Shown piece by piece: positions 1 through 64,000 of a stretch of DNA of 64,000 bases. Numbering within the stretch: position 1 is the first letter of the stretch; each line of letters begins with the position of its first letter. A program made the translations under genes and the position numbers. The notes under the pieces were generated by a model that did not search any database, was not told where the DNA came from, and saw nothing but the letters and a program-made list of their open reading frames with translations. This DNA is from Tildeniella nuda ZEHNDER 1965/U140 (lineage in GTDB: Bacteria; Cyanobacteriota; Cyanobacteriia; Leptolyngbyales; Leptolyngbyaceae), in contig JAHHIG010000001.1 of NCBI GenBank assembly GCA_019358895.1, positions 620,001 to 684,000 on the forward strand, given 5' to 3'.

Positions 1-30
1 AACCGATGACGATCAGTTAACCTCACGTCA

Positions 31-1956
31 TCACTTCACCAGGTACTGCTGTAGATAATGCTCAAACTGCGCCTCTAGCTGCTCGATCGTCAGGGAACGT
101 GTCCAGTATTCGGTGAGGGCGTGACCAAACGCCCAGGCGTTGCGATCGGGTGTCGTGGCATTGTTTAGCAACAGCGACCACAAACCCAGCAGGTCAAAAT
201 TACGCGCGTTTGGCAGATCGGCATTCAATAACGTGAACAGGTCGTATGCCATCTGGAGTTTGCCTAGCACCACTGGCAATTGCTCGACAGGAATTTGCTC
301 TGCCAGAAGATATGCCAATGTCGGCGATCCGGTCGTGAGGGTCGAAATAAAGCGCAGCACGGGGCTTTTGAGCAATGCTGTCAGCCCCTGTGTGGTGGTC
401 ATTTGAAAGGTGTAATGGTTAATGATTTTGGCGGCGGCGATCGTGCGGGCATCTAAATCCCGCAGAAACCGAGCAAGGCGAAGCTGCTTAGCAGGCGCGA
501 TCGTTTGAATCAGTCCTACCGATAGCTGTTCTGCACCCCAGGCAGCTCGACCCGTCTGTACATCGCCTGTCACGATCGGTACCACTAGCTTGCAAAAATC
601 ACCCAACAACCCAGCGCGATACTCTGTGGCTTCCCGAATCGCAATTTCTTTGGGACGATCGCCCCATTCCCAGTCATAGGGTGGTGCCCACTCACGGATG
701 GGGCGCAGGCGATCAACCTGAGTGACGACTGCGATCGTGGGCAAGTCTGACACATCTGACTTTGCGTCTTGGAGAAAATCCAGATCCATTTGCAGCGCTG
801 GATCAAGAGCTGGCGTGACCAACAGAAGCAAATCCGCTTGTGCGATGTAGTTGAGCACTTGCTCTCGCAGGTCAGTCCGATTTGCCTGCTCGTAACCAGG
901 TGTATCCCAAAGCGTGAGTGTTTCACCACCATCCGCCTGCCAATGATAATCCTGAATGCGATCGGTACTGGGAAGCACATCTACCTCAGCGCGGCGATCA
1001 ACAAAGAGAGTATTGATCAAGCTGCTTTTTCCGGCTCCGGTTCGTCCCACCAGCAAAATGTTGATCGGCTTCTGCTCCAGCGCTTCGGCAGGTGCCGCTT
1101 GAGACAAGATCTCGCGTAAGGTTTGGGTTTTCGCTTTGGGCAATGAAAGATTAGCAGACGGCAGTTCCAACGTTGCTGGGGACATGCCACCGTAAAGAGC
1201 GATCGCCTGTTTACCTAGATTGGTCAAGGCGGCTTCTCGCAAAAGCTGACCCAGATTGACCAACAGCTCCTGCGTAGCACGATTGCTCGATCGCTGAGTT
1301 GCTGTTCTTGCTAATGCCGCCACCGGATTCAAAAGCCATTGTGCCCAGTTCCACGCTTGCAGGATCTTACGTGCCGATGGTTCCAACTTCTGGTAAATCT
1401 CATAAGCCTGATATGCTTGCCCGATCGTCACCTGATTAAGTGCTGGCGACAGCTTTTGCATCCATTGATCCATGTCTTCGACCGTGCCCCGCATGAGCGC
1501 ATACGCCTGGGGCACATAGATTTGGAGCAGGGGACGCTGCACCTGCGGGTAGTAGGCGTGGGCAACCGCTTCCACAACCTGCTTACACCGTGCCCAAAAC
1601 TCAGCCCAACCATCCCAAAGTGGTGGATCAGCACGTGCCTCTTCCAAAATCGTCTGGATGATTGTCTCAGCTTGTTGGAGGCTGCTGCCGATCGGTGTGG
1701 CTGCTGCTGCTGTAGCGTCTGCCGCTTCCAGTTCTTCTGTCACCTCAGCAACCACTGCTCGTACCTGTGCCAATGCTGGTTGCGTCCATTTCACCAACAG
1801 CCAGCGCCAGATGACAAACATCAGCACCACAACGCCCCAGATCCAGCTAATGCCCCACTGCTGAATCTGAAACCCTGCTGCAATAACGAGAAAGCTGATG
1901 ATACTGGCGATCGGCAACCCTAATGCCATCCATTGCCATAGTTTTAAGCGCACCAT
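31..1956 (-). CDS. Membrane-anchored GTPase (Era/YcjX-like G domain)
   Basis: The 641-residue protein starts with two hydrophobic segments (about residues 10-30 and 36-55), so it is probably anchored in the membrane. A helical region of about 240 residues follows, and then a G domain. The P loop GRTGAGKSS lies at about 304-312, the G3 motif DTPG follows in LWDTPGYEQ, and G4 appears as TQVD. A helical C-terminal region of about 150 residues completes it. Family knowledge: TRAFAC-class GTPases with membrane helices are common in cyanobacteria and mostly uncharacterised, so GTP binding is well supported but the cellular role is unknown. The gene stands alone at the window edge and is followed upstream by a tandem-repeat block. 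The start ATG at 1956 gives a sensible N-terminal membrane segment. Confidence 0.85.
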   Translation of the reverse strand: MVRLKLWQWMALGLPIASIISFLVIAAGFQIQQWGISWIWGVVVLMFVIWRWLLVKWTQPALAQVRAVVAEVTEELEAADATAAAATPIGSSLQQAETIIQTILEEARADPPLWDGWAEFWARCKQVVEAVAHAYYPQVQRPLLQIYVPQAYALMRGTVEDMDQWMQKLSPALNQVTIGQAYQAYEIYQKLEPSARKILQAWNWAQWLLNPVAALARTATQRSSNRATQELLVNLGQLLREAALTNLGKQAIALYGGMSPATLELPSANLSLPKAKTQTLREILSQAAPAEALEQKPINILLVGRTGAGKSSLINTLFVDRRAEVDVLPSTDRIQDYHWQADGGETLTLWDTPGYEQANRTDLREQVLNYIAQADLLLLVTPALDPALQMDLDFLQDAKSDVSDLPTIAVVTQVDRLRPIREWAPPYDWEWGDRPKEIAIREATEYRAGLLGDFCKLVVPIVTGDVQTGRAAWGAEQLSVGLIQTIAPAKQLRLARFLRDLDARTIAAAKIINHYTFQMTTTQGLTALLKSPVLRFISTLTTGSPTLAYLLAEQIPVEQLPVVLGKLQMAYDLFTLLNADLPNARNFDLLGLWSLLLNNATTPDRNAWAFGHALTEYWTRSLTIEQLEAQFEHYLQQYLVK

Positions 1957-2006
1957 TGCTACCTTTTGAGCGCGGTGTCTCTAGTTTAGGCAATTAGGGT
2001 AAGGAA

Positions 2007-2232
2007 GTGAGGAGTGAGGAGTGAGGAGTGAGGAGTGAGGAGTGAGGAGTGAGGAGTGAGGAGTGAGGAGTGAGGAGTGAGGAGTGAGGAGTGAGGAGTG
2101 AGTTTGAAGTTAGTTGTGTTCCTGTAACACCGTTCTCCCAGGCTTCCTCTGCCTCCTTTACTCTCTCTGCTCTCTGCCTCCTGCCTTCTGCCTTCTGCCC
2201 TCTGCCTCCTGCCCTCTGCCTCCTTTTCTAGA
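2007..2232. repeat. 7-nt tandem repeat plus CTCTGCCTCCTGCC-type block
   Basis: Positions 2007-2103 consist of about 14 near-perfect copies of the heptamer GTGAGGA. From about 2135 to 2230 a pyrimidine-rich block of CTGCC/TTCTGCC/CTCTGCC units follows. Both types recur across the window. They give open frames with repetitive translations, which I regard as non-coding. Confidence 0.9.
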
Positions 2233-2252
2233 CAGCCAGCCACAACTGACCA

Positions 2253-2411
2253 TCACCGCTGACTATTTTGCAACTGAGCTTGAACTGCCGATTGCAGGAG
2301 GGACAGTGAGAGGGGTTGGATGGGCAAGTAGCCAGAAATAACTGCCAGCGCGGTAGTGATGGCGATCGCATGTAGCACAGCAGCGCTTTTGTTTAGTAGA
2401 GAACCAGACAT
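2253..2411 (-). CDS. Possible small secreted protein (52 aa)
   Basis: The reading frame from ATG at 2411 to TGA at 2253 encodes 52 residues. A hydrophobic stretch (about residues 9-30) is followed by AVQA, which looks like a signal peptidase I site. Almost nothing follows the predicted cleavage site, and the reading frame ends next to the repeat block at 2007-2232. It could therefore be the signal-peptide end of a gene that has lost its body. No clear ribosome-binding site is visible. The family is not recognised and the call is weak. Confidence 0.25.
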   Translation of the reverse strand: MSGSLLNKSAAVLHAIAITTALAVISGYLPIQPLSLSLLQSAVQAQLQNSQR

Positions 2412-2548
2412 GACGACTTCGGAACGTAGGGCACCTTAGTTATGTCATCCTTGCCCAGTTATAACCGTGATAAGAGAGACTCAAAAGCCGTAATTCGCAT
2501 CACCACTTAATGGTGATCACTATCACAGGTAGAGTACAGGGCTGTAGG

Positions 2549-3547
2549 TTAGGTTGCATCGCCAGCAAAGAGCCGTAATGTCGTTAAGAGTGAGGGCAAA
2601 TCGGGTGGGAGCGGCTGGCTTAAGTTGAGTTGCGCTGCGATCGCCTCCAGTGACTCTCCTGGCTGCAAGCGCTGGCTGAGAGCTGTGATTTCGTTCCAAG
2701 TGAGGTCGCTTTCGGCATAGGTTTTCGCGATCGCAATGGGCAAATCGACGTGCTTGTTACCTTCTGCCTGCGTCATCATATTGTGTCCAATCTCCAGTTG
2801 GCGATCAAAACAGTGATACCAGCACTGGGGCTGAAACTTAAGTGCAGACTGAAACAATTTCTGGTGTTCTTCACTATCAACAGCGCGATCGCTAGCGCTC
2901 GATACGATCAGCAGTGGTGCAGCAAGTTGGACTTTGGCGCGATCGAGGATGTCTTGACCCAGATCCAGGAACACCCGCAGCGCTGGCATATGAAACCCAG
3001 CATAGCCAAAACCCACTGCACCAGGTTCCGTTTTCCACTCAAAATAGACGTTCATGCGTTCGACGACCCAGTCTACTAGAGCATTGGTGCCGCTAAGGTA
3101 GGGTGCAAACAGCAAGCCACGATCAACCTGCTGTGGGTACTCAAGCGCTAACCAGGCAGCAAGGGTACTGCCACCTGATAAACCACCCAGCAATACGCGA
3201 TCGCCGAGAGACTGAGCATTTTGCAGCCAGTTTTGCCCAAATTCCTGATAGATGTGTGGATTCTCTGGCAGCGGCGGTGGGTTGTCCTCATTCCAATCAC
3301 CCGCCTGTCCGTGCCCTGGCATTAGAGGAATCAAGACGTTGTAGCCCGCTTTGAAGAACGCTTCGCCGATCGTATCGAACTGTGCTGGCGCGGCTGTAAA
3401 TCCGTGGAAGAAAACAACAACTTTAGACGTTGGGTTTGGCTGTAGTAGAAACCGAGAACGGCAAGTGTCGTCGCGCAACCCCAACGCTTCTTCCCGTGCC
3501 CTCGTTTTTTTAATCAGCGCTTCGGTTACATCGTTATAAGCTGCCAT
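2549..3547 (-). CDS. Alpha/beta hydrolase (carboxylesterase-like)
   Basis: This 332-residue protein has an alpha/beta hydrolase core. The oxyanion-hole region is FHGFTAAP at about 47-54. The nucleophile elbow is GLSGG with Ser124. A plausible acid is in SASDRAVD, and the histidine is in EIGHNMM. No signal peptide is visible, so the protein is probably cytoplasmic. The C-terminal 60 residues form a helical extension beyond the catalytic fold. The fold resembles serine hydrolases that cleave carboxylic esters, but the substrate cannot be read from the sequence. It is transcribed divergently from the DUF4278 gene, with the riboswitch-like leader in the shared upstream region. Confidence 0.8.
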   Translation of the reverse strand: MAAYNDVTEALIKKTRAREEALGLRDDTCRSRFLLQPNPTSKVVVFFHGFTAAPAQFDTIGEAFFKAGYNVLIPLMPGHGQAGDWNEDNPPPLPENPHIYQEFGQNWLQNAQSLGDRVLLGGLSGGSTLAAWLALEYPQQVDRGLLFAPYLSGTNALVDWVVERMNVYFEWKTEPGAVGFGYAGFHMPALRVFLDLGQDILDRAKVQLAAPLLIVSSASDRAVDSEEHQKLFQSALKFQPQCWYHCFDRQLEIGHNMMTQAEGNKHVDLPIAIAKTYAESDLTWNEITALSQRLQPGESLEAIAAQLNLSQPLPPDLPSLLTTLRLFAGDAT

Positions 3548-3751
3548 GTCACTACACTCTTTTGCAACGGTCTGGTTTTGCCCAGCAGCTTTACTGTTTG
3601 CTCTACAGTCGTTTTAGCGTTAATCGAGCCTTTTTTCCAAGTGCATTGAGGCAGATTGGGATTGTTGCCGCCGATTAAGCACGTAAAGATAAAGATCTGC
3701 AAGTATTGACGATTTTATTCTAAAACTGTATGATTAGATACAGAAAAGTAA

Positions 3752-3857
3752 ATCGTTCATCTTGCGTTCTGCACTGGAATTAAACCTCACGATTCGAGAA
3801 GAGTCTTCCAGAAACAGAAACCGGACGGAAGTAGGGAGTCATCCCGAAGGAACGCGC
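3752..3857 (+). ncRNA. Glutamine riboswitch (Downstream-peptide/glnA-type aptamer)
   Basis: Two blocks match the conserved core of the glutamine aptamer as I remember it. These are CGTTCAT at 3754-3760, and GGACGGAAGTAGG at 3823-3835 followed by CCGAAGGAACGC at 3844-3855. P1 can form between CGTTC (3754-3758) and GAACG (3850-3854). A variable arm forms between CTGGAA (3773-3778) and TTCCAG (3806-3811). A third hairpin pairs GGGA with TCCC around 3834-3846. The element sits about 30 nt before the start of a DUF4278 gene. This family is known to bind L-glutamine and to control nitrogen-related genes in cyanobacteria. Confidence 0.85.
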
Positions 3858-3885
3858 CTCGCAACACATCATCCAGGAGGCGAAT

Positions 3886-4359
3886 ATGAAACTCTCTTAT
3901 CGTGGCATTAGTTACGACTTTAATCCTTCTTCTCTGCAAGCGCTTGGAGCAAAGCATCGTTTAGCTGAGGTTTCCAAAGCGAGAGCATTAGGCGCGATTC
4001 TTACATATCGTGGTGCCGTTTATGCGATCACACCATCCACTCAAGCTACTTCTGCTCAGGCAGCTCTAACTGCTGGCACCGTACTGACCTATCGTGGGCA
4101 GTCGTATGTCGGACAACCAACCGTGCAAGCTACGCCTGTTCAACCAGACTTGGCAGTGTCTGAACCAGTAGCTACAGTCCTTGCTAAGGCTCCTGTCTCG
4201 ATTCAAGAGCAAGCGCGTACGCTAACGATGAATCATCATCGTGCCATGAAGAAGCGTCAGCAGGTAATGCTAGTACGATCGGCTGCTGAAGTTGGCGTGT
4301 CTTCAGCGACTATCAGTCACTGGGAACGCACTCAAGAAACGTTCAATCCAGCGTTTTAG
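3886..4359 (+). CDS. DUF4278 domain protein, riboswitch-controlled
   Basis: The 157-residue protein begins MKLSYRGISY and has two further copies of the short motif (LTYRGAVY, LTYRGQSY), which is typical of DUF4278. The C-terminal half carries the family's NHHRAMKKRQQ and RSAAEVG segments. A strong Shine-Dalgarno sequence (AGGAGG) lies just before the ATG, downstream of a glutamine-aptamer-like RNA. Established knowledge: short proteins beginning like this follow the Downstream-peptide RNA motif in cyanobacteria, and a protein controlled by such a riboswitch (GifB in Synechocystis) inhibits glutamine synthetase. Inference: this protein may take part in nitrogen-status signalling. Its biochemical activity is unknown. 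Confidence 0.85.
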   Translation: MKLSYRGISYDFNPSSLQALGAKHRLAEVSKARALGAILTYRGAVYAITPSTQATSAQAALTAGTVLTYRGQSYVGQPTVQATPVQPDLAVSEPVATVLAKAPVSIQEQARTLTMNHHRAMKKRQQVMLVRSAAEVGVSSATISHWERTQETFNPAF

Positions 4360-4376
4360 ATCGTGTGCGATCGTAG

Positions 4377-4492
4377 TCATGCTGCTCTGAGTAAGACAGC
4401 GCTCTCGGTAGCATGGCTTTGACTCCATCACCCAAGGGTGACGCGTCTCCGCTTATGACATCCCGACTCTCTTTCCTTTTTGAAATCCAATA
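4377..4492 (+). pseudogene. Decayed transposase C-terminus (ISAs1-like remnant)
   Basis: About 90 bp here match, on the opposite strand, the fragment at 48954-49079 with roughly 80% identity by eye. The shared translated string HGFDSITQG is followed by a diverged tail with DIPTLFPF. At this site the frame contains several stops (for example before HGFDS and after SITQG), so it is clearly dead. The pattern resembles the C-terminal end of ISAs1/H-repeat transposases. That family assignment is from memory and uncertain. Confidence 0.5.
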
Positions 4493-4563
4493 AGTTACTT
4501 TCAAACGACTGCTACAACTTAAAATAAAGCAGTCCAATCAAAAGCAATACGTTACATTCATCG

Positions 4564-5205
4564 CTATTTGCTTGCACGATTTCTAGCGCCGACTTTCACA
4601 GGTTCCGCCAGTGCAGTGGCGATCGCTTTAAGACTATTAGGGTTAGAAACCATATCGCGATGTAACGGCACCCATACTTTAACGTTTCGACCAACGGGCA
4701 CTTGCGAACTACTGGCGGGCACAATCATTGCGTCGAGCGGTGTCCAAATGGAGGTGAAGTTAACGCGATCGAGCGTCGCAATGTCCTGATTTAAGTCCTG
4801 TAAAAACGGGTGGTTGGGACGCATCTGCATACAGCCTAGACGTAGAGAACCATAGGCGACCCAGGTGCCGTTATGAGGCGATGAGAGGCTAACAAAGCGC
4901 TGCACCCGATCGAGTCCACTCAGTCGCTGAAGATAATACCGCCCCACAATGCCGCCCATGCTGAAACCAAGCAAATCAAACGGTGTGCCGGGTGCAAAGG
5001 CACGATCGGCATACTCTGCAACCTGCTGCGCCAACTGCTTGAGGCAGCCATCGCCATTGTTAGGCGTAAGGTTGAGATCATGCGTCTCCCAGCCCAAACT
5101 GTTGAGGTAGCGAGTCATCGGGCAAAAAATTGTGCCTGTATCCCAGATGCCGTGAAGGAGAAGGACGGGATGGTTTGGAGTCGGAGAATTCATCGTGCGG
5201 TGCAT
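4564..5205 (-). CDS. Lipase-like alpha/beta hydrolase
   Basis: The 213-residue protein has the compact lipase layout. It begins with PVLLLHGIWDTG (oxyanion loop), continues to the nucleophile elbow GFSMGG with Ser82, and has a late histidine in VPLHRDM. The length and the LGFSMGGIVGRYYL segment fit small bacterial triacylglycerol lipases/esterases of the LipA/EstA kind. No signal peptide is visible. The ATG at 5205 gives MHRTMNSPTP, and the internal methionine (fifth residue) is an equally plausible start. The gene stands alone and is divergent from the next one. Substrate is unknown. Confidence 0.8.
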   Translation of the reverse strand: MHRTMNSPTPNHPVLLLHGIWDTGTIFCPMTRYLNSLGWETHDLNLTPNNGDGCLKQLAQQVAEYADRAFAPGTPFDLLGFSMGGIVGRYYLQRLSGLDRVQRFVSLSSPHNGTWVAYGSLRLGCMQMRPNHPFLQDLNQDIATLDRVNFTSIWTPLDAMIVPASSSQVPVGRNVKVWVPLHRDMVSNPNSLKAIATALAEPVKVGARNRASK

Positions 5206-5464
5206 CAGTATGTCTTGAGTCTAGCCTCCAGCAGTGGGTAGCCGCGATCGCGATAGGACAGCCAGGTAAATGGTCTAGAGCTAGACAGTGGATAAATTGT
5301 AACCATCAAAAATTAATTAATAAATCGCAATATTAGCCCTTCTGTACTCATAAAACCGCGATAATTTGAAGCGGGTAGTGCGGCTTTATGAGTCAAAATT
5401 TTACCAACCGTTGCGCGAACATATCTGCGCAAAGACATCGGTACGTAGTTCAGGAGCAGTTGCA

Positions 5465-5932
5465 ATGAGCAGTTTCGTCAATTTCCTCAAAAATTTATTG
5501 TCTGGTCTTTTTTCCGCGATCGGCGGTCTCTTTAGTTCTAAGAAAAAGCCGGATGCGATCGAGGGTAGTGCGCCCACGCCTCGCAAAGCTCGCAATTCTG
5601 GGTATTTTCTGGAGCTTGATGAAGCTAAGGGTGTTGGCAGTGTAGCCGCCCCTGGTAAGGCTGACACAGCGTCTCCCGCTAAACCAGCGCAGACATCTGC
5701 TAAGTCAGAGTCTAACAACGGGGCAACCGCCAAGCCTGCCGCTGTGAAAGAACCAAAGGCGACACCAAAGCCAGTAAGTGCAAACGCAGCCCTCAATCTG
5801 CCTCAGCCGACGGTCACAACGTTTGCACCGAAATATCTGGCTCCAACGGGCAACTCAAATGGTCGTCGTCGCCCCGGTGCTAATATGTCATCCTTTTTGG
5901 ACATGGCACGTCAGGTGAAAACCTCATCTTGA
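5465..5932 (+). CDS. Conserved hypothetical protein with amphipathic N-terminus
   Basis: I place the start at ATG 5465 (MSSFVNFLKN), because the upstream part of the frame looks non-coding. The 155-residue product opens with an amphipathic hydrophobic helix (FLKNLLSGLFSAIGGLF), followed by a lysine-rich SSKKKP. A Pro/Ala/Lys-rich disordered middle leads to a basic C-terminal part with RRRPGANMSSFLDMARQ. I do not recognise a domain. The layout suggests a small membrane-associated protein. A strong bidirectional terminator follows at 5983-6021. Confidence 0.65.
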   Translation: MSSFVNFLKNLLSGLFSAIGGLFSSKKKPDAIEGSAPTPRKARNSGYFLELDEAKGVGSVAAPGKADTASPAKPAQTSAKSESNNGATAKPAAVKEPKATPKPVSANAALNLPQPTVTTFAPKYLAPTGNSNGRRRPGANMSSFLDMARQVKTSS

Positions 5933-5982
5933 GCGTTTCTATTTAAGTCCATCGACTGCGGCAACTGATTCTGCCATAAACG

Positions 5983-6021
5983 AACAAAAGCGCTGAGGAC
6001 TTTACCTCTAGCGCTTTTGTT
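5983..6021. terminator. Intrinsic terminator, probably bidirectional
   Basis: A perfect 12-bp inverted repeat, AACAAAAGCGCT (5983-5994) and AGCGCTTTTGTT (6010-6021), is extended by GAGG/CCTC in the loop side. T-rich sequence flanks it on one strand and A-rich sequence on the other. It lies 50 bp after the stop of the preceding gene. Confidence 0.7.
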
Positions 6022-6130
6022 TATTCGTAATTCGATCGACGTTGAGTTGAAAGCGTTGCTCACCTGTCTGAGACACCTGTCATCGACCCGGCGATGCATG
6101 TTCTTGCGTTGTTAGAATTAAGACCTGATT

Positions 6131-6240
6131 GTGCAGGGTGTGTAAAGCCTGCGGCATGGCTTCGCTCAAGGCAACGCCGTAACGCACCCTGAGTGAGGCT
6201 TTAGTGCGTTACGCTACCACCAACAGCACCCTACGAGTTG
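6131..6240. repeat. Dispersed GTGCGTTACG-type palindromic repeat
   Basis: The stretch contains AACGCACCCT and GTGCGTTACGC segments in inverted arrangement, plus ACAGCACCCTACG at the right end. Repeats of this type are frequent in intergenic DNA of filamentous cyanobacteria (recollection). No coding potential is seen. Confidence 0.55.
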
Positions 6241-6329
6241 TGTCAGATCCTGTACTGCCGGGTTAATAACAGGTGAAATGCCGTTAAAGTCTTGCTTTTG
6301 GAACAAGCTGTTTTCTCAGAAGCGTTGAG

Positions 6330-6548
6330 TTATGGTCTGCTTTGGTCAACAGCGTTCTCGTATGCTCTGCGATCGATCGATTCATGTTCATACGATTTCA
6401 GCACAACCCAGAGCGAGTGGATGATGCCGGGAACATAGCCCAGTACTGTCAAACCCACATTGATGAGAAAAGCGGGACCAAGTCCCAACGTCATAAACAC
6501 GCCCAGAGGTGGGAGAAGAATTGCGGCAAGGATGCGTAGTAGTTTCAT
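6330..6548 (-). CDS. Pmp3/YqaE family small membrane protein
   Basis: The 72-residue protein has two hydrophobic segments (about residues 4-27 and 29-50). The central ILLPPLGVFMTLGLG is followed by NVGLTVLGYVPGIIHSLWVV, which is the signature of the UPF0057/Pmp3 family. Family knowledge: these proteolipid-like peptides sit in the plasma membrane and affect membrane potential and salt or cold tolerance. The C-terminal tail (YEHESIDRRAYENAVDQS) is longer than in the shortest members. The gene is monocistronic. The 3' flank carries the dispersed repeat at 6131-6240. Confidence 0.85.
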   Translation of the reverse strand: MKLLRILAAILLPPLGVFMTLGLGPAFLINVGLTVLGYVPGIIHSLWVVLKSYEHESIDRRAYENAVDQSRP

Positions 6549-6852
6549 AGCTCTTTGTAGTCCTGCTCTTTAAACAGCCTTAATGTATGCATTGTCGTAG
6601 TATGGGTTGCAATCAGCCTCCCTCTCAAGAGCTAAAAAGCAGTCATGCTGGTGGCAGTTCTGAATCATTTGTGAGACGTGGGCAGATGGTTTAACGGTCA
6701 GTGGTTAGCGGTCAGCGATCAGAGAAAAGCTGTTAGCTGGTCGCTGACCCCTTCAAACCTCTTTCTACCGTTTCCGTAATGGCAAAGCCTCAACGTGTAT
6801 CCAGCTTTCGGACGATTTTGTCTTGAGCCAATTTCGTCTGAAAGAGTAGACA
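6549..6852. other. Intergenic region with one small hairpin
   Basis: I see no gene here. It contains a 9-bp inverted repeat, GGTCAGCGA (6710-6718) and TCGCTGACC (6741-6749), built from the same GGTCAGC unit that forms tandem arrays elsewhere in the window. Confidence 0.6.
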
Positions 6853-6880
6853 TTGACATACTACACGTGTAGTATATACA
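6853..6880 (+). promoter_or_regulatory. Strong promoter with 18-bp palindromic operator
   Basis: A perfect -35 box TTGACA (6853-6858) is followed after 16 nt by TATACA (6875-6880). The spacer is almost entirely a perfect 18-bp palindrome, ATACTACACGTGTAGTAT (6858-6875). A dimeric repressor bound there would block RNA polymerase. No regulator gene of TetR/GntR type lies next to it. The promoter points at the gene at 7221. Confidence 0.6.
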
Positions 6881-6906
6881 AAGTGAGTTTTTTCCAGAGC
6901 CATTCC

Positions 6907-7140
6907 ATGATCAGCACACCCGTAGTGAACTTACAGAGCGCGATACAGCACCGACCCAGCAGTGGTTTGGCAGCGATCGTGGTGCTGCCTAAGTTCAGGG
7001 GCGAGTCGGCGCGATCGCTAGGCAATCTTTCAACCATTACAGGCAGAACGAACACCATTGCAAAAGGGCTTTTTTGGGAGCTGCTTTTGGATCGATTCAT
7101 ACAAAGCGGGTGGTGCAGGCACGATCATGCACCCACATAG
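6907..7140 (+). CDS. Possible small ORF in the leader (77 aa)
   Basis: An ATG at 6907, about 25 nt after the predicted transcription start, opens a frame of 77 residues (MISTPVVNLQ...). There is no clear Shine-Dalgarno sequence and no recognisable family, and the composition is not convincing. It may simply be untranslated leader. It is listed because translation of this frame would matter for the terminator-like hairpin at 7167-7206. Confidence 0.2.
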   Translation: MISTPVVNLQSAIQHRPSSGLAAIVVLPKFRGESARSLGNLSTITGRTNTIAKGLFWELLLDRFIQSGWCRHDHAPT

Positions 7141-7166
7141 GCAACCAGTCACTACTGACGCTGTTG

Positions 7167-7206
7167 ACCCCCGCTCCTGAATATCAGAGGCGGGGGTTGT
7201 TTTTTT
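7167..7206 (+). terminator. Terminator-like hairpin directly before a start site (attenuator candidate)
   Basis: ACCCCCGC (7167-7174) pairs with GCGGGGGT (7190-7197), continued by CTGA/TCAG at the loop. A run of T with one G follows at 7197-7206. The Shine-Dalgarno AGGAGG of the next gene starts immediately afterwards. The hairpin therefore separates the promoter at 6853 from the coding region it seems to serve. Confidence 0.65.
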
Positions 7207-7220
7207 AGGAGGCAAACAGG

Positions 7221-7607
7221 ATGTTAAAGCTGACCTATATCGAGGACGGGTTACATCTGGAGCGGATGACCGCTTCCCTGGATGTGCTGATCGCACAGCG
7301 AGTGCTGTTGGCATTGCGTGCTGGACAAAAACTCTATGTCGAACCCGGTAACGCTGCCTTTTTGCTGCCTGCCGATGCGCCTGGTCTGACCCATCTAGAA
7401 CTGGCGTTGAAGCTCGATCGCAGCCAAAGCATTACCGTGACACCCGTTGATACCGCGTTTATAGAAGTGAGTCTGCAAGGGAGTTGGATTGCGGAAGATG
7501 CAGCTGCTCACGAAGGCATGTTCATCACCGCGTTCTCCGATCGTGCTGAGTTCTTTGTCTACAAGCTGTGGCAGATGACGCAGTTGCAAGTGTCATCATT
7601 CTTGTAA
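7221..7607 (+). CDS. Conserved cyanobacterial protein (alr0857-like)
   Basis: The 128-residue protein begins MLKLTYIEDGLHLE and resembles the small cyanobacterial family that I remember as alr0857-like. It is predicted soluble, with no signal peptide or membrane segment. It contains VLLALRAGQKLYVEPG and FLLPADAPGL near residues 30-56, and it ends in an FFVYKLWQ segment. No catalytic motif is recognisable. A perfect Shine-Dalgarno sequence precedes the ATG and abuts a terminator-like hairpin, so expression may be controlled in the leader. The function is unknown. Confidence 0.7.
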   Translation: MLKLTYIEDGLHLERMTASLDVLIAQRVLLALRAGQKLYVEPGNAAFLLPADAPGLTHLELALKLDRSQSITVTPVDTAFIEVSLQGSWIAEDAAAHEGMFITAFSDRAEFFVYKLWQMTQLQVSSFL

Positions 7608-7652
7608 ATGGTGCATCGTTCTTCCAAACACCGATTGATCCGTAGCTAACGC

Positions 7653-7719
7653 AAAACCGGGCTTCTAGATACAAGCTTGATACTCAAACAGCATCTTCTT
7701 GTAAAGAAACCCGGTTCTT
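7653..7719. repeat. AACCGGG/CCCGGTT hairpin repeat between convergent genes
   Basis: AAAACCGGGCTTCT (from 7653) and AGAAACCCGGTT (to about 7717) form an imperfect inverted repeat between the convergent 7221 gene and ndhD1. It may act as a terminator for either. AACCCGGTTTCTT-type hairpins are common in cyanobacterial intergenic DNA (recollection). Confidence 0.5.
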
Positions 7720-7738
7720 GCTTCGGTTTGATTGAGTT

Positions 7739-9343
7739 TTAATAGGCTCGATCGAGGTTAGGTGCTTTGAGCAGTTCCAGATGAAGCGATGGGAGCAGTG
7801 CTGTTTCTGTTGATGCTTTTTGTGCCAATGAGGGAACCTGTTCTCGGAGACGAGCAGTTAGTTGCTGAGTTTTCGCATCATAGATTTGGGTCAATAGCTT
7901 AGGGTATAGCCCAATACCGATGATGGGTACCAACAGTGCCGAGATGATAAACACCTCGCGCGGTTCGGCATCAGCCAAAACCTCATGAGAAGTAAGCGTT
8001 TTATTCTCAGGACCGTAGAAGATCTCCCGCAGCATCGACAGCAGATAAATGGGTGTGAGGATCACGCCCACCGCTGCTAGCAAAACAACGAGAACCTTAA
8101 ACGGTGGCGCATAGGCATCACTGGTGGCGAAGCCCACAAACACCATCAGCTCTGCCACAAAACCACTCATTCCCGGTAAAGCCAGCGATGCGAGGGAGCA
8201 AGCGGTGAACATGGAAAAAATCTTGGGCATCTTCTGACCGACACCGCCCATTTCGTCCAGCATCAGCGTATGGGTGCGATCGTAGGTTGCCCCCACCAGG
8301 AAGAACAAACTTGCACCAATTAAGCCATGAGACACCATTTGCAGTACAGCACCACTCAAGCCCAAATCGGTGAAAGAGGCAATCCCTAGCAGGACAAACC
8401 CCATATGTGAAATGGAGGAATAGGCAATCTTGCGCTTCAGATTGCGCTGGGCAAAGGAGGTTAGTGCCGCATAGATAATATTGACCACGCCTAAAATCAC
8501 GAGTGCTGGTGCAACTGTGGCATGAGCCGCTGGTAGCATCTCCGCATTCATCCGAATCAAGGCATAGCCGCCCATTTTGAGTAGAATGCCTGCCAGGAGC
8601 ATGTGTACAGGAGCGGTCGCTTCTCCGTGAGCATCGGGCAACCAGGTGTGCAGCGGGATGATCGGTAGCTTGACGGCATAGGCAATCAGAAAGCCCGCAT
8701 AAAGCCAAAGCTGCAAGGTCAGAGGAAAGTCCTTTTGCATGAGCGATCGCATGTCAAACGTGACGGTATCACCGTAAAACGCCATCGCTAGAGCAGACAG
8801 CAGAATAAACAGCGATCCCCCAGCCGTATAGAGGATGAACTTCGTTGCGGCATACTGACGCTTTTTACCGCCCCAAATCGATAGCAACAAATAAATGGGG
8901 ATCAGTTCTAACTCCCATGCCAGGAAGAACAGCAGCATGTCCTGCACAGCAAAAACAGCGATCTGTCCGCCATACATTGTCAGGAGTAAAAAGTAGAACA
9001 AGCGCGGCTTCAACGTTACGGGCCAGGCAGCCAGGGTTGCCAGGGTGGTGATGAAGCCCGTTAGTAGGATCAGCGGCATCGATAGACCATCAGCGCCAAC
9101 CGACCAGTTCAGGTCAAGCTGAGGTACCCAGGAGTAGCTCTCAAAGAGCTGTATGTCTGAGCTAGAAAAGTCGTAGTAGCTGTAGAAGGCATATACCAGA
9201 AGCGCAAAGTCGATCAGCCCAATCACCAGAGCGTACCAGCGAATGGTCTTGCCATCCTTGTCAGGGATCAAGGGAATCAACAGCGCGGCTGCGATCGGAA
9301 ACAGGATGCTAGTCGTTAGCCAGGGAAAATTAGCGGTAAGCAT
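7739..9343 (-). CDS. ndhD1: NAD(P)H-quinone oxidoreductase subunit 4 (NDH-1)
   Basis: This is a 534-residue polytopic membrane protein of the proton-pumping antiporter-like (MrpD/NuoM) family. The signature segments are [13 protein letters not shown], the functional lysine region [34 protein letters not shown]-like at about 215-230, and [14 protein letters not shown]. The length matches cyanobacterial NdhD. It is a membrane-arm subunit of NDH-1 in the thylakoid membrane, where it supports respiration and cyclic electron flow. The pairing with ndhF1 directly upstream on the same strand favours NdhD1 (the NDH-1L form) rather than the CO2-uptake paralogues NdhD3/D4. The two are separated by about 230 bp of repeat-rich DNA. 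Confidence 0.93.
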
Positions 9344-9351
9344 CAGTAACC

Positions 9352-9577
9352 AGTTGTTAGTTGTTAGTCTTTGGTGATTAGAAGTTTCTAAAGATGCGTG
9401 GGAAAGAACCTAAACACTAGATTGCCAGTACTCACGGAGAGTGATTCAAGCGATCGGGCGTGTACTGTTCAAAGCCAGCCGTCTAAAGTCTAAAGCAGTT
9501 GTCATTAGCTTTAAGCTGTCAGCTTCTAGAGGATTGTATCTGCCTCTAACAACTAACACCGAACAACTAACAACTTC
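9352..9577. repeat. Repeat-rich spacer between ndhF1 and ndhD1
   Basis: The spacer begins with CAGTTGTTAGTTGTTAG and ends with CTAACAACTAACACC and ACAACTAACAACTT. It is therefore bounded by complementary TTGTTAG-type arms that could form a long hairpin. The same arm sequences bound the element at 37246-37393. Confidence 0.7.
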
Positions 9578-11656
9578 TTAAGCTATGCCAGAAAAGATCA
9601 CCAAACCTAGAACAGCAGCAAAGACAATGAGCGCGTAGAACTGAGCACGTCCATTCTCAAGGTACTTCAGTACTTCACCTGTGAAAAGAGTGACTAAACC
9701 TGCCAGGTTAACAACGCCGTCCACCACTTTAGAATCAACCTCTAAAATCTGCCTCGCCAAGCGACGGCTATTCAGCACAAAAACGCTGTAGTAGATATCG
9801 TCGATATACCATTTGTTTTTGGATAGCTGGTAAAGGGCAGGAATTTTAGCAGCGATCGCGGCTGGGTCGATCGTCTTCCGTGCGTACATCAAAATCGCTA
9901 GCGAAATACCTAGCAGCGAAATGCCCACCGAGCTACCTGCCATAACGAAAAACTCATTGAGGTTTTCGCCCCCTTCTGCTGCCAGTTCGACCGCTTCGCC
10001 TGGAGCATGAATAAAGGCTTCAAAGTAGTTCGCAAATGGTGTACCGACCAGACCGATCAGAATCGATGGCACTGCCAGAAGCATTAGAGGCAGCGTCATT
10101 GTAAAGGGCGACTCGTGCGGAAATTCGCTGTGATGTTCATGGTCATCATGCTTGTCTTGAGCATGCTCATGAGCAGTAAGGGTCAGTTCTTGAGGGTTCA
10201 TGGCACCGGGACCGATCGACAGCCCTTGCGCTTGCAGTTGCTCTACTTTGATGGCTTGGCGCACCGTAGTATCGTTGCCGCGAAACCCACCCTCAAACGT
10301 AGAGATATACATGCGGAACATATAAAATGCCGTAATTCCCGCCGTCAAATAGCCGACACCCCACAGCACCGGGTTCGCTGCAAAGGCATTACCAAGAATT
10401 TCGTCCTTCGACCAGAAGCCTGCAAACGGTGGAATCCCCGAAATAGCGAGTGTGCCAATGAGAAAGGTAATGCCCGTAAACGGCATGTACTTTCGCAAAC
10501 CGCCCATCAGCCGCATATCCTGAGCGTATGCTGGGTTGTGCCCAACGACGTGCTCCATCCCGTGAATGACCGAACCTGATCCCAGGAACAGCATTGCTTT
10601 GAAATAAGCGTGCGTCATCAGGTGAAACATGCCAGCGCTGTAGGAACCAACGCCCATTGCCATTACCATGTAGCCCAACTGCGACATCGTGGAATATGCC
10701 AAGCCCTTTTTAATGTCGTTTTGCGTAATGGCGATCGAGGCTCCTAAAAATGCCGTCAACGCGCCTGTGTAAGCAATTACATCCATCACAACTGGGATGT
10801 TTTCAAACACAGGAAACATCCGAGCGATGAGGAAAACCCCAGCCGCTACCATCGTCGCTGCATGGATCAGCGCTGAAATGGGAGTCGGACCTTCCATCGC
10901 ATCGGGTAACCAGACATGAAGTGGAAACTGAGCCGACTTCGCTACAGGTCCCAGGAAAATCAGGATGGCAAAGAGGGCTGCGAGTCCACCGCTAATAGCA
11001 CCTGTTGCCACCAAGTCTTGAAGCCGATCGCCGATCGTCTCAAAATCAAAGCTCTGCGTTGACCAATAAAGCCCTAAAATACCGAGCAGCAAGCCAAAGT
11101 CACCGACTCGGTTAGTCACGAACGCCTTCTGACACGCATCGGCAGCGCCTTGGCGATCGAACCAAAAGCCAATGAGCAAGTAGGAACACATTCCTACCAG
11201 CTCCCAAAAAATATAGACCTGTACCAGGTTTGGACTCAGCACCAGACCCAGCATCGACGCGCTGAAAAGGCTCAAATAGGCGTAGAACCTTACATAACTT
11301 GGGTCATGCGCCATGTAGCCATCAGTGTAGATCATGACCAGAAAAGCCACCGTCGTCACAATCACTAGCATGAGAGCGGTGAGATGGTCGATGGTATAGC
11401 CCATGCTGAGTCGAAAATCCCCCGCTGATGCCCACTCAATCATTTGAGTGTAGGGAGGATGTCCGTTGAGTTGGCTCCACAAAAGCGCCGCAGACACAAC
11501 TAACGTCGTCCCCATCAGTGAGACGATAAAAATCGAGTTGACCTGCCGCAGCTTGTTCGTTGCTTTATTGAAGGAAATTAGCCCCAAACCGACAATCATT
11601 GCGCCAGCCAGTGGCAAGACTGGAATCAGCCAGGCGTACTGATAAATCGCTTCCAT
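9578..11656 (-). CDS. ndhF1: NAD(P)H-quinone oxidoreductase subunit 5 (NDH-1)
   Basis: This is a 692-residue membrane protein of the NuoL/NdhF family. The family core includes YIFWELVGMCSYLLIGFW, KAFVTNRVGDFG, KSAQFPLHVWLPDAMEGPTPISALIHAATMV (conserved lysine and histidines) and GLAYSTMSQLGYMV. The histidine-rich cytoplasmic loop (HEHAQDKHDDHEHHSEFPH, about residues 494-512) lies between the core and the C-terminal lateral helix region. It is the distal proton-pumping subunit of the NDH-1 membrane arm. It is encoded directly upstream of ndhD1 and probably co-transcribed. The sequence and neighbour indicate the NdhF1 form. Confidence 0.93.
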   Translation of the reverse strand: MEAIYQYAWLIPVLPLAGAMIVGLGLISFNKATNKLRQVNSIFIVSLMGTTLVVSAALLWSQLNGHPPYTQMIEWASAGDFRLSMGYTIDHLTALMLVIVTTVAFLVMIYTDGYMAHDPSYVRFYAYLSLFSASMLGLVLSPNLVQVYIFWELVGMCSYLLIGFWFDRQGAADACQKAFVTNRVGDFGLLLGILGLYWSTQSFDFETIGDRLQDLVATGAISGGLAALFAILIFLGPVAKSAQFPLHVWLPDAMEGPTPISALIHAATMVAAGVFLIARMFPVFENIPVVMDVIAYTGALTAFLGASIAITQNDIKKGLAYSTMSQLGYMVMAMGVGSYSAGMFHLMTHAYFKAMLFLGSGSVIHGMEHVVGHNPAYAQDMRLMGGLRKYMPFTGITFLIGTLAISGIPPFAGFWSKDEILGNAFAANPVLWGVGYLTAGITAFYMFRMYISTFEGGFRGNDTTVRQAIKVEQLQAQGLSIGPGAMNPQELTLTAHEHAQDKHDDHEHHSEFPHESPFTMTLPLMLLAVPSILIGLVGTPFANYFEAFIHAPGEAVELAAEGGENLNEFFVMAGSSVGISLLGISLAILMYARKTIDPAAIAAKIPALYQLSKNKWYIDDIYYSVFVLNSRRLARQILEVDSKVVDGVVNLAGLVTLFTGEVLKYLENGRAQFYALIVFAAVLGLVIFSGIA

Positions 11657-12008
11657 TGCTCATGCCTATGGTTAAAGTGCTTCGCTTGGTTGGGAAAACC
11701 GTTTACATTGTGACACACGCTTAACAGGAAACTGTCGTGTACAAACACAACATTCTGTTATTTCTACGGTTTAGCATTCCCAACACAGCGGCAAACCGCA
11801 TCTACCAGCAAGGGTATGATTCGTTAAAGTTGCAGCCCAACCTTGTAGAAGTGCCTTTTCGGCTGACTGTTGGACTCTCTTAGCGCCATAGTGACGATCG
11901 GGTCTGAGGGTCGCTTTTTTGAAGACAAGCTCTGATACGCGATGAGGAATGCCCATCGAAAACTAGCCGCATCTCTCAGAGCCGCCGCACTCTAAGGTTT
12001 TCAAGCCT
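11657..12008. other. Intergenic region upstream of ndhF1
   Basis: No gene is supported here. A short open frame on the minus strand (11771-11956) resembles no family. The region must contain the ndhF1 promoter, but I cannot place it with confidence. Confidence 0.5.
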
Positions 12009-12395
12009 CTAGGTCTCGCTGCGATCGAATGGAATAGTTTCAGGTTGAACGCTTAATGGGTGCGGATTAACAAGCACTCTCTGCAACTCTGCCCAGAGAT
12101 CGTCACGACGGTGAAACCCCTCTAGGCGATGCACGACCTTCCCCTCTTCAAACAGAAGGATAGTGGGCAAAGTAGTAATGCGGTAGCGGCTTGACAGCTT
12201 GAGATTCTCGTCGGCGTTGATCCCGATGAGCTTGAAGCGCTTACCCCATTCCGCCTGAAACCGCGTTAGCAGTGGCTCAATCATCTTGCAGGGACCACAC
12301 CAGGGTGCCCCAAAATGCACGACGACAGGCGTAGGAGATTCCAAAACTTCTTCTACGAAGGTCTGTTCACCCATTGCAGGTTTGTGATTCCTCAA
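12009..12395 (-). CDS. Thioredoxin-like protein
   Basis: The 128-residue protein has the thioredoxin fold and an intact WCGPCK redox site (Cys33 and Cys36). It also has the family's conserved cis-proline region, TTLPTILLFEEGK. The C-terminal 15 residues extend past the usual end. No signal peptide is present, so it is a cytoplasmic disulfide reductase. The first methionine gives MRNHKPAMGEQTF. Related cyanobacterial proteins begin at MGEQTF, so the start may be eight codons downstream. It is probably not the main TrxA, since the region before the active site (SPTPVVVHFGAP) is atypical. Its partner proteins are unknown. Confidence 0.85.
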   Translation of the reverse strand: MRNHKPAMGEQTFVEEVLESPTPVVVHFGAPWCGPCKMIEPLLTRFQAEWGKRFKLIGINADENLKLSSRYRITTLPTILLFEEGKVVHRLEGFHRRDDLWAELQRVLVNPHPLSVQPETIPFDRSET

Positions 12396-12430
12396 ATGAT
12401 TAGATGCTTAATCTTTATCTTGGGATCATC

Positions 12431-13171
12431 CTACCAGCCAACGCTGTTTGTTGCACGGATCAAAATTGGATGTGCCCACCAAAAAAGTAGAACAAAACCG
12501 ACGACCCCTAAATAGGCAGGACGGAGAAATTCTTGCCAGTGAAGTGATTGACGACCCTCTACGATCGCCCTAAACGGAATCACCGACGTGCGCGCCTTAA
12601 CAACTTCAAACGCTTCACCGTAGCGCGCCAACAGGCGACGATCGCCATGCCACACACCAAACAAATGGTGCAAGATTAGCCCGATCGAGGTTACGACCAT
12701 AAATGATGTTCCTAGCCATAGCGTATGAGCCACGCACCAAATCACTTGCCCCACCATTTGTGGATGTCTCGTAATGCGGATGATCCCACTTTCGTAGAGG
12801 TGGACTTCAGGTTTTTGAATTGCCGCTACTTCTAAGAGGTTAAATGTGGCTGGATAAAGAAACAGAAAAGAGATCGCTGATAAGACCCAAACCGTTGTTT
12901 GCACACCCATCGTTCTCTGTACCTGCCAAAGTTGCTTGCCATCGTAACGGTGATTGAAAAAGTAAATAATTAGCACCACTGCGAGACTTAAACTCACTAG
13001 GGCAAATAAAACCCGATACAGCCGTGGACCTATCTGCTTCTCGCCCCACGGACGCAGCGCTGCTAGACCACTGTGAGCGATCGCAAAACTTAACAGCAAC
13101 GCCGACATAATCCAGTGGCTCGGTGTCAACCAGTCGAAAGACATAAGCGGCAGTGAGGAAACAGGGATCAA
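12431..13171 (-). CDS. NnrU family protein (zeta-carotene isomerase-like)
   Basis: This is a 246-residue integral membrane protein with about six hydrophobic segments. The NnrU hallmark residues are present: IAHSGLAALR with the early histidine, GIIRITRHPQMVG with RHPQ, and ILHHLFGVWHGDRRL. Family knowledge: the plant and cyanobacterial 15-cis-zeta-carotene isomerase Z-ISO belongs to this family and uses histidines to bind haem, so this is a good candidate for the carotenoid-pathway isomerase. NnrU proteins elsewhere have other or unknown roles. The first ATG gives MIPVSSLPLM, and a start at the internal methionine (tenth residue) would fit the membrane segment better. Confidence 0.75.
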   Translation of the reverse strand: MIPVSSLPLMSFDWLTPSHWIMSALLLSFAIAHSGLAALRPWGEKQIGPRLYRVLFALVSLSLAVVLIIYFFNHRYDGKQLWQVQRTMGVQTTVWVLSAISFLFLYPATFNLLEVAAIQKPEVHLYESGIIRITRHPQMVGQVIWCVAHTLWLGTSFMVVTSIGLILHHLFGVWHGDRRLLARYGEAFEVVKARTSVIPFRAIVEGRQSLHWQEFLRPAYLGVVGFVLLFWWAHPILIRATNSVGW

Positions 13172-13234
13172 ACGCTAATCTAGCATCTCATCCGCTTTGC
13201 ATTGCCCTACTCCACTTTCTTCCTATCGTCCCAC

Positions 13235-15238
13235 TCAAAACAAAAGACCGACCTCTAGCTGGCGTAAATCGATCGTATAAAGGCTGCCCTCACCGTTTTT
13301 CCAGGTAGCGATGAGCAGACCATAGGGTTCAAGGACAGCGATCGCCGTAGGACTGGCTGGTCCTGCCAAGCGTCCGGCAGGCTGACCATGTCGGTCTAAC
13401 AGAACGATCTGTCCATCTGCCGCCATCAAAACGTAGCCCCAAGAGGCTGATGCGATCAAGATCGGCACCATATCTACCCCAATGCGCAGCAGTTTGAGGG
13501 GCTTCAAATCAATCAGTAAGACTGAGTTAGTATGCCCTGGTTCTAGTGCCACCACGCGATACGGGGTTGTGGTTTCTACCACCTGACGCAAGGGTACAGG
13601 TAAGCTAAAGGCGCTAATAGGGTTCCCTCGACGGGTAAAAATTTCTAGCAGCACACCCGTAATGTGAGAATGGGTTCCTTTATCCACGATGTGAGAAAAA
13701 GCAACGATATAGCGTGAGTCTGCCATTGCCAAGTGAAACAGATGAGCCGTCAGACTGGGTGCATTGGCGGCATTACCGTTACGACTCCCAGGTTTAATCG
13801 ACTGCATCCGCGACAAATTCCAGAAGCTCAAAACGCTGGTGACTTTGTCCGCCTCTATCACTGCCACTGCCATCCAACGCCCTTTTGTTTCAATGGTGGC
13901 GTGAAAGTCTTGATTAAATTCAGCCACCAGCTCAGGCACTGACTGCTGGGGTGGTGCAGTGTGGTTGGGCTGCTGTGGAACCGTTTGAGCCTGCGGAACC
14001 AGACCCTGCTGGAAAAGCTCGATCGGGATGCGGTAAATCGATCGCTGCGTGATGGCAAAGCAACCCTGCGGTCGTACCAGTAACTCTTTGACCGTTTTGG
14101 GTAACTGTACTGACACTGCGGTCGATCGCTCCTCACCTTCAAACGGCGCTGCCCCAGTAGCCAGCAACCCTCCCGGATAGGTTTGGCAACCAATGTAACG
14201 CCTGCAAAGCTGATAGACCTGCTCCTCTTCACCTCTTACTGTCGATTCAACTAGAGCCGCTGCGCCTGCCGCAGTCAACACATGCGTTCGAGGTGGTACT
14301 GGTGCTGTAACCAACTGTTGCACTTCAGCCGCTAGCGCTTCCTGTTTTACGTAGCGGCACAAACTGGCTGGTAAGACAAGAGACGATCGCAGCAGTCTTG
14401 AATCTGTCCATGCCTGCTCAAGTTCAGACCGCGACGCTTTTACCGCCGATCGCACTGCCGCAACCATTTGTGTCGCCGATTGAAACCGTCGCGCTGGCAG
14501 TTTTTGCAACGCCGTGTGCATCACCGCTTGCAGTGCAGCCGGAATGGTTGCCGGAATTTTGACAGCCTGATTGAGGTGCGCTGACATCATGGCGGCAGGC
14601 ACACCAGAGAACGGTCGGAAACCTACCAGCAATTCAAACAACATAATCCCTACAGCGTAAAGATCCGATGTAACAGAATACTGACCATAAAACCGTTCTG
14701 GGGACATATAGGCGGGCGAACCCGTGTTACCGTCACGGTTGTCTGTACTTTCTTGGTGTACTCGGGCAATACCAAAGTCAGACACGCGAGCCGTCCAACC
14801 ATCTGCCTGCAATGCCAGCAGAATGTTTTCTGGTTTGATGTCGCAATGAACAATGCCGCGACTGTGAGCATGGTCTAGCCCCAACAGCACATCAATGACC
14901 AGTTTTAGGCACTGAAGCGGATGCAACCGTATATCGTCTTCCATCAGACCGCGTAAGGTGCCGCCTTCGCAGTAATCCATCACGAGATAGCGTCCAGTTG
15001 GCGTGTGCTCCAACGCGTGACAGGTCACAATATTGGCATGTTGCAAACTCAGCAGAAAGCGTAGTTCACGCAAGAACTTATGAGTGGGGAACCGATGCTT
15101 ATCAAGTTCTTTGAGTGCAACAAGACGACCCGTTTTGCGATGACTAGCACAGTAAACTCGTCCAAATTGTCCCTGACCAACGAGTCCTAACAGTCGATAT
15201 TTTGAACGCTTTAACTCTTTTAAAAGGAGGTAAGACAC
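13235..15238 (-). CDS. Serine/threonine protein kinase, SpkG-like
   Basis: The 667-residue protein begins with a complete Hanks-type kinase domain. The glycine loop GQGQFGRV is at 21-28, Lys43 is in VALKEL, the catalytic loop HCDIKPEN has Asp133, and SDFG is at 153-156. The activation segment ends in SPAYMSPERF. After about residue 270 there is no second catalytic domain. The C-terminal half has beta-strand repeats that resemble a propeller (residues about 370-667). It is the last gene of a V4R/phycobilisome-like cluster. That cluster matches the order I remember for slr0144-slr0152 of Synechocystis, where slr0152 is SpkG. No transmembrane helix is seen. Confidence 0.85.
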   Translation of the reverse strand: MSYLLLKELKRSKYRLLGLVGQGQFGRVYCASHRKTGRLVALKELDKHRFPTHKFLRELRFLLSLQHANIVTCHALEHTPTGRYLVMDYCEGGTLRGLMEDDIRLHPLQCLKLVIDVLLGLDHAHSRGIVHCDIKPENILLALQADGWTARVSDFGIARVHQESTDNRDGNTGSPAYMSPERFYGQYSVTSDLYAVGIMLFELLVGFRPFSGVPAAMMSAHLNQAVKIPATIPAALQAVMHTALQKLPARRFQSATQMVAAVRSAVKASRSELEQAWTDSRLLRSSLVLPASLCRYVKQEALAAEVQQLVTAPVPPRTHVLTAAGAAALVESTVRGEEEQVYQLCRRYIGCQTYPGGLLATGAAPFEGEERSTAVSVQLPKTVKELLVRPQGCFAITQRSIYRIPIELFQQGLVPQAQTVPQQPNHTAPPQQSVPELVAEFNQDFHATIETKGRWMAVAVIEADKVTSVLSFWNLSRMQSIKPGSRNGNAANAPSLTAHLFHLAMADSRYIVAFSHIVDKGTHSHITGVLLEIFTRRGNPISAFSLPVPLRQVVETTTPYRVVALEPGHTNSVLLIDLKPLKLLRIGVDMVPILIASASWGYVLMAADGQIVLLDRHGQPAGRLAGPASPTAIAVLEPYGLLIATWKNGEGSLYTIDLRQLEVGLLF

Positions 15239-15460
15239 ATCACGAAAATAGTAATTAGCTGTTAGTCTTTAGTTGCTAGTTGTCGATCGCTCATAATCAT
15301 TTGCGATCGTTCTAAACATACAGATACAAAGCCTATCTTATTTTCTCTAAGCACAATAGTTTTGATCAGATCAGTACATTTAGCGACAGTCGTTGCTAGC
15401 TGCTCTCGCTGTTAAACCACCATTTTAGAAGCTAACAACTGATAACCAAAAGCTTCACTT

Positions 15461-16117
15461 CTAGGCGCAAAGTTTTTGCATAATAGACTCGTGATCTAGA
15501 TGGCTTTCAACCATGCTTTCAGCAGGCTGTAGGCGATTGGCTAAGCCCAACAAAAAGCAGTTATGATCTGCACCTAATGATTCGCAAGTCGTTTGGATGC
15601 AGTGCAATTCGCGCCCCGTTAACTGGCTAAAAAACGCACTCAAAACGCCAGCTTCTAGAAAACAGACAGGCGCATCACCTTGTGGAGCCTGACTGGCAAA
15701 GGGAGAGTTCGACGTTTTTATGATGAGAAAGCCATGCTGCTGATGTGACTGATCTAACTCGATCTTGCCCCAACCGTAAGCAACCCAGCAAGACTGTAAG
15801 CTGTTAAGAAATTCCAGCACCGACATATCTGCCAGCGCTGTACCGTAGTAGTCAGTCAATTCTTCACGAAAGCGCGTGTAAAAGTTTTTACCCCACCAGC
15901 GACCGCAATTAAACAACACCAGACGCGAAGCCTGTCCCGTTTCTTTGTGAAGACCCGCATAAATTGCCTGAATCAGAGTTTCGGGGAGTGCAAGCAAGCG
16001 ATCGCCCCGACGATTCTCCAATAAGCCCATTTCCAAGTCACCCTTCACATAGGCATCGACTGCAAAGTAGTTACCAGGAACACGGTTGTTTGTTAATAAA
16101 TCGGCGACAGAAATCAT
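15461..16117 (-). CDS. V4R-domain protein (slr0147-like)
   Basis: The 218-residue protein contains a C-terminal 4-vinyl-reductase (V4R) small-molecule-binding domain. It is recognisable by the APVCFLEAGVLSAFFSQLTGRELHCIQTTCESLGADHNCFLLG segment at about 148-190, with its spaced cysteines. V4R domains bind hydrophobic ligands or metal-bound tetrapyrroles in the families where this has been studied. It shares layout with the product of 17189-17872, so the cluster encodes two V4R paralogues flanking a phycobilisome-like protein. Inference: these proteins may bind bilin or chlorophyll precursors during photosystem assembly. The kinase gene follows about 220 bp downstream. Confidence 0.8.
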   Translation of the reverse strand: MISVADLLTNNRVPGNYFAVDAYVKGDLEMGLLENRRGDRLLALPETLIQAIYAGLHKETGQASRLVLFNCGRWWGKNFYTRFREELTDYYGTALADMSVLEFLNSLQSCWVAYGWGKIELDQSHQQHGFLIIKTSNSPFASQAPQGDAPVCFLEAGVLSAFFSQLTGRELHCIQTTCESLGADHNCFLLGLANRLQPAESMVESHLDHESIMQKLCA

Positions 16118-16231
16118 AGAGCAATACCAGGGGTTGAAATTGACTGGAAAGAGTTGCAGCGGCTGTGAATTTTAGACCGTAAACTCTGATTTAAGATCTC
16201 GGTTTCTAGTCTTGGGGCGAGAGCTTGACAA

Positions 16232-16717
16232 TCAGTGACCAGCGGTTGCAAGCGTGGGAGTTTGCAGGATTGCGGTTTGCACTTTTGCAATGTAGGGACC
16301 GACCAAATTGATCTGCTGAGCCGTAAGCGCTTGTGTCAAACGTTGGTTGAGCAGGCGAAAAAGCGCTGTATCGATCGCGCGCGTATTGTAAATACTGAGC
16401 GTCGTTGTCAGCCAACTTAGCAGTCGTTCCTGCACAAAGGCTTCATCGTTTAGCAACATACCCATAGCGGAGTAACGCAGTAGCAAGAGAGCATTTTTAA
16501 GGCTGCGTTCTAAATTTTCGACCGTTTCCTGAGGCAGCACTGTTTCTAATTGGTCTGCTACCTGCTGCATGATTGCGAGTTCACGATCGCGCAGCGTCCG
16601 ATAGGTATCGATACGTTCAGGCAGTGAGCTGACGTATTGATTGATCACGCCTAGCTCTTCGGACTTGAGATAACGATGTTCGGCTTCATCAAAGATCGTT
16701 TCGATTTGCGGGTGCAT
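16232..16717 (-). CDS. Phycobilisome-like (globin-fold) protein, slr0146-like
   Basis: The 161-residue all-helical protein resembles phycocyanin/allophycocyanin subunits in length and in the helical pattern IFDEAEHRYL...YVSSLPERIDTYRTLRDREL. It lacks the chromophore-binding cysteine motif that I would expect near residues 80-85. The region RYSAMGMLLNDEAFVQERLLSWL corresponds to the conserved tyrosine/leucine-rich helices. In Synechocystis the slr0144-slr0152 operon includes such a non-pigmented protein (recollection). It lies between two V4R genes and is probably translated from the same transcript. Its role is likely structural or in ligand handling. Confidence 0.7.
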   Translation of the reverse strand: MHPQIETIFDEAEHRYLKSEELGVINQYVSSLPERIDTYRTLRDRELAIMQQVADQLETVLPQETVENLERSLKNALLLLRYSAMGMLLNDEAFVQERLLSWLTTTLSIYNTRAIDTALFRLLNQRLTQALTAQQINLVGPYIAKVQTAILQTPTLATAGH

Positions 16718-16746
16718 GGTGAGGAGGGGTGAGGGGATGAGGAGGT

Positions 16747-16825
16747 GAGGGAGAGGGGGAGTCAGGGAGAGGAGGAGTCAGGGAGAGGGGGAGTCAGGGA
16801 GAGGAGGAGTCAGGGAGAGGAGGGC
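16747..16825. repeat. 16-nt tandem repeat (GAGTCAGGGAGAGG unit)
   Basis: The GTC of the unit recurs at 16762, 16778, 16794 and 16810, giving an exact 16-nt period over about 4-5 copies. CTGCCTTCTGCC-type blocks follow to 16880. The array separates two genes of the V4R cluster. Confidence 0.85.
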
Positions 16826-16880
16826 AGCGGTATCAAGTTCTGCCTTCTGCCTCCTGCCTTCCGGCTTCTGCCTTCTGCCT

Positions 16881-17192
16881 TTAGAACAGTCCCGAAAAGC
16901 TGTCTAGAGTGAGGTCATCAGGTTTTGATGGCGGAGCAGGCTGTACAACTGTGGGAGCGGCGATCGCAATACCGTCCCAGTTAATCGCAGCGAAAAACTG
17001 ACAGACGCTCATTTTGAGATTGAGAGGCGCGTTGCTGTGTTCGCTCAAGCTCAGTTTGTTTGCTTGCACAGCAGGCGTATGGTTTTCCCAATTAATGCCT
17101 GTGAAGAAGGTTCGTACAGAGTCTCGTTGCCACGCTTCAACAGCAGGAAGGGCTTTGGAACCATTCGTTTGGGGTAGAGTTAGCGCACTCAT
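16881..17192 (-). CDS. Small V4R-cluster protein with duplicated FF-x-x-INW motif
   Basis: The 103-residue protein has two copies of a short motif, SVRTFFTGINWENH (about 25-38) and SVCQFFAAINWDGI (about 62-75). They are separated by a polar linker, and the C-terminal tail is short and acidic. The ATG overlaps the stop of the upstream V4R gene by 4 nt, so translation is coupled. No domain is known to me. The position corresponds to slr0145 in the Synechocystis operon. The repeated motif looks like a pair of docking peptides, which is inference. Confidence 0.65.
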   Translation of the reverse strand: MSALTLPQTNGSKALPAVEAWQRDSVRTFFTGINWENHTPAVQANKLSLSEHSNAPLNLKMSVCQFFAAINWDGIAIAAPTVVQPAPPSKPDDLTLDSFSGLF

Positions 17193-17872
17193 CGTAGTAA
17201 GTCTCCTGTACGTAAGCGCTTCTCGATATCTTTAGCGGTCGCCCCTTCGTTGAGCCAGAAGGACGCAGCATCAATTCGGTCTTGACCACCCAGGAGAAAT
17301 TTGCAGTAGGTCTCGCCCATTGAGTAGCACTGAATTTCGATGCAGCTCAACTGCTTTTTCACCATTTCCGTAAAAAAGCCAGCGAACAGTCCGGCATAAA
17401 GGAAACAGACGGGCTTGCCCACGTCACCAAGGCTGCGGGCGATCGCAGAGTCAAACACGTTGATAAACATGAAGCCCTGCTTGCGATCGCCCATGTCTAC
17501 TTCCCAGCGCCCCCAGCCTTGGGAGGTGAAGGGCCACCACCAGGTTTCAAGCAGAAACAAGAGGTTCGTTTGACGCAGATTGCGATCGAATTCTTTTTCA
17601 AACCACTTTTCAAAGAAGAACGCGTCTTTTTGTCCCCATTCGCAGCCGATCGTATACATCGTCGCGGCTGAGGCATCACCCACTTCTTCTTCTAAGCCTT
17701 CAACCAGACCAATGATGAAATCTTCGGTGGTCAGCACATTTCTGCTGCCGTTCCAATCGACGATCGTGCCCTTGTCCTGGTCAAATTGGAAAAAATCCCG
17801 AAACCCGTAATGGTTATGCTTTTTGGGGTTTCTCAACTTGACAGAGTTTTCTTGAGGCGTTGCAATCACCAT
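17189..17872 (-). CDS. V4R-domain protein (slr0144-like), first gene of cluster
   Basis: The 227-residue protein carries a V4R domain. The telltale region is KPVCFLYAGLFAGFFTEMVKKQLSCIEIQCYSMGETYCKFLLGG at about 145-188, matching the later paralogue at 15461-16117 in spacing. The N-terminal half contains NHYGFRDFFQFDQDKG and a tryptophan-rich stretch, LETWWWPFTSQGWGRW, at about 108-123. It is the 5'-most gene of the five-gene cluster and overlaps the next start by 4 nt. Family knowledge: V4R proteins bind small molecules. The ligand here is not known. Confidence 0.8.
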   Translation of the reverse strand: MVIATPQENSVKLRNPKKHNHYGFRDFFQFDQDKGTIVDWNGSRNVLTTEDFIIGLVEGLEEEVGDASAATMYTIGCEWGQKDAFFFEKWFEKEFDRNLRQTNLLFLLETWWWPFTSQGWGRWEVDMGDRKQGFMFINVFDSAIARSLGDVGKPVCFLYAGLFAGFFTEMVKKQLSCIEIQCYSMGETYCKFLLGGQDRIDAASFWLNEGATAKDIEKRLRTGDLLR

Positions 17873-18177
17873 AGTCTTTTCTCAGCGAAATTCAAGTAGT
17901 AGGAATAGTCACGCAAACGGCAAAGCTAGCGACCAGCGACAGTGCTGTAAAGCAAGAGCCAAAACTTTGTGAGCTTTAACCAGGGCAGTCAAGGAAGGGC
18001 AGCAACTGTCGAAGCCAACCGGGAGCTAGGAGAAGAGAGCAGCCGCCTTGAATCAGCTATTGTTAGTGCTTCTGGCTTAATGTTCCCTGGGCTGAGACGA
18101 TCTAACCTGCCGTCATCGATTGGTTGAAAATCTTCACAAATAACCGTTGTCTGAAGGTTGCAAGAACGGTCTTACGT

Positions 18178-18261
18178 ATGCTCGAAATGTTAGGGAAGCT
18201 CTACAATCCGCTGCTTAAACCTCTTTTCAAGGAAAAGTTGCCTGTAGCAAGCGATCGTTGA
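18178..18261 (+). CDS. Possible very short peptide (27 aa)
   Basis: ATG at 18178 to TGA at 18259-18261 gives a 27-residue frame with an amphipathic LGKLYNPLLKPLFK-type helix. The ribosome-binding site is weak. It would be followed 65 nt later by the terminator at 18325. The gap 17873-18649 otherwise has no recognisable gene. The support is slight. Confidence 0.15.
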   Translation: MLEMLGKLYNPLLKPLFKEKLPVASDR

Positions 18262-18269
18262 TACAGTTT

Positions 18270-18296
18270 TTGGACTTGGCAATCACTGATTATAGA
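18270..18296 (+). promoter_or_regulatory. Possible promoter of a short transcript
   Basis: TTGGAC at 18270-18275 and TATAGA at 18291-18296 are spaced by 15 nt. A terminator starts only 30 nt further on. If active, it would give an RNA of about 45 nt. Confidence 0.25.
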
Positions 18297-18324
18297 GATG
18301 TCCTAGAGTCAAATCACCATAACT

Positions 18325-18347
18325 AAGCCTCCCTTGGGGGGCTTTTT
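18325..18347 (+). terminator. Intrinsic terminator
   Basis: AAGCCTCCC (18325-18333) pairs with GGGGGGCTT (18336-18344), with one G-T wobble and a short loop, and is followed by a run of T. No gene of convincing size ends immediately upstream, so its transcript is unidentified. Confidence 0.7.
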
Positions 18348-18649
18348 TGCTGAATGCCTGCATCAAACCTTCAGCGAACGTCACAAGGTTAAACAGTAAG
18401 GCATCAAGCCCGTGATCGCATTTAAGACAGCAGGTATGCTAAAAAACCTGACAAACGCTCAGAAATAGGGTAGATCTAGCAAGGGTATTTCAGGTTGGTT
18501 CACGCAACACTGCAAGCTGAGAGATCAACAGCTTGTAGCGCCGCAAGAGTTTGATTGCCTCACGAACACTAATCGCTGTCAATTCGTCTAAGCTCATTTG
18601 TCTAAAACCGTGTGTGGTAGGTGGGGTCGTGCAAAAAAGACAGAAGTTG

Positions 18650-18859
18650 ATGATGAAAGCTTGGGTTAAAGCGCTAGCAAAGTACCCATTTGTACAGCAG
18701 CAGGTTTGCGATCGCACGGTGGTTTTGATCAGCAGCTTGACGCTGCTGCTGCCACTCTACAGTGGGTTCTTTAACCCAGCGTGGACGTATGCACCCAGTA
18801 CAGAGGAGCCGACTGGCATGCCGACTGAGGTATTGCCAACGCAGTGTCAGCCACTGTGA
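18650..18859 (+). pseudogene. N-terminal signal-anchor piece split off by an in-frame TGA
   Basis: From ATG 18650 this frame encodes a basic start and a strong hydrophobic segment (VVLISSLTLLLPLYSGFF). A Pro/Thr-rich linker follows, then TGA at 18857-18859. Reading through the stop stays in the same frame as the deacetylase at 18890 (the distance is a multiple of three). The natural protein was therefore probably one 603-residue signal-anchored enzyme, and this is its orphaned 5' end, unless the stop is a sequencing error. Confidence 0.6.
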
Positions 18860-18889
18860 TCGACTCAAACTGGCGGGTTAACCCAGCTT

Positions 18890-20461
18890 GTGAGTGATGT
18901 CACTCAAACGGCAACGTGGATGGAACAACCAGCGGTCGGTATGAGTACGTTGCTTGGGCAGGTGGCACCGCAGATGCTGGCGTACTTGAATGCACCAGCC
19001 TTTCCAGAAATTAACCAACGCGCCCGGTTAGCCAGAGTGCCTGTGATGATGTATCACGACATCCTGCCGGAAAAACAGGTGTTTTTTGATGTCACTCCCG
19101 AAGAGTTTGAGCAGCGCCTCCAACTGATCAAGCAGAAAGGCTTAACACCTATCAGCATGGATCAGCTAGTCACACATCTACGGACAGGGCTGCCCTTACC
19201 TGCAAAGCCGATTCTGCTGACCTTTGACGATGGCTATAGCGGTCATTATGATTACGTCTATCCATTGCTAAAAAAATATAATTACCCCGCTCTCTTCGCC
19301 ATTTACACTGCCAAAGTAAGCAAAAAACTAGGGCGATCGAGCCTAACCTGGGAGCAACTGCGGGAGATGGCAAAAGACCCATTGATCACGATCTCTTCCC
19401 ATAGCGTGAGTCATAAAGTGATGGCAGGGCTAACCAAAAGTGAGCTTGCGATCGAAACCCAGGAGTCGAAGCGCATTCTGGAATTAGAGTTGGGTATGCC
19501 TGTGCGCTATTTCACCTATCCTGAAGGGAAGTTTGACGGTCAGGCAGTCGCGGCTGTGAAACAGGCAGGTTACGCTGCCGCACTGACAATGGACGACAAC
19601 GATGAGCGATTAGCAGGGCAATCAGATAATCTGCTGACGATCGGGCGGATTGGGCAATCGCGCCTAACCGAAATGGTGGATGTTGCCTGGGGTGGTCCCA
19701 AACTGCCATCCTGGAACCAGACCTTTGACTTTACGTCTCCTGTCGCTCGCACCGATGCCTCGATTGACAATACGCCGTTTATTTTCATCTCAGGTGGTAG
19801 ACCAACGACGATCCATGCCCGCACTCGCGATCAGGTACCGAAAATTTTGGAAGGAACAGGGGCGATCGCAGCCGTCGATGGTGGGTTTTTCTCCCTGGAG
19901 TTTTTAGACTCTAATGCGATGCTAGGTCCTGTTCTAAGTCAGTCCGAGGGCGAATTTATCCCTGGCAAGCGGGGCGAAATTCCTTTCCTTGCCAAGCGTC
20001 CGCTGGTGTTGATTAGTCCCAATGCCGTTAAGTTTGTGCCCTTTGATTACATCAAACACAATACTCTGAAAGGCATTCAGGCGGAAATGCCCGATGTTAC
20101 AGATGCGTTTGTGGCGGCTGGCTGGCTTGTGGACAATGAGCAGCCTCAACCCATTGAGCGCTTTGGTCGCCTGTATAGCGTCAACGAACTACGGCACCGA
20201 GCTTTCTGGGGCATTAACCAGGCAGGGCAACCAAAAATTGGGGTTTCTCAGGAACCGATCGGCTCGGTTGATTTAGGAGCCGCGCTAGCCAAAGCAGGTT
20301 TTCGGGATGCGGTCATGCTTGACTCTGGTGCCAGCACATCCCTCGCCTACAAAGGCGCTTCATTGGTGGGTTATACACCTCGCCCCGTACCGCATGTTGT
20401 GGCGCTGGTGCCACCTGCGGACGAACTGAACGCACGTTGCGCGTTAGTATCCTCTCGTTAG
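18890..20461 (+). CDS. Polysaccharide deacetylase fused to phosphodiester glycosidase (NAGPA) domain
   Basis: The frame from GTG 18890 encodes 523 residues. The first half is a NodB-type deacetylase with MMYHDI, TFDDG in LLTFDDGYSG, and the metal-binding SHSVSH. The second half is a NAGPA/phosphodiester-glycosidase domain with FISGGRPTTIHART, AAVDGGFF, and the late LDSGASTSLAY motif. Both domains act on cell-envelope or secreted polysaccharide, so the enzyme is expected outside the cytoplasm. This reading frame has no signal sequence, because the signal anchor is cut off by an in-frame stop at 18857. The actual start may be GTG 18890 or ATG 18941. Either the protein is now cytosolic or the gene is inactive. 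Confidence 0.85.
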   Translation: MSDVTQTATWMEQPAVGMSTLLGQVAPQMLAYLNAPAFPEINQRARLARVPVMMYHDILPEKQVFFDVTPEEFEQRLQLIKQKGLTPISMDQLVTHLRTGLPLPAKPILLTFDDGYSGHYDYVYPLLKKYNYPALFAIYTAKVSKKLGRSSLTWEQLREMAKDPLITISSHSVSHKVMAGLTKSELAIETQESKRILELELGMPVRYFTYPEGKFDGQAVAAVKQAGYAAALTMDDNDERLAGQSDNLLTIGRIGQSRLTEMVDVAWGGPKLPSWNQTFDFTSPVARTDASIDNTPFIFISGGRPTTIHARTRDQVPKILEGTGAIAAVDGGFFSLEFLDSNAMLGPVLSQSEGEFIPGKRGEIPFLAKRPLVLISPNAVKFVPFDYIKHNTLKGIQAEMPDVTDAFVAAGWLVDNEQPQPIERFGRLYSVNELRHRAFWGINQAGQPKIGVSQEPIGSVDLGAALAKAGFRDAVMLDSGASTSLAYKGASLVGYTPRPVPHVVALVPPADELNARCALVSSR

Positions 20462-20590
20462 GTTGAGCAAACTTCGCCACACGCTTCTGTAGATGCTTCT
20501 GTAGATGGTCTCATACAGTGGTTTTTGAGTTTCACCTCGACCTAAAGGGAGACTGGAGGTTTGTATGAGCGTGAAGTAGACCTCACTAGC

Positions 20591-20771
20591 ATGACAACTC
20601 CCCACTTCGAGCCTGTATCTAGACCATCTAGCTGATGCAGAAGCCTTACAAGCTTATCTGGATCAACAACACGCTGAGAACCCAGACTTACGGGTTTATA
20701 AAGCTGAGGACGATGTAGCTGAAGCGATCGCAGACTACTTGGAGAGTAAAAGACAGCAAGAAGCCTCCTAA
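20591..20771 (+). pseudogene. Frameshifted small gene
   Basis: ATG 20591 starts MTTPHFEP, and this frame stops after 14 residues. In a second frame the sequence continues as LYLDHLADAEALQAYL and runs to TAA at 20769-20771 with a coherent acidic, helical composition. One shifted base near 20610-20620 would join them into a protein of about 60 residues. The family is not recognised. It lies just upstream of the DUF6883/DUF4926 pair and may have belonged to it. Confidence 0.4.
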
Positions 20772-20839
20772 AACGGTCAATCTTTAGATCAAGGGTGGGC
20801 ACTGCTGCTGGCTAACGTGCAGGGATGTCATGTCTATCT

Positions 20840-21172
20840 ATGAAGTTACCCAACCCTGACCAAGCCGTTATCGACATGCAAAAGCTGACTAATTACTGCC
20901 TGAATCCAGAACATGCGGATGGACAACATAAAGCCTACGTTTTTCAAGCGGCATTAGGCATTCGGTTAGAAAACGCAATCGAGTTACGAGATGCTTTGTT
21001 ACAAGCAGTTAAAAACGATGATGCTGTTCCAGGCAAATTGAATCAACATGGACAAAAATATGTCATTGATTTTTCTATGACTCGGTTTGAAAAGCTGGCA
21101 GTCGTTCGGAGTGCCTGGATCGTGCGCTATGACGAGAACTTTCCTCGGTTAGTAACTTGTTATATTTTATAA
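20840..21172 (+). CDS. DUF6883 domain protein, toxin candidate
   Basis: I take ATG 20840 (MKLPNPDQAVIDMQKL) as the start, because family members begin this way. ATG 20825 is the alternative. The 110-residue product contains LTNYCLNPEHADGQHKAYVFQAALGI (about 13-38) and VIDFSMTRFEKLAVVRSAWIVRYDE, which match DUF6883 as I remember it. This domain also occurs at the C-terminal ends of larger toxin-like proteins, so nuclease-type activity is possible. The gene is followed after 14 bp by a DUF4926 gene with a strong Shine-Dalgarno site. That arrangement suggests a toxin-antitoxin or effector-immunity pair, which is inference. Confidence 0.7.
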   Translation: MKLPNPDQAVIDMQKLTNYCLNPEHADGQHKAYVFQAALGIRLENAIELRDALLQAVKNDDAVPGKLNQHGQKYVIDFSMTRFEKLAVVRSAWIVRYDENFPRLVTCYIL

Positions 21173-21186
21173 AGGAGGCTTAACAA

Positions 21187-21414
21187 ATGAATTCACCAAT
21201 GAAATTGTTGGATGTGATCGCACTGATTGAAGACTTGCCAGATCTAAGGCTGTATCGTGGGCAGGTTGGAACCATTGTCGAAGTGTACGAACCTGGCGTT
21301 TTTGAGGTTGAGTTCAGCGATACGCAAGGACGAACGTATGCGCTGGAAACATTAAAGCAGAAACAATTAATGGCGTTGTACCATCAACCGATCGCTGAAA
21401 TCGTACCGCTCTAA
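21187..21414 (+). CDS. DUF4926 domain protein, likely partner of DUF6883
   Basis: The 75-residue protein matches DUF4926, with LLDVIALIEDLPDLRLYRGQVGTIVEVYEPGVFEVEF at about 7-43. This is a small SH3-like beta barrel according to general family knowledge. An optimal GGAGG site lies about 9 nt before the ATG. It follows the DUF6883 gene with only 14 bp between them, so the two are one operon. In many cyanobacteria the two domains are neighbours (recollection). This protein is the presumed antitoxin or immunity partner. Direct functional evidence is not available from sequence. Confidence 0.75.
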   Translation: MNSPMKLLDVIALIEDLPDLRLYRGQVGTIVEVYEPGVFEVEFSDTQGRTYALETLKQKQLMALYHQPIAEIVPL

Positions 21415-21478
21415 AACGAATGAGTCAAATTTTACAAAATTTATTTAAGGCTTCCAATTTTTTAATCGACGCTGAATC

Positions 21479-21769
21479 CTACTTTAATAATCCTTGCGCC
21501 TCCAAAACTTGGTAGAGCTTTTCTCCTACATCACTACAGCTTTCTGGTGTGAACAGATGTGGTTCAAAGTTAGATGAGAACACACTCGATATAACTAGGG
21601 TTGCATCATGACTCGATTGAATTCGAGGAATTTGACTAGCTATTGATGCAATCTCACTATCAAATTCATCTGGAGGTGCGCCAGTTTTTAGAAGCCCATA
21701 CGGATCCCATTCTTGTATGGTTGCACGGACTGTACCGAGCGCCAGGTCGTAATCGCGCTTTGTATTCAC
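21479..21769 (-). CDS. DUF1871-like protein
   Basis: The 96-residue product starts at GTG 21769. It contains TIQEWDPYGLLKTGAPPDEFDSEI at about 17-40, which resembles the conserved core of DUF1871 (an I-x-x-WDP-x-GLL pattern followed by DE(F/Y)D-EI). The family is uncharacterised but common near toxin-like genes, where it may be an immunity protein. It is convergent with the DUF6883/DUF4926 pair, so it is not obviously part of that operon. No signal sequence or membrane segment is present. Confidence 0.6.
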   Translation of the reverse strand: MNTKRDYDLALGTVRATIQEWDPYGLLKTGAPPDEFDSEIASIASQIPRIQSSHDATLVISSVFSSNFEPHLFTPESCSDVGEKLYQVLEAQGLLK

Positions 21770-21818
21770 ACGTTAAGATTCTTCATCAATTCTACTTGCT
21801 GAGCACCGAATAACTGGT

Positions 21819-22487
21819 TCACTCTTCACTCTTTGCTTCTAGTTCAGCCAACGCATAACGGGCGATCGCCAAACTTAAACGAGCCTGTTCAACCTCAGAA
21901 AGCGCGTCCCATTCAACAGAACGGACGCGATTGAGGGTCGCTTCAATGGGGGTGTCGTTGCCTCGCATAGCATGAGCAAGGGGACGTGCCAGGACGTATA
22001 AATCGTCTTCTGCCAGGTTGGGAAGTGCCTCTTGAACACACTGCACGAGCTGATCAGCGAGAGAGATGGAACTGGACAAAACGTGTTGGGCGCGGGTGGC
22101 GATCGCAGTCAATAACTGTTGGGGAACGCGGGTCGCAAAGCGCTGCATGAGGGATTCTTGGAGGGATGCCGTAGACCAAAGCTGATTCACCTGGGCAAAG
22201 AACACATTGGAACGGGTAGCGACTTCATCTACTTTCCAGTCATCCAGGGGTAACGCTTGCTCTAAGGCTGTAAAGAATGGTTCTGACTCAGGTGTCGCAG
22301 GGTTCCAGACGTAAGGAATCTTGGCATTCGGGTCTTCTGCAACCATAAACTTGTCTTCGGTAAGCGGTGCATCTCCCGTCCAGGAAGAACTTACACCTTC
22401 CGCATGAAGCAGTGCTGCCCACAGCGCTTGCTCAACATTAGCCTCTGAATTTGCTTGATTGTCGGAACACATTACTTTATTTTCCAT
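21819..22487 (-). CDS. Conserved hypothetical acidic protein next to CHAT-FHA
   Basis: I place the start at ATG 22487 (MENKVMCSDN), because an AGGAG site lies 8 nt upstream. The GTG at 22508 is less likely. The 222-residue protein is acidic and largely helical in the C-terminal half, with LADQLVQCVQEALPNLAEDDLYVLARPLAHAMRG at about 138-171. No domain is recognised. It lies about 170 bp downstream of the CHAT-FHA gene on the same strand and is probably co-transcribed. It is a candidate partner or substrate of the protease, which is inference from position only. Confidence 0.65.
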   Translation of the reverse strand: MENKVMCSDNQANSEANVEQALWAALLHAEGVSSSWTGDAPLTEDKFMVAEDPNAKIPYVWNPATPESEPFFTALEQALPLDDWKVDEVATRSNVFFAQVNQLWSTASLQESLMQRFATRVPQQLLTAIATRAQHVLSSSISLADQLVQCVQEALPNLAEDDLYVLARPLAHAMRGNDTPIEATLNRVRSVEWDALSEVEQARLSLAIARYALAELEAKSEE

Positions 22488-22660
22488 AGCGAAACTCCTA
22501 TCATGCACTGAAAAAATGACCTCGTTGGTGTGATCTACATGGGGATCGCTGTCCGTTCCGCAACTCGATCTAATTTACGTCATTTGGGTGAGAAATGTCT
22601 GCTCCAGAATGGACTTGAACGTCGGCACAGGGGCAGTTGAGGCTTCTGGCATTGAAGCCT

Positions 22661-24388
22661 TTAAACGGTAGAACTGCCTGGTGTGTCCAAAGCTGTGGTA
22701 AATTCCAGCGCCTCGTTTTGGGAACTGCCAAATTTTAATTGCGTACCCGGTGGCAAGGGTACTTCCTGACGATGGACTTTACGCCAGCTATTGGCTTCCA
22801 CACCAGGCTCCAGCATCCAGGTGCCAAAGCGCGAAACGTCTTCGAGAAAGTAGGACGTTTCGGCATTACTACTGGGTTGCGACTGACGACAAAAAATGAC
22901 GGCGTGTTTGCGCGAGACACCACCCTGATCTTCCTGTAGTACCAGATCGTTTTCGCCCCGATCGCGCCCGACTCGCATAAAGCCGTTCTGAATATGCCAA
23001 ACTTTTGCAGTGACGAGCGATCGCAGGGCAGCATCGGGCTTGGGCTGTCCCAGGCGCGTAATGGGTCCTGGCATTGCGGTTAAGCCACCCTCAAGCGGCT
23101 GCAACAGTTCGCCATCAAATTCGGGATGCATATAGAGTACAGGCAGCGTCCATGCCTGTTGGTTGAAGCGATACAGCGTGAGCAGATGCTGACGGGCAAC
23201 GGCAACTGCCTGATCGATTGGCACTCGTCCTGAGAGTGCTCTGGCAAACGCTTGAATAAAACTCAGCGCTTCTTCGTCAGTAATGGAATCACGCATTCCT
23301 AGAACGGCTGGCACGCCATGATGGATCAGCACCTCTGCGAGACTACTGCGCGGCATCGCCTGCGATCGCGAGACTGATGGTGTCACTGTGGAGTCTGCGA
23401 TCGGTTCGTGATCGGGTTGGGCACCCCAGCAGGCATTAAAGACTGCTAGCTTCACTTGACAGCGAGTGAGCACTTGCGCCAGCTCAGTGCCATTCAAAGT
23501 CATACCAGGTCGCAAAAACAGCAGCCCACCGTCTGGAGCTGGAACACCGTGTCCCGCATAGAAAAACACGTTATAGGTATGCTTTTCAAGCTGACTGATC
23601 AAAGCGGCTGGCGTAGGTTGCACCAGCGTATCCACCTGACAGGGTGTAATTGTTGCGCCCCCAATACCACTGCTGCCAGACGTGGTTAGCAGGTGTGCCA
23701 GTACATGGGCTTCTTGCTCAAGCTGCAAGGTTTGTAGTGTTTCGGGATGAGCCGTACTTGCAGAGCCATGAGAAAAACCCGACGCTGGTTCAGAATCCTG
23801 ACCCAACACCAGCAAAATCTTAAGAATGTTGTCCGATCGCAGCTCTGGCAACGGATGGACATCGCTGGTCGTGCGGCTAAACAACAGTTGCTGCTGAAGA
23901 GAAATGGGCTGTTTCCCCGCACCATCCTGCATAATTTCCCACGGCAACGCCACCAAGTTCGGATCACGCACTTCCAGCCGTAGCCGCAGCGGTTTCGATT
24001 GCCCCATCGCAATCCCCTGACTATGGTTGAGGCTACCCTGAATGGCACCATCAAAAAGCCACTGCCAGAGGCTCATTCCCAGGCTTTGCATCAACCGCCC
24101 CGACTGGCTGATGGGCGGAGTGGGAGCTGATGGCGGTGTCTCCAGTGGCAAGATGAGATTAGGAGGCAGGGCATCGACTTGTGAGACTTGCGGCACGTCC
24201 GGTAGGCTTCTGGTCGAAAACATCTCTTGCCAGCCGTCCCACAGATGCTTTAAGGACTCCGACCACAGACAGTCATGCAGAACATAACCCCCTGGATACG
24301 GAGCCTGTGTGACGTGAATCGCAAAGTGGTTGGCGGCGCGTAAAGGTGCGATCGCCAAATTCAAGCAGGGAATTTCAGACAAGGACAT
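22661..24388 (-). CDS. CHAT-domain caspase-like protease fused to FHA domain
   Basis: The 575-residue protein combines two domains. The CHAT (caspase-like) domain spans about residues 110-430. The catalytic histidine is in FFYAGHG (His280) and the cysteine is in VFNACWG (Cys320). The C-terminal FHA domain (about 470-565) has MRVGRDRGENDLVL and VSRKHAVI, the phosphothreonine-recognition residues. Family knowledge: CHAT proteases cut protein substrates in bacterial immunity and cell death, and FHA domains bind phosphothreonine peptides. A phospho-dependent protease is therefore likely. An uncharacterised 222-residue protein is encoded downstream. No transmembrane segment is visible. Confidence 0.88.
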   Translation of the reverse strand: MSLSEIPCLNLAIAPLRAANHFAIHVTQAPYPGGYVLHDCLWSESLKHLWDGWQEMFSTRSLPDVPQVSQVDALPPNLILPLETPPSAPTPPISQSGRLMQSLGMSLWQWLFDGAIQGSLNHSQGIAMGQSKPLRLRLEVRDPNLVALPWEIMQDGAGKQPISLQQQLLFSRTTSDVHPLPELRSDNILKILLVLGQDSEPASGFSHGSASTAHPETLQTLQLEQEAHVLAHLLTTSGSSGIGGATITPCQVDTLVQPTPAALISQLEKHTYNVFFYAGHGVPAPDGGLLFLRPGMTLNGTELAQVLTRCQVKLAVFNACWGAQPDHEPIADSTVTPSVSRSQAMPRSSLAEVLIHHGVPAVLGMRDSITDEEALSFIQAFARALSGRVPIDQAVAVARQHLLTLYRFNQQAWTLPVLYMHPEFDGELLQPLEGGLTAMPGPITRLGQPKPDAALRSLVTAKVWHIQNGFMRVGRDRGENDLVLQEDQGGVSRKHAVIFCRQSQPSSNAETSYFLEDVSRFGTWMLEPGVEANSWRKVHRQEVPLPPGTQLKFGSSQNEALEFTTALDTPGSSTV

Positions 24389-24479
24389 TCAAAGGGACGA
24401 CCAGCCCATCACGACATCAGGATTGTTTTAAATAGTCTAGTCCGAGTTTGCCTCAGTTGATAGCAGGAGACGGGAGAAA

Positions 24480-24632
24480 GGATGAAAGCTAAAGGCTAAA
24501 TTTCGAGTTTTGAGCTTCGAGTTTTGAATTACTTCTACCCTCTACCTCCCGCCTCCTACCCTCTGCCCTCTGCCTCCTGCCCTCTGCCTCCTGCCCTCTG
24601 CCTCCTGCCCTCTACCTCCTGCCTCCTGCCCT
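24480..24632. repeat. AGGCTAAA/CTCTGCCTCCTGCC repeat block
   Basis: The block has short GCTAAAGG units on the left and about six CCTCTGCCTCCTGC units on the right, just after the stop of the penicillin-binding protein 2 gene. It is the same repeat type as at 2135-2230 and inside ligA. Confidence 0.8.
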
Positions 24633-26448
24633 AATCCGTTGGCACTGGCTCAATCTGACTGGGACTAGTAATTGCCTTTTGCGGATGAAAATATGCCTCT
24701 AGTACTTGACGCACCATAGGGGCAGCGAAGGAACCACCACCACCACCGGAATTTTCGCCAAACGCAACGACGACGATTTCTGGTTTGGCAGTGGGCGCGA
24801 AGGCTCCAAACCAGGTGTGAGATTGCCGTCCGATATCTTCAGCGGTGCCGCTTTTGCCAGCGACAGGCGGCAGTGACGACACATCAAGCGCTGCACCCGT
24901 ACCACCATCGACTACAGCACGAAGTCCTTCGCGGAGAATACGAATGGTGTCTGGCTTCAGGTTGAGGGATTCGCTCCAGTTTTGGGCAGCTTCGTTGTCT
25001 TTCAGCAGGTGTGGCTTGACCAAATAGCCGCCGCTGGCAGGTACGGCAAACATCACGGCAACCTGGAGAGGAGTTGCCTGGAGAAAGCCTTGTCCGATCG
25101 ACATATTGACCGTATCGCCCAAAAACCAGCCTTCTTTGACTTCTTTGCGCTTCCATTCATCATCGGGCACGAGTCCGGGGCTTTCTTCTTCGCCCAGATC
25201 AATGCCTGTTTTGCGCCCAAAGCCGTAGCGTCGTGTCCACTGGATGAGGTTGCGATCGCCCACACCCATCCCAATCTGATAAAAGAAGGTGTCGCTACTC
25301 CACTGCAACGCGCCGACGAAGCCGAGCGGACCAAAACCAGCATGGTTCCAATCGCCAAATTCAATGCCGCCCACAGTCAGCGATGGGTAGGTGCCCAGTA
25401 CCGTGTCTGGGCTGAACTTGCCTGTTTCTAAACCCGCTGTGGTGGTGACAATTTTGAACGTGCTGGCAGGTGGAAAGCCCTGCACAGCGCGGTTAACAAA
25501 GGGATGATCTTTCCTTTGCAGACGTTGCCACTGGGCATCGGTAATGCGGGTGGAAAATAAATTGGGGTCGAAGGTTGGACGGCTAACCATTGCAAGGACT
25601 GCGCCATTGGTGGGATCGATCGCCACGATCGCCCCTTTGCGATCGCCCAGTGCTGCCTCCGCTGCCTTCTGCAAATCCAGATCCAGTGTCAGTTGAACAT
25701 CTTTGCCTGTTTGCGTAGGCTTTTTACCTAGCACTCGTACGACCTGCCCAGCGCCATCCACTTCAACTTGTTGCCCGCCCCATTCGCCGCGTAGCAGCGT
25801 TTCGTAGGTCGCCTCAATGCCCATTTGACCAATGACATCGCCCAGCCGATAGCCTTCACTTTTGCGCTTTTCAAGCTCACGATCGTCCATTTCGCCTGTG
25901 TAGCCAATCACATGAGCGGCTAGATCGCCGTTGGGATAATAGCGCACCGCCTCAGCATCCACCTGCACGCCTTCCATCTCGCCACCGTATTCTGCCAGCG
26001 CCGTCACCTGTGCTGGACTCACGCCCCGCGCAATGCGTACCAGAAATGGCGATGTATAACCTGCTTGCTCCAAACGATTTTTAATGTTCGCTTCCGGCAC
26101 GTTGAGAATTTGAGACAAACGCTGTAGCGTGCTTGCCCATTCTGCCTTCTTACGCGCCAGGGGCCAAAGAAAGACCGAATGCGACAAACGGCTACCTGCC
26201 AGCATTTTGCCCTTGCGATCGACGATTTTGCCCCGCTCTGGTTGTCTTGGAATTAAGCGAATCCGATTATTTTCGGCTAGCTGACGATTGCGATCGCCCT
26301 CCACCAGCTGCAGGTAGGCAAGGCGGCTTCCAATGCCTGCCAGCAAGACCAACGAAATGCCCATCATGACCGCAATTGACTGGTAGCGTCGCCCCACAGT
26401 GCGGGATGTGGGCTGAGTCGTAATGGTGGACGGTTGAGTTAAAGTCAT
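24631..26448 (-). CDS. mrdA: Penicillin-binding protein 2 (peptidoglycan transpeptidase)
   Basis: The 605-residue protein is a class B PBP. An N-terminal membrane anchor spans about 23-47, followed by the dimerisation/pedestal region. The transpeptidase domain has SxxK as STFK (Ser329, Lys332), a later SSD motif and KSGT in VAGKSGTAED. The length and the PPASTFKIVTTTAGLE segment fit PBP2 of the elongasome. It crosslinks peptidoglycan during lateral growth, in partnership with RodA. It acts in the periplasm. The ORF begins at a good ATG and ends next to the repeat block. Confidence 0.92.
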   Translation of the reverse strand: MTLTQPSTITTQPTSRTVGRRYQSIAVMMGISLVLLAGIGSRLAYLQLVEGDRNRQLAENNRIRLIPRQPERGKIVDRKGKMLAGSRLSHSVFLWPLARKKAEWASTLQRLSQILNVPEANIKNRLEQAGYTSPFLVRIARGVSPAQVTALAEYGGEMEGVQVDAEAVRYYPNGDLAAHVIGYTGEMDDRELEKRKSEGYRLGDVIGQMGIEATYETLLRGEWGGQQVEVDGAGQVVRVLGKKPTQTGKDVQLTLDLDLQKAAEAALGDRKGAIVAIDPTNGAVLAMVSRPTFDPNLFSTRITDAQWQRLQRKDHPFVNRAVQGFPPASTFKIVTTTAGLETGKFSPDTVLGTYPSLTVGGIEFGDWNHAGFGPLGFVGALQWSSDTFFYQIGMGVGDRNLIQWTRRYGFGRKTGIDLGEEESPGLVPDDEWKRKEVKEGWFLGDTVNMSIGQGFLQATPLQVAVMFAVPASGGYLVKPHLLKDNEAAQNWSESLNLKPDTIRILREGLRAVVDGGTGAALDVSSLPPVAGKSGTAEDIGRQSHTWFGAFAPTAKPEIVVVAFGENSGGGGGSFAAPMVRQVLEAYFHPQKAITSPSQIEPVPTD

Positions 26449-26869
26449 ACAGACATCAGGGTTAGCGTTAACTGCAAACGGCTCGTCTGTTTGCGATAGT
26501 TGACGAGCATCAATGAGTCATTAAGCATTAAGTTGGGCAATCTAAAACAAGGCGCTGTTCCATCTGATGACCTCTTTGGATGCTGCAATGTAACGTTCAC
26601 CAGTACCGTATCCTAAGTTAATTGGCTGTTAGAAAATTTTCTGGCATCGAACGTTGGGCGATCGTTTCAGGTTTAGAAGCGGTTATAAGGAGAAGCGTAT
26701 GAAGTCAGCGCTAGTAAAATAAAACGATACGTACAATCCGTCACTTTATCAGAAGATGGACAAATCTCACTAAGTGTCGGCTTCAGAAAGCGTTTAGCGA
26801 CACACTCAAACCCCTTCTTGCACCTCAATTGCACCTTGTGTACGGAATCAACCATAGGGAATTGCCACT
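26449..26869 (+). other. Leader region of the polyamine transporter operon
   Basis: No protein family is seen here. A short frame, ATG 26699 to TAA (seven codons), has a good AAGGAG site before it and might be a leader peptide. The functional promoter of potA must lie here but I cannot place it. Confidence 0.3.
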
Positions 26870-28000
26870 ATGTCTCAAACCATCACGCATAACCAGCGCT
26901 CTACGGCGACTGATACCGGGTTTGATGTTGAACTCCGTAAAGTTTTTAAGGTATTTAATGGTGAAACGGCTGTGCGAGGCGTTGACCTGGGCATTCGTCG
27001 AGGCGAATTTTTTAGCATTTTGGGTCCGTCTGGCTGCGGCAAGACCACAACCTTGCGAATGATTGCAGGGTTCGATTCTCTTTCCGCAGGAGAACTTTTG
27101 ATCCAGGGTCAATTGATGACTCAGGTGCCGCCGTATCGCCGTCCGGTCAATACGGTCTTTCAAAGCTATGCGCTGTTCAACCATCTCACCGTGCGCGAAA
27201 ACATTGCCTTTGGGCTGCGCATTAAGAAACGGAGTAAGGCAGAAATCATCGATCGCGTCCAGGAAGCGATGAAACTCGTCAAGATGGAAGCGTTTGCGAC
27301 CCGCTTTCCGGCTCAGCTTTCTGGTGGGCAGCAGCAGCGGGTGGCGCTGGCACGCGCCCTTGTCAACCGTCCTGCCGTACTGCTGTTGGATGAGCCACTG
27401 GGTGCACTTGATCTGAAGCTGCGTAAAGAAATGCAGGTAGAACTGTCAAACCTGCACCAGGAGCTAGGATTAACGTTCATCATGGTGACGCATGATCAGG
27501 AAGAAGCGCTTAGTCTGTCCGATCGCATTGCCGTGATGAATCTCGGCAAAATCGAGCAAATTGATACACCTAACCGCATTTACGAGCAGCCGCAAACTGC
27601 CTTCGTGGCTGATTTCATTGGTGATACAAACCTGTTTCCGGCGAAAATTGAGGGCGCTCACCCCGCCATGCTTTGGATTACGACCACCAATGGGCTGAAG
27701 ATGAAAGTCAGACCGCTTGAAACATCGACCCCGTTAACCTCTGGACAGGTTGTTGTCAGCGTGCGCCCCGAAAAAATTCACGTCACCCGTACCATTCCCA
27801 CCGATGTGATTAATTGCTTTGAAGGGCGCTTGCGGCATGTGATGTACTTGGGTACCCACGTCCACTATGTGATTGACCTCGTTTCTGGCGATCGTCTCAC
27901 CGTCATGCAACCCAACGCGATCGGCGAACTACCCGATGCCGATCTGCCGATCTACGTCCAATGGGCACCAGGCGATTGTCTGGCGATCCCAACGAATTGA
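26870..28000 (+). CDS. potA: Spermidine/putrescine ABC transporter ATPase
   Basis: The 376-residue protein is an ABC ATPase with Walker A GPSGCGKTT at 52-60, the signature LSGGQQQRVALARAL, Walker B LLLDEPLGALD, and the H-loop TVMVTHD-like MVTHDQEEAL. The C-terminal extension (about residues 240-376) is the TOBE-type regulatory domain found in PotA. Together with PotB, PotC and PotD it imports polyamines. The start is ATG 26870 (MSQTITHNQR). It is the first gene of the potA-potD-potB-potC cluster, all on the plus strand. Confidence 0.92.
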   Translation: MSQTITHNQRSTATDTGFDVELRKVFKVFNGETAVRGVDLGIRRGEFFSILGPSGCGKTTTLRMIAGFDSLSAGELLIQGQLMTQVPPYRRPVNTVFQSYALFNHLTVRENIAFGLRIKKRSKAEIIDRVQEAMKLVKMEAFATRFPAQLSGGQQQRVALARALVNRPAVLLLDEPLGALDLKLRKEMQVELSNLHQELGLTFIMVTHDQEEALSLSDRIAVMNLGKIEQIDTPNRIYEQPQTAFVADFIGDTNLFPAKIEGAHPAMLWITTTNGLKMKVRPLETSTPLTSGQVVVSVRPEKIHVTRTIPTDVINCFEGRLRHVMYLGTHVHYVIDLVSGDRLTVMQPNAIGELPDADLPIYVQWAPGDCLAIPTN

Positions 28001-28017
28001 GAGGCAGTTGTTGGTTG

Positions 28018-28180
28018 CTAGAAAGAGGCAGGAGGCAGGAGGCAGCATTAACCTAAGACCTAAAACTCAAAGTCTAAGACCTAAAACCTAAGACCTAAAA
28101 CCTAAGACCTTCACCCCCCTGCTTCCCCATCCCCCTACCCCCTCACTCACTCACCCCCCTCACCCCTCTCCCCTTACCCA
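28018..28180. repeat. CCTAAGACCTAAAAC tandem units and C-rich block
   Basis: GGCAGGAGGCAG units are followed by about seven CTAAGACCTAAAAC-type units and a CTCACCCCCC block. The block separates potA from potD. Confidence 0.75.
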
Positions 28181-28182
28181 TC

Positions 28183-29310
28183 GTGCCTCCCCCTCTCCCC
28201 TCACCCAACCTCACCAGAAACCGATCGCGGCGAGCATTTTTGCAGGCAGCGACTGGGGTCGTATCTGGGCTAACGCTTTCAAGCTGTGGCTGGACGCTGG
28301 CGGAAGTGCGCCCTTTGCAGCAGAGTGCTCGAACAGCCAATGAACTACGCATTTACACCTGGTCAAGTTATATCGACGATGCCTTGCTAGAAGGGTTTAG
28401 AGCACAGACGGGCGTAAAAGTGATTGCTGATACGTTTGACTCCAACGAAACCATGCTGGCGGCGTTTCAGGCAGGCAAAGGCGCGGCTTACAGCATCATT
28501 TATCCCTCAGATTACACGGTGGCAAAGATGATTGAACTCAAGCTGCTGCAACAGCTTGACCTGAGCCGTATTCAAGGTTTGGAGAATATTCTGCCAAGGT
28601 TCCAATCGTCCGTTCACGACCCAGGTAACCGTTACCATGTGCCCATTAGCTGGGGGACAACGGGCTTAATCTACAACAGCGCTAAGCTCAACCCGGCACC
28701 AACCGACTGGAGCTATTTATGGACACATCAGCAAACCCTGTCGCGTCGGATGACGTTGATTAACGATACGCGAGAGGTGATGGGCGCAACGCTGCGATCG
28801 CTCGGCTACTCTTATAACTCCAGCAATCCTCAAGAAATTAAACAGGCATACGAAAAACTGACGCTGTTGAAACCCGCGATCGCCTCGTTCACCACAGATG
28901 CATGGCGCGATCAACTCATTGCTGGCGATTTGCTCATTGCGATGGGCTACTCAGCCGATGCAATGGCAGTCACGCTTGCCAATCCCGCGTTGAAGTATGC
29001 GATTCCCAGCAGCGGCACCTCACTCTGGAGCGACACGATGGTCATTCCCAAAACTGCCCCCAACCCCGATGTCGCTTACGCCTGGATTAACTATGTTTTG
29101 CAACCGTCTGTTGCGGTTCAGATGACCGAGCGTCTCAACTTTGCGACTCCCAATCAATCGGCGCATGACCAGTTGCCTGCGCCACTGCGCGACAATGAAA
29201 TCCTCTTTCCATCAGAAAACTTGTTAACCAAATGCGAGGGCATTGCACCGGTCAAAGAGGCAACTACGGAGCTTTATGAGAAATATTGGACACAGTTGAG
29301 TAGCAGTTAG
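28183..29310 (+). CDS. potD: Polyamine-binding periplasmic protein (Tat/lipoprotein-type signal)
   Basis: The 375-residue product is a spermidine/putrescine-binding protein. Its N-terminus has an RR motif in NRSRRAFLQ followed by a hydrophobic stretch and LTLSSCG, which looks like a lipobox. It may be exported by Tat and lipid-modified. The body has ELRIYTWSSYIDDALLEGF at about 50-68 and WGTTGLIYNSAKL, as in PotD. It delivers polyamines to the PotBC membrane channel. The start is a GTG within repeat DNA (28183), so the first few residues are uncertain. Confidence 0.9.
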   Translation: MPPPLPSPNLTRNRSRRAFLQAATGVVSGLTLSSCGWTLAEVRPLQQSARTANELRIYTWSSYIDDALLEGFRAQTGVKVIADTFDSNETMLAAFQAGKGAAYSIIYPSDYTVAKMIELKLLQQLDLSRIQGLENILPRFQSSVHDPGNRYHVPISWGTTGLIYNSAKLNPAPTDWSYLWTHQQTLSRRMTLINDTREVMGATLRSLGYSYNSSNPQEIKQAYEKLTLLKPAIASFTTDAWRDQLIAGDLLIAMGYSADAMAVTLANPALKYAIPSSGTSLWSDTMVIPKTAPNPDVAYAWINYVLQPSVAVQMTERLNFATPNQSAHDQLPAPLRDNEILFPSENLLTKCEGIAPVKEATTELYEKYWTQLSSS

Positions 29311-29351
29311 GGATTGGTTTTTAGTCATTCGTTGTTAGTGGTTAGACAGAA

Positions 29352-29433
<82 letters not shown>

Positions 29434-29538
29434 AGTCTCAGTAGTTAGTAGTCAGGAATGGCTTATCACCAACCACTGGTTCAACTCAAACTCTTTTTAG
29501 CTTTTAGCCTTTATCCCTTAGCCTTCACTCCTAACCCC

Positions 29539-30441
29539 ATGTCCCAAGCATCCCCTTCTGCATCGTCTAACGCTCCGCCTAGCGATCGCACAGAATTGCC
29601 CAAATGGCTGGAGCCACTGCTGCTTCTGGGTCCGACAGGAGTTTGGCTAGGCTTGCTGCTGGTCATTCCTACCTTGCTGATTCTAGAGCTAAGTCTGGTG
29701 CCTGGAATTCGACCGGGACAGGTAGTAAATCCTTCAGGGTTGAGCAACTATGCACTAATCTTCCAGCCGATTTATTTGCAAGTGCTGGGGCGATCGCTGT
29801 TCTTTGCTCTGGGCACGACGATTATTTGCCTGCTGCTGGGGTTTCCGGTGGCGTACTGGATTGCCGTCATGGTGCCGAAGCGCTGGCAAAATCTACTGGT
29901 CGTCGGCTTTGTTTTACCCCTGTGGACATCCTCACTGCTGCGCTCCTATGCCTGGATCACCATTCTGCGACCAACGGGCGTACTCAATTCGTTGCTCAAC
30001 GGTTTGGGTTTGCCATCGCTTGACATCCTCAACCGGAGTCCCGCCGTGCTGGTGGGCATGAGCTATAGCCTATTGCCTTATATGGTGCTAATTCTCTACG
30101 CCTCGTTAGAAAAGCTCGATCGCCAACTGCTAGAAGCGGCTGCCGATCTGGGCGCACCACCGTCACAAGTGTTTTGGCGAGTCACGGTGCCACAAACTTT
30201 ACCGGGCATTACCGCTGGTGCGCTGCTGGTATTCATTACTGGGTTGGGCGACTTTATTGACCCAGAACTCTTAGGCGGTGCATCAAGTATGACGGCGGCT
30301 CGTCTGATCTACAATCAATTTCTCGGTGCTACTCAAAATTGGGGCTTTGGTTCAGCCCTCAGCAGTTTGTTGATTTTGGCAGTCAGCGTGGCGATCGCGC
30401 TTCTGTTGAAATACGGCGATCGTAGCGCGACCAATGTTTAA
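29539..30441 (+). CDS. potB: Polyamine ABC transporter permease
   Basis: I choose ATG 29539 (MSQASPSASS), since the frame upstream of it is made of the dispersed repeat. The 300-residue protein has six membrane segments and the EAA-type loop EKLDRQLLEAAADLGAPPSQVFWRVTVPQTLPG, which contacts the ATPase PotA. It forms the membrane channel with PotC. It lies in the plasma membrane. Position after potD and before potC, plus the length, support PotB. Confidence 0.9.
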   Translation: MSQASPSASSNAPPSDRTELPKWLEPLLLLGPTGVWLGLLLVIPTLLILELSLVPGIRPGQVVNPSGLSNYALIFQPIYLQVLGRSLFFALGTTIICLLLGFPVAYWIAVMVPKRWQNLLVVGFVLPLWTSSLLRSYAWITILRPTGVLNSLLNGLGLPSLDILNRSPAVLVGMSYSLLPYMVLILYASLEKLDRQLLEAAADLGAPPSQVFWRVTVPQTLPGITAGALLVFITGLGDFIDPELLGGASSMTAARLIYNQFLGATQNWGFGSALSSLLILAVSVAIALLLKYGDRSATNV

Positions 30442-30505
30442 GGTGTAGTTAGACTCAATTCAAATCTAGTACCCCTCACTCCTCACCCCTCACTCCTTAC
30501 CCCTC

Positions 30506-31324
30506 ATGCCCAAAGCCAAAGCTCCTCTCTCCTGGCAGGCAGTCTTCTCACTGCTAATGTTTGGCTTTATGTACCTGCCCATTCTGGTACTGACGGTTTA
30601 CAGCTTTAACCGATCGCCGTATAGCGCTGGCTGGCAAGGTTTTACGCTGGAGTGGTATGGCAAATTCTTCAACGACAGCCGCATTCTCTCAGCACTGGCA
30701 GATAGCCTGAGTGTGGCGTTTTTTGCAGTTGGTATTGCGGCAATTATTGGCACGCTGATGGCAGTGGGGTTAGCACGCTACAACTTTCCAGGCAGGAGTC
30801 TATATCGAGGCGTGTCTTACTTACCGCTGATTATTCCAGACATTGCGATCGCCGTTTCGACGCTAGTCTTTCTCGCAGCCGTCGCGATCCCGTTTAGTGG
30901 CGGCATGATTCAACTGAGCTTATGGACTGTTGTGGCGGCACACGTTGTCTTTTGCCTATCCTATGTTGCGTTGGTGGTTTCCACCCGTCTCACAAACCTG
31001 AACCCGCATCTAGAAGAAGCCGCACTGGATTTAGGTGCGACCCCAGGACAGGCGTTTGTGCAAGTGCTTTTACCAGAGTTGATGCCTGCGATCGTCTCTG
31101 GTTGCCTGTTGGCGTTTGTGCTCAGTATGGATGACTTTCTCATTGCCAGTTTTACGGCGGGTGGTGGCACCAACACGCTGCCGATGGAAATCTTCAGCCG
31201 CATTCGTACAGGGGTCAAACCGGACATCAACGCACTTAGCGTGGTGCTGATCCTGACATCCGGTCTGATTTTTTTTGCGGCGGAATTCGTCCGCTATCGT
31301 AGCGAACGAGAGCGGCTTGGTTAA
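30506..31324 (+). CDS. potC: Polyamine ABC transporter permease
   Basis: The 272-residue permease has six membrane segments and an EAA loop in LNPHLEEAALDLGATPGQAFVQVLLPELMPA, which couples to PotA. It pairs with PotB as the polyamine-transport channel. The start is ATG 30506, 64 bp after potB, so both are likely on one transcript. Downstream it is convergent with rpsU, with only about 24 bp between stops. Confidence 0.92.
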   Translation: MPKAKAPLSWQAVFSLLMFGFMYLPILVLTVYSFNRSPYSAGWQGFTLEWYGKFFNDSRILSALADSLSVAFFAVGIAAIIGTLMAVGLARYNFPGRSLYRGVSYLPLIIPDIAIAVSTLVFLAAVAIPFSGGMIQLSLWTVVAAHVVFCLSYVALVVSTRLTNLNPHLEEAALDLGATPGQAFVQVLLPELMPAIVSGCLLAFVLSMDDFLIASFTAGGGTNTLPMEIFSRIRTGVKPDINALSVVLILTSGLIFFAAEFVRYRSERERLG

Positions 31325-31347
31325 GTACTGCCTACGAGAAAACTGAC

Positions 31348-31524
31348 CTACTTAAAGCGTTGCTTGCGCTTGGCGATCGCTTTGCGCTTACGCTTTTCGA
31401 TCGGGGTCTCAAACTGGCGCAGTCGTTTGATATCTGCGAAGATGCCTGCTTTAGACACCTGGCGCTTGAAGCGGCGCAAAGCCGACTCAATGCCCTCGTT
31501 CTCACCTAAAACTACCTGAGTCAT
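31348..31524 (-). CDS. rpsU: Ribosomal protein S21
   Basis: The 58-residue product (ATG 31524 to TAG 31348-31350) begins [19 protein letters not shown] and continues with KRQVSKAG and a basic C-terminus, the standard S21 signature. S21 belongs to the 30S subunit and helps translation initiation. The gene lies directly downstream of an RNA-binding protein gene. Rbp-rpsU pairing is well known in Anabaena and other cyanobacteria. This gene is short and easy to miss. Confidence 0.95.
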
Positions 31525-31618
31525 GCAATCCTCTGAGCCTTAGCTCGATAAAAGACCCCAACGATATTCCGAGTAAAAGAGCCTCGCTGGAGCGAACGTA
31601 TGATCTGGAAAATGTACG

Positions 31619-31939
31619 CTAATTGTCTGAGTAGCCGCCGCCTCTGCTGCTGGAATAGCCTCTGCTGCCCATGCCACCGCCAGAGGGTTTGCGGTCTTCG
31701 CGGGGACGCGCTTTGTTGACTTTGAGGTCGCGCCCCATCCATTCTGCACCATCTAGTGCCTCGATCGCGGCAGTCTCTTCAGCGTCGGTTGCCATCTCGA
31801 CAAAACCAAAACCACGAGGACGACCGGTTTCGCGATCGGTGGGCAGTTGAACACGCTTGACCGTGCCATACTCTGCAAAAATGCTGCTGAGATCCTCTTG
31901 TGTAACGGCGTAGGAAAGGTTGCCTACATAGATTGACAT
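31619..31939 (-). CDS. rbp: RRM-type RNA-binding protein (Rbp)
   Basis: I place the start at ATG 31939 (MSIYVGNLSY), with a GGAGATATTCC-like Shine-Dalgarno site before it. The upstream part of the frame is untranslated leader. The 106-residue protein has one RRM with RNP2 (IYVGNL) and RNP1 (GFGFVEMA, at about 45-52). A short glycine-rich tail (GGGMGSRGYSSSRGGGY) follows. Such cyanobacterial Rbps bind RNA and are often induced by cold, with regulation through the long 5' leader (here 31940-32040). It lies upstream of rpsU in the same orientation. Confidence 0.93.
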   Translation of the reverse strand: MSIYVGNLSYAVTQEDLSSIFAEYGTVKRVQLPTDRETGRPRGFGFVEMATDAEETAAIEALDGAEWMGRDLKVNKARPREDRKPSGGGMGSRGYSSSRGGGYSDN

Positions 31940-32103
31940 GGAATATCTCCGGAGAGTAATTAAGTGTGGAGGTTTAAATCCGGAGAGAAGCCTGCTGAAA
32001 CCAAGAACAAACACCGCAACCGAATCAAACTCTGGAACCTAGATTAACACAGGATCAAGATCTGCAACCGCTACTTACCATACTGTGAAGGAATCTCGCG
32101 TCC

Positions 32104-32739
32104 TTAGCGTAGGGAAATATCGACACTGCCTTGCTCATCCTTGACCTTCACTTGCGCCGATCGCGATTGTGCTTGGGCACCCGTTACTTTGCACTCAAAC
32201 GTGTCTCCCGGTTGAGCCACACGAAGTCTACCGCCACAATTGGCTGTAACGTCGGGTCCACCTTTCTCGCGGATGCGACTCTGAATAAACTGCTCTAGCT
32301 TTGACAGGACGAGCAGGCTTTTGGTATTCCACTGAAACTGCCCGTCTGGATTAGTCAGCTCTACGCCGATCGCAAAGGATTGCCCCTCAGACATTGCCTG
32401 ACAGTTAAAACGATTTCCCGCCTTGACATCAAACTGCGCGGGACAATCAACCGAATCCAGTGGCACTTTAGTCGTGGCTGTAAACGCCCTGCTTAAGCGG
32501 TTTTCCAGGTCTTTCGTTGCTTGCGACTTGCTGGTGGCTTCAGGGCTAGGGGTGAGCGTTGGTGTGATTGACGGGGTGGGTGAAGCGTTCCCATTGCCCG
32601 TTGTTTGCGGCTGATTGGTGCAGCTTGCTAGAAGAACGACTGCAGAAAGCACGACTGACAGATGCAGCCACTGCTGCCTGCTGCTAACGCGAAGGGATGT
32701 CGATCGCGATCCCGTTTCCAAACTGTAAGGCTGACTCAT
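32104..32739 (-). CDS. Lipoprotein with DUF4333 domains
   Basis: The 211-residue protein has a lipobox, VLLASCTN, with an N-terminal hydrophobic signal. A Thr/Ser/Pro-rich linker (SPTPSITPTLTPSPEATS) follows. Two copies of a domain resembling DUF4333 are then seen, each with a VDCPAQFDVKAGNRFNCQ-type or VTANCGGRLRVAQPGDTFECKVT-type core and a pair of cysteines. It should be lipid-anchored on the periplasmic side. DUF4333 proteins are of unknown function. The start is ATG 32739. Confidence 0.75.
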   Translation of the reverse strand: MSQPYSLETGSRSTSLRVSSRQQWLHLSVVLSAVVLLASCTNQPQTTGNGNASPTPSITPTLTPSPEATSKSQATKDLENRLSRAFTATTKVPLDSVDCPAQFDVKAGNRFNCQAMSEGQSFAIGVELTNPDGQFQWNTKSLLVLSKLEQFIQSRIREKGGPDVTANCGGRLRVAQPGDTFECKVTGAQAQSRSAQVKVKDEQGSVDISLR

Positions 32740-32784
32740 GACTACGCTCTCTGCTGCACTGCCTATCGTAGCGCTTTTTGATGA

Positions 32785-32870
<86 letters not shown>

Positions 32871-32899
32871 CATGGGCTGGCTGCTGATGGCTAAGCACT

Positions 32900-33697
32900 T
32901 TATTCCGTGTAAGACAACACTTCTTGCTCAGCTTCAAAGATGTAGTCGTAGTCAAAAACCAGTGATTGGGAATGCCGGATAATCGAGAAGCCAAAATTGG
33001 TTGTGATTTCGGTGGTGAAGGTGGCGATCGCCAGCTCAACTAACTTTCTTTCACTAATGATAGGCTTTTGCACAAAATAGTCGCGTCGCGCAAAAAACAG
33101 CCGCTCATCTTTCGGTACGATAATGCGGTTGAGCTTGTGTGTGTGCTGAATGGGGCGAATGTAGGTATTGATGAATTCATCCTGATTGCGCTGTAGCCGA
33201 TAAAGCTTTTCATGCTGAAACCAGCTCATCTGAAACATCATTTTGATGAGTTCAAAACCTAGAATATAGTTGAACACATTGTTGCGCTCTGTGTTACTCA
33301 TCACCAGTCTCAGTGCCGATTCCAGGTAAAGATCAGGTTGACCTCGCACATCTTGAGCCGAGTGAATATAAAACTGTCGAATGTAGCGTCTGAGCGCGAT
33401 CGGATTCAGCTCTGTGCCAACGTTAAATTCTTCTAAATAATGGCTGACTTTTTGTTTGGTATCGCGGTCTTCCAGGACTTTGGAAATTAAGCCATCGGCT
33501 GTATAGTCATCCAAAAAACTGGCTCGCATTTCAGGCGAGGCAGCACACATCAAATGACAAAGTGACAGCACAAAGCGACGCTGATTCCAGGGTAAACTTT
33601 CTGCCCACTGCTGCGCCTCCAAGGGCAGCATGGAAAGAATGCTCTCAGCGCTAGACAGTTCGGGCGGGCTTGCTTTCTTACCTTTGCGCTTGCTCAT
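32900..33697 (-). CDS. Conserved cyanobacterial hypothetical protein
   Basis: I take ATG 33697 (MSKRKGKKAS) as the start, because the upstream residues look non-coding. The 265-residue protein is soluble and mainly helical, with no signal peptide. Recognisable segments include LPWNQRRFVLSLCHLMCAASPEMRASFLDDYTADGLISKVLED at about 37-79 and LNPIALRRYIRQFYIHSAQDVRGQPDLYLESALRLV. I do not know its function. It lies between a lipoprotein gene and ligA with repeat DNA on both sides, and does not seem to be part of an operon. Confidence 0.65.
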   Translation of the reverse strand: MSKRKGKKASPPELSSAESILSMLPLEAQQWAESLPWNQRRFVLSLCHLMCAASPEMRASFLDDYTADGLISKVLEDRDTKQKVSHYLEEFNVGTELNPIALRRYIRQFYIHSAQDVRGQPDLYLESALRLVMSNTERNNVFNYILGFELIKMMFQMSWFQHEKLYRLQRNQDEFINTYIRPIQHTHKLNRIIVPKDERLFFARRDYFVQKPIISERKLVELAIATFTTEITTNFGFSIIRHSQSLVFDYDYIFEAEQEVLSYTE

Positions 33698-33799
33698 GCG
33701 TGACCGAAAAGGGTGTCGATCGGTCTCTCTAGTGTGCCCAAGCAAGGGCGTGATGAACAGGGACGGAAGGCGAATTTGAGGGGGTTGGGAGTGAACTGA

Positions 33800-36190
<2,391 letters not shown>

Positions 36191-36192
36191 TT

Positions 36193-36251
36193 AACCGCAG
36201 AGGCGCAGAGCACACAGAATTCTTTCTCCGCGCCTCTGCGTCTCTGCGGTA
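36193..36251. repeat. ACCGCAGAG...CTCTGCGGT palindromic repeat
   Basis: AACCGCAGAGGCGCAGAG on the left and CGCCTCTGCGTCTCTGCGG on the right form an imperfect hairpin with an AT-rich loop, upstream of ligA. One arm of this element, in the 26-bp form AACCGCAGAGACGCAGAGGC..., occurs inside mutS and the decarboxylase gene. Confidence 0.8.
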
Positions 36252-36326
36252 GTAGGGCGGTCAAAACTAAAATTTTCGGGTATGCTGCGAGGTAATGTGT
36301 ACCCTCTAACTAGCCTGGGTTTGGCG

Positions 36327-36647
36327 ATGAAAATTTGGCTTACCTGCTTTATTTTGCTCTTTGGCGCAGCGGAAGTGCTGCATTGGATCGAGCAGTTCTC
36401 GTTGCCGCTACCAATGCTTATTTTGGGTGGCGCGTTTCTGGCGATCGCATCCAACTATGACAAGCTGACCCATCTCCCGTTTCACCTGGACTACGAGAAA
36501 CCAGACGCGTTTCAGGATGAGCGTGCAACCGCTCAAATCCCTGTAAAACCACAGACTCCGGTGCAGGACGATTTGCCTTTACAACGCGATCGTGCCAGGA
36601 GCCAAATTTCCTTCACCATTAACAAGCCTCACCAACCGGGAACTTAG
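36327..36647 (+). CDS. Small membrane protein with disordered tail
   Basis: The start is taken as ATG 36327 (MKIWLTCFIL). The 106-residue protein has a first hydrophobic segment (about 3-15) and a second one at about 27-40 (LPMLILGGAFLAIAS). A charged tail with NYDKLTHLPFHLDYEK is followed by a polar, Gln/Pro-rich region. It resembles short cyanobacterial membrane proteins of unknown function. It is convergent with the TIGR04376 gene, whose stop lies 4 bp away. No catalytic residue is recognisable. Confidence 0.65.
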   Translation: MKIWLTCFILLFGAAEVLHWIEQFSLPLPMLILGGAFLAIASNYDKLTHLPFHLDYEKPDAFQDERATAQIPVKPQTPVQDDLPLQRDRARSQISFTINKPHQPGT

Positions 36648-36651
36648 CGCT

Positions 36652-37227
36652 CTACCGTCCCATTTTGCGTTTGAGTTCCTGTAGTTCTTCTTCGGCTTCC
36701 CAGCGTCTAAACTGATGCTCTAAGTCACCAACGCTGCTGGATGAGTTAGGAATCTGGTTCCAGCCAGCGCTGTTCCATTTTTGTTCAGTAGTGGAGGCAG
36801 CCGCACGAGTCGTCTGTGCCTGTGCCACTTTTGCCTGTACTTCTTTGCGTCGCTGCTGGATTTGTTGCTGTAACTGCTGGGTTTGCTTGAGGCGTTCTTT
36901 GAGAACTTCCATCTGCCCCCAGCGCTGGTTGCCTTTTCGCAAAAGGCTTGCTTCATGTTCCTGAGCTGGTTCTGCAAGGTCGAGCCGCCCTGATGCTTTG
37001 GCTTTCTCAATACGACCATGCCAAAGCTGAATTTCGCGGGCGATCGCCAGAATTTCATCCTGAAGCGCTTTTTCTTGTCGTCTCAGGTCGGTCATGAGCG
37101 TCAAGGTTTCTTCTTCCTGATCGCGCAGCTTCTCTTCGAGCACGAGCAGCTCTAGTTGCGGATTGTCGCGCAAAAATTCCTCGAGCCGCGTTTCGAGAAA
37201 GTTGCTGAAATCGTCAAACAGACCCAT
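36652..37227 (-). CDS. TIGR04376 family coiled-coil protein
   Basis: The 191-residue protein is almost entirely helical and starts MGLFDDFSNFLETRLEEFLRDNP, which fits TIGR04376 as I remember it. A long coiled coil (about residues 25-130) contains LRDQEEETLTLMTDLRRQEKALQDEILAIAREIQLWHGRIEKA, with the shape of PspA/Vipp1-type proteins. It is found in cyanobacteria and is uncharacterised. The C-terminal half ends in a basic EELQELKRKMGR. The gene is upstream of a hairpin repeat and downstream of a GspC/PilP-like gene in the same orientation. Function is unknown. Confidence 0.72.
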   Translation of the reverse strand: MGLFDDFSNFLETRLEEFLRDNPQLELLVLEEKLRDQEEETLTLMTDLRRQEKALQDEILAIAREIQLWHGRIEKAKASGRLDLAEPAQEHEASLLRKGNQRWGQMEVLKERLKQTQQLQQQIQQRRKEVQAKVAQAQTTRAAASTTEQKWNSAGWNQIPNSSSSVGDLEHQFRRWEAEEELQELKRKMGR

Positions 37228-37245
37228 GTGTATGCTCCGCAGGCA

Positions 37246-37393
37246 GTTGTTAGTGGTTGGTTTTTAGTCGTTAGCGAGGAAGTCAAGAGGCGAAGGGCTA
37301 AAGGATGAAGCCTAAGAAATGAAGAGAGTACTGAGTTTTGAATTAGCTTCTGACTTCCAGCTTCTAACAACCAACCACTAAAAACTAACAACT
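37246..37393. repeat. Hairpin element with TTGTTAG-type arms
   Basis: The left arm GTTGTTAGTGGTTGG (from 37246) and the right arm CCAACCACTAAAAACTAACAAC (to 37393) are complementary over about 30 bp with few mismatches. The interior also pairs in places. It fits a short inverted-repeat element of about 150 bp between two genes. Confidence 0.75.
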
Positions 37394-37394
37394 C

Positions 37395-38468
37395 CTAGAA
37401 GTTCTGACCAATAAAAACCGATCGCACTTCACCATTGCGACGAACGACTGCCTGGTTGTTAGAGACTTCAACCAGGGTCCAGCCGCTGGTAGCAATGCTT
37501 TCGCCGATGCGATAGCGCTGGGTCACACCGTTGATTTCAATGAGAGCAGCAGAGCGATCGCCCAATTCCAGCACCCCAACCAGCGTTTTGGCAATACCCG
37601 GCACCGAAAGCGGGATGGGCGGACGCACAGCGGTAGGGGCATTAGCAGTAGGCAAAGGCGCAACCGACGGTCTGCTCGACTGTGCTTGCGGCACCTGATA
37701 GATCGGTACATACAGCCGTGATAAACCTGTGGCTGGGCGGGTCGCGCTGTTTGGTGTTGCACCTGTGGTAGGGGCAGTTTGAAGATTGGGGCTACCTGGC
37801 AGTTGCACGGTAGGTAGCGCTGGCACGCCATTACTTGCAGGAGGAGAGTTACCAGAGGGTTGCTGTTGGTCGATCGCTTTGAGTGCCTGCTGCAAGTAGG
37901 TGATAAATTGATTATCGGTTGCGGCTGTAGTGGGATTGCTTGCTGCGGTCTGTGGAGCGATCGCAGCGGGTGCAGTCGGTCGCTGCGCCTGTTGGCTCAA
38001 CAGCCAGGTAGCCAGAACAGCCACCAGCGAAAGACCCCCCACGCCTAACAGCAGCCGATCATAAGAGCGCACAGACTCGCGCACAGTCTTGAGCAAGGGT
38101 TGGCGAGTCAGCGATCGCCCCATTGTCTGTTGTGCCAACAGTGCGTCATCTTCCCGCTCGTCTGTTGTGGGTGAATCAAGCTCCGATCGACGCATCAACG
38201 GTGATACTAGATCGACAAAACCACCAAACTTTGGCGCTTTTAAGGCGGGTGTCGGCGCGTCTAAAGGTACAGGCTCAGCAGGCAGCTTTGCACCGCCATC
38301 TAGCAGTCGCTCCACATCGCCAAACAAATCGTCCATTAAGCGATCGGCGTATGACTCAACCGGAAAGTTGCCCGCTTCTGTCACATCGGAGCTAAATGAG
38401 TCGGCTGAAAACAGTGGCGCAGCGGCTGGCTTGAGCAGCCCTTTACTGGCGCTGACATCCTGAGACAT
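37395..38468 (-). CDS. Membrane protein with GspC/PilP-like C-terminal domain
   Basis: The 357-residue protein has one membrane segment (about 140-160, LLLGVGGLSLVAVLATWLLS). A cytoplasmic N-terminal region without clear domains comes before it, and a long Pro/Thr/Ala-rich periplasmic linker comes after it. The C-terminal domain (about 285-357) contains AKTLVGVLELGDRSAALIEINGVTQRYRIGESI and VVRRNGEVRSVFIGQNF. This resembles PilP/GspC domains of type II secretion and type IV pilus systems. No secretion genes are adjacent. Inference: an envelope-assembly factor. Confidence 0.7.
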   Translation of the reverse strand: MSQDVSASKGLLKPAAAPLFSADSFSSDVTEAGNFPVESYADRLMDDLFGDVERLLDGGAKLPAEPVPLDAPTPALKAPKFGGFVDLVSPLMRRSELDSPTTDEREDDALLAQQTMGRSLTRQPLLKTVRESVRSYDRLLLGVGGLSLVAVLATWLLSQQAQRPTAPAAIAPQTAASNPTTAATDNQFITYLQQALKAIDQQQPSGNSPPASNGVPALPTVQLPGSPNLQTAPTTGATPNSATRPATGLSRLYVPIYQVPQAQSSRPSVAPLPTANAPTAVRPPIPLSVPGIAKTLVGVLELGDRSAALIEINGVTQRYRIGESIATSGWTLVEVSNNQAVVRRNGEVRSVFIGQNF

Positions 38469-38860
38469 AGTTCGCCCATTAAGGAGTTTAAGACACGAGA
38501 GTAGTATAGAAGATGCAAACCATTTGGGAGCATCTAGATTTAAAGCGATTTCATCTGTAGCGCTCCTAAACGAATCGTGAGAAGCAATATGGCTATCAGC
38601 TTTTAGCAGTCAGCGGTCAGCCATCAGCTTTTCTCTGATCGCTCAATGCTTTAGTGCGGCTCACAACTGATTTGGGACTGCTGTATAAGCAGCGATCGCT
38701 GCATAGTTTGTAGAATGCCTCACCCTAGCAGCAGATCGGACAAAACGATCGCTTCTCTGCTAATTGTTCAAAAAACTACAGAAATCGTCCAACCACTATT
38801 TTTCTAGAATGCACCTTTCTCCAGAACGCACAGCGCTTCAAACTAACTATAGAAACCTTA

Positions 38861-39017
38861 TAGCGGTTCCCATTAGAGTAGTACAAGGGCTGGGGTTTTA
38901 AGGCAGAAGGCAGGAGGCAGAAGGAAAGCCGACGTTCTCTTTAACTTCTGCCCTCTGCTCTCTGCCCTTTGCCCTCTGCCTCTTTGCAACTGTACTTCAC
39001 TGGATTAGGAACCGCTA
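38861..39017. repeat. Long hairpin repeat with TAGCGGTTCC termini
   Basis: The ends TAGCGGTTCC (38861) and GGAACCGCTA (to 39017) form an imperfect 26-bp terminal inverted repeat including AGTAGTACA/TGTACTTCA. Between them a GGCAGAAGGCAGGAGGCAG arm pairs with CTTCTGCCCTCTGCTCTCTGCC. This is the clearest complete copy of the repeat whose fragments appear elsewhere. It is probably mobilised as a MITE. The rest of the gap 38469-39124 holds no gene. Confidence 0.75.
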
Positions 39018-39124
39018 CACCGTAACGTCTCTATAGAAAGCCAACCCCTCAAGTTGAGAGCATTACTGATCGGACGATCGTACAGCGCTATCAATTGCTG
39101 AGTTCTGTCAAAATCGCGGTGGCT

Positions 39125-39535
39125 TTATCGCAAATACTCTTTCGTCAGCTCATTTTTGTAAAATGTGGCAATGTCGTATTCAATGTTGTCTAACAGAATC
39201 GAAAAATTTGTCCGATCGTAATCACCCTCAAGAAAAGTTTCCAGAAACAGATCATCGTCTTGACCAATATATGCTTTCATAAAGAGAAAAACAGTATTCA
39301 AATCATTCACATATTCCAGAAGATGCATTCGGTTAATATTGGGTTCGACCGAGTAAATCGTACTGACCAAAACGCCTCTACCCAGCATTTGTCTAACGAA
39401 AAGGTTAGCCTTTCTGAGGTGGCGACCAAAAATGGTATCGTCATCCTCTTCGACATGATAGCCATTGAATTCTAGATGATTCCGATAGTAGGCGAGGGGA
39501 TGAGCAACAGCATCACTAATACCGAGATCTTGCAT
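39125..39535 (-). CDS. YbjN-like conserved hypothetical protein
   Basis: The 136-residue protein begins MQDLGISDAVAHPLAYYRNHLEF, and its middle region (LVSTIYSVEPNINRMHLLEYVNDLNTVFLFMKAYI) resembles the YbjN/type III secretion chaperone-like fold. It has no signal peptide or catalytic motif. YbjN-like proteins are thought to be small regulatory or chaperone proteins. The assignment is tentative. It stands alone, divergent from mutS with a gap of about 140 bp. Confidence 0.5.
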   Translation of the reverse strand: MQDLGISDAVAHPLAYYRNHLEFNGYHVEEDDDTIFGRHLRKANLFVRQMLGRGVLVSTIYSVEPNINRMHLLEYVNDLNTVFLFMKAYIGQDDDLFLETFLEGDYDRTNFSILLDNIEYDIATFYKNELTKEYLR

Positions 39536-39677
39536 GAGTTTTCAGCCTCATAAATGATTAAGTTGAGTTGAGAGACGTTCTGGCAGTCTCCCAGCTAGTT
39601 GAACCCTAGCGTTCCCCATAAAGACGATGGCGAATCAACGTTAAAGTGATTGAAGACCTTTGCCCTGACATTGATTC

Positions 39678-42587
39678 ATGACGGATGCTGCCTCTACCTC
39701 TGAGTTTACAAATGGGTTGCCAGAACGCTTAGTGAAACACGCGGTACGCTATGCCGACCATCGATCGGTCGATCGCGCCTTGCTCACACCCATGATTCGT
39801 CATTACGTGGAGCTGAAAGATCAGTATCCTCACGCTCTATTGCTCTATCGCGTGGGCGATTTTTTCGAGACGTTTTTTCAAGATGCGATCGCCATTGCTC
39901 GTGAGCTAGAGCTGATTTTGACCGCGAAAGATGCAGGCAAAGAAGTCGGCAAAGTACCGCTGGCAGGCATTCCCCATCACGCGCTCGATCGCTACTGTGC
40001 GGTGCTGGTCGAGAAAGGCTTTGCGATCGCCGTTTGTGACCAGATGGAAGATGCTGCCGAAGCTCAGGGACAGCTTGTGCGGCGCGATATTACCCGCGTG
40101 ATCACTCCCGGCACCATTCTCGAAGAAGGGATGCTCAATGCTCGTCGCAACAATTTTTTAGCCGCAGTTGTGATCGCGGGCAACCATTGGGGGCTGGCGT
40201 ATGCCGATGTCTCTACTGGCGAATTTCTCACCACGCAGGCGCAAGAGCTAGAGCAGTTAACCCAGGAATTGATGCGCTTACAGCCATCTGAAGTATTGGT
40301 GCCTACCAACGCGCCCGATCTAGTCAGCCTGCTGCGACCAGGAGAAAAATCAGAGCATTTGCCGGATTGCCTGCCGCCCCAGTTTTGCTACACGCTACGA
40401 TCGCATGCTCCCTTTGTCCTGTCAGAAGCCCGCTATCGCTTGCTGCAACGCTTTCGGGTGCGATCGCTCGAAGGCATGGGCTGTGAACACTTGCCACTGG
40501 CAGTCCGGGCAGCAGGCGGACTGTTGGAATATGTGGAAACCAGCACAGAGAGAGGCATAGGAAGGGATAAAGGCGAACGGATAAAGGCTAAAAAGCAGGA
40601 AGTGACGGATCAAGACGATCGTCAAGACTCTTCTCCTGCCTCTCCTCTCCCCTCTCTCCTCCATCCTGCCGCCCTTAAAACCTTTCCCCTACAGCCGCTC
40701 TGCACCTATACACTCACTGAGTATTTGGTGATTGACCACCAGACGCGGCGCAATCTAGAAATTACGCAAACGGCGCGGGATGGTACCTATCATGGGTCAT
40801 TGCTGTGGGCACTTGACAAAACAGTGACGGCGATGGGCAGTCGGGCACTGCGACGCTGGCTCCTGCAACCATTGCTGAAGCTAGCACAGATTGACGATCG
40901 CCAGGAGACGATCGCCGAACTGGTTGAAAACGGCTCTCTGCGCCAAACGCTACAACGCCTGCTCAAGCAAATCTACGACCTGGAACGGTTGGCGGGTCGT
41001 GCTGGTTCAGGCACCGCGAATGCCCGCGATCTGGTCGCGCTGGCAGACTCTCTTGACAAACTACCCGATTTGGGGCGACTGGTGGAAGGAACGCGATCGC
41101 GCTACCTGCAAGACCTCCAGACCGTGCCGCCGATTTTAGAGCAGTTGGGTCAGCATCTCCACGCTCATCTGGTCGAAACGCCACCGCTGTACCTCACGGA
41201 TGGCAACCTGATTCGCTCAGGAGTCAACGCCCAGTTAGATTCCCTGCGTGAGCAAGTCGATGCCGATCAAGACTGGATCAGGAACCTGGAAGTGGTCGAG
41301 CGCGATCGCACAGGCATTCCCACGCTCAAAGTGGGTTATAACAAAACCTTTGGTTACTACATCAGCATTTCTCGCGCCAAAGCGGGGCAGCAGGTGCCCG
41401 ATGGCTACACCCGTAAGCAGACTCTCACTAGCGAAGAGCGCTACATCACTCAAGATCTCAAAGAGCGAGAAAATCGCATTCAATTGGCGCAAGACAGCTT
41501 GAACCATCTGGAATACGAAATTTTTGCCGCGTTGCGATCGCAGGTTGGTGAACAGGCAGAACTCATCCGTACGGTGGCACGATCGGTGGCGGCGATCGAC
41601 GTCCTTTGCGGGTTGGCAGAAGTAGCGGTGTATCAGGGCTACTGCCGCCCTGAAATGCTTGCTAACCGTGCAATTCAAATCCTCGAAGGTCGTCATCCTG
41701 TGGTGGAGCAATCATTGCCAGCGGGTTTCTTTGTGCCCAATTCAACGGGATTAGGGGGGCAGGGGTCAAAGAGCGGAGGGCAGGAAACCGCAGAGACGCA
41801 GAGGCGCGGAGATTTAATTCAAAACTCAGAACTCGAAACTCAAAACTCTTCCCCATACCCCACACCCCACACCCCACACCCCACCCCCGATCTGATTGTT
41901 CTTACCGGACCCAACGCTAGCGGCAAAAGCTGTTATCTCCGTCAGGTGGGGTTGATTCAACTGATGGCTCAGGTGGGCAGCTTTGTTCCAGCGCAGACAA
42001 CGACACTAGGCGTTTGCGATCGCATCTTCACCCGTGTCGGCGCAGTCGATGATCTGGCAACCGGGCAGTCCACTTTTATGGTGGAAATGAATGAAACGGC
42101 AAATATTTTGAATCACGCCACACCGAGATCGCTCGTCCTTTTGGATGAAATTGGACGCGGAACGGCAACATTTGATGGGCTGTCGATCGCCTGGGCAGTC
42201 GCCGAACATCTAGCAACGGAAATCGGCGCTCGCACAATTTTTGCGACCCACTATCACGAACTCAACGAGCTAGCGTCGATTCTACCGAATGTCGCTAACT
42301 ATCAAGTTGTGGTCAAAGAATTGCTGGATCAAATTATCTTTTTGCACAAGGTACAGCCTGGTGGTGCCGATCGCTCCTACGGCATCGAAGCGGGACGGTT
42401 GGCAGGTTTACCCGCATCCGTGATTCAACGAGCGCGGCAGGTGATGGGGCAGATTGAGAAACATAGCAAAATTGCGATCGGCTTACGTAAAGGTGGTCGA
42501 ACTAATCACTCTGCTCATGAAAAGAATGGCAAAGCGTATCAGGTTAGTCAACCGATCGAACAGTTAGATATTTTTGGTGAAGGGTAA
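39678..42587 (+). CDS. mutS: DNA mismatch repair protein MutS, with two repeat-derived insertions
   Basis: This 969-residue protein is about 80-100 residues longer than typical cyanobacterial MutS. It recognises mismatches and starts repair with MutL. The mismatch-binding domain near the N-terminus has [12 protein letters not shown] with the Phe-x-Glu motif. The ATPase has Walker [11 protein letters not shown] at about 744-752 and Walker [12 protein letters not shown]. Two insertions come from dispersed repeats: residues about 291-330 (nt 40551-40668), and about 690-736 (nt 41746-41888), just before Walker A. Both keep the frame open. The second contains TAETQRRG, also found in the decarboxylase. 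The start is ATG 39678. Confidence 0.94.
40551..40668. repeat. Repeat-derived in-frame insertion 1 in mutS
   Basis: GGATAAAGGC-type units and a CCTCTCCTCTCCCC block, the same composition as the intergenic repeats, are found between the conserved parts of the MutS core. The open frame is continuous. Confidence 0.7.
41746..41888. repeat. Repeat-derived in-frame insertion 2 in mutS
   Basis: The stretch contains the 26-bp AACCGCAGAGACGCAGAGGC-type segment (41786-41811), AAAACTCAGAACTCG-like units, and about four CCCCACAC units. It lies directly before the Walker A motif of MutS. Confidence 0.9.
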
Positions 42588-42599
42588 TCTGGCTGCTCA

Positions 42600-42630
42600 G
42601 ATCCCCGACTTCTCAAAGAAGCCGGGGATC
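42600..42630. terminator. ATCCCCGACTT hairpin, terminator candidate
   Basis: GATCCCCGACTT (42600-42611) pairs with AAGCCGGGGATC (42619-42630), with one A-C mismatch. It is positioned between the convergent mutS and GGDEF-EAL genes. The core GATCCCCGACTTCT also occurs in the element at 57545-57645, so this is a dispersed repeat too. Confidence 0.6.
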
Positions 42631-42636
42631 TTGCGT

Positions 42637-44448
42637 TCACGAGTAGGAGGAAAGTAACGCTTTTATTTTCTCTGCTTCGAGCGGCTTGAAGAAGAAAAAA
42701 CCCTGTCCAAAATCGCAGCTTAGTGCCTTTAAATGACTGAGCTGAGTTTGAGTTTCAATGCCTTCCGCCACAACAGTCATGCCCATTTTGTGAGCAATGT
42801 TGATGATCAATGGAACCAGCCCTAAACTGTCTGAGCTTTCGCCCATTTGTTGAACGAAAGAGCGATCGATCTTGAGCGTATTCACCGGAAACGAATGTAG
42901 GTAACTGAGTGATGAATAGCCAGTGCCAAAATCATCAATACTGACCTGAATCTGTCGTTTTTGCAGCTCTTGCAAGATGCTTGCTGTCGTTTGTGCATTT
43001 TGCATAATGGCGCTTTCGGTAATTTCGAGCTTGAGCTGTTGAGGGTTGAGCTGCGTTTCAGCAAGGATCTGATCGATTTGCTTCACTAAATCAGCTTGTG
43101 CAAATTGACGTGCCGAAACATTAACGCTCATTGTGAGTGGCAAATCAGTTAGTTTCTCGTCTTGCCAGTGTCGCAATTGTTGACACGATTGATGTAGTAC
43201 CCAATGCCCAATTTGTGTAATTAAACCTGTTTCTTCAGCAATAGGAATGAAAGTGGCTGGCGAAATTAACCCTTGCTGGGGATGAAGCCAGCGCACGAGT
43301 GCTTCAAAGCCAATAATGCTGCCCGTCGCGATCGCCATGATGGGCTGATAATGGACGATAAATTCATGTTGATGGATGGCTTTGCGTAAGTCGGTTTCGA
43401 GCTGTAATCGCTGTAGAGCAAGGTGGTGCAGCGAAGGGTCAAAAATTTGGTACGGCGGGTTGCCAGAGGCTTTAGCCCGATACATGGCAATATCTGCGTC
43501 GCGCAAGATGTGTTCAGGTTGACTATAGTCTGCGTTGCTGATCGCAATACCAATGCTAGCGGTAATAAAAATCTCGTGTCGGTCTAGCTGAAACGGTTTG
43601 GCAAAGGCATCCAGGCTCTGGTGAACCGTCTGCATGAGACTGTCTAAATCGTCAAATGCCAGCAGCACCGTAAACTCATCGCCGCCGAGACGTGCGAGAG
43701 TGGCATGAGATGGCAAGGTTGCTGTAAGACGACGGGCGATCGCCAGTAGAAGTTCATCGCCGACGAAGTGACCTAAAGAATCATTCACAACTTTGAAGCG
43801 ATCGCAGTCCAGGAACAACACGGCAAAGCGTGCAGTGGCATCAGCCTGGCTGTCATCAAGCGCCTTTTTCGTGCGATCGATAAATAAGGCACGATTGGGT
43901 AAGCCTGTAAGCGCATCGTGGTGCGCCATTTCTAACAGTTGCGCCTGAAGCACTTTGCGCTCAAGCATTTCGCGGTAGAGTTCACGGTTCGCAACTTCAA
44001 GTTGGTGAGTCCGTTCTTTAACGCGCTCTTCTAATTGCGTATTGAACTGTTGTGTTCTGATTTCGGCTGCCCTGAGTGCCAGTTGGTTTTGCACGCGCAG
44101 TAGCACCTCTTCCAACTGAAACGGCTTACTAATGTAGTCCGCCCCACCCACCGTAAATGCCTTTGCTTTATCCAAGCCGTCAGTCAGAGCGCTCAAAAAA
44201 ATCACTGGAATACTGGCAGTGTCTGACTTCGCTTTTAACGTCTCACAGAGCGTGTAGCCATCCATTTCGGGCATCATAATGTCGAGCAGAATCAAATCTG
44301 GCAGCACGACCTGAACGGCACTGAGCGCCATCTTGCCACTGAGCGCCTGCCGTACTTGGTATCCTTCTTTTGTCAACATGGATGAAAGGAGGCGCAGGTT
44401 GAGTGGCGTGTCATCAATCACAAGGATGTCTGCTTTAGTCATGTCCAC
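42637..44448 (-). CDS. Response regulator with GGDEF and EAL domains
   Basis: The 603-residue protein has three domains in order. The REC domain at about 7-125 has phosphoacceptor Asp56 in LILLDIMMP. The GGDEF domain at about 178-340 has the active site RLGGDEF at 253-259. The EAL domain at about 355-600 has EAL at 382-384. It combines a diguanylate cyclase and a c-di-GMP phosphodiesterase, and both motifs are intact. It is presumably phosphorylated by an unidentified histidine kinase not encoded nearby. It acts in cytoplasmic c-di-GMP signalling, which in cyanobacteria affects motility, aggregation and light responses. The start is ATG 44448. Confidence 0.93.
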   Translation of the reverse strand: MDMTKADILVIDDTPLNLRLLSSMLTKEGYQVRQALSGKMALSAVQVVLPDLILLDIMMPEMDGYTLCETLKAKSDTASIPVIFLSALTDGLDKAKAFTVGGADYISKPFQLEEVLLRVQNQLALRAAEIRTQQFNTQLEERVKERTHQLEVANRELYREMLERKVLQAQLLEMAHHDALTGLPNRALFIDRTKKALDDSQADATARFAVLFLDCDRFKVVNDSLGHFVGDELLLAIARRLTATLPSHATLARLGGDEFTVLLAFDDLDSLMQTVHQSLDAFAKPFQLDRHEIFITASIGIAISNADYSQPEHILRDADIAMYRAKASGNPPYQIFDPSLHHLALQRLQLETDLRKAIHQHEFIVHYQPIMAIATGSIIGFEALVRWLHPQQGLISPATFIPIAEETGLITQIGHWVLHQSCQQLRHWQDEKLTDLPLTMSVNVSARQFAQADLVKQIDQILAETQLNPQQLKLEITESAIMQNAQTTASILQELQKRQIQVSIDDFGTGYSSLSYLHSFPVNTLKIDRSFVQQMGESSDSLGLVPLIINIAHKMGMTVVAEGIETQTQLSHLKALSCDFGQGFFFFKPLEAEKIKALLSSYS

Positions 44449-44772
44449 TGTGCCTGTCGTTCATGGGAAGGGCTTAGCGTTTCTCTTAAGTGGTGTGGCT
44501 GGGTACATGGCGCGATCGCAGACGCAAGTACCACTGAGCACAGACGCTACCTGTCCATTCTGCCGCTGTATCTAGATTACCCCTTCGTTAAAGGATGACG
44601 CTGCCTTGAGCTAGTGTGCCCAAATGATCTCCAGGCACAGCAAAAGATAAGGTAGTTAGAATACTGCCCAAGCAATGCGGTTACTTGCTAAGGTCTGACG
44701 GAAAAACGCGAGTAACGGTTGCCAGTAGACGAAGGCACAAATCGTGTAAGGACGATCGCGCCCCCTGAACCC
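44449..44772. other. Intergenic region without recognisable features
   Basis: No gene, RNA or clear repeat is seen here. It separates the GGDEF-EAL gene and ychF. Confidence 0.5.
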
Positions 44773-45864
44773 CTACACATTAAAGCGGAACAGCAAGACA
44801 TCACCTTCCTGCACAATGTATTCCTTCCCTTCGCTGCGAACCAGCCCTTTTTCCTTAGCAGCGCTCATCGAGCCAGTAGTGGTGAGGTCTTTATAAGCAA
44901 CCGTTTCAGCACGGATGAAACCACGCTCGAAATCTGTGTGAATGACCCCTGCGGCTTGAGGCGCAAACATCCCAGCATGAATCGTCCACGCGCGCGTTTC
45001 TTTGGGTCCGGTTGTGAAGTAGGTGCGGAGTCCGAGCAAGGCGTAAGTCGCACGAATGAGGGATTTCAATCCGCCTTCTTGCACACCCAGCGATTCGAGA
45101 AAGTCGGCGCGATCGGCTTCGGGAATGTCAACCAGCTCGGATTCTACCTGCGCGGAAATGATAACGACCTGAGCGTTGTCTGTGGCGGCGATCGCCTGCA
45201 CTTCTTCAACCCAGGCGTTACCCGTTGCTAGATCGTCTTCGGAAACGTTAGTAGCATAGATAATGGGCTTGCGCGTCAGTAGCCCCAATGCTTTGATGGC
45301 AGCCTCTTCGTCTTCATTGAGGCTTACCTGACGGGCAGGTTTGCCTTCGTTGAGCACTGCTGTCAGCTTTTCTAGAGCATCCACTTCGACTTGCAGTTCT
45401 TTGTTGCCACGCGCTTGCTTGCGGGCGCGATCGATCCGCTTTTCAATTTGCCCCAGATCTGCCAATGCCAGCTCCAGGTTAATCACTTCAATATCGCGGG
45501 CAGGGTCTACAGAACCGGAGACGTGAATAATATCGTCATCGTCAAAGCAGCGCACAACATGCACGATCGCGTCCACTTCACGAATATTTGCCAAAAACTG
45601 GTTGCCTAGCCCTTCACCCTGGCTGGCTCCCTTCACCAAACCAGCGATATCCACAAACTCAACTCGTGTGGGCACAATTTCTGCCGAGCTTGAAATGGTT
45701 GCAAGCACACTCAGCCGTTCGTCGGGCACAGAGACCACACCCACATTCGGCTCGATCGTACAGAAGGGAAAGTTGGCAGCTTGCGCTTTTGCATTGGCAA
45801 CCAGCGCGTTAAACAAAGTAGATTTTCCGACGTTGGGCAGTCCCACAATCCCGGCTCGCAGCAT
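44773..45864 (-). CDS. ychF: Redox-regulated ATPase YchF (OLA1 family)
   Basis: The 363-residue protein matches YchF/OLA1. The G1 motif is GLPNVGKST at 8-16, and the family's altered G4 motif appears as YATNVSEDD instead of NKxD, which explains the preference for ATP over GTP. A coiled-coil insertion lies in the middle (about 125-165), followed by a C-terminal TGS-type domain with [34 protein letters not shown]. It binds ribosomes and affects translation and stress responses. It is highly conserved and a single-copy gene. Confidence 0.94.
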
Positions 45865-46015
45865 CGATTTTAGAGTTTAGTTAGGTGATTTTCGATCGAA
45901 CAGTCTGCTGAACAAAACCAGCACTAACCACTATTGTAGGTTTTGGCTCGTTTTTTCCGATCGATTCGCCCAATCTAAAATCGTCAACCTTTATGCTCTA
46001 CCCTCAAACGCCTAA

Positions 46016-46228
46016 TTAAACAGGCTCTGGAATCGTTTGTGGAATGGTTCCAGGTACCGTTTGTGGAATGGTTCCAGGGACAGGCTCTGGCACTGGTCCA
46101 GGAATCGGTTCCGGTACGGGTCCAGGAATTGGCTCTGGCACTGGTCCGGGAATTGGTTCTGGCACAGGTACAGGATTAGGAACCGGTGGCTCAGGCATCG
46201 GCACTGGTATATCAGGTGTATAAATCAT
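46016..46228 (-). CDS. Proline-rich repeat protein (PEPIPGPV units)
   Basis: The 70-residue product starts at ATG 46228 with MIYTPDIPVP and continues with three exact PEPIPGPV units, followed by variants ending GTIPQT. Short proteins of this composition are found in cyanobacteria, and the unit is regular at both protein and DNA level, so it might also be a DNA repeat. No clear ribosome-binding site is seen. I do not recognise its function. Confidence 0.45.
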   Translation of the reverse strand: MIYTPDIPVPMPEPPVPNPVPVPEPIPGPVPEPIPGPVPEPIPGPVPEPVPGTIPQTVPGTIPQTIPEPV

Positions 46229-46384
46229 GTGGTTTTACTTGAGTGGTGGCACCTTTCTACCGTAGAAAGCGGTGGGAAAGATTACATCTTCCTAACTAGG
46301 CATCACCTTTGGTGGAGAGACTTCTGTACGTGTCGCCAATCAGTGCGATGGTAGGAAAACGTTCACACAACAGCAACCTGCTTC

Positions 46385-47920
46385 ATGTCGCCAGATTCCG
46401 AGGCTTTTCTAACGCTTCAAGCCAATACACCCCTACTGGATGCACTGCAGGCGTGTGCTCTGCGGGTAAAGACGCCGTTTTACACACCAGGACATAAGCG
46501 TGGTCAGGGATCGCCCGATCGCCTAACCGCCGTGTTCGGCACACAAGTCTTTCGAGCCGATCTGCCAGAACTGCCAGAGCTAGATAATCTTTTTGCACCA
46601 CAAGGGGTGATTCAAGCGGCTCAAGAGCTGGCAGCAGCAGCGTTTGGAGCCGATCGCACCTGGTTTCTGGCAAATGGCTCTACGGCTGGCGTAATCGCAG
46701 CCATCCTGGCGACCTGCAACCCTGGCGACAAAATCATTCTGCCTCGCAATGTGCATCAGTCAGTGATTTCAGGTCTTGTTCTTTCTGGTGCCGTGCCGAT
46801 TTTTATCCAACCAGAGTACGATCCCGCCCTGGATCTTGCCTATAGCATCACGCCTGTTGCGGTTGCTGAAACGCTGACACAGCATCCGGATGCCAAAGCA
46901 GTCATGATGGTGTCTCCCACCTATTACGGCGTATGTGGAAATGTGGCAGCGATCGCCCATACTGCCCATCAGCACAACATCCCCTTGCTGGTGGATGAAG
47001 CGCACGGGGCACATTTTGCCTTTCATCCAGCCTTGCCGATCGCCGCACTGGCAGCCGGAGCCGATCTAGCGGTGCAGTCCACTCATAAAACCTTATCGGC
47101 GATGACACAGGCTGCCATGCTGCACACGAAGGGCGATCGCATTGATGGCAATCGCGTCAGCAAGGCACTCCAGTTGGTTCAATCTACCAGCCCTAGCTAT
47201 CTGCTTTTAGCCTCTCTAGATGCGGCGCGGCATCAAATGGCAACTCAGGGCGAACAACTACTGGAACAGACACTAGAATTCGCGGACGAGGCACGATCGC
47301 GCCTCAACCAGATTCCTGGACTGTCAACGCTAGACCCTGAGCAGGCAGGTCAGACAGCAGGCTTTGCGGCACTCGATCGCACTCGCTTGACCGTTAAAGT
47401 GACGGGCTTAGGCTTGGACGGCTTTACGGCTGACGCAATCCTGAATGAACAGCTCGGTGTCACCGCTGAGCTACCGTCGTTTCAGTATCTGACGTTCATT
47501 ATGAGCTTGGGAAACACAAAAGAGGATATCGAGAAATTGGTGCAAGCGTTCTGGGCATTGGCAGTAATGGCAGGAGGAACCGCAGAGACGCAGAGGCGCG
47601 GAGAGCCGTTTCGTCCTTCCTCTTATAGCCCTGTAGCAGCAAGCGACATCTGCCCTCCTTCACGCCTCACTCCTCGCGCTGCCTTTTTTGCTGAGACTGA
47701 AACACGGTCGATCGCACAAGCGATCAACCATATCAGCGCTGAGCTTGTCTGCCCCTATCCACCAGGAATCCCAGTTTTGATGCCAGGAGAAGTGGTTTCT
47801 GAAGCGGCGATCGCTTACTTGAAGGCTATTCTCACTCTCGGCGGTACCCTCAGCGGCTGCGCTGATCCCAGTCTTCAAACCCTGCGAGTGGTAAAACCAC
47901 CGTTTGCTTTTAGCGGTTGA
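46385..47920 (+). CDS. Orn/Lys/Arg decarboxylase family protein (PLP-dependent)
   Basis: The 511-residue protein belongs to the group I (Orn/Lys/Arg) PLP-dependent decarboxylases. It has the family N-terminal PFYTPGHKRG at about 31-40, DEAHGAHF with Asp204, and the PLP-binding lysine in QSTHKTLS (Lys235). The C-terminal domain is the small winged region. Substrate could be arginine, lysine or ornithine, and sequence alone does not separate them. In-frame repeat DNA (47578-47603, giving TAETQRRG) lies at about residues 399-406, followed by a Pro/Ser-rich linker to about 428. The start is ATG 46385. Products such as agmatine or cadaverine feed polyamine metabolism. Confidence 0.88.
   Translation: MSPDSEAFLTLQANTPLLDALQACALRVKTPFYTPGHKRGQGSPDRLTAVFGTQVFRADLPELPELDNLFAPQGVIQAAQELAAAAFGADRTWFLANGSTAGVIAAILATCNPGDKIILPRNVHQSVISGLVLSGAVPIFIQPEYDPALDLAYSITPVAVAETLTQHPDAKAVMMVSPTYYGVCGNVAAIAHTAHQHNIPLLVDEAHGAHFAFHPALPIAALAAGADLAVQSTHKTLSAMTQAAMLHTKGDRIDGNRVSKALQLVQSTSPSYLLLASLDAARHQMATQGEQLLEQTLEFADEARSRLNQIPGLSTLDPEQAGQTAGFAALDRTRLTVKVTGLGLDGFTADAILNEQLGVTAELPSFQYLTFIMSLGNTKEDIEKLVQAFWALAVMAGGTAETQRRGEPFRPSSYSPVAASDICPPSRLTPRAAFFAETETRSIAQAINHISAELVCPYPPGIPVLMPGEVVSEAAIAYLKAILTLGGTLSGCADPSLQTLRVVKPPFAFSG
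47578..47603. repeat. 26-bp AACCGCAGAGACGCAGAGGC-type repeat inside the decarboxylase
   Basis: This 26-bp segment is identical to 41786-41811 in mutS and is read in the same frame, giving TAETQRRG in both proteins. Confidence 0.95.
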
Positions 47921-48362
47921 AGATCGATTTAACTGTAGTCGCAACAGCACTGGCTCCCGGCTGGGCGTTGGGATTGCGAGTGTACCACCACGCCCAGGCG
48001 ATTAGTACTGCTTGCAATGGCAACCGTGCCCAATACAGTGCTGGATTTGAGGGCACGCCTTCTAAGTCGATTTGGTTAACTGCCATGTTGATATTGGCAG
48101 GAAACACTGCAACAAATAGCGCAATTAAGCCCCAAGCTGCCGCTACGCTAACCAGCGGAATCAGCAAGCCAATGCCGCCTAGAATCTCGAAGAAACCACT
48201 GATATAAACCAGTTCTAATGGATAGGGTAGCTGTGGTGGCACAATCTTCACAAACGGTGCAGGCTTGACAAAGTGAATGATCCCAACCGTGATAGTAGAG
48301 ATTGCCAGAACCACCCGCAGAATCTCTTTGCGGTGGTGCGATCGATGCTGAGCTAAAGACAT
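47910..48362 (-). CDS. DoxX-family membrane protein
   Basis: The 150-residue protein has four hydrophobic segments typical of DoxX, in the order RVVLAISTITVGIIHF, YPLELVYISGFFEILGGIGLLIP, AAAWGLIALFVAVFPANINMAV, and LPLQAVLIAWAWWY. The family core HFVKPAPFVKIVPPQLPYP also fits. The protein is in the plasma membrane. The role is unknown, with some family members in redox or quinone-linked processes. Its 3' end overlaps the decarboxylase gene by about 11 bp, convergently. Confidence 0.85.
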   Translation of the reverse strand: MSLAQHRSHHRKEILRVVLAISTITVGIIHFVKPAPFVKIVPPQLPYPLELVYISGFFEILGGIGLLIPLVSVAAAWGLIALFVAVFPANINMAVNQIDLEGVPSNPALYWARLPLQAVLIAWAWWYTRNPNAQPGASAVATTVKSIFNR

Positions 48363-48464
48363 AAGGTAAAACTAAATCTAAGCAAACGTTAACAGTCAAT
48401 ACTGAATCCAGCCTCTGTCTGAGGTCAGCCTTTCGATGTTAAACGTTCCATCTGTTCAAACGTC

Positions 48465-48776
48465 CTAAAGCCGCAGCACTGACAATGCCCAATATCTCAA
48501 CCGCTGCCAAGAACGCTCCTGTTTAGTCTGTGTCGTCGCTGAACCTTCAAAAAACGCCACCAGCGATCGTGCTGCTTTTTCCAGGCTAGCCGGATCATCA
48601 GGATAGTGGGCTTCTGCCGTTTCAACCAGCGCCTGCATTGTTTGCGCAGTTGGTTCAATGCCACACGCTTGCAGCACATCAAAAGCACGCTTGATTTGAT
48701 CGGCATCAAACTTGGGCAATTCCATTCTTTTCACCGGATGAATCTGGTTCTTAATTGTGTTCATCGGATGTGACAT
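48465..48776 (-). CDS. Conserved hypothetical protein, 103 aa
   Basis: A basic N-terminus (MSHPMNTIKNQIHPVKR) is followed by MELPKFDADQIKRAFDVLQACGIEPTAQTMQALVETAEAHY at about 18-58. The tail is helical. No family is recognised and there is no signal or membrane segment. The start may be ATG 48776 or the internal methionine (residue 18). A DoxX gene is upstream and transposon fragments are downstream. Confidence 0.55.
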   Translation of the reverse strand: MSHPMNTIKNQIHPVKRMELPKFDADQIKRAFDVLQACGIEPTAQTMQALVETAEAHYPDDPASLEKAARSLVAFFEGSATTQTKQERSWQRLRYWALSVLRL

Positions 48777-48953
48777 CTCTAAAAGACATCACAAAGAAAG
48801 TCATTCATTCCTCAAACGATCAAACTTTTTCAGTGCAACGTAGTCTCGCCTTCATATATAAGCATTAACTGGTGATGCAGCGATAAAGAAAGGGTAGAAG
48901 CTATAGCTGTCGCCATAAAAGTTAGGACATTGGGATTCAAGGGCAGGGCTGGT

Positions 48954-49079
48954 TTATTGAAAAAAGGAAAAGAGCGTCGGGATGTTATGAACGAGATGGC
49001 GTAACCCTTGAGTGATGGAGTCAAAGCCATGCTGCCGAAAGCGATTGAGTGCCATCGTTCGCAACATGGTCGTAACGAG
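48954..49079 (-). pseudogene. Fragment of transposase C-terminus (ISAs1-like)
   Basis: The 41-residue frame LVTTMLRTMALNRFRQHGFD... followed by SITQGLRHLVHNIPTL and a stop resembles the end of an ISAs1/H-repeat-type transposase. It matches the degraded copy at 4377-4492 at DNA level over about 90 bp. The 5' part of the transposase is missing. It overlaps, in another frame, the Uma2-like fragment at 49021-49143. Confidence 0.6.
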
Positions 49080-49143
49080 TGTCTGTACTGTCGGCGTACG
49101 CAAGATCGTCCTCAAAGGTCAATTTTTGGGTGGCGATCGTCAT
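49021..49143 (-). pseudogene. Uma2-type endonuclease N-terminal fragment
   Basis: ATG 49143 opens MTIATQKLTFEDDLAYADST, a close match to the classic start of cyanobacterial Uma2/DUF820 proteins (MTIATQKLTFEEYL-type). Only about 25 residues of the family are present before the sequence switches to the transposase-like fragment and stops at 49021. It lies just upstream of an intact, unrelated Uma2 gene's end. Confidence 0.6.
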
Positions 49144-49168
49144 AGTGGCTCCTCAAAGGATGGCAATT

Positions 49169-49771
49169 TTAACCCAAAGACCGCAGCCGATCGCGGAACG
49201 CCATAACAGCATCAAATTGGTCGGTGGGGTTGACATAGCTCGCTAACAGTTGGGTATCCAGGTCAGGCAGCAATGCACTCCTGGTCATCGGCTCATAGCC
49301 AGTTGCGCGTAAATGGTGAATGACAAATTCTCCGTTTTGCCACTGCCAGACTTCGGTAACGCCTAAGCCCTGGTAGATTTCGAGCTTGTTGACAATGCCG
49401 CTGGTGATCACCACTTCAATGGCTAAGTCGGGAAACTCTTTCTTTTGCTCCAGACAGTAGCATTCATCGGGTTCTAAGCCTCGGAGCTTCATGGCTTTGC
49501 GAAAGGTGGCAGAACCGAGAGCATGAAAGCGTGTCCGGGTTTCTTGAAAGTAAGCCTCCAGCAACATGCCAATCACTTTTTTGAGTTCTTCATGCTCTGG
49601 AGAGGTGGTCATGATTTCTAGAGTGCCTTCCAGATAGTTCAGCCGCAGATTTGGAAAGTCGTCACCCAGGGCAGCCAGCATTGTTTCATACTGCTGCCAA
49701 CTGACTCCCTCTAAAACCAGCCGTTGTTCGGCAGTAGGGATGGCTGGTTGGGGCAAAACTGGAGAACTCAT
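49169..49771 (-). CDS. Uma2 family endonuclease
   Basis: The 200-residue protein is a Uma2 (DUF820) family member. I start it at ATG 49771 (MSSPVLPQPA), since an AGGAG site lies about 10 nt upstream, rather than at GTG 49777. Family motifs include the loop VLEGVSWQQYETMLAAL and the PD-(D/E)XK-like core with PDLAIEVVITSG, then KLEIYQGLGVTEVWQW. Uma2 proteins are abundant in cyanobacteria and of unknown role. Nuclease activity is predicted from the fold. Confidence 0.85.
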   Translation of the reverse strand: MSSPVLPQPAIPTAEQRLVLEGVSWQQYETMLAALGDDFPNLRLNYLEGTLEIMTTSPEHEELKKVIGMLLEAYFQETRTRFHALGSATFRKAMKLRGLEPDECYCLEQKKEFPDLAIEVVITSGIVNKLEIYQGLGVTEVWQWQNGEFVIHHLRATGYEPMTRSALLPDLDTQLLASYVNPTDQFDAVMAFRDRLRSLG

Positions 49772-49833
49772 GGGCACTTTGCTCCTTACAAGACCATATT
49801 CTTGATTGTAAAGCAGGCAATGAGTAGGTAAAA

Positions 49834-50046
49834 CTACTGTGGCAGGAAGGGATTGATGATGCGGAGTTTGTTTTCGATCGGTTGGTTGTGCTGCATCTCT
49901 TCGGAATAGAGGATGGTGCAGTCACTTGCCAGGGCTGTAGAAATGATCAGACTATCCCAATAGGTGTAGCCATAGCGCGAAGCAATTTCTAATGCTTGAG
50001 TCACTTTTGGAGTGTCAATATCAAGCACTGCAAAACTAGCAATCAA
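49834..50046 (-). pseudogene. Truncated PIN-domain (VapC-like) toxin
   Basis: The 70-residue frame holds only the C-terminal half of a PIN domain: the YGYTYWDSLIISTALASDCTILYSEEMQHNQPIENKLRIINPF segment, with the acidic residues of the second half. The first half, with the first catalytic aspartate, and the antitoxin gene are missing, and the frame has no ATG (it opens at TTG 50046). It looks like a decayed toxin gene. Confidence 0.7.
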
Positions 50047-50380
50047 TCTAAATACGATTATAGGTCTCGACCGTGAGCCTTCACTCTGAGTTCAGAAAGG
50101 GCTTCCATCGAACGGTTATGCTTCTAGTCGGGCAGAGTTGGGCTATTGGATCGCCCACTCTTCTTAGCCTTCGTACCTTGGTTTTCCTACCGTCAATTCA
50201 ACCTGCGGCGAGGAGCGATCGCCCCAGCGCACGAGTGATGGAAGAAACTGCCATGTTGAAGCTATCAGTCTAATGAGAAGGTTACTTATCTTCATCATAG
50301 AAAGCTTGTTGTACGGCTTCAGTTCTCAGTGAAGGGATAGCATAGGATTTTCTGTCAGCAGCGAGAGTCCAAGAGGCGAA
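50047..50380. other. Region without supported gene
   Basis: I see no convincing gene here. The missing N-terminal half of the PIN toxin would be expected in this stretch but is not present in any frame. Confidence 0.5.
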
Positions 50381-50950
50381 ATGAGTAAGAAGCGTCATGA
50401 GTCTTTCGATCCGGGTACCGATCGAAATGAGACAGCCATTTTTCTCGATCGCTTACTTCAGTGGCTCTGTGATTTGCAGTCCAAAGACATTGAGTGTTTT
50501 GAGGAAGAACCAGTTACTGAACTGGCTCAAGCTTTGGCAAAGAAACTCAATGGCGTTGTGTTTTGCGACTTCGATCGCCAATACCGCAACGCATACAGTT
50601 TGCACATCTTGCTTGATGAGAAAGGTAACATACCACCATTAAAGTCAAACGATGATCAGTTCACGTTGTTGAAGGTCAGTCAATTTGATGTGCGGGTCGA
50701 TATCAGTCGCAAGGGTGGATTTTTCTGTCTACGTCCTTATGCAGTTTCGCCTCTTAGCGGTGCTTGGACTTGCATTCCTGCTCAAGAACGATCTAAGCCT
50801 TTGCTTATCGTCTGCGATCGAATCATCCGCTTTCTCACTGACAGGGAACTCATTCAAGTACCTGATGCTTTGCTCGATCGTCGCATTCACGGGCACAACG
50901 AGTTGGGCGGCGAGGTGACAGTGAAGACGCAGCTTTTTGGCGAGATTTGA
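50381..50950 (+). CDS. Hypothetical protein (189 aa)
   Basis: The 189-residue protein begins MSKKRHESFDPGTDRNETAIFLDRLLQ. It has a mixed alpha/beta pattern, with PVTELAQALAKKLNGVVFCDFDRQYRNAYS at about 45-74 and DDQFTLLKVSQFDVRVDISRKGGFFCLRP. No domain or membrane segment is recognised. It is in an accessory region between a broken PIN gene and a dispersed repeat, so it may be horizontally acquired. Confidence 0.6.
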   Translation: MSKKRHESFDPGTDRNETAIFLDRLLQWLCDLQSKDIECFEEEPVTELAQALAKKLNGVVFCDFDRQYRNAYSLHILLDEKGNIPPLKSNDDQFTLLKVSQFDVRVDISRKGGFFCLRPYAVSPLSGAWTCIPAQERSKPLLIVCDRIIRFLTDRELIQVPDALLDRRIHGHNELGGEVTVKTQLFGEI

Positions 50951-50961
50951 GCCGTCAGTTG

Positions 50962-51040
50962 GGTTAAGCATTGTCAAACCTTCGCCCATTAACCATTGGA
51001 GTAATGCGAAACCCAACAGCACCCAATCAGGCGATCGCCC
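50962..51040. repeat. Dispersed GGTTGAG...AACCCAAC repeat, copy 1
   Basis: About 79 bp, from GGTTAAGCATTGTCAAA to ACCCAATCAGGCGATCGCCC, align with 51881-51960 with mismatches and small gaps. It begins 12 bp after the stop of the gene at 50381. Confidence 0.6.
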
Positions 51041-51148
51041 TTCGCCTTAAGTCATGTTCTACCATTCGTTGAAGATATGATCTGCTGCTAGAAACGCATA
51101 CGCAGTCAATGTGAAGCTCTGTATTTGGATTCAATACTTCTGGAACAA

Positions 51149-51835
51149 ATGCTACCCAAAGAAATTAAGCGCCAACTGAAGAGACTAAAAAGCCATGATC
51201 TTGAAGAGCAACAGGATGCTTTTTGGATCCTGATGTCTTCTGGTGACCCTCAGGCAATTTCAAAAACTCTAGAAACGATTGAAGAGCTAGGAGATTGGCC
51301 GTTTAGCGGTGATCCTGACAGCCTTGCTTCCAGTTGGTCAGTAAGACCAATATATGGAGTCACTCCCCCTTTAGCAGAGTATTTAGAGAAATCGCCGCTC
51401 TCTCAAGTCGGTCGAGACTGTGCTTACATCCTGGGCAACCTTTGCTATTTGGAAGGCGCTTCAAAAAATTATTCAGAGACAAGAATTGTGCCAAGCCTAG
51501 TGAGCGTGGCAGAATCCCTCTTACCCAATGGGTTATACGCCATTACTCCAATGTTATACGCTTTACGCGAATGCTCAAGAGTCAAATCGGTTGAAGGCGC
51601 TGAACACCTTGCACGCCAAGCACTGGAATTGTCTTTTCAGGAAGATGCCCTTAAAGAAGATAATCTCTTCGAGTTGACCATTGTGTCAATTCTAGAGATT
51701 CTGTACTCAAATAATCCTAAAACTCGTCTGTTTAAGGAACTGCGTGCCTTAGTGAAAGGACAACCTAGAGGAAAAGAACCCGCTAGAACAATTCGAGAAT
51801 TTTTACGAAAGAAAGGGAAGGATGAGTGGTGGTGA
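51149..51835 (+). CDS. Hypothetical HEAT-like helical repeat protein
   Basis: I start at ATG 51149 (MLPKEIKRQLKRLKSH). A TTG start at 51125 would add 8 residues. The 228-residue protein is all-helical, with paired helices such as LEEQQDAFWILMSSGDPQAISKTLETIEEL at about 18-47 and RDCAYILGNLCYLEGASKNYSETRIVPSLVSVAESLLPNG. The pattern resembles HEAT/ARM repeats, which usually mediate protein binding. No catalytic residue is seen. It lies between two copies of a dispersed repeat. Confidence 0.6.
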   Translation: MLPKEIKRQLKRLKSHDLEEQQDAFWILMSSGDPQAISKTLETIEELGDWPFSGDPDSLASSWSVRPIYGVTPPLAEYLEKSPLSQVGRDCAYILGNLCYLEGASKNYSETRIVPSLVSVAESLLPNGLYAITPMLYALRECSRVKSVEGAEHLARQALELSFQEDALKEDNLFELTIVSILEILYSNNPKTRLFKELRALVKGQPRGKEPARTIREFLRKKGKDEWW

Positions 51836-51880
51836 AATACTGGGAAGTTGTGAATAGCGACCGACCCTCGCTATGTTTAA

Positions 51881-51975
51881 GGTTGAGCACTATCAAGCTC
51901 TTGTTACCAACCATTAAGTGAGGCAGAACCCAACATTACCCAATTGAGCGATCGCTCGATTGAGGCTGAGTGCGA
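51881..51975. repeat. Dispersed GGTTGAG...AACCCAAC repeat, copy 2
   Basis: This is the longest copy, from GGTTGAGCACTATCAAG through AACCCAACATTACCC to CGATCGCTCGATTGAGGCTG. It lies directly upstream of the DUF104/VapC pair. Confidence 0.65.
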
Positions 51976-52012
51976 TCGCTACACTAGAGTTATCGTCCAT
52001 CAAGTTGAACGT

Positions 52013-52243
52013 ATGACTGAATCACAGACGATCGAAGCAGTGTATGAGAATGGCATCTTTCGCCCTATACACCCCGTTACTGGCTTAGTTGAGCATAGTA
52101 AGGTCACGCTGGCGATCGCGTACGAGGCTCAAGCTGTACATCCCTTAGCACAATTTGCAGGCATGCTCAGCAACGAAGAAGCCGAAGAACTCCAAACGAT
52201 TGTTGCAGAAGAATTTGGCAAGGTGGATACAAGTGGCTGGTGA
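52013..52243 (+). CDS. DUF104 (AF2212-like) antitoxin
   Basis: The 76-residue protein starts at ATG 52013. It begins MTESQTIEAVYENGIFRPIHPV, the canonical DUF104 motif of small beta-strand proteins that form antitoxin partners of VapC. The C-terminal helix (LSNEEAEELQTIVAEEFGKVD) is suited to toxin binding. Its stop lies 11 bp inside the start of the VapC gene, so the two are translationally coupled. Upstream residues of the frame are from repeat DNA. Confidence 0.85.
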   Translation: MTESQTIEAVYENGIFRPIHPVTGLVEHSKVTLAIAYEAQAVHPLAQFAGMLSNEEAEELQTIVAEEFGKVDTSGW

Positions 52244-52622
52244 GATCGCCCTCGATACCTCCGTTGCTATTCGTTATCTCAACGGTGATGAAGTAGTCGT
52301 TCAGCGGGTGCTTGCCTTATCGAACGTGGTTTTGCCGCTTACCGTTGTGGGTGAATTGCTCTTTGGTGCTGCGAACTCTGCCCGTGCTGCCAACAACCTG
52401 ACCCGTTACTTAGCCTTCATTGATGCCTGCTCGGTTGTACCCATGAGACAGGAAACCGCGATCGCGTATTACCAAGTGCGCTTTAACTTAAAGCAAAAAG
52501 GCAAACCGATTCCTGAAAATGATGTCTGGATCGCCGCGCAGTGCGTTGAAAACCAGTGGACGCTTGTAACCAATGATGCTCACTTTGGGAACGTGGATGG
52601 TTTAACGGTTGAAAACTGGTAG
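52233..52622 (+). CDS. VapC-type PIN-domain toxin
   Basis: The 129-residue protein starts at GTG 52233 (VAGEIALDTSVAIRYLNGD), overlapping the antitoxin end by 11 bp. The PIN acidic residues are present: Asp8 in ALDTSVA, the Glu in VGELLFGA, and the Asp in ENDVWIAA and TNDAHFG. PIN toxins cut RNA, often tRNA or rRNA, when free of antitoxin. Together with the DUF104 antitoxin this is a complete type II toxin-antitoxin pair. Confidence 0.88.
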   Translation: MAGEIALDTSVAIRYLNGDEVVVQRVLALSNVVLPLTVVGELLFGAANSARAANNLTRYLAFIDACSVVPMRQETAIAYYQVRFNLKQKGKPIPENDVWIAAQCVENQWTLVTNDAHFGNVDGLTVENW

Positions 52623-52647
52623 CACGATCGCCCCTCACCGTAAATTG

Positions 52648-52710
52648 GGTTGAGTCCTGTCAAGTCTCTGTTCACTCATTGCGCGATCGCTCGATTGAGG
52701 ATGAGTGCGG
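52648..52710. repeat. Dispersed GGTTGAG repeat, copy 3 (internally deleted)
   Basis: GGTTGAGTCCTGTCAAG at the left and CGCGATCGCTCGATTGAGG at the right match copy 2, but the middle (about 45 bp with the AACCCAAC part) is missing. It follows the VapC gene. Confidence 0.6.
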
Positions 52711-52734
52711 TTCCCTAACGGACGGTAATTAACT

Positions 52735-52953
52735 TTATAACCCTTCCCATTCATCCCGACTGATGCCAGCTTGCTTCAGAATCTCGGCAAGCAAGTGTTT
52801 GCTAATGTCTTGTTGGTGCGGATTGGGCATTCTCACTCTGAGGCTGGCTTTGACCAGGTATTGATGTTTTCCGCCTGGGAATGGTTCGCTAAATCCAGCC
52901 GCTTTGAGATAGTAAATCAAGTCTGAGCGTTTGATTGGTCTAAAGGGAGGCAT
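52735..52953 (-). CDS. hicA: HicA-type mRNA interferase toxin
   Basis: The 72-residue protein has the HicA dsRBD-like fold, with the conserved catalytic histidine in GGKHQYLVK (His30). It also has LIYYLKAAGF and the C-terminal ISKHLLAEILKQAGIS that are typical of the family. It cleaves mRNA. The start ATG 52953 overlaps the stop of the antitoxin gene (TAATG), so it is translated after HicB. Antitoxin before toxin is a common order in such pairs. Confidence 0.9.
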   Translation of the reverse strand: MPPFRPIKRSDLIYYLKAAGFSEPFPGGKHQYLVKASLRVRMPNPHQQDISKHLLAEILKQAGISRDEWEGL

Positions 52954-53207
52954 TACGCGACCTCAGATTCAAGCGCTTGAATGTTAAGGTCAATGCCTTC
53001 CAACACTGGAATTGGGTGATGAAGATAGATACCTAGCAGAATCCAACCTTCCAACGCTTCCGCCAACTCATCGCGACAGGCTTCCAACGTATCAGCGTTT
53101 GCCCACACACCCCGAAAGCTAGGGATCGAACCAAAAAAGCCTTCGTTATCTTCCAAAATTTCGTAGGTAGCCTTGCTCATTGCCAGCTTGATGTATTCAG
53201 CAAACAT
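52953..53207 (-). CDS. hicB: HicB-like antitoxin
   Basis: The 84-residue protein is a short HicB-type antitoxin with the partial RNase H-like fold. EILEDNEGFFGSIPSFRGVWANADTLEACRDELAEALEGWILLGI at about 16-60 matches the family pattern. The C-terminal DNA-binding tail seen in many HicBs is absent, so autoregulation may be weak or due to another protein. The ATG overlaps the stop of the DUF6887 gene by one base (TGATG), so it is translationally coupled. Confidence 0.85.
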   Translation of the reverse strand: MFAEYIKLAMSKATYEILEDNEGFFGSIPSFRGVWANADTLEACRDELAEALEGWILLGIYLHHPIPVLEGIDLNIQALESEVA

Positions 53208-53419
53208 CAGGTTCTCCGTTCGGCATCGCGGCGAAATTGTTCCAGCACTTCGGGATAATTCTCCAGATCATCAAGGGACTTTAAGGGAGGAAACGTTACT
53301 CGATCGCCCTCAGCACTGATCTTATCCGTATATGCATAAAACGCTTCGTTATCGTCCCGGTTAGCTAGCACGTAGGCTCGTAGTTCGCTCTTACTCATTG
53401 CCTGAAAATTCGGTTTCAT
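53207..53419 (-). CDS. DUF6887 family small protein
   Basis: I place the start at ATG 53419 (MKPNFQAMSKSELRAYVLANRDD), since related proteins begin this way and a GGAG site lies about 11 nt upstream. The 70-residue protein has a helix-rich N-terminal half and a short acidic middle, AYTDKISAEGDRVTFPP. It lies in one coupled operon with a DUF6888 gene before and hicB after it. The family is uncharacterised but typically paired with DUF6888 (recollection), and is likely part of a toxin-antitoxin-like module. Confidence 0.75.
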   Translation of the reverse strand: MKPNFQAMSKSELRAYVLANRDDNEAFYAYTDKISAEGDRVTFPPLKSLDDLENYPEVLEQFRRDAERRT

Positions 53420-53421
53420 CG

Positions 53422-53592
53422 CTACTTGCTCCATGCGCCGTTTGGTTCAATTTCAATCTCAATTTCCTCCCCTGCCAGAATGAACACTTTTTGTGTACGC
53501 TCATCGATTCGTAGAAGATTAACTGGTGTGTACATCTTTGTGAACCAGTAACAAAGGACGAAGCTTTGAAAAACCTGCTCTGCTGTAGGAAT
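53422..53592 (-). CDS. DUF6888 family small protein with unusual start
   Basis: The frame ends at TAG 53422-53424, just before the DUF6887 start. Upstream it can be followed to a stop at 53596-53598, and in between the family-like PTAEQVFQSFVLCYWFTKMYT lies in frame. There is no ATG, GTG or TTG before the conserved N-terminus. The candidate start is ATT at 53590-53592, or the internal ATG at 53535, which would lose 19 residues. The C-terminal part (LLRIDERTQKVFILAGEE) is a good match to DUF6888. The gene is either translated from a rare start codon or damaged. Confidence 0.5.
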   Translation of the reverse strand: MPTAEQVFQSFVLCYWFTKMYTPVNLLRIDERTQKVFILAGEEIEIEIEPNGAWSK

Positions 53593-53736
53593 AACTCAGT
53601 CTCCTCTACATATCCGCTTTTTTGAAGTTTAACATTCTAGCAGTCCTTGCGTTTGGAGATAAGAGTATCGCAAGTCACCGCGTTAGGGCTAACTTGTGGA
53701 ATATTGGTGGAGAAAGTAACCAGACCAGAAAACCCT

Positions 53737-55143
53737 ATGACGAACCCAGAAGCGTATCGCGTCGAGAAAGATTCGATGGGCGATCGGCAGATTCCCGACA
53801 CCGCGTACTACGGCATTCAAACGCTACGGGCGATCGAGAACTTTCCCATTAGCGGTTTGAAACCGTTGGCAACCTATGTGGATGCCTGTGTGCTGATCAA
53901 AAAGGCAACCGCGATCGCCAATGGGGAACTTGATTGCATTACGCCCGAAATCAGTCAGGCGATCGTGCAGGCGGCGGATGAAGTGCTGAATGGGAAACTG
54001 CGGGATCAGTTTGTGGTGGATGTGTATCAGGCGGGTGCAGGCACGTCCCATCACATGAACGTGAACGAGGTATTGGCAAATCGGGCGCTGGAATTACTGG
54101 GCGACGTGAAGGGCAACTACAAGCGGCTCAATCCCAACGACCATGTGAACTATGGGCAATCCACCAATGATGTGATCCCAACTGCGATTCGGCTTGGTGG
54201 GCTGCTGGCGCTGGAGCGATCGCTGTATCCAGCCCTGGCAAGCGCGATCGCGGCACTGGAGGCAAAGGCGCAGGAGTTTCAGGATGTGATTCGATCGGGT
54301 AGAACGCATTTGCAAGATGCGGTGCCTGTGCGGTTAGGCGACAACTTTCGCGCCTGGGCACAGATTTTGAGCGAACATCTGCTTCGCATTGAAACTGCAT
54401 CCAAGGATTTGATGATTCTGGGGTTGGGCGGAAGTGCGGCGGGTACAGGACTCAACACCCATCCTCAATATCGCTTTCGTGTGGCGGAGATTCTATCGGA
54501 TTTGATTGATCAGCCCTTGCGACCTGCACCCCATCTGATGGCAGCAATGCAAAGTATGGCTCCGTTTGTGAATGTCTCCGGCTCGTTGCGTAACCTCGCG
54601 CAAGATTGCGTCAAAATCTCTCACGATTTGCGCTTGCTCGATTCGGGACCCAAAACGGGCTTTAAGGAAATTCAACTGCCGCCCGTCCAGCCCGGTTCAT
54701 CCATCATGCCAGGAAAGTACAATCCCGTGATGGCAGAAATGACCTCGCAGGTGTGCTTTCAGGTGATGGGCTACGACACCGCGATCGCCTTTGCCGCGCA
54801 GGCAGGACAACTGGAACTCAACGTGATGATGCCCCTCATTGCCTACGACCTGATTCACAGCATTGAGATTCTCGGCAACACGATCGCCGCCCTCGCCGAG
54901 AAAGGAATCAAAGGGATTACCGCCAACCGCGATCGGTGTCTTGCTTATGCGGAAGGCAGTTTAGCGTTAGTAACCGCACTCAACACGCACATCGGTTATC
55001 TCAATGCCGCTGCCGTGGCAAAAGAATCGCTGGAGACGGGTAAATCGCTCCGCGAAATCGTGTTGGAGCGTCAATTAATGAGTGCCGAAACGTTAGCAGC
55101 AGTATTGAATTTAGAAGCAATGAGCCAACTGCCAGAGGCGTAA
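53737..55143 (+). CDS. aspA: Aspartate ammonia-lyase
   Basis: The 468-residue protein starts at ATG 53737 (MTNPEAYRVEKDSMGDRQIPDTAYYGIQT). It belongs to the aspartase/fumarase superfamily, with the C3 signature GSSIMPGKYN in the catalytic loop, GRTHLQDAVPVRLG and the STNDVIPT segment. It converts aspartate to fumarate and ammonia. The residue after Lys in the signature is Tyr (GKYNP) rather than the usual Val. The spacing and the aspartase-like DAVPV segment favour AspA over class II fumarase. Confidence 0.88.
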   Translation: MTNPEAYRVEKDSMGDRQIPDTAYYGIQTLRAIENFPISGLKPLATYVDACVLIKKATAIANGELDCITPEISQAIVQAADEVLNGKLRDQFVVDVYQAGAGTSHHMNVNEVLANRALELLGDVKGNYKRLNPNDHVNYGQSTNDVIPTAIRLGGLLALERSLYPALASAIAALEAKAQEFQDVIRSGRTHLQDAVPVRLGDNFRAWAQILSEHLLRIETASKDLMILGLGGSAAGTGLNTHPQYRFRVAEILSDLIDQPLRPAPHLMAAMQSMAPFVNVSGSLRNLAQDCVKISHDLRLLDSGPKTGFKEIQLPPVQPGSSIMPGKYNPVMAEMTSQVCFQVMGYDTAIAFAAQAGQLELNVMMPLIAYDLIHSIEILGNTIAALAEKGIKGITANRDRCLAYAEGSLALVTALNTHIGYLNAAAVAKESLETGKSLREIVLERQLMSAETLAAVLNLEAMSQLPEA

Positions 55144-55246
55144 AAAAGCAATCGATCGCTGTTTGCAAGCGGTTGAACCGTTTAAATCGGTTCTTGTGTA
55201 TTGGGATGCACAGTAAAAGCTTGTTTTTTGTAGATAATCAAGAACA

Positions 55247-55397
55247 TTACGCGATGTGCAACTAATTCGCCCTCATCCCCACCCTTCTCCTCAGGGAGAA
55301 GGGCTTCCAGACCGTTCCGGTTCCCTCTCCCATCGGGAGAGGGCTAGGGTGAGGGCAGTTTTGGCAGGTATTTTAGGAAAGTCGCACATCGCGTGAA
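55247..55397. repeat. Nested palindromic repeat with ACGCGATGTGC ends
   Basis: TTACGCGATGTGC at the left (from 55247) is complementary to GCACATCGCGTGAA at the right (to 55397). Inside, GCCCTCATCCCCACCC at 55268 onward pairs with GGGCTAGGGTGAGGGC, and GGGAGAAGGG/CCCTCTCCC form further arms. This is a composite hairpin after aspA. Confidence 0.75.
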
Positions 55398-55522
55398 CAT
55401 TGCACTAAAAAATGTGTGCTATTGAGCCAACATGATGTCAGCTAATGCCGAAACCTTAATCGCTTCAGCATTGCTTGTCTTGCGCTTCAGCAGTTTGATT
55501 GACCAAAGGGCTTTGAGCAACT

Positions 55523-57469
55523 ATGGAACCTGTACTGAATATATCAACACCGCTTGAGACCATTGCTCTACCGCAGCCCTCGATCGCCCTACGCAAACCA
55601 AAGTCATGGAGCTGGCTAAAAATCGAGTTGGCGATCTTCTTGATACTGGGCAGTATTGCAGGCGCATCCTGCTTGTGGCTTCTGAGTTTGCCACCCGTCA
55701 CAAACTGTCAGCAAATTTCGCCCCTCACGCCGGATATCGATCGTCTGTCCTGCGCTCAACAAGCCGCTCAATCGGGCGAGCTACCCAAAGTGCTAGCAGG
55801 ATTGAAGCTAGTCGAAGAATGGACTCCGGAGCATCCGCTCCACCAAGAAGCACAGCGCTGGATGGCAGACTGGTCTCAATCGGTGCTGACGGCTGCCCAT
55901 CAAAAAATGAGTCAGAGTGATCTGAATGGTGCTCTGGCACTCGTCCGGCAAATCCCGCAATCGAGTGCCGTTTACAAGGAAGCACAGGAAAGCGTTGCGG
56001 GATGGCAAAAGCAGTGGCGGCAGAGTGCGGCAATTTACGCCAAGGCGCAACAAGCCATGCAAGCACAGCAGTGGAGTCAGGCATCAGAGCAGATCGCCTC
56101 ACTGCGAGAAATGGATTACGAATATTGGCGATCGCAGCAAGCCAATGCTCTCACTGGAAAGCTTTTGCAGGAACAGAAGGCACGTAAGCTCTTTAGTCAG
56201 GCACAACAAGCCGCAACCGCTGGTAAGCCAGAGGCGCTCAGTGCTGCGATCGCCCTCGTGAGCCAGATGGGTGCAAGCACCTACGCACGGTCAGACGCTC
56301 AGTCGAAGCTGAACCAGTGGAGCGAAGCGCTCTTGACCTTTGGTGAACAGCAGTGGCAAGCGGGAAACCTGGATCGCACGATCGCCGCTGCCCGTAGTGC
56401 GTCTCTCAACCCAGAACTGACAGAGGAAGCCGATCGTCTGCTGTGGCTCAGCTATGCTCAACGGCTGAAAGCACTCAGCCTCTCAAATTGGCAAGCCACA
56501 CCAGAACAGACGCTTAAGTTAGCAGGCGCAATGGCGTTAGCACAGCAGGTGCCGCCAGAGAGCCGCTTCTATCATCAAGCTCAGATTAGCCTTAAGCAAG
56601 CACAGGCACACTTGCAAGCGGTGACCCAGTTGCAGCTTGCCCAGTTCATCGCCAGTCCGGGGCAGCCGATCACCTACGAGCTGGCGATCGCCCAGGCAAA
56701 CCACATTGCCCCTGACAGCCCTCGGCGACTGCAAGCACAAACCCTGTCTGCCCACTGGCACCGTGAGACACAGCGGTTAACCGATCGTCCTATCCTCGCT
56801 ACCGCCCGCACCTTGGCAGCAGCGGGAACAATTCCTGCACTCCAGGCAGCGATCGCGCAGGCAACTCAAATTAAGCAAGGGCATGCCCTGTATGGCGAAG
56901 CACAAAGCTTAGCGTTTGTGTGGAAGCAGCAAATTGAAACCGTTGTAGACCAACCCATTCTGAACCAGGCAGAAGCACTCGCAAGAGAGAATCACTTGAG
57001 CGAAGCCATTCAGCTTGCCTCTAGCATTCGTCCTGGTCGTGTGCTTTACCTGCAAGCGCAAGAGGCGATCGACCCCTGGGACGCTCAAATTCGCAGCGCT
57101 GAAGCCCAACGTCAGGCACGTGAAGCCGTTCTCACGCCCAAAAAAGGTAAAACTAAAGACAGCGCCCCCCTTGTCAGACCCGACCTTCTTCCCTCTGATC
57201 CAACGTTTTCGGCAGCTAGTCCATTACCTGCTCTGACACCAGTTATAACCCCTGTCAAAACTTTCCCCAGAGCAACGGATGAGATTCGTCTGGCTCCCAG
57301 AGTCTCGCCAACACTGCAACCAGTCTCATCGCCGAGCGCGGTACTACCTCCTGCCAGCGTCTCTCCACCAGAAGCGATCGAGGTGCTGCCGCCTGCGACA
57401 TCTTCGGCGAAAGGCGATGTGTTATTACCATCTGACACTCCTTTAAAGGCAGTTGAGCAAGCTCCATAG
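55523..57469 (+). CDS. Membrane protein with helical repeats
   Basis: The 648-residue protein has one membrane segment at about 33-53 (IELAIFLILGSIAGASCLWLLSL). A long soluble region of alpha-helical repeats follows. It has a recurring pattern of ALALVRQIPQSSAVYKEAQESVAGWQKQW-type helix pairs, with about eight copies between residues 100 and 520. The C-terminal 130 residues are Pro/Ser-rich and likely disordered. The arrangement resembles TPR-like scaffolds. A periplasmic or cytoplasmic orientation is not certain. Cyanobacterial relatives are uncharacterised. Confidence 0.75.
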   Translation: MEPVLNISTPLETIALPQPSIALRKPKSWSWLKIELAIFLILGSIAGASCLWLLSLPPVTNCQQISPLTPDIDRLSCAQQAAQSGELPKVLAGLKLVEEWTPEHPLHQEAQRWMADWSQSVLTAAHQKMSQSDLNGALALVRQIPQSSAVYKEAQESVAGWQKQWRQSAAIYAKAQQAMQAQQWSQASEQIASLREMDYEYWRSQQANALTGKLLQEQKARKLFSQAQQAATAGKPEALSAAIALVSQMGASTYARSDAQSKLNQWSEALLTFGEQQWQAGNLDRTIAAARSASLNPELTEEADRLLWLSYAQRLKALSLSNWQATPEQTLKLAGAMALAQQVPPESRFYHQAQISLKQAQAHLQAVTQLQLAQFIASPGQPITYELAIAQANHIAPDSPRRLQAQTLSAHWHRETQRLTDRPILATARTLAAAGTIPALQAAIAQATQIKQGHALYGEAQSLAFVWKQQIETVVDQPILNQAEALARENHLSEAIQLASSIRPGRVLYLQAQEAIDPWDAQIRSAEAQRQAREAVLTPKKGKTKDSAPLVRPDLLPSDPTFSAASPLPALTPVITPVKTFPRATDEIRLAPRVSPTLQPVSSPSAVLPPASVSPPEAIEVLPPATSSAKGDVLLPSDTPLKAVEQAP

Positions 57470-57544
57470 GCACAGTAGAAACCTGAGCTTAAATCAATCG
57501 CTTCGGTCAGGTATTGAAGCCTTTTTTGAATGTCAAACTAAAAC

Positions 57545-57645
57545 AGGACTGACGCAAAGATCCCCGACTTCTATGCTGGAGTCAGCTTTATGGCTGAGTT
57601 TTAATTAGAAGTCGGGGATCTAGACACCTTGTGCGTCAGTCCTGT
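57545..57645. repeat. MITE-like element with CAGGACTGACGCA ends
   Basis: CAGGACTGACGCA (57545) and TGCGTCAGTCCTG (to 57645) are perfect terminal inverted repeats of 13 bp. An inner pair, GATCCCCGACTTCT and AGAAGTCGGGGATC, extends the hairpin. The element is 101 bp long and sits in a gene gap. The inner core is also present in the hairpin at 42600-42630. Confidence 0.85.
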
Positions 57646-57895
57646 AAACGCTTCAAATTGTCGATCGCCGCAAAACTCAACGTTCAAAATGCTGAACTTT
57701 GGAGTGCGGTCAGTACAATGCTAGTTATGCTGTTTGTCGATCGCTACTGTCGATGAGCAGCTACCAGTCAAACCAACAGCCAAACTTGCTGAAGTTGGAA
57801 ACCCAGATTACCCATTGTGGGTGAGTGCGTTGAATGGGGCGTATAAGGCAAACTCTTTATAAGAGGGCGTTTAGAACGACTGGGATGACAACCTC

Positions 57896-58852
57896 ATGAT
57901 GTTGACCGAAGCGATGGTATTGGCTGAAGTACTAGCAAACGATTGGCGATCGCGCTTAGAAATAGATATCCCAACCCATAGTGCCGCGACGCGTGAGAGC
58001 ATCGTGCGCTGGCTCATTGGCGACAATACAGCCCGGTTTGACGACTTCACACCCACCGCACGGCAGATCGCTGAACAGGCAATGGACTACCGCTACCGGA
58101 TTCTGCGCCAGCGCTATCTCGATTTTGGACCAGAGCGCGCCTATAAAAGCCTAATCCAGCGCTTGAGCAGTCTCTTCCTGATTCGTAACAAAATTCGGAC
58201 GTGGATTGCGTTGTCTCGCGATCGACAGCGTACCGTTGTGGATGTCCTGCAAGAAGTCATTCAGGAACTACTGCAAACGGATAGCTACATGCAGCAGCAA
58301 ATTCTTTGGATTTCCACCTGTACTCAAGATGCGCGTCTGCGAAACGCTTTGCTGCTGGCAAGCACCGAAGAATACTGCCTACGTCCCATTCGCAATCAAC
58401 CGCTCCTGTCTTATCGCTTTGTGAACTACTTACGCCGTTCTCAACGAGGCGGCATGACCCAGGTTCCCGCACAAGAATTCATCCGCTTGGTGTCAGAAGA
58501 AATTTCGCCCGATGATTCTGAAGGCTCTGTCAGCCTGTTGGATTCTCAAGCGGTTTCCCAATATCAGGAGGCACAATCGGCAGAAGAACAACAGGAGCTA
58601 CGCGCTGCCGTCTGCCAACGCTTTGAAGCATACCTCATGGATAAGCTTGGTCCGACTGCGGCTGAATGGCTGCGGCTCTATCTCCAGGGTCGATCGCAAG
58701 AAGCGATCGCCGAAACGCTGAACATGCCCATTCGGCAAGTGTATCGCCTCCGTGAAAAAATTAATTATCATGCTGTACGAGTCTTCGCCTCCAAAAACCA
58801 ACAAGAGCTGGTTGTAGCCTGGTTAGGCAACGCATCAGAGCGCAACAGCTAG
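57896..58852 (+). CDS. HetZ-related regulatory protein with sigma-70 region 4-like HTH
   Basis: The 318-residue protein begins MMLTEAMVLAEVLANDW. Its middle part (RESIVRWLIGDNTARFDDFTPTARQIAEQAMDYRYRILRQRYLDF, and RDRQRTVVDVLQEVIQELLQ) and RRSQRGGMTQVP resemble the cyanobacterial protein group called HetZ-related, as I recall it. The C-terminus (about 262-300, YLQGRSQEAIAETLNMPIRQVYRLREKINYHAVRVF) is a clear helix-turn-helix like sigma-70 region 4. It may be shorter at its C-terminus than other members. Role in cell differentiation is not implied by the name alone. Confidence 0.6.
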   Translation: MMLTEAMVLAEVLANDWRSRLEIDIPTHSAATRESIVRWLIGDNTARFDDFTPTARQIAEQAMDYRYRILRQRYLDFGPERAYKSLIQRLSSLFLIRNKIRTWIALSRDRQRTVVDVLQEVIQELLQTDSYMQQQILWISTCTQDARLRNALLLASTEEYCLRPIRNQPLLSYRFVNYLRRSQRGGMTQVPAQEFIRLVSEEISPDDSEGSVSLLDSQAVSQYQEAQSAEEQQELRAAVCQRFEAYLMDKLGPTAAEWLRLYLQGRSQEAIAETLNMPIRQVYRLREKINYHAVRVFASKNQQELVVAWLGNASERNS

Positions 58853-59352
58853 ACTATAGGAACAGTACGGATAACTTCGACACTGAATGCAGCACGCTTG
58901 CTAGGCAGTCACGACGGTATACTCGCCATCATGCGACTGACAAGTGTACGCAAAAGTGACTAAGAAGTAGTCTTAAAGGTAAAGGTTTTACTTAAAAGCT
59001 GAGCTTGATTGTGAAGCAAGCAACAACGGTGGGTGTCAACTCACATTTTGCAATAAGCTAGATTTAGCATGTTGCTTCGCCAAACGCTATGAGACCTGTA
59101 TGAAGCAGCGATCCTTGAAACAGGCAATCAGCACTGTCTTGTCTTGACCCAACGATGGGACGTTGCCAGGATGTTTGGTCACGAAAGCTGATTCAGTAGA
59201 ATTCACGATTCTATGGTCAAGCAACCTTAGCCGCCATCATTCACTAACACTACAACTCAACGGAGCATGGCAATACGCTTGCCCACCTGAAAGATAGAGG
59301 CAATTTAGCTCGTAAACGGCAAAGATAGCAAAACGCAGGCTCAGTAGATCCT
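58853..59352. other. 500-bp intergenic region with no recognised feature
   Basis: I see no gene, RNA or clear repeat in this stretch. It should contain the promoter of the gene at 59353. Confidence 0.5.
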
Positions 59353-60705
59353 ATGGTGTCTTCAGGCGACCCAATTAAAGCCCATACAGCGGACTCAGAG
59401 GACTTTGCAGTTCCAGCGAAGCCCAAGTCTGACTGGACAGATCAGCTCAATACGGAGCAGGTGTTTCGTCTCATTGACAGCATTCTTCCCTTCGAGGCAT
59501 GTCTTTACCACCAATTGTTGCCACTCTCACTGGAGGGCAGCCGTCTGAAGCTAGGTATGGTCAATCTGGACGATGCAGCGGCTCTAGACTATGTGCGGCG
59601 CATTCTGGCATATATGAACTGCTCCCTCGCACCACAAACGCTGGCTACAGATGTTCATCATGCTGCACTATCGGCTTATCTGAGCTATACAGGCAGTCAG
59701 AAACAGCCACTCAGTCGCCCCACTACGGCACGCGCGATCGCCCAGCACACCGGGCAACGTCTGACCAAAGACATTGCCAAAAATGGTGCCTCAGATGCCG
59801 ACATTGCCGCTGTCGATGTAGAACAACCCCAGCTAGCTCAGGATTCTCACCCGACTTTCCTGGTCGATAGCCCTGAAGATCTCAACTTTCAAGATCTGGA
59901 CATCGCCACGCCAGCTCCACCGTCTGTATCAATAGAGGCGCGATCGACTCCCCAAGAGGAGCAGGTAGCCGAACAGCCGAACGATTTCAACCGACTGCGA
60001 GAAACGCTCATCCTCAAATCTGAGCCACTGTCTGCATCCAAGCCGCCTAAAATCCCTGCACCTGGCGATGCCCTGCCGATCTTACCCGTCGAACCAAAAC
60101 ATCTCTCAGAGCCGATTACAGCGTTGGCAACACTACCTCCCGCAGAGCTGTTGATCGAGCTGTTGGGGCGGCTACTCGTCGGTGGCATTGGGCGACTCTA
60201 TTTTGAACGCCAACAGCAGTATGGACGCATCCTCTGGAGTCAGAATGGCGTGCTGCAATCGGTCTTAGAAGAGCTACCGCTGGATGTTATTCAAGGCGTA
60301 GTGAACGAACTGAAGTTGTTAACTCACCTACCCCTGGTGCCAGTCCAAAAGCCCAAACAGGTTGAAATCGAACGGCGCTATCAGAAACAGCGTCTTTTGC
60401 TACGTTTACGCGTGATGCCAGGAGCACATGGAGAAGAAGCAACCGTCCAGGTGCTACGAGGTGCCGCGCTGAAGTTTTACCAGCAGCAGCAGCTTGCCAG
60501 CCTCAGCCGTGATGCCCTCACAATCGCTCAAGAACTCCAGCACAAAGTCAATGAAATTCGCGTTCGCACCCGCTTCTACCCTTTGAGCAGCCCTGATCAA
60601 CTCAGCATTCTGCCCGCTTTAGATCAAGTCATCAAAAGCGTAGAGCAGGATCTTGAGGCACTCAAGGCGTGGCAGTTAGCTGCGATCGAAGAGGAAGAGA
60701 ACTGA
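59353..60705 (+). CDS. PilB/GspE N-terminal domain-like protein without ATPase motif
   Basis: The 450-residue protein has a T2SSE_N/MshEN-like N-terminal domain with VFRLIDSILPFEACLYHQLLPLSLEGSRLKLGMVNLDDAAALDYVRRILAYM at about 37-89. A disordered linker follows. The C-terminal half (about 265-440) resembles the N2 region of GspE-type ATPases, with PAELLIELLGRLLVGGIGRLYFER and LRLRVMPGAHGEEATVQVLRG. Neither Walker A nor Walker B is present. It may be an adaptor or regulator of a type IV pilus, which is inference. Confidence 0.65.
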   Translation: MVSSGDPIKAHTADSEDFAVPAKPKSDWTDQLNTEQVFRLIDSILPFEACLYHQLLPLSLEGSRLKLGMVNLDDAAALDYVRRILAYMNCSLAPQTLATDVHHAALSAYLSYTGSQKQPLSRPTTARAIAQHTGQRLTKDIAKNGASDADIAAVDVEQPQLAQDSHPTFLVDSPEDLNFQDLDIATPAPPSVSIEARSTPQEEQVAEQPNDFNRLRETLILKSEPLSASKPPKIPAPGDALPILPVEPKHLSEPITALATLPPAELLIELLGRLLVGGIGRLYFERQQQYGRILWSQNGVLQSVLEELPLDVIQGVVNELKLLTHLPLVPVQKPKQVEIERRYQKQRLLLRLRVMPGAHGEEATVQVLRGAALKFYQQQQLASLSRDALTIAQELQHKVNEIRVRTRFYPLSSPDQLSILPALDQVIKSVEQDLEALKAWQLAAIEEEEN

Positions 60706-60863
60706 TAACGGTAGTGGGCGATCGTTACCTTAGGAGTTGTACAGAAATAACAGCATGGTCTGTAGCTGTCAGCCGTCAGCGAAAAGCTAGCTGACCCAAA
60801 AGTGTGCAGTTATTTTTTAGCAAGCTTTTAGTAACAACCAGCGTTAGCAGTCGCAGATGAAGT

Positions 60864-61145
60864 TTATTGCGGCGATCGCGCTTTAGTCGCTGTACTGGGA
60901 AACCGTTCCGTTTGCGCGTCCAGCTTACGGCGGTAGCTGTACTGACCGTAAACATTTACCAGATAGGGCATGGCATATGTGGCGATCACGGAGAGCCAGC
61001 GTTCGCGGTTCATTTCGCCCCGCAGCAGAGCTGGACCGTGATTGATCACAAAGAGCAGTGAACCGACAAAGACGGCTGTCTTCCAGCCTGTCGTCACAAA
61101 CTCTGGATCAAACAGGCTCATGACGTAACCTTTAACCATCCGCAT
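60864..61145 (-). CDS. nrtS: NrtS-type nitrate/nitrite transporter
   Basis: The 93-residue protein is a small membrane protein with TGWKTAVFVGSLLFVINHGPALLRGEMNRERW and ATYAMPYLVNVYGQYSYRR, which match the NrtS family as I recall it. Established knowledge: in Synechococcus PCC 7002 the NrtS1 and NrtS2 proteins together transport nitrate. Here a single gene is found, so it may form a homo-oligomer or have a partner elsewhere. The start ATG 61145 is preferred, since an upstream TTG at 61148 adds only one residue. Confidence 0.8.
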   Translation of the reverse strand: MRMVKGYVMSLFDPEFVTTGWKTAVFVGSLLFVINHGPALLRGEMNRERWLSVIATYAMPYLVNVYGQYSYRRKLDAQTERFPSTATKARSPQ

Positions 61146-61166
61146 CAATCAATGCTCCAAACGTGA

Positions 61167-62054
61167 TTAGACAAATTCGCCACGAGCCACTAGAATGACC
61201 CGACCGCCAACAGAAACTTGCATATTGGCTACCGTTTTTGTCGCTTTGAGTAGCAGGAGCGACGGTCTACCAATTTCATGTCCCTGTTCAACGCGAAGAT
61301 CAATGGATGGTTTTCCTGCGTACAAGTATTGCACTAAGTAACCTGCTAAACAGCCATTAGCGCTACCAGTCGCAGGATCTTCAGGAATGCCTAATGAGTC
61401 AGCAAAGACGCGCACACTAAGATGATTTTCGGGATCATATGTCTCTGGGCAAAAGACCAGTATGTCCTTCGCCTGCGTCTTTTCAATGAGCGCAAAATAG
61501 CGATCTTTGTTAACCTTAATTCGCTTTAGTGCTTGATGGGTTTTGAGCGGCACAATGATAAATGGAACGCCCGTCGAAACGTCTTGAATAGGGAAGCGTA
61601 GATCGATATCGGTTGTATCAAGATTAAGCATGGGCGTGATCGCTTCTGCTGCAAATGTCTGACCAAAGATCGGTGATCGCTGCTGCATCCACAGCACATT
61701 TGCCAACCCATTTTCGTAGAAGATACTGACAGGAATTTGCCCAGCTTTAAGGTTAAGTACAATCGTTTCAACAGGCTGCTTGATGATTTCTTGCTGAAGT
61801 ATAAAGGCAGTTCCCAATGTGGGATGTCCAGCAAACGGTAACTCTTGGTTTGGGGTGAAAATCCGCACATCATACCCACCCGATCGCAATTCAGAAGACA
61901 AAATAAACGTCGTTTCTGAATAATTCATTTCCTTTGCAATTTGCTGCATTTCTGCCGTAGACAGCGCCTCAGCATGAGTAAAGACCGCTAACTGATTGCC
62001 AGCATATTTCGTCTCGGCAAAGACATCGACGATATAGAAAGGTAATGATGGCAT
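61167..62054 (-). CDS. PhzF-family isomerase
   Basis: The 295-residue protein, starting at ATG 62054 (MPSLPFYIVDVFAETKYAGNQLAVF), is a PhzF/YHI9-like isomerase. It has the family GNQLAVF motif, the catalytic Glu in NYSETTFIL (about residue 42), and the later DPATGSANGCLAGYLV motif at about 226-241. Such enzymes act on phenazine precursors or other substrates, and the substrate here is unknown. It lies 21 bp downstream of the NrtS gene's start on the same strand and is probably co-transcribed with it. Confidence 0.88.
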   Translation of the reverse strand: MPSLPFYIVDVFAETKYAGNQLAVFTHAEALSTAEMQQIAKEMNYSETTFILSSELRSGGYDVRIFTPNQELPFAGHPTLGTAFILQQEIIKQPVETIVLNLKAGQIPVSIFYENGLANVLWMQQRSPIFGQTFAAEAITPMLNLDTTDIDLRFPIQDVSTGVPFIIVPLKTHQALKRIKVNKDRYFALIEKTQAKDILVFCPETYDPENHLSVRVFADSLGIPEDPATGSANGCLAGYLVQYLYAGKPSIDLRVEQGHEIGRPSLLLLKATKTVANMQVSVGGRVILVARGEFV

Positions 62055-62186
62055 CGCTTTTTCTTGTGTCAATTTCTGTGCGTCGAACTCGCGTTAATTT
62101 AAACTCTCCAGTTCATGCTTCTTGTCAGCCACTTGGGATTTTCTCAATGGAGCCGAAGGAAGGTTAAGGTAACGGCTGATGATCAA

Positions 62187-62819
62187 TTATTGCCTGACAA
62201 ACTGCGATCGATACACGGCTTCTCCCCGCTCCATCGTTGAGGCTTCGCGTTCGGTGGGGATAGGGAGAGGATTGGAGTCTAGCCAACCATCGTGCATACA
62301 GCTAAAAGCGAGATGGGTGGCGAAACGATCGTGCATCTCCACGGCGACTTCTTCCACGTCAGATTGAATAAAGACCGTGCCACCGGGCGCTAGTGCCGCT
62401 GCCAGATCCTCAATCAATTCTGGCTGTACAACTCGTCGCTTTTGGTGTTTGCGCTTGAACCACGGATCGGGGAACTGGATCGTCACATACTGAAGCCGTC
62501 CCACAGGCAGCGATCGCAGCAAAGGGCGCAAGGAATTGTTGGCATTGCAGAACAAGTAGTGCAAATTGGTCAGGCACAACTCAGCTTTCCAGCCGTTTGC
62601 CTGCTCCACCAACGGTTCTCGAATTTCCAAGCCTAAGAAATTCCACACTGGCTGCACCTGCGCCATTTGCAGCAGAAAGCGACCCTTGCCGCAGCCAACG
62701 TCCAAATGGAGCGGTCGATCGAGGTCACTATAAAGACGGCTCCAGTCAGGCGGGCTGATCGGAGTCTGATATTTTTTACTCAGTGGGTTGACATGCTCAC
62801 GCACACGGACGATAGACAA
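62187..62819 (-). CDS. trmB: tRNA (guanine-N7)-methyltransferase TrmB
   Basis: The 210-residue protein has the SAM-binding motif DVGCGKGRFLLQMA at about 40-53 and the TrmB signatures FLGLEIREPL, NANNSLRPLL and FPDPWFKRKHQKRRVVQPEL. It methylates N7 of G46 in the tRNA variable loop. The likely start is TTG 62819, supported by an AGAGG site upstream. It lies about 130 bp upstream of the PhzF gene on the same strand. Confidence 0.92.
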   Translation of the reverse strand: MSIVRVREHVNPLSKKYQTPISPPDWSRLYSDLDRPLHLDVGCGKGRFLLQMAQVQPVWNFLGLEIREPLVEQANGWKAELCLTNLHYLFCNANNSLRPLLRSLPVGRLQYVTIQFPDPWFKRKHQKRRVVQPELIEDLAAALAPGGTVFIQSDVEEVAVEMHDRFATHLAFSCMHDGWLDSNPLPIPTEREASTMERGEAVYRSQFVRQ

Positions 62820-62821
62820 GT

Positions 62822-63055
62822 GAGAAACCTCTAGAAAAAGGATAAAGGCTAAAAGGAAGAAGAAAGGCTAAAGGATGAAGGCTAAAGGCTAAAAAGGGCT
62901 AAAAGAAAGAAGTAAAGGCTAAGGGATGTAGCTTGCTTCTGTAAAGCAGTAGGCTAAAGGCTTAAAAAAGATGAAGGTAGAGCTTTGGAGTTAATTCTGC
63001 CTCCTGCCTCCTGCCTCCTGCCTTCTGCCTCCTGCCTTCTGCCTTAGTTTTCAGC
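62822..63055. repeat. AGGCTAAAGG array and CTGCCTCCTGCC block
   Basis: Left of 62960 there are GGCTAAAGGATGAAGGCT units in several copies. At 62998-63048 CTCCTGCC units form the complementary-type block. This is the same pairing of block types as in other intergenic repeats here. Confidence 0.85.
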
Positions 63056-63089
63056 CATTCCCCTTCGCAAATCGCTTAGGATCGATCGC

Positions 63090-64000
63090 ATGAGTCTTAA
63101 TTTTCGCTTCGCCATCATTAGCGACTTGCACATCGCTGTACCGCATACCATTTGGGATCATCCTAGCCGTTTTCATTTAGTTGAAGTCAGCATTCCTGTC
63201 TTAGAAAACATTCTCGATCGCCTGAGCACTCTCAAGCTTGATTTCCTGCTACTACCTGGCGATCTGACCCAGCATGGCGAACCAGCAAATCATACCTGGC
63301 TGGCAGAACGGTTGGCACAATTGCCATATCCAGCCTATGTTGTTCCTGGCAATCACGATGTACCAACGTTGCAAGCGGATCATCACTCGATCGGGCTGAC
63401 GGACTTTCCAAACTACTACCGCTCGTTCGGCTATGACAACCCTGACCAACTCTATTACACCTGCCCACTGCTGCCAGGAGTGCGGCTGATTGGGCTGAAC
63501 TCTAATCAGTTTGATGCCCACGGTCAGCAATTGGGCTGTTTGGATGATGAGCAGTTGCTCTGGCTGCAACGAGTGCTGAAGGCATATCAAGAGGATTTGA
63601 TCCTGGTCATGGTGCACCATAATGTTGTGGAACATTTGCCAGGGCAGTCACGCAACCCACTGGGGAGGCGTTATATGTTGGACAATGCGCCGACGTTGTT
63701 GCAAATGCTGCAAGCAGCAACGGTGCAGTTAGTGTTTACAGGGCACTTGCATGTGCAGGATATTGCTTGCTCTCAAGGTATTTACGACATTACAACTGGT
63801 TCGCTGGTGAGCTACCCGCATCCCTATCGTGTGCTGGAGTTGCAGACGGACGATCGCGGGCAGCGATCGCTCCACATTACCTCCGATCGCGTCGAGTCTG
63901 TACTCGGTTGGGAAACCTTGCAGCAAACCTCGCGTGACTTCATGAGTGAGCGATCCCAGCCGTTTATGCTCCAGCTTTTAATGCAGCCACCGCTAAAGTT
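63090..64000 (+). CDS. Metallophosphoesterase (3' end cut by window)
   Basis: From ATG 63090 the frame stays open to the window end (303 codons). The calcineurin-like phosphoesterase motifs are complete and in order: SDLHI, LLPGDLTQHG, VPGNHDVP, VMVHHN and FTGHLHVQD. The two-metal active site is therefore intact. Family members hydrolyse phosphodiesters, including cyclic nucleotides and nucleotide derivatives, or act on DNA or lipids. Substrate is not readable here. The gene starts about 270 bp after trmB in the opposite direction, following the repeat block at 62822-63055. Confidence 0.85.
   Translation, partial: MSLNFRFAIISDLHIAVPHTIWDHPSRFHLVEVSIPVLENILDRLSTLKLDFLLLPGDLTQHGEPANHTWLAERLAQLPYPAYVVPGNHDVPTLQADHHSIGLTDFPNYYRSFGYDNPDQLYYTCPLLPGVRLIGLNSNQFDAHGQQLGCLDDEQLLWLQRVLKAYQEDLILVMVHHNVVEHLPGQSRNPLGRRYMLDNAPTLLQMLQAATVQLVFTGHLHVQDIACSQGIYDITTGSLVSYPHPYRVLELQTDDRGQRSLHITSDRVESVLGWETLQQTSRDFMSERSQPFMLQLLMQPPLK

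What the first reader, a model, noticed from the sequence alone, without database searches (positions are those of the whole stretch)
40551..41888. Two in-frame repeat insertions in mutS, one next to Walker A
MutS has two segments made of intergenic-type repeats. The second contains CCCCACAC tandem units directly before the ATPase P loop. A repair gene carrying tandem repeats could be prone to replication slippage, so copy-number changes could switch mismatch repair. That last part is inference.
Basis: partly seen in the sequence, partly recalled or inferred. Interest (0 to 1): 0.75.

Follow-up and report, generated by a model that had tools for sequence, protein, structure and literature searches.

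The report
Repeat DNA inserted in-frame in mutS
Two floppy loops of a cyanobacterial DNA-repair protein are encoded by the genome's own scattered 7-letter repeats, but such repeats also sit in-frame in many other genes, including the DNA ligase gene, so this looks like tolerated repeat DNA and not a switch for mutation rate.

Summary
mutS (39678-42587, 969 aa, all five MutS domains) has two in-frame segments made of the genome's dispersed repeats, about 40539-40682 and 41745-41888. The second ends six codons before GPNASGKS and carries a 7-nt (not 8-nt) tandem, CCCCACA, 28 bp perfect. Both are predicted disordered.

The switch reading is weak. Repeats of the same kinds lie in-frame in 26 other long ORFs found here, and in ligA, 3.5 kb away and essential in tested bacteria. 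All interior copies examined (39 loci, 27 ORFs) run in sense orientation. Across relatives the segments differ widely in length (mutS site 2: 21-315 nt), yet the frame is kept in 164 of 168 gene-site observations, and neither out-of-frame mutS owes its shift to a repeat tract. Lengths correlate between genes and with heptad load, partly through ancestry.

Best reading: tolerated in-frame invasion and turnover of heptad repeats at disordered loops. Slippage by one or two units would truncate MutS before its ATPase, so null alleles are possible; no strain or read data were at hand to test this. New variant of a known kind: cyanobacterial heptad repeats, in-frame like Rickettsia RPEs but without a hairpin.

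The parts
39678..42587 (+). mutS ORF, 969 aa
   Evidence: ORF list, Pfam MutS_I-V, match to solved MutS chains
40539..40682 (+). insert 1, about aa 288-335, between MutS domains II and III; contains a 14-nt repeat (GAACGGATAAAGGC x2) and a C-rich part; borders approximate
   Evidence: predicted disorder at 293-302 and 307-333
41745..41888 (+). insert 2, aa 690-737: G-rich part, CCGCAGAGACGCAGAGGCG element, AAACTC-type units, CCCCACA heptads
   Evidence: predicted disorder at 697-734
41851..41888 (+). CCCCACA heptad tandem, 5.4 copies; perfect 28 bp at 41857-41884
   Evidence: TRF, exact lag-7 run
41907..41930 (+). Walker A (P loop) GPNASGKS, aa 744-751
   Evidence: motif name recalled
33929..36127 (-). 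ligA ORF (NAD-dependent DNA ligase), 732 aa, a comparison gene with an insert of the same build
   Evidence: Pfam, match to solved DNA ligases
35225..35401 (-). repeat insert inside the ligase adenylation domain, aa 243-301

Best explanation
The two extra segments of MutS are copies of the genome's dispersed heptad-type repeats that came to lie, in-frame, in two loops able to take extra residues, and that turn over there by gain, loss and replacement of units. A 7-nt repeat spells the same seven-residue peptide in all three frames of a strand, so an array without a stop is open in every frame. The insert is tolerated as long as its total length stays a multiple of three and the peptide is soluble and disordered; selection removes the rest. 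Shown: repeat origin, in-frame state, presence in many other genes, sense orientation, length changes between species, predicted disorder. Inferred: order of events, near-neutrality, and the cause of turnover (slippage, gene conversion or copying of a whole element).
For: Inserts match dozens of other places in the genome. 39 of 80 loci examined lie inside an ORF of 300 aa or more, 39 of 39 in sense orientation, in 27 distinct ORFs, mutS included (some copies were hit by two searches). A similar insert sits in ligA. Frame kept in 164 of 168 gene-site observations (mutS site 1 55/56, site 2 54/55, ligA 27/28, MutS2 28/29). Lengths correlate between sites and genes, rho 0.55-0.82, and with heptad matches per genome, rho 0.53-0.69. 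Inserts are predicted disordered. In 10 of 11 perfect arrays within ORFs the strand read is the only open or the more hydrophilic one.
Against: With only one genome of the window's genus kept, the correlation with heptad load falls to rho 0.49, 0.41, 0.16 (ligA, p 0.49) and 0.40, so ancestry carries part of it. Some distant relatives have long site-2 inserts without this heptad class (G052 315 nt, G046 219 nt), so loop growth has other sources too. No empty site with target duplication was shown, so insertion as a unit is not proven. A role of the inserts is not excluded.
Confidence: 0.83

Rival explanations
1. Contingency locus: slippage in the CCCCACA tract switches MutS off and on and gives transient mutators; the tract is kept for that.
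For: Unit not a multiple of three, sited before the ATPase; one or two units more or less remove the P loop. A 6-bp tandem in Salmonella mutL is reported to act so (PMC2955026, passages). A relative's ligA is out of frame inside a heptad insert.
Against: The same kind of insert in ligA and many other genes; short perfect tract (28 bp); no mutS of 55 out of frame through its tract; in the order search 38 of 39 genomes with both flanks read through in one frame (read from its table, largely the same genomes).
Confidence: 0.07
2. The inserts have a selected role as disordered linkers, for example in partner binding or in tuning the ATPase.
For: Long inserts at both sites are seen in all 7 genomes of the genus (site 1 114-204 nt, site 2 75-237 nt).
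Against: Sequence and length are not conserved even within the genus, and the same peptides occur in unrelated proteins.
Confidence: 0.07
3. Assembly or sequencing error at repeats.
For: Repeats are hard to assemble; some relatives show shifts spread through genes (G041, G013, G015).
Against: The frame is open through both inserts here and in nearly all relatives, single-contig assemblies G019, G027 and G030 included. The exact unit number could still be off.
Confidence: 0.02

Closest known systems
Heptanucleotide repeats of cyanobacteria (STRR; G-rich heptads of Nostoc PCC 7120, PMC4692102, passages)
   Same: 7-nt tandem units, dispersed, mostly outside ORFs (37 of 48 perfect arrays in the sample).
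   Different: There described as under-represented in coding regions; here composite copies are a part of many proteins. STRR unit sequences are recalled and were not compared.
Rickettsia palindromic elements (RPE; PMC10969869, passages)
   Same: Dispersed repeats in-frame inside unrelated protein genes, with recurring peptides.
   Different: The four coding inserts folded here show no hairpin beyond shuffles (z -0.40 to +1.60); they are heptad-based and vary in length.
mutL 6-bp tandem switch of Salmonella, and repeats in mutL/mutS proposed as switches (PMC2955026, passages)
   Same: Tandem repeat in a mismatch-repair ATPase gene whose unit change would inactivate it.
   Different: There alleles were built and mutability measured; here the unit is 7 bp in a dispensable-looking loop and no allele was seen.

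Membership tests
MutS | Domains I-V and P loop intact | tested here: met
   Pfam MutS_I-V; GPNASGKS at aa 744-751
Cyanobacterial heptad repeats (STRR type) | Tandem 7-nt units, dispersed in the genome | tested here: met
   48 perfect arrays of 21 bp or more in 464 kb
Cyanobacterial heptad repeats (STRR type) | Unit sequences of the published STRR families | not tested
   Original papers not held or not read
Rickettsia palindromic elements | In-frame within unrelated ORFs | tested here: met
   27 ORFs, ligA
Rickettsia palindromic elements | Palindromic, hairpin-forming | tested here: not met
   mutS 1 and 2, ligA and MutS2 inserts z -0.40, 0.21, 1.60, 1.18; one intergenic stretch, 38885-38990, does fold, z -2.35
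Phase-variable contingency locus | Repeat in an ORF with a unit not divisible by three | tested here: met
Phase-variable contingency locus | Out-of-frame alleles through the tract among relatives | tested here: not met
   mutS site 2: 54 of 55 in frame, the exception shifted outside the repeats; one genome per species only
Phase-variable contingency locus | Copy-number change within a clonal population | not testable with these tools
   No reads and no strains of the same species

The most novel reading that the evidence does not exclude
This genus carries a non-palindromic composite repeat (purine-rich heptads, AAACTCA units, C-rich heptads) that spreads into coding genes, replication and repair genes among them, and is expressed as a disordered peptide. 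Its 7-nt period makes it readable in every frame: a frame-indifferent, coding-tolerant repeat unlike the hairpin RPEs. Whether it moves as a unit or grows in place is open.
Probability: 0.5. Interest if true: 0.6.

Novelty: new variant of a known kind. Interest (0 to 1): 0.45.

Why it matters
Heptad repeats usually treated as intergenic are here part of many proteins, the DNA ligase included. A repeat inside a repair gene is therefore not by itself evidence of a mutator switch. The window also offers a natural comparison, the same kind of tract in mutS and in the normally essential ligA, in which slippage and selection could be measured side by side.

Tried and rejected
Hairpin element as the origin: not supported for the four coding inserts folded. 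Frameshifts in relatives as evidence for switching: G010 mutS has an extra base about 20 nt past insert 2, and G041 mutS a one-base shift past insert 1 in a gene with several shifts; both lie outside the repeats. G014 ligA is out of frame inside the heptad insert, with a stop in the upstream frame: real unit change or assembly error, not decided. G013 MutS2 is out of frame in the insert region, without a heptad array, in an assembly with another shift. Array lengths inside and outside ORFs do not differ significantly (p 0.31); one of the 11 arrays inside ORFs (C11, aa 38 of an AcrB-type ORF) may lie ahead of the true start. The reversed-pattern control is not a true control, because it matches the same arrays in another register; its counts are overlapping matches, not arrays. 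In one search the reversed control still gave 15 + 16 against 31 + 26. Rows first left out: one search measured 26 of the 29 genomes with a MutS2 match and 27 of the 28 with a ligA match; the other four (G015, G035, G037 for MutS2; G015 for ligA with a partial flank) were added and have both flanks in one frame. mutS site 2 of G032 is cut by a contig end, and G025 and G043 gave no mutS match. The genome scan with MutS in the named collection served only for the structure alignment. Papers: passages seen of PMC2955026, PMC4692102, PMC10969869 and PMC4748335; others only as search listings. Searches for such inserts in cyanobacterial genes showed none in their listings; the original STRR, SDR and RPE papers are recalled or seen as references only.

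Full report
What is there. The window lies on contig C9 of a 6.08 Mb genome, a cyanobacterium to judge by its relatives (one search lists cyanobacteria as the nearest named MutS). Its mutS ORF runs 39678..42587 on the + strand and encodes 969 aa with Pfam MutS domains I-V. Two stretches have no counterpart in solved MutS chains. Insert 1 lies between domains II and III. Insert 2 (aa 690-737, 41745-41888) ends six codons before GPNASGKS. Tandem Repeats Finder gives a 7-nt unit, CCCCACA, 5.4 copies at 41851-41888; the perfect part is 28 bp. In an AlphaFold2 model (mean pLDDT 80.2, 26 sequences) residues 293-302, 307-333 and 697-734 fall below 50, and site 2 lies between strands 688-692 and 739-743.

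The inserts are dispersed repeats. Insert 2 as DNA has 47 matches in the own genome at E<=1 and insert 1 has 46, the query itself included. A 19-base part of insert 2, with up to 3 mismatches, occurs 31 + 26 times; the reversed control gives 15 + 16. I examined 80 loci: 30 of the 47, 20 of the 46 and 30 of the 57. Of these, 39 lie in the interior of a reading frame of 300 aa or more, all 39 in sense orientation; 3 lie near a frame's end and 38 in no such frame. Some copies were hit by two searches, so the safer count is 27 distinct ORFs, mutS among them. Ten of these proteins went to Pfam: MutS2 (MutS_V, Smr), a RadA-like ATPase, an HMGL-like/LeuA-type synthase, an IPP transferase (MiaA), an SbcC-like protein, AnmK, an AMP-binding ligase, an FGE-sulfatase/DinB_2 protein, PriA and an FAD oxidoreductase; names beyond the Pfam titles are my inference. 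In four the Pfam match is broken into two or three stretches (MutS_V, HMGL-like, IPPT, AnmK).

The comparison gene in the same window. ORF 33929-36127 (-) is the NAD-dependent DNA ligase. It carries an insert of the same build (aa 243-301; window 35225-35401) inside its adenylation domain. LigA is essential in the bacteria where this was tested (established knowledge, not tested here). A frameshifting tract in such a gene is hard to explain as a useful switch, so the tract in mutS does not need that explanation either.

Relatives. Of 58 genomes, the own one included, 56 gave MutS. Between fixed flanks, site 1 is 30-204 nt and in frame in 55 of 56; site 2 is 21-315 nt and in frame in 54 of 55. 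Within the genus (G000-G006) site 2 is 75-237 nt. A search of the order (42 genomes held, 40 with a match, most of them the same genomes) shows both site-2 flanks in 39, of which I read from its table 38 in one open frame, G010 being the exception. ligA is in frame in 27 of 28 and MutS2 in 28 of 29 genomes with a match. Over the four sites that is 164 of 168. The four exceptions: G010 mutS and G041 mutS, one-base shifts outside the repeats; G014 ligA, inside the heptad insert; G013 MutS2, in the insert region of an assembly with another shift.

Genome-wide turnover. Insert lengths correlate between sites and genes (rho 0.55-0.82 over 25-55 genomes) and with the number of C-rich heptad matches per genome (rho 0.53-0.69 over 26-38 genomes). 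With only one genome of the window's genus kept, the latter falls to 0.49, 0.41, 0.16 and 0.40, so shared ancestry carries part of it. In the genus the site-2 insert mostly shows the same order of modules (purine-rich heptads, AAACTCA-type units, C-rich part), but unit types change between species, G003 is short and lacks the middle part, and G002 and G006 have a further stretch nested in the AAACTCA part. Long site-2 inserts of other sequence exist in distant genomes (G052, G046).

Why the frame survives. Since 7 = 1 mod 3, a heptad array spells the same seven residues in each frame of one strand. In a 464 kb sample of the genome (window plus 400 kb) there are 48 perfect arrays of 21 bp or more; 11 lie in ORFs (33 bp at most), 37 do not (97 bp at most), the overall length difference not being significant. 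In 10 of the 11 the strand read is the only open one or the more hydrophilic one. This fits selection for stop-free, soluble, disordered peptides; it is an inference from a small sample.

Could it still switch? In silico, a change of one or two units gives 736-749 aa proteins without the P loop; three units keep the frame. So null alleles by slippage are possible, as reported for the 6-bp tandem of Salmonella mutL (PMC2955026, passages). Nothing here shows that they occur in this mutS or are selected. No strain-level or read data were at hand.

Known or new. Heptad repeats of cyanobacteria are known and were described as under-represented in coding regions (PMC4692102, passages). In-frame dispersed repeats are known from Rickettsia (PMC10969869, passages). 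The inserts here share the in-frame state with RPEs but show no hairpin. The listings of my literature searches showed no description of such inserts in cyanobacterial housekeeping genes; the library holds open-licence papers only.

Noticed in passing
window 35225-35401 (-), in ligA 33929-36127: Heptad-repeat insert inside the adenylation domain of the DNA ligase; a shorter extra stretch (about aa 110-117, AVSGQQSAD-like) is also absent from solved ligases.
   Followed up: partly
L021 (MutS2 gene), about aa 427-476: MutS2 of the same genome carries such an insert directly before LVLLDE (Walker B by recall); site length 12-270 nt in the 26 genomes, and about 357 nt in G037.
   Followed up: yes
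L290 (ligA of relative G014): ligA out of frame inside its heptad insert, with a stop in the upstream frame; unit change or assembly error.
   Followed up: partly
L059 and L060 (mutS of G002 and G006), insert 2: A further stretch (begins CTCTAG, ends GCGCTA) is nested between AAACTC units and is absent from the window's copy.
   Followed up: no
window 2006-2102: Longest perfect heptad array of the window, AGTGAGG, 97 bp, outside ORFs.
   Followed up: no
window 38885-38990: Intergenic heptad stretch just before mutS that does fold as a hairpin (z -2.35, 3 of 200 shuffles as good), unlike the coding inserts.
   Followed up: partly
window 46083-46175: 24-nt tandem repeat, 3.9 copies, in a region whose only ORF of 80 aa or more (46037-46354, 105 aa) looks doubtful.
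   Followed up: no
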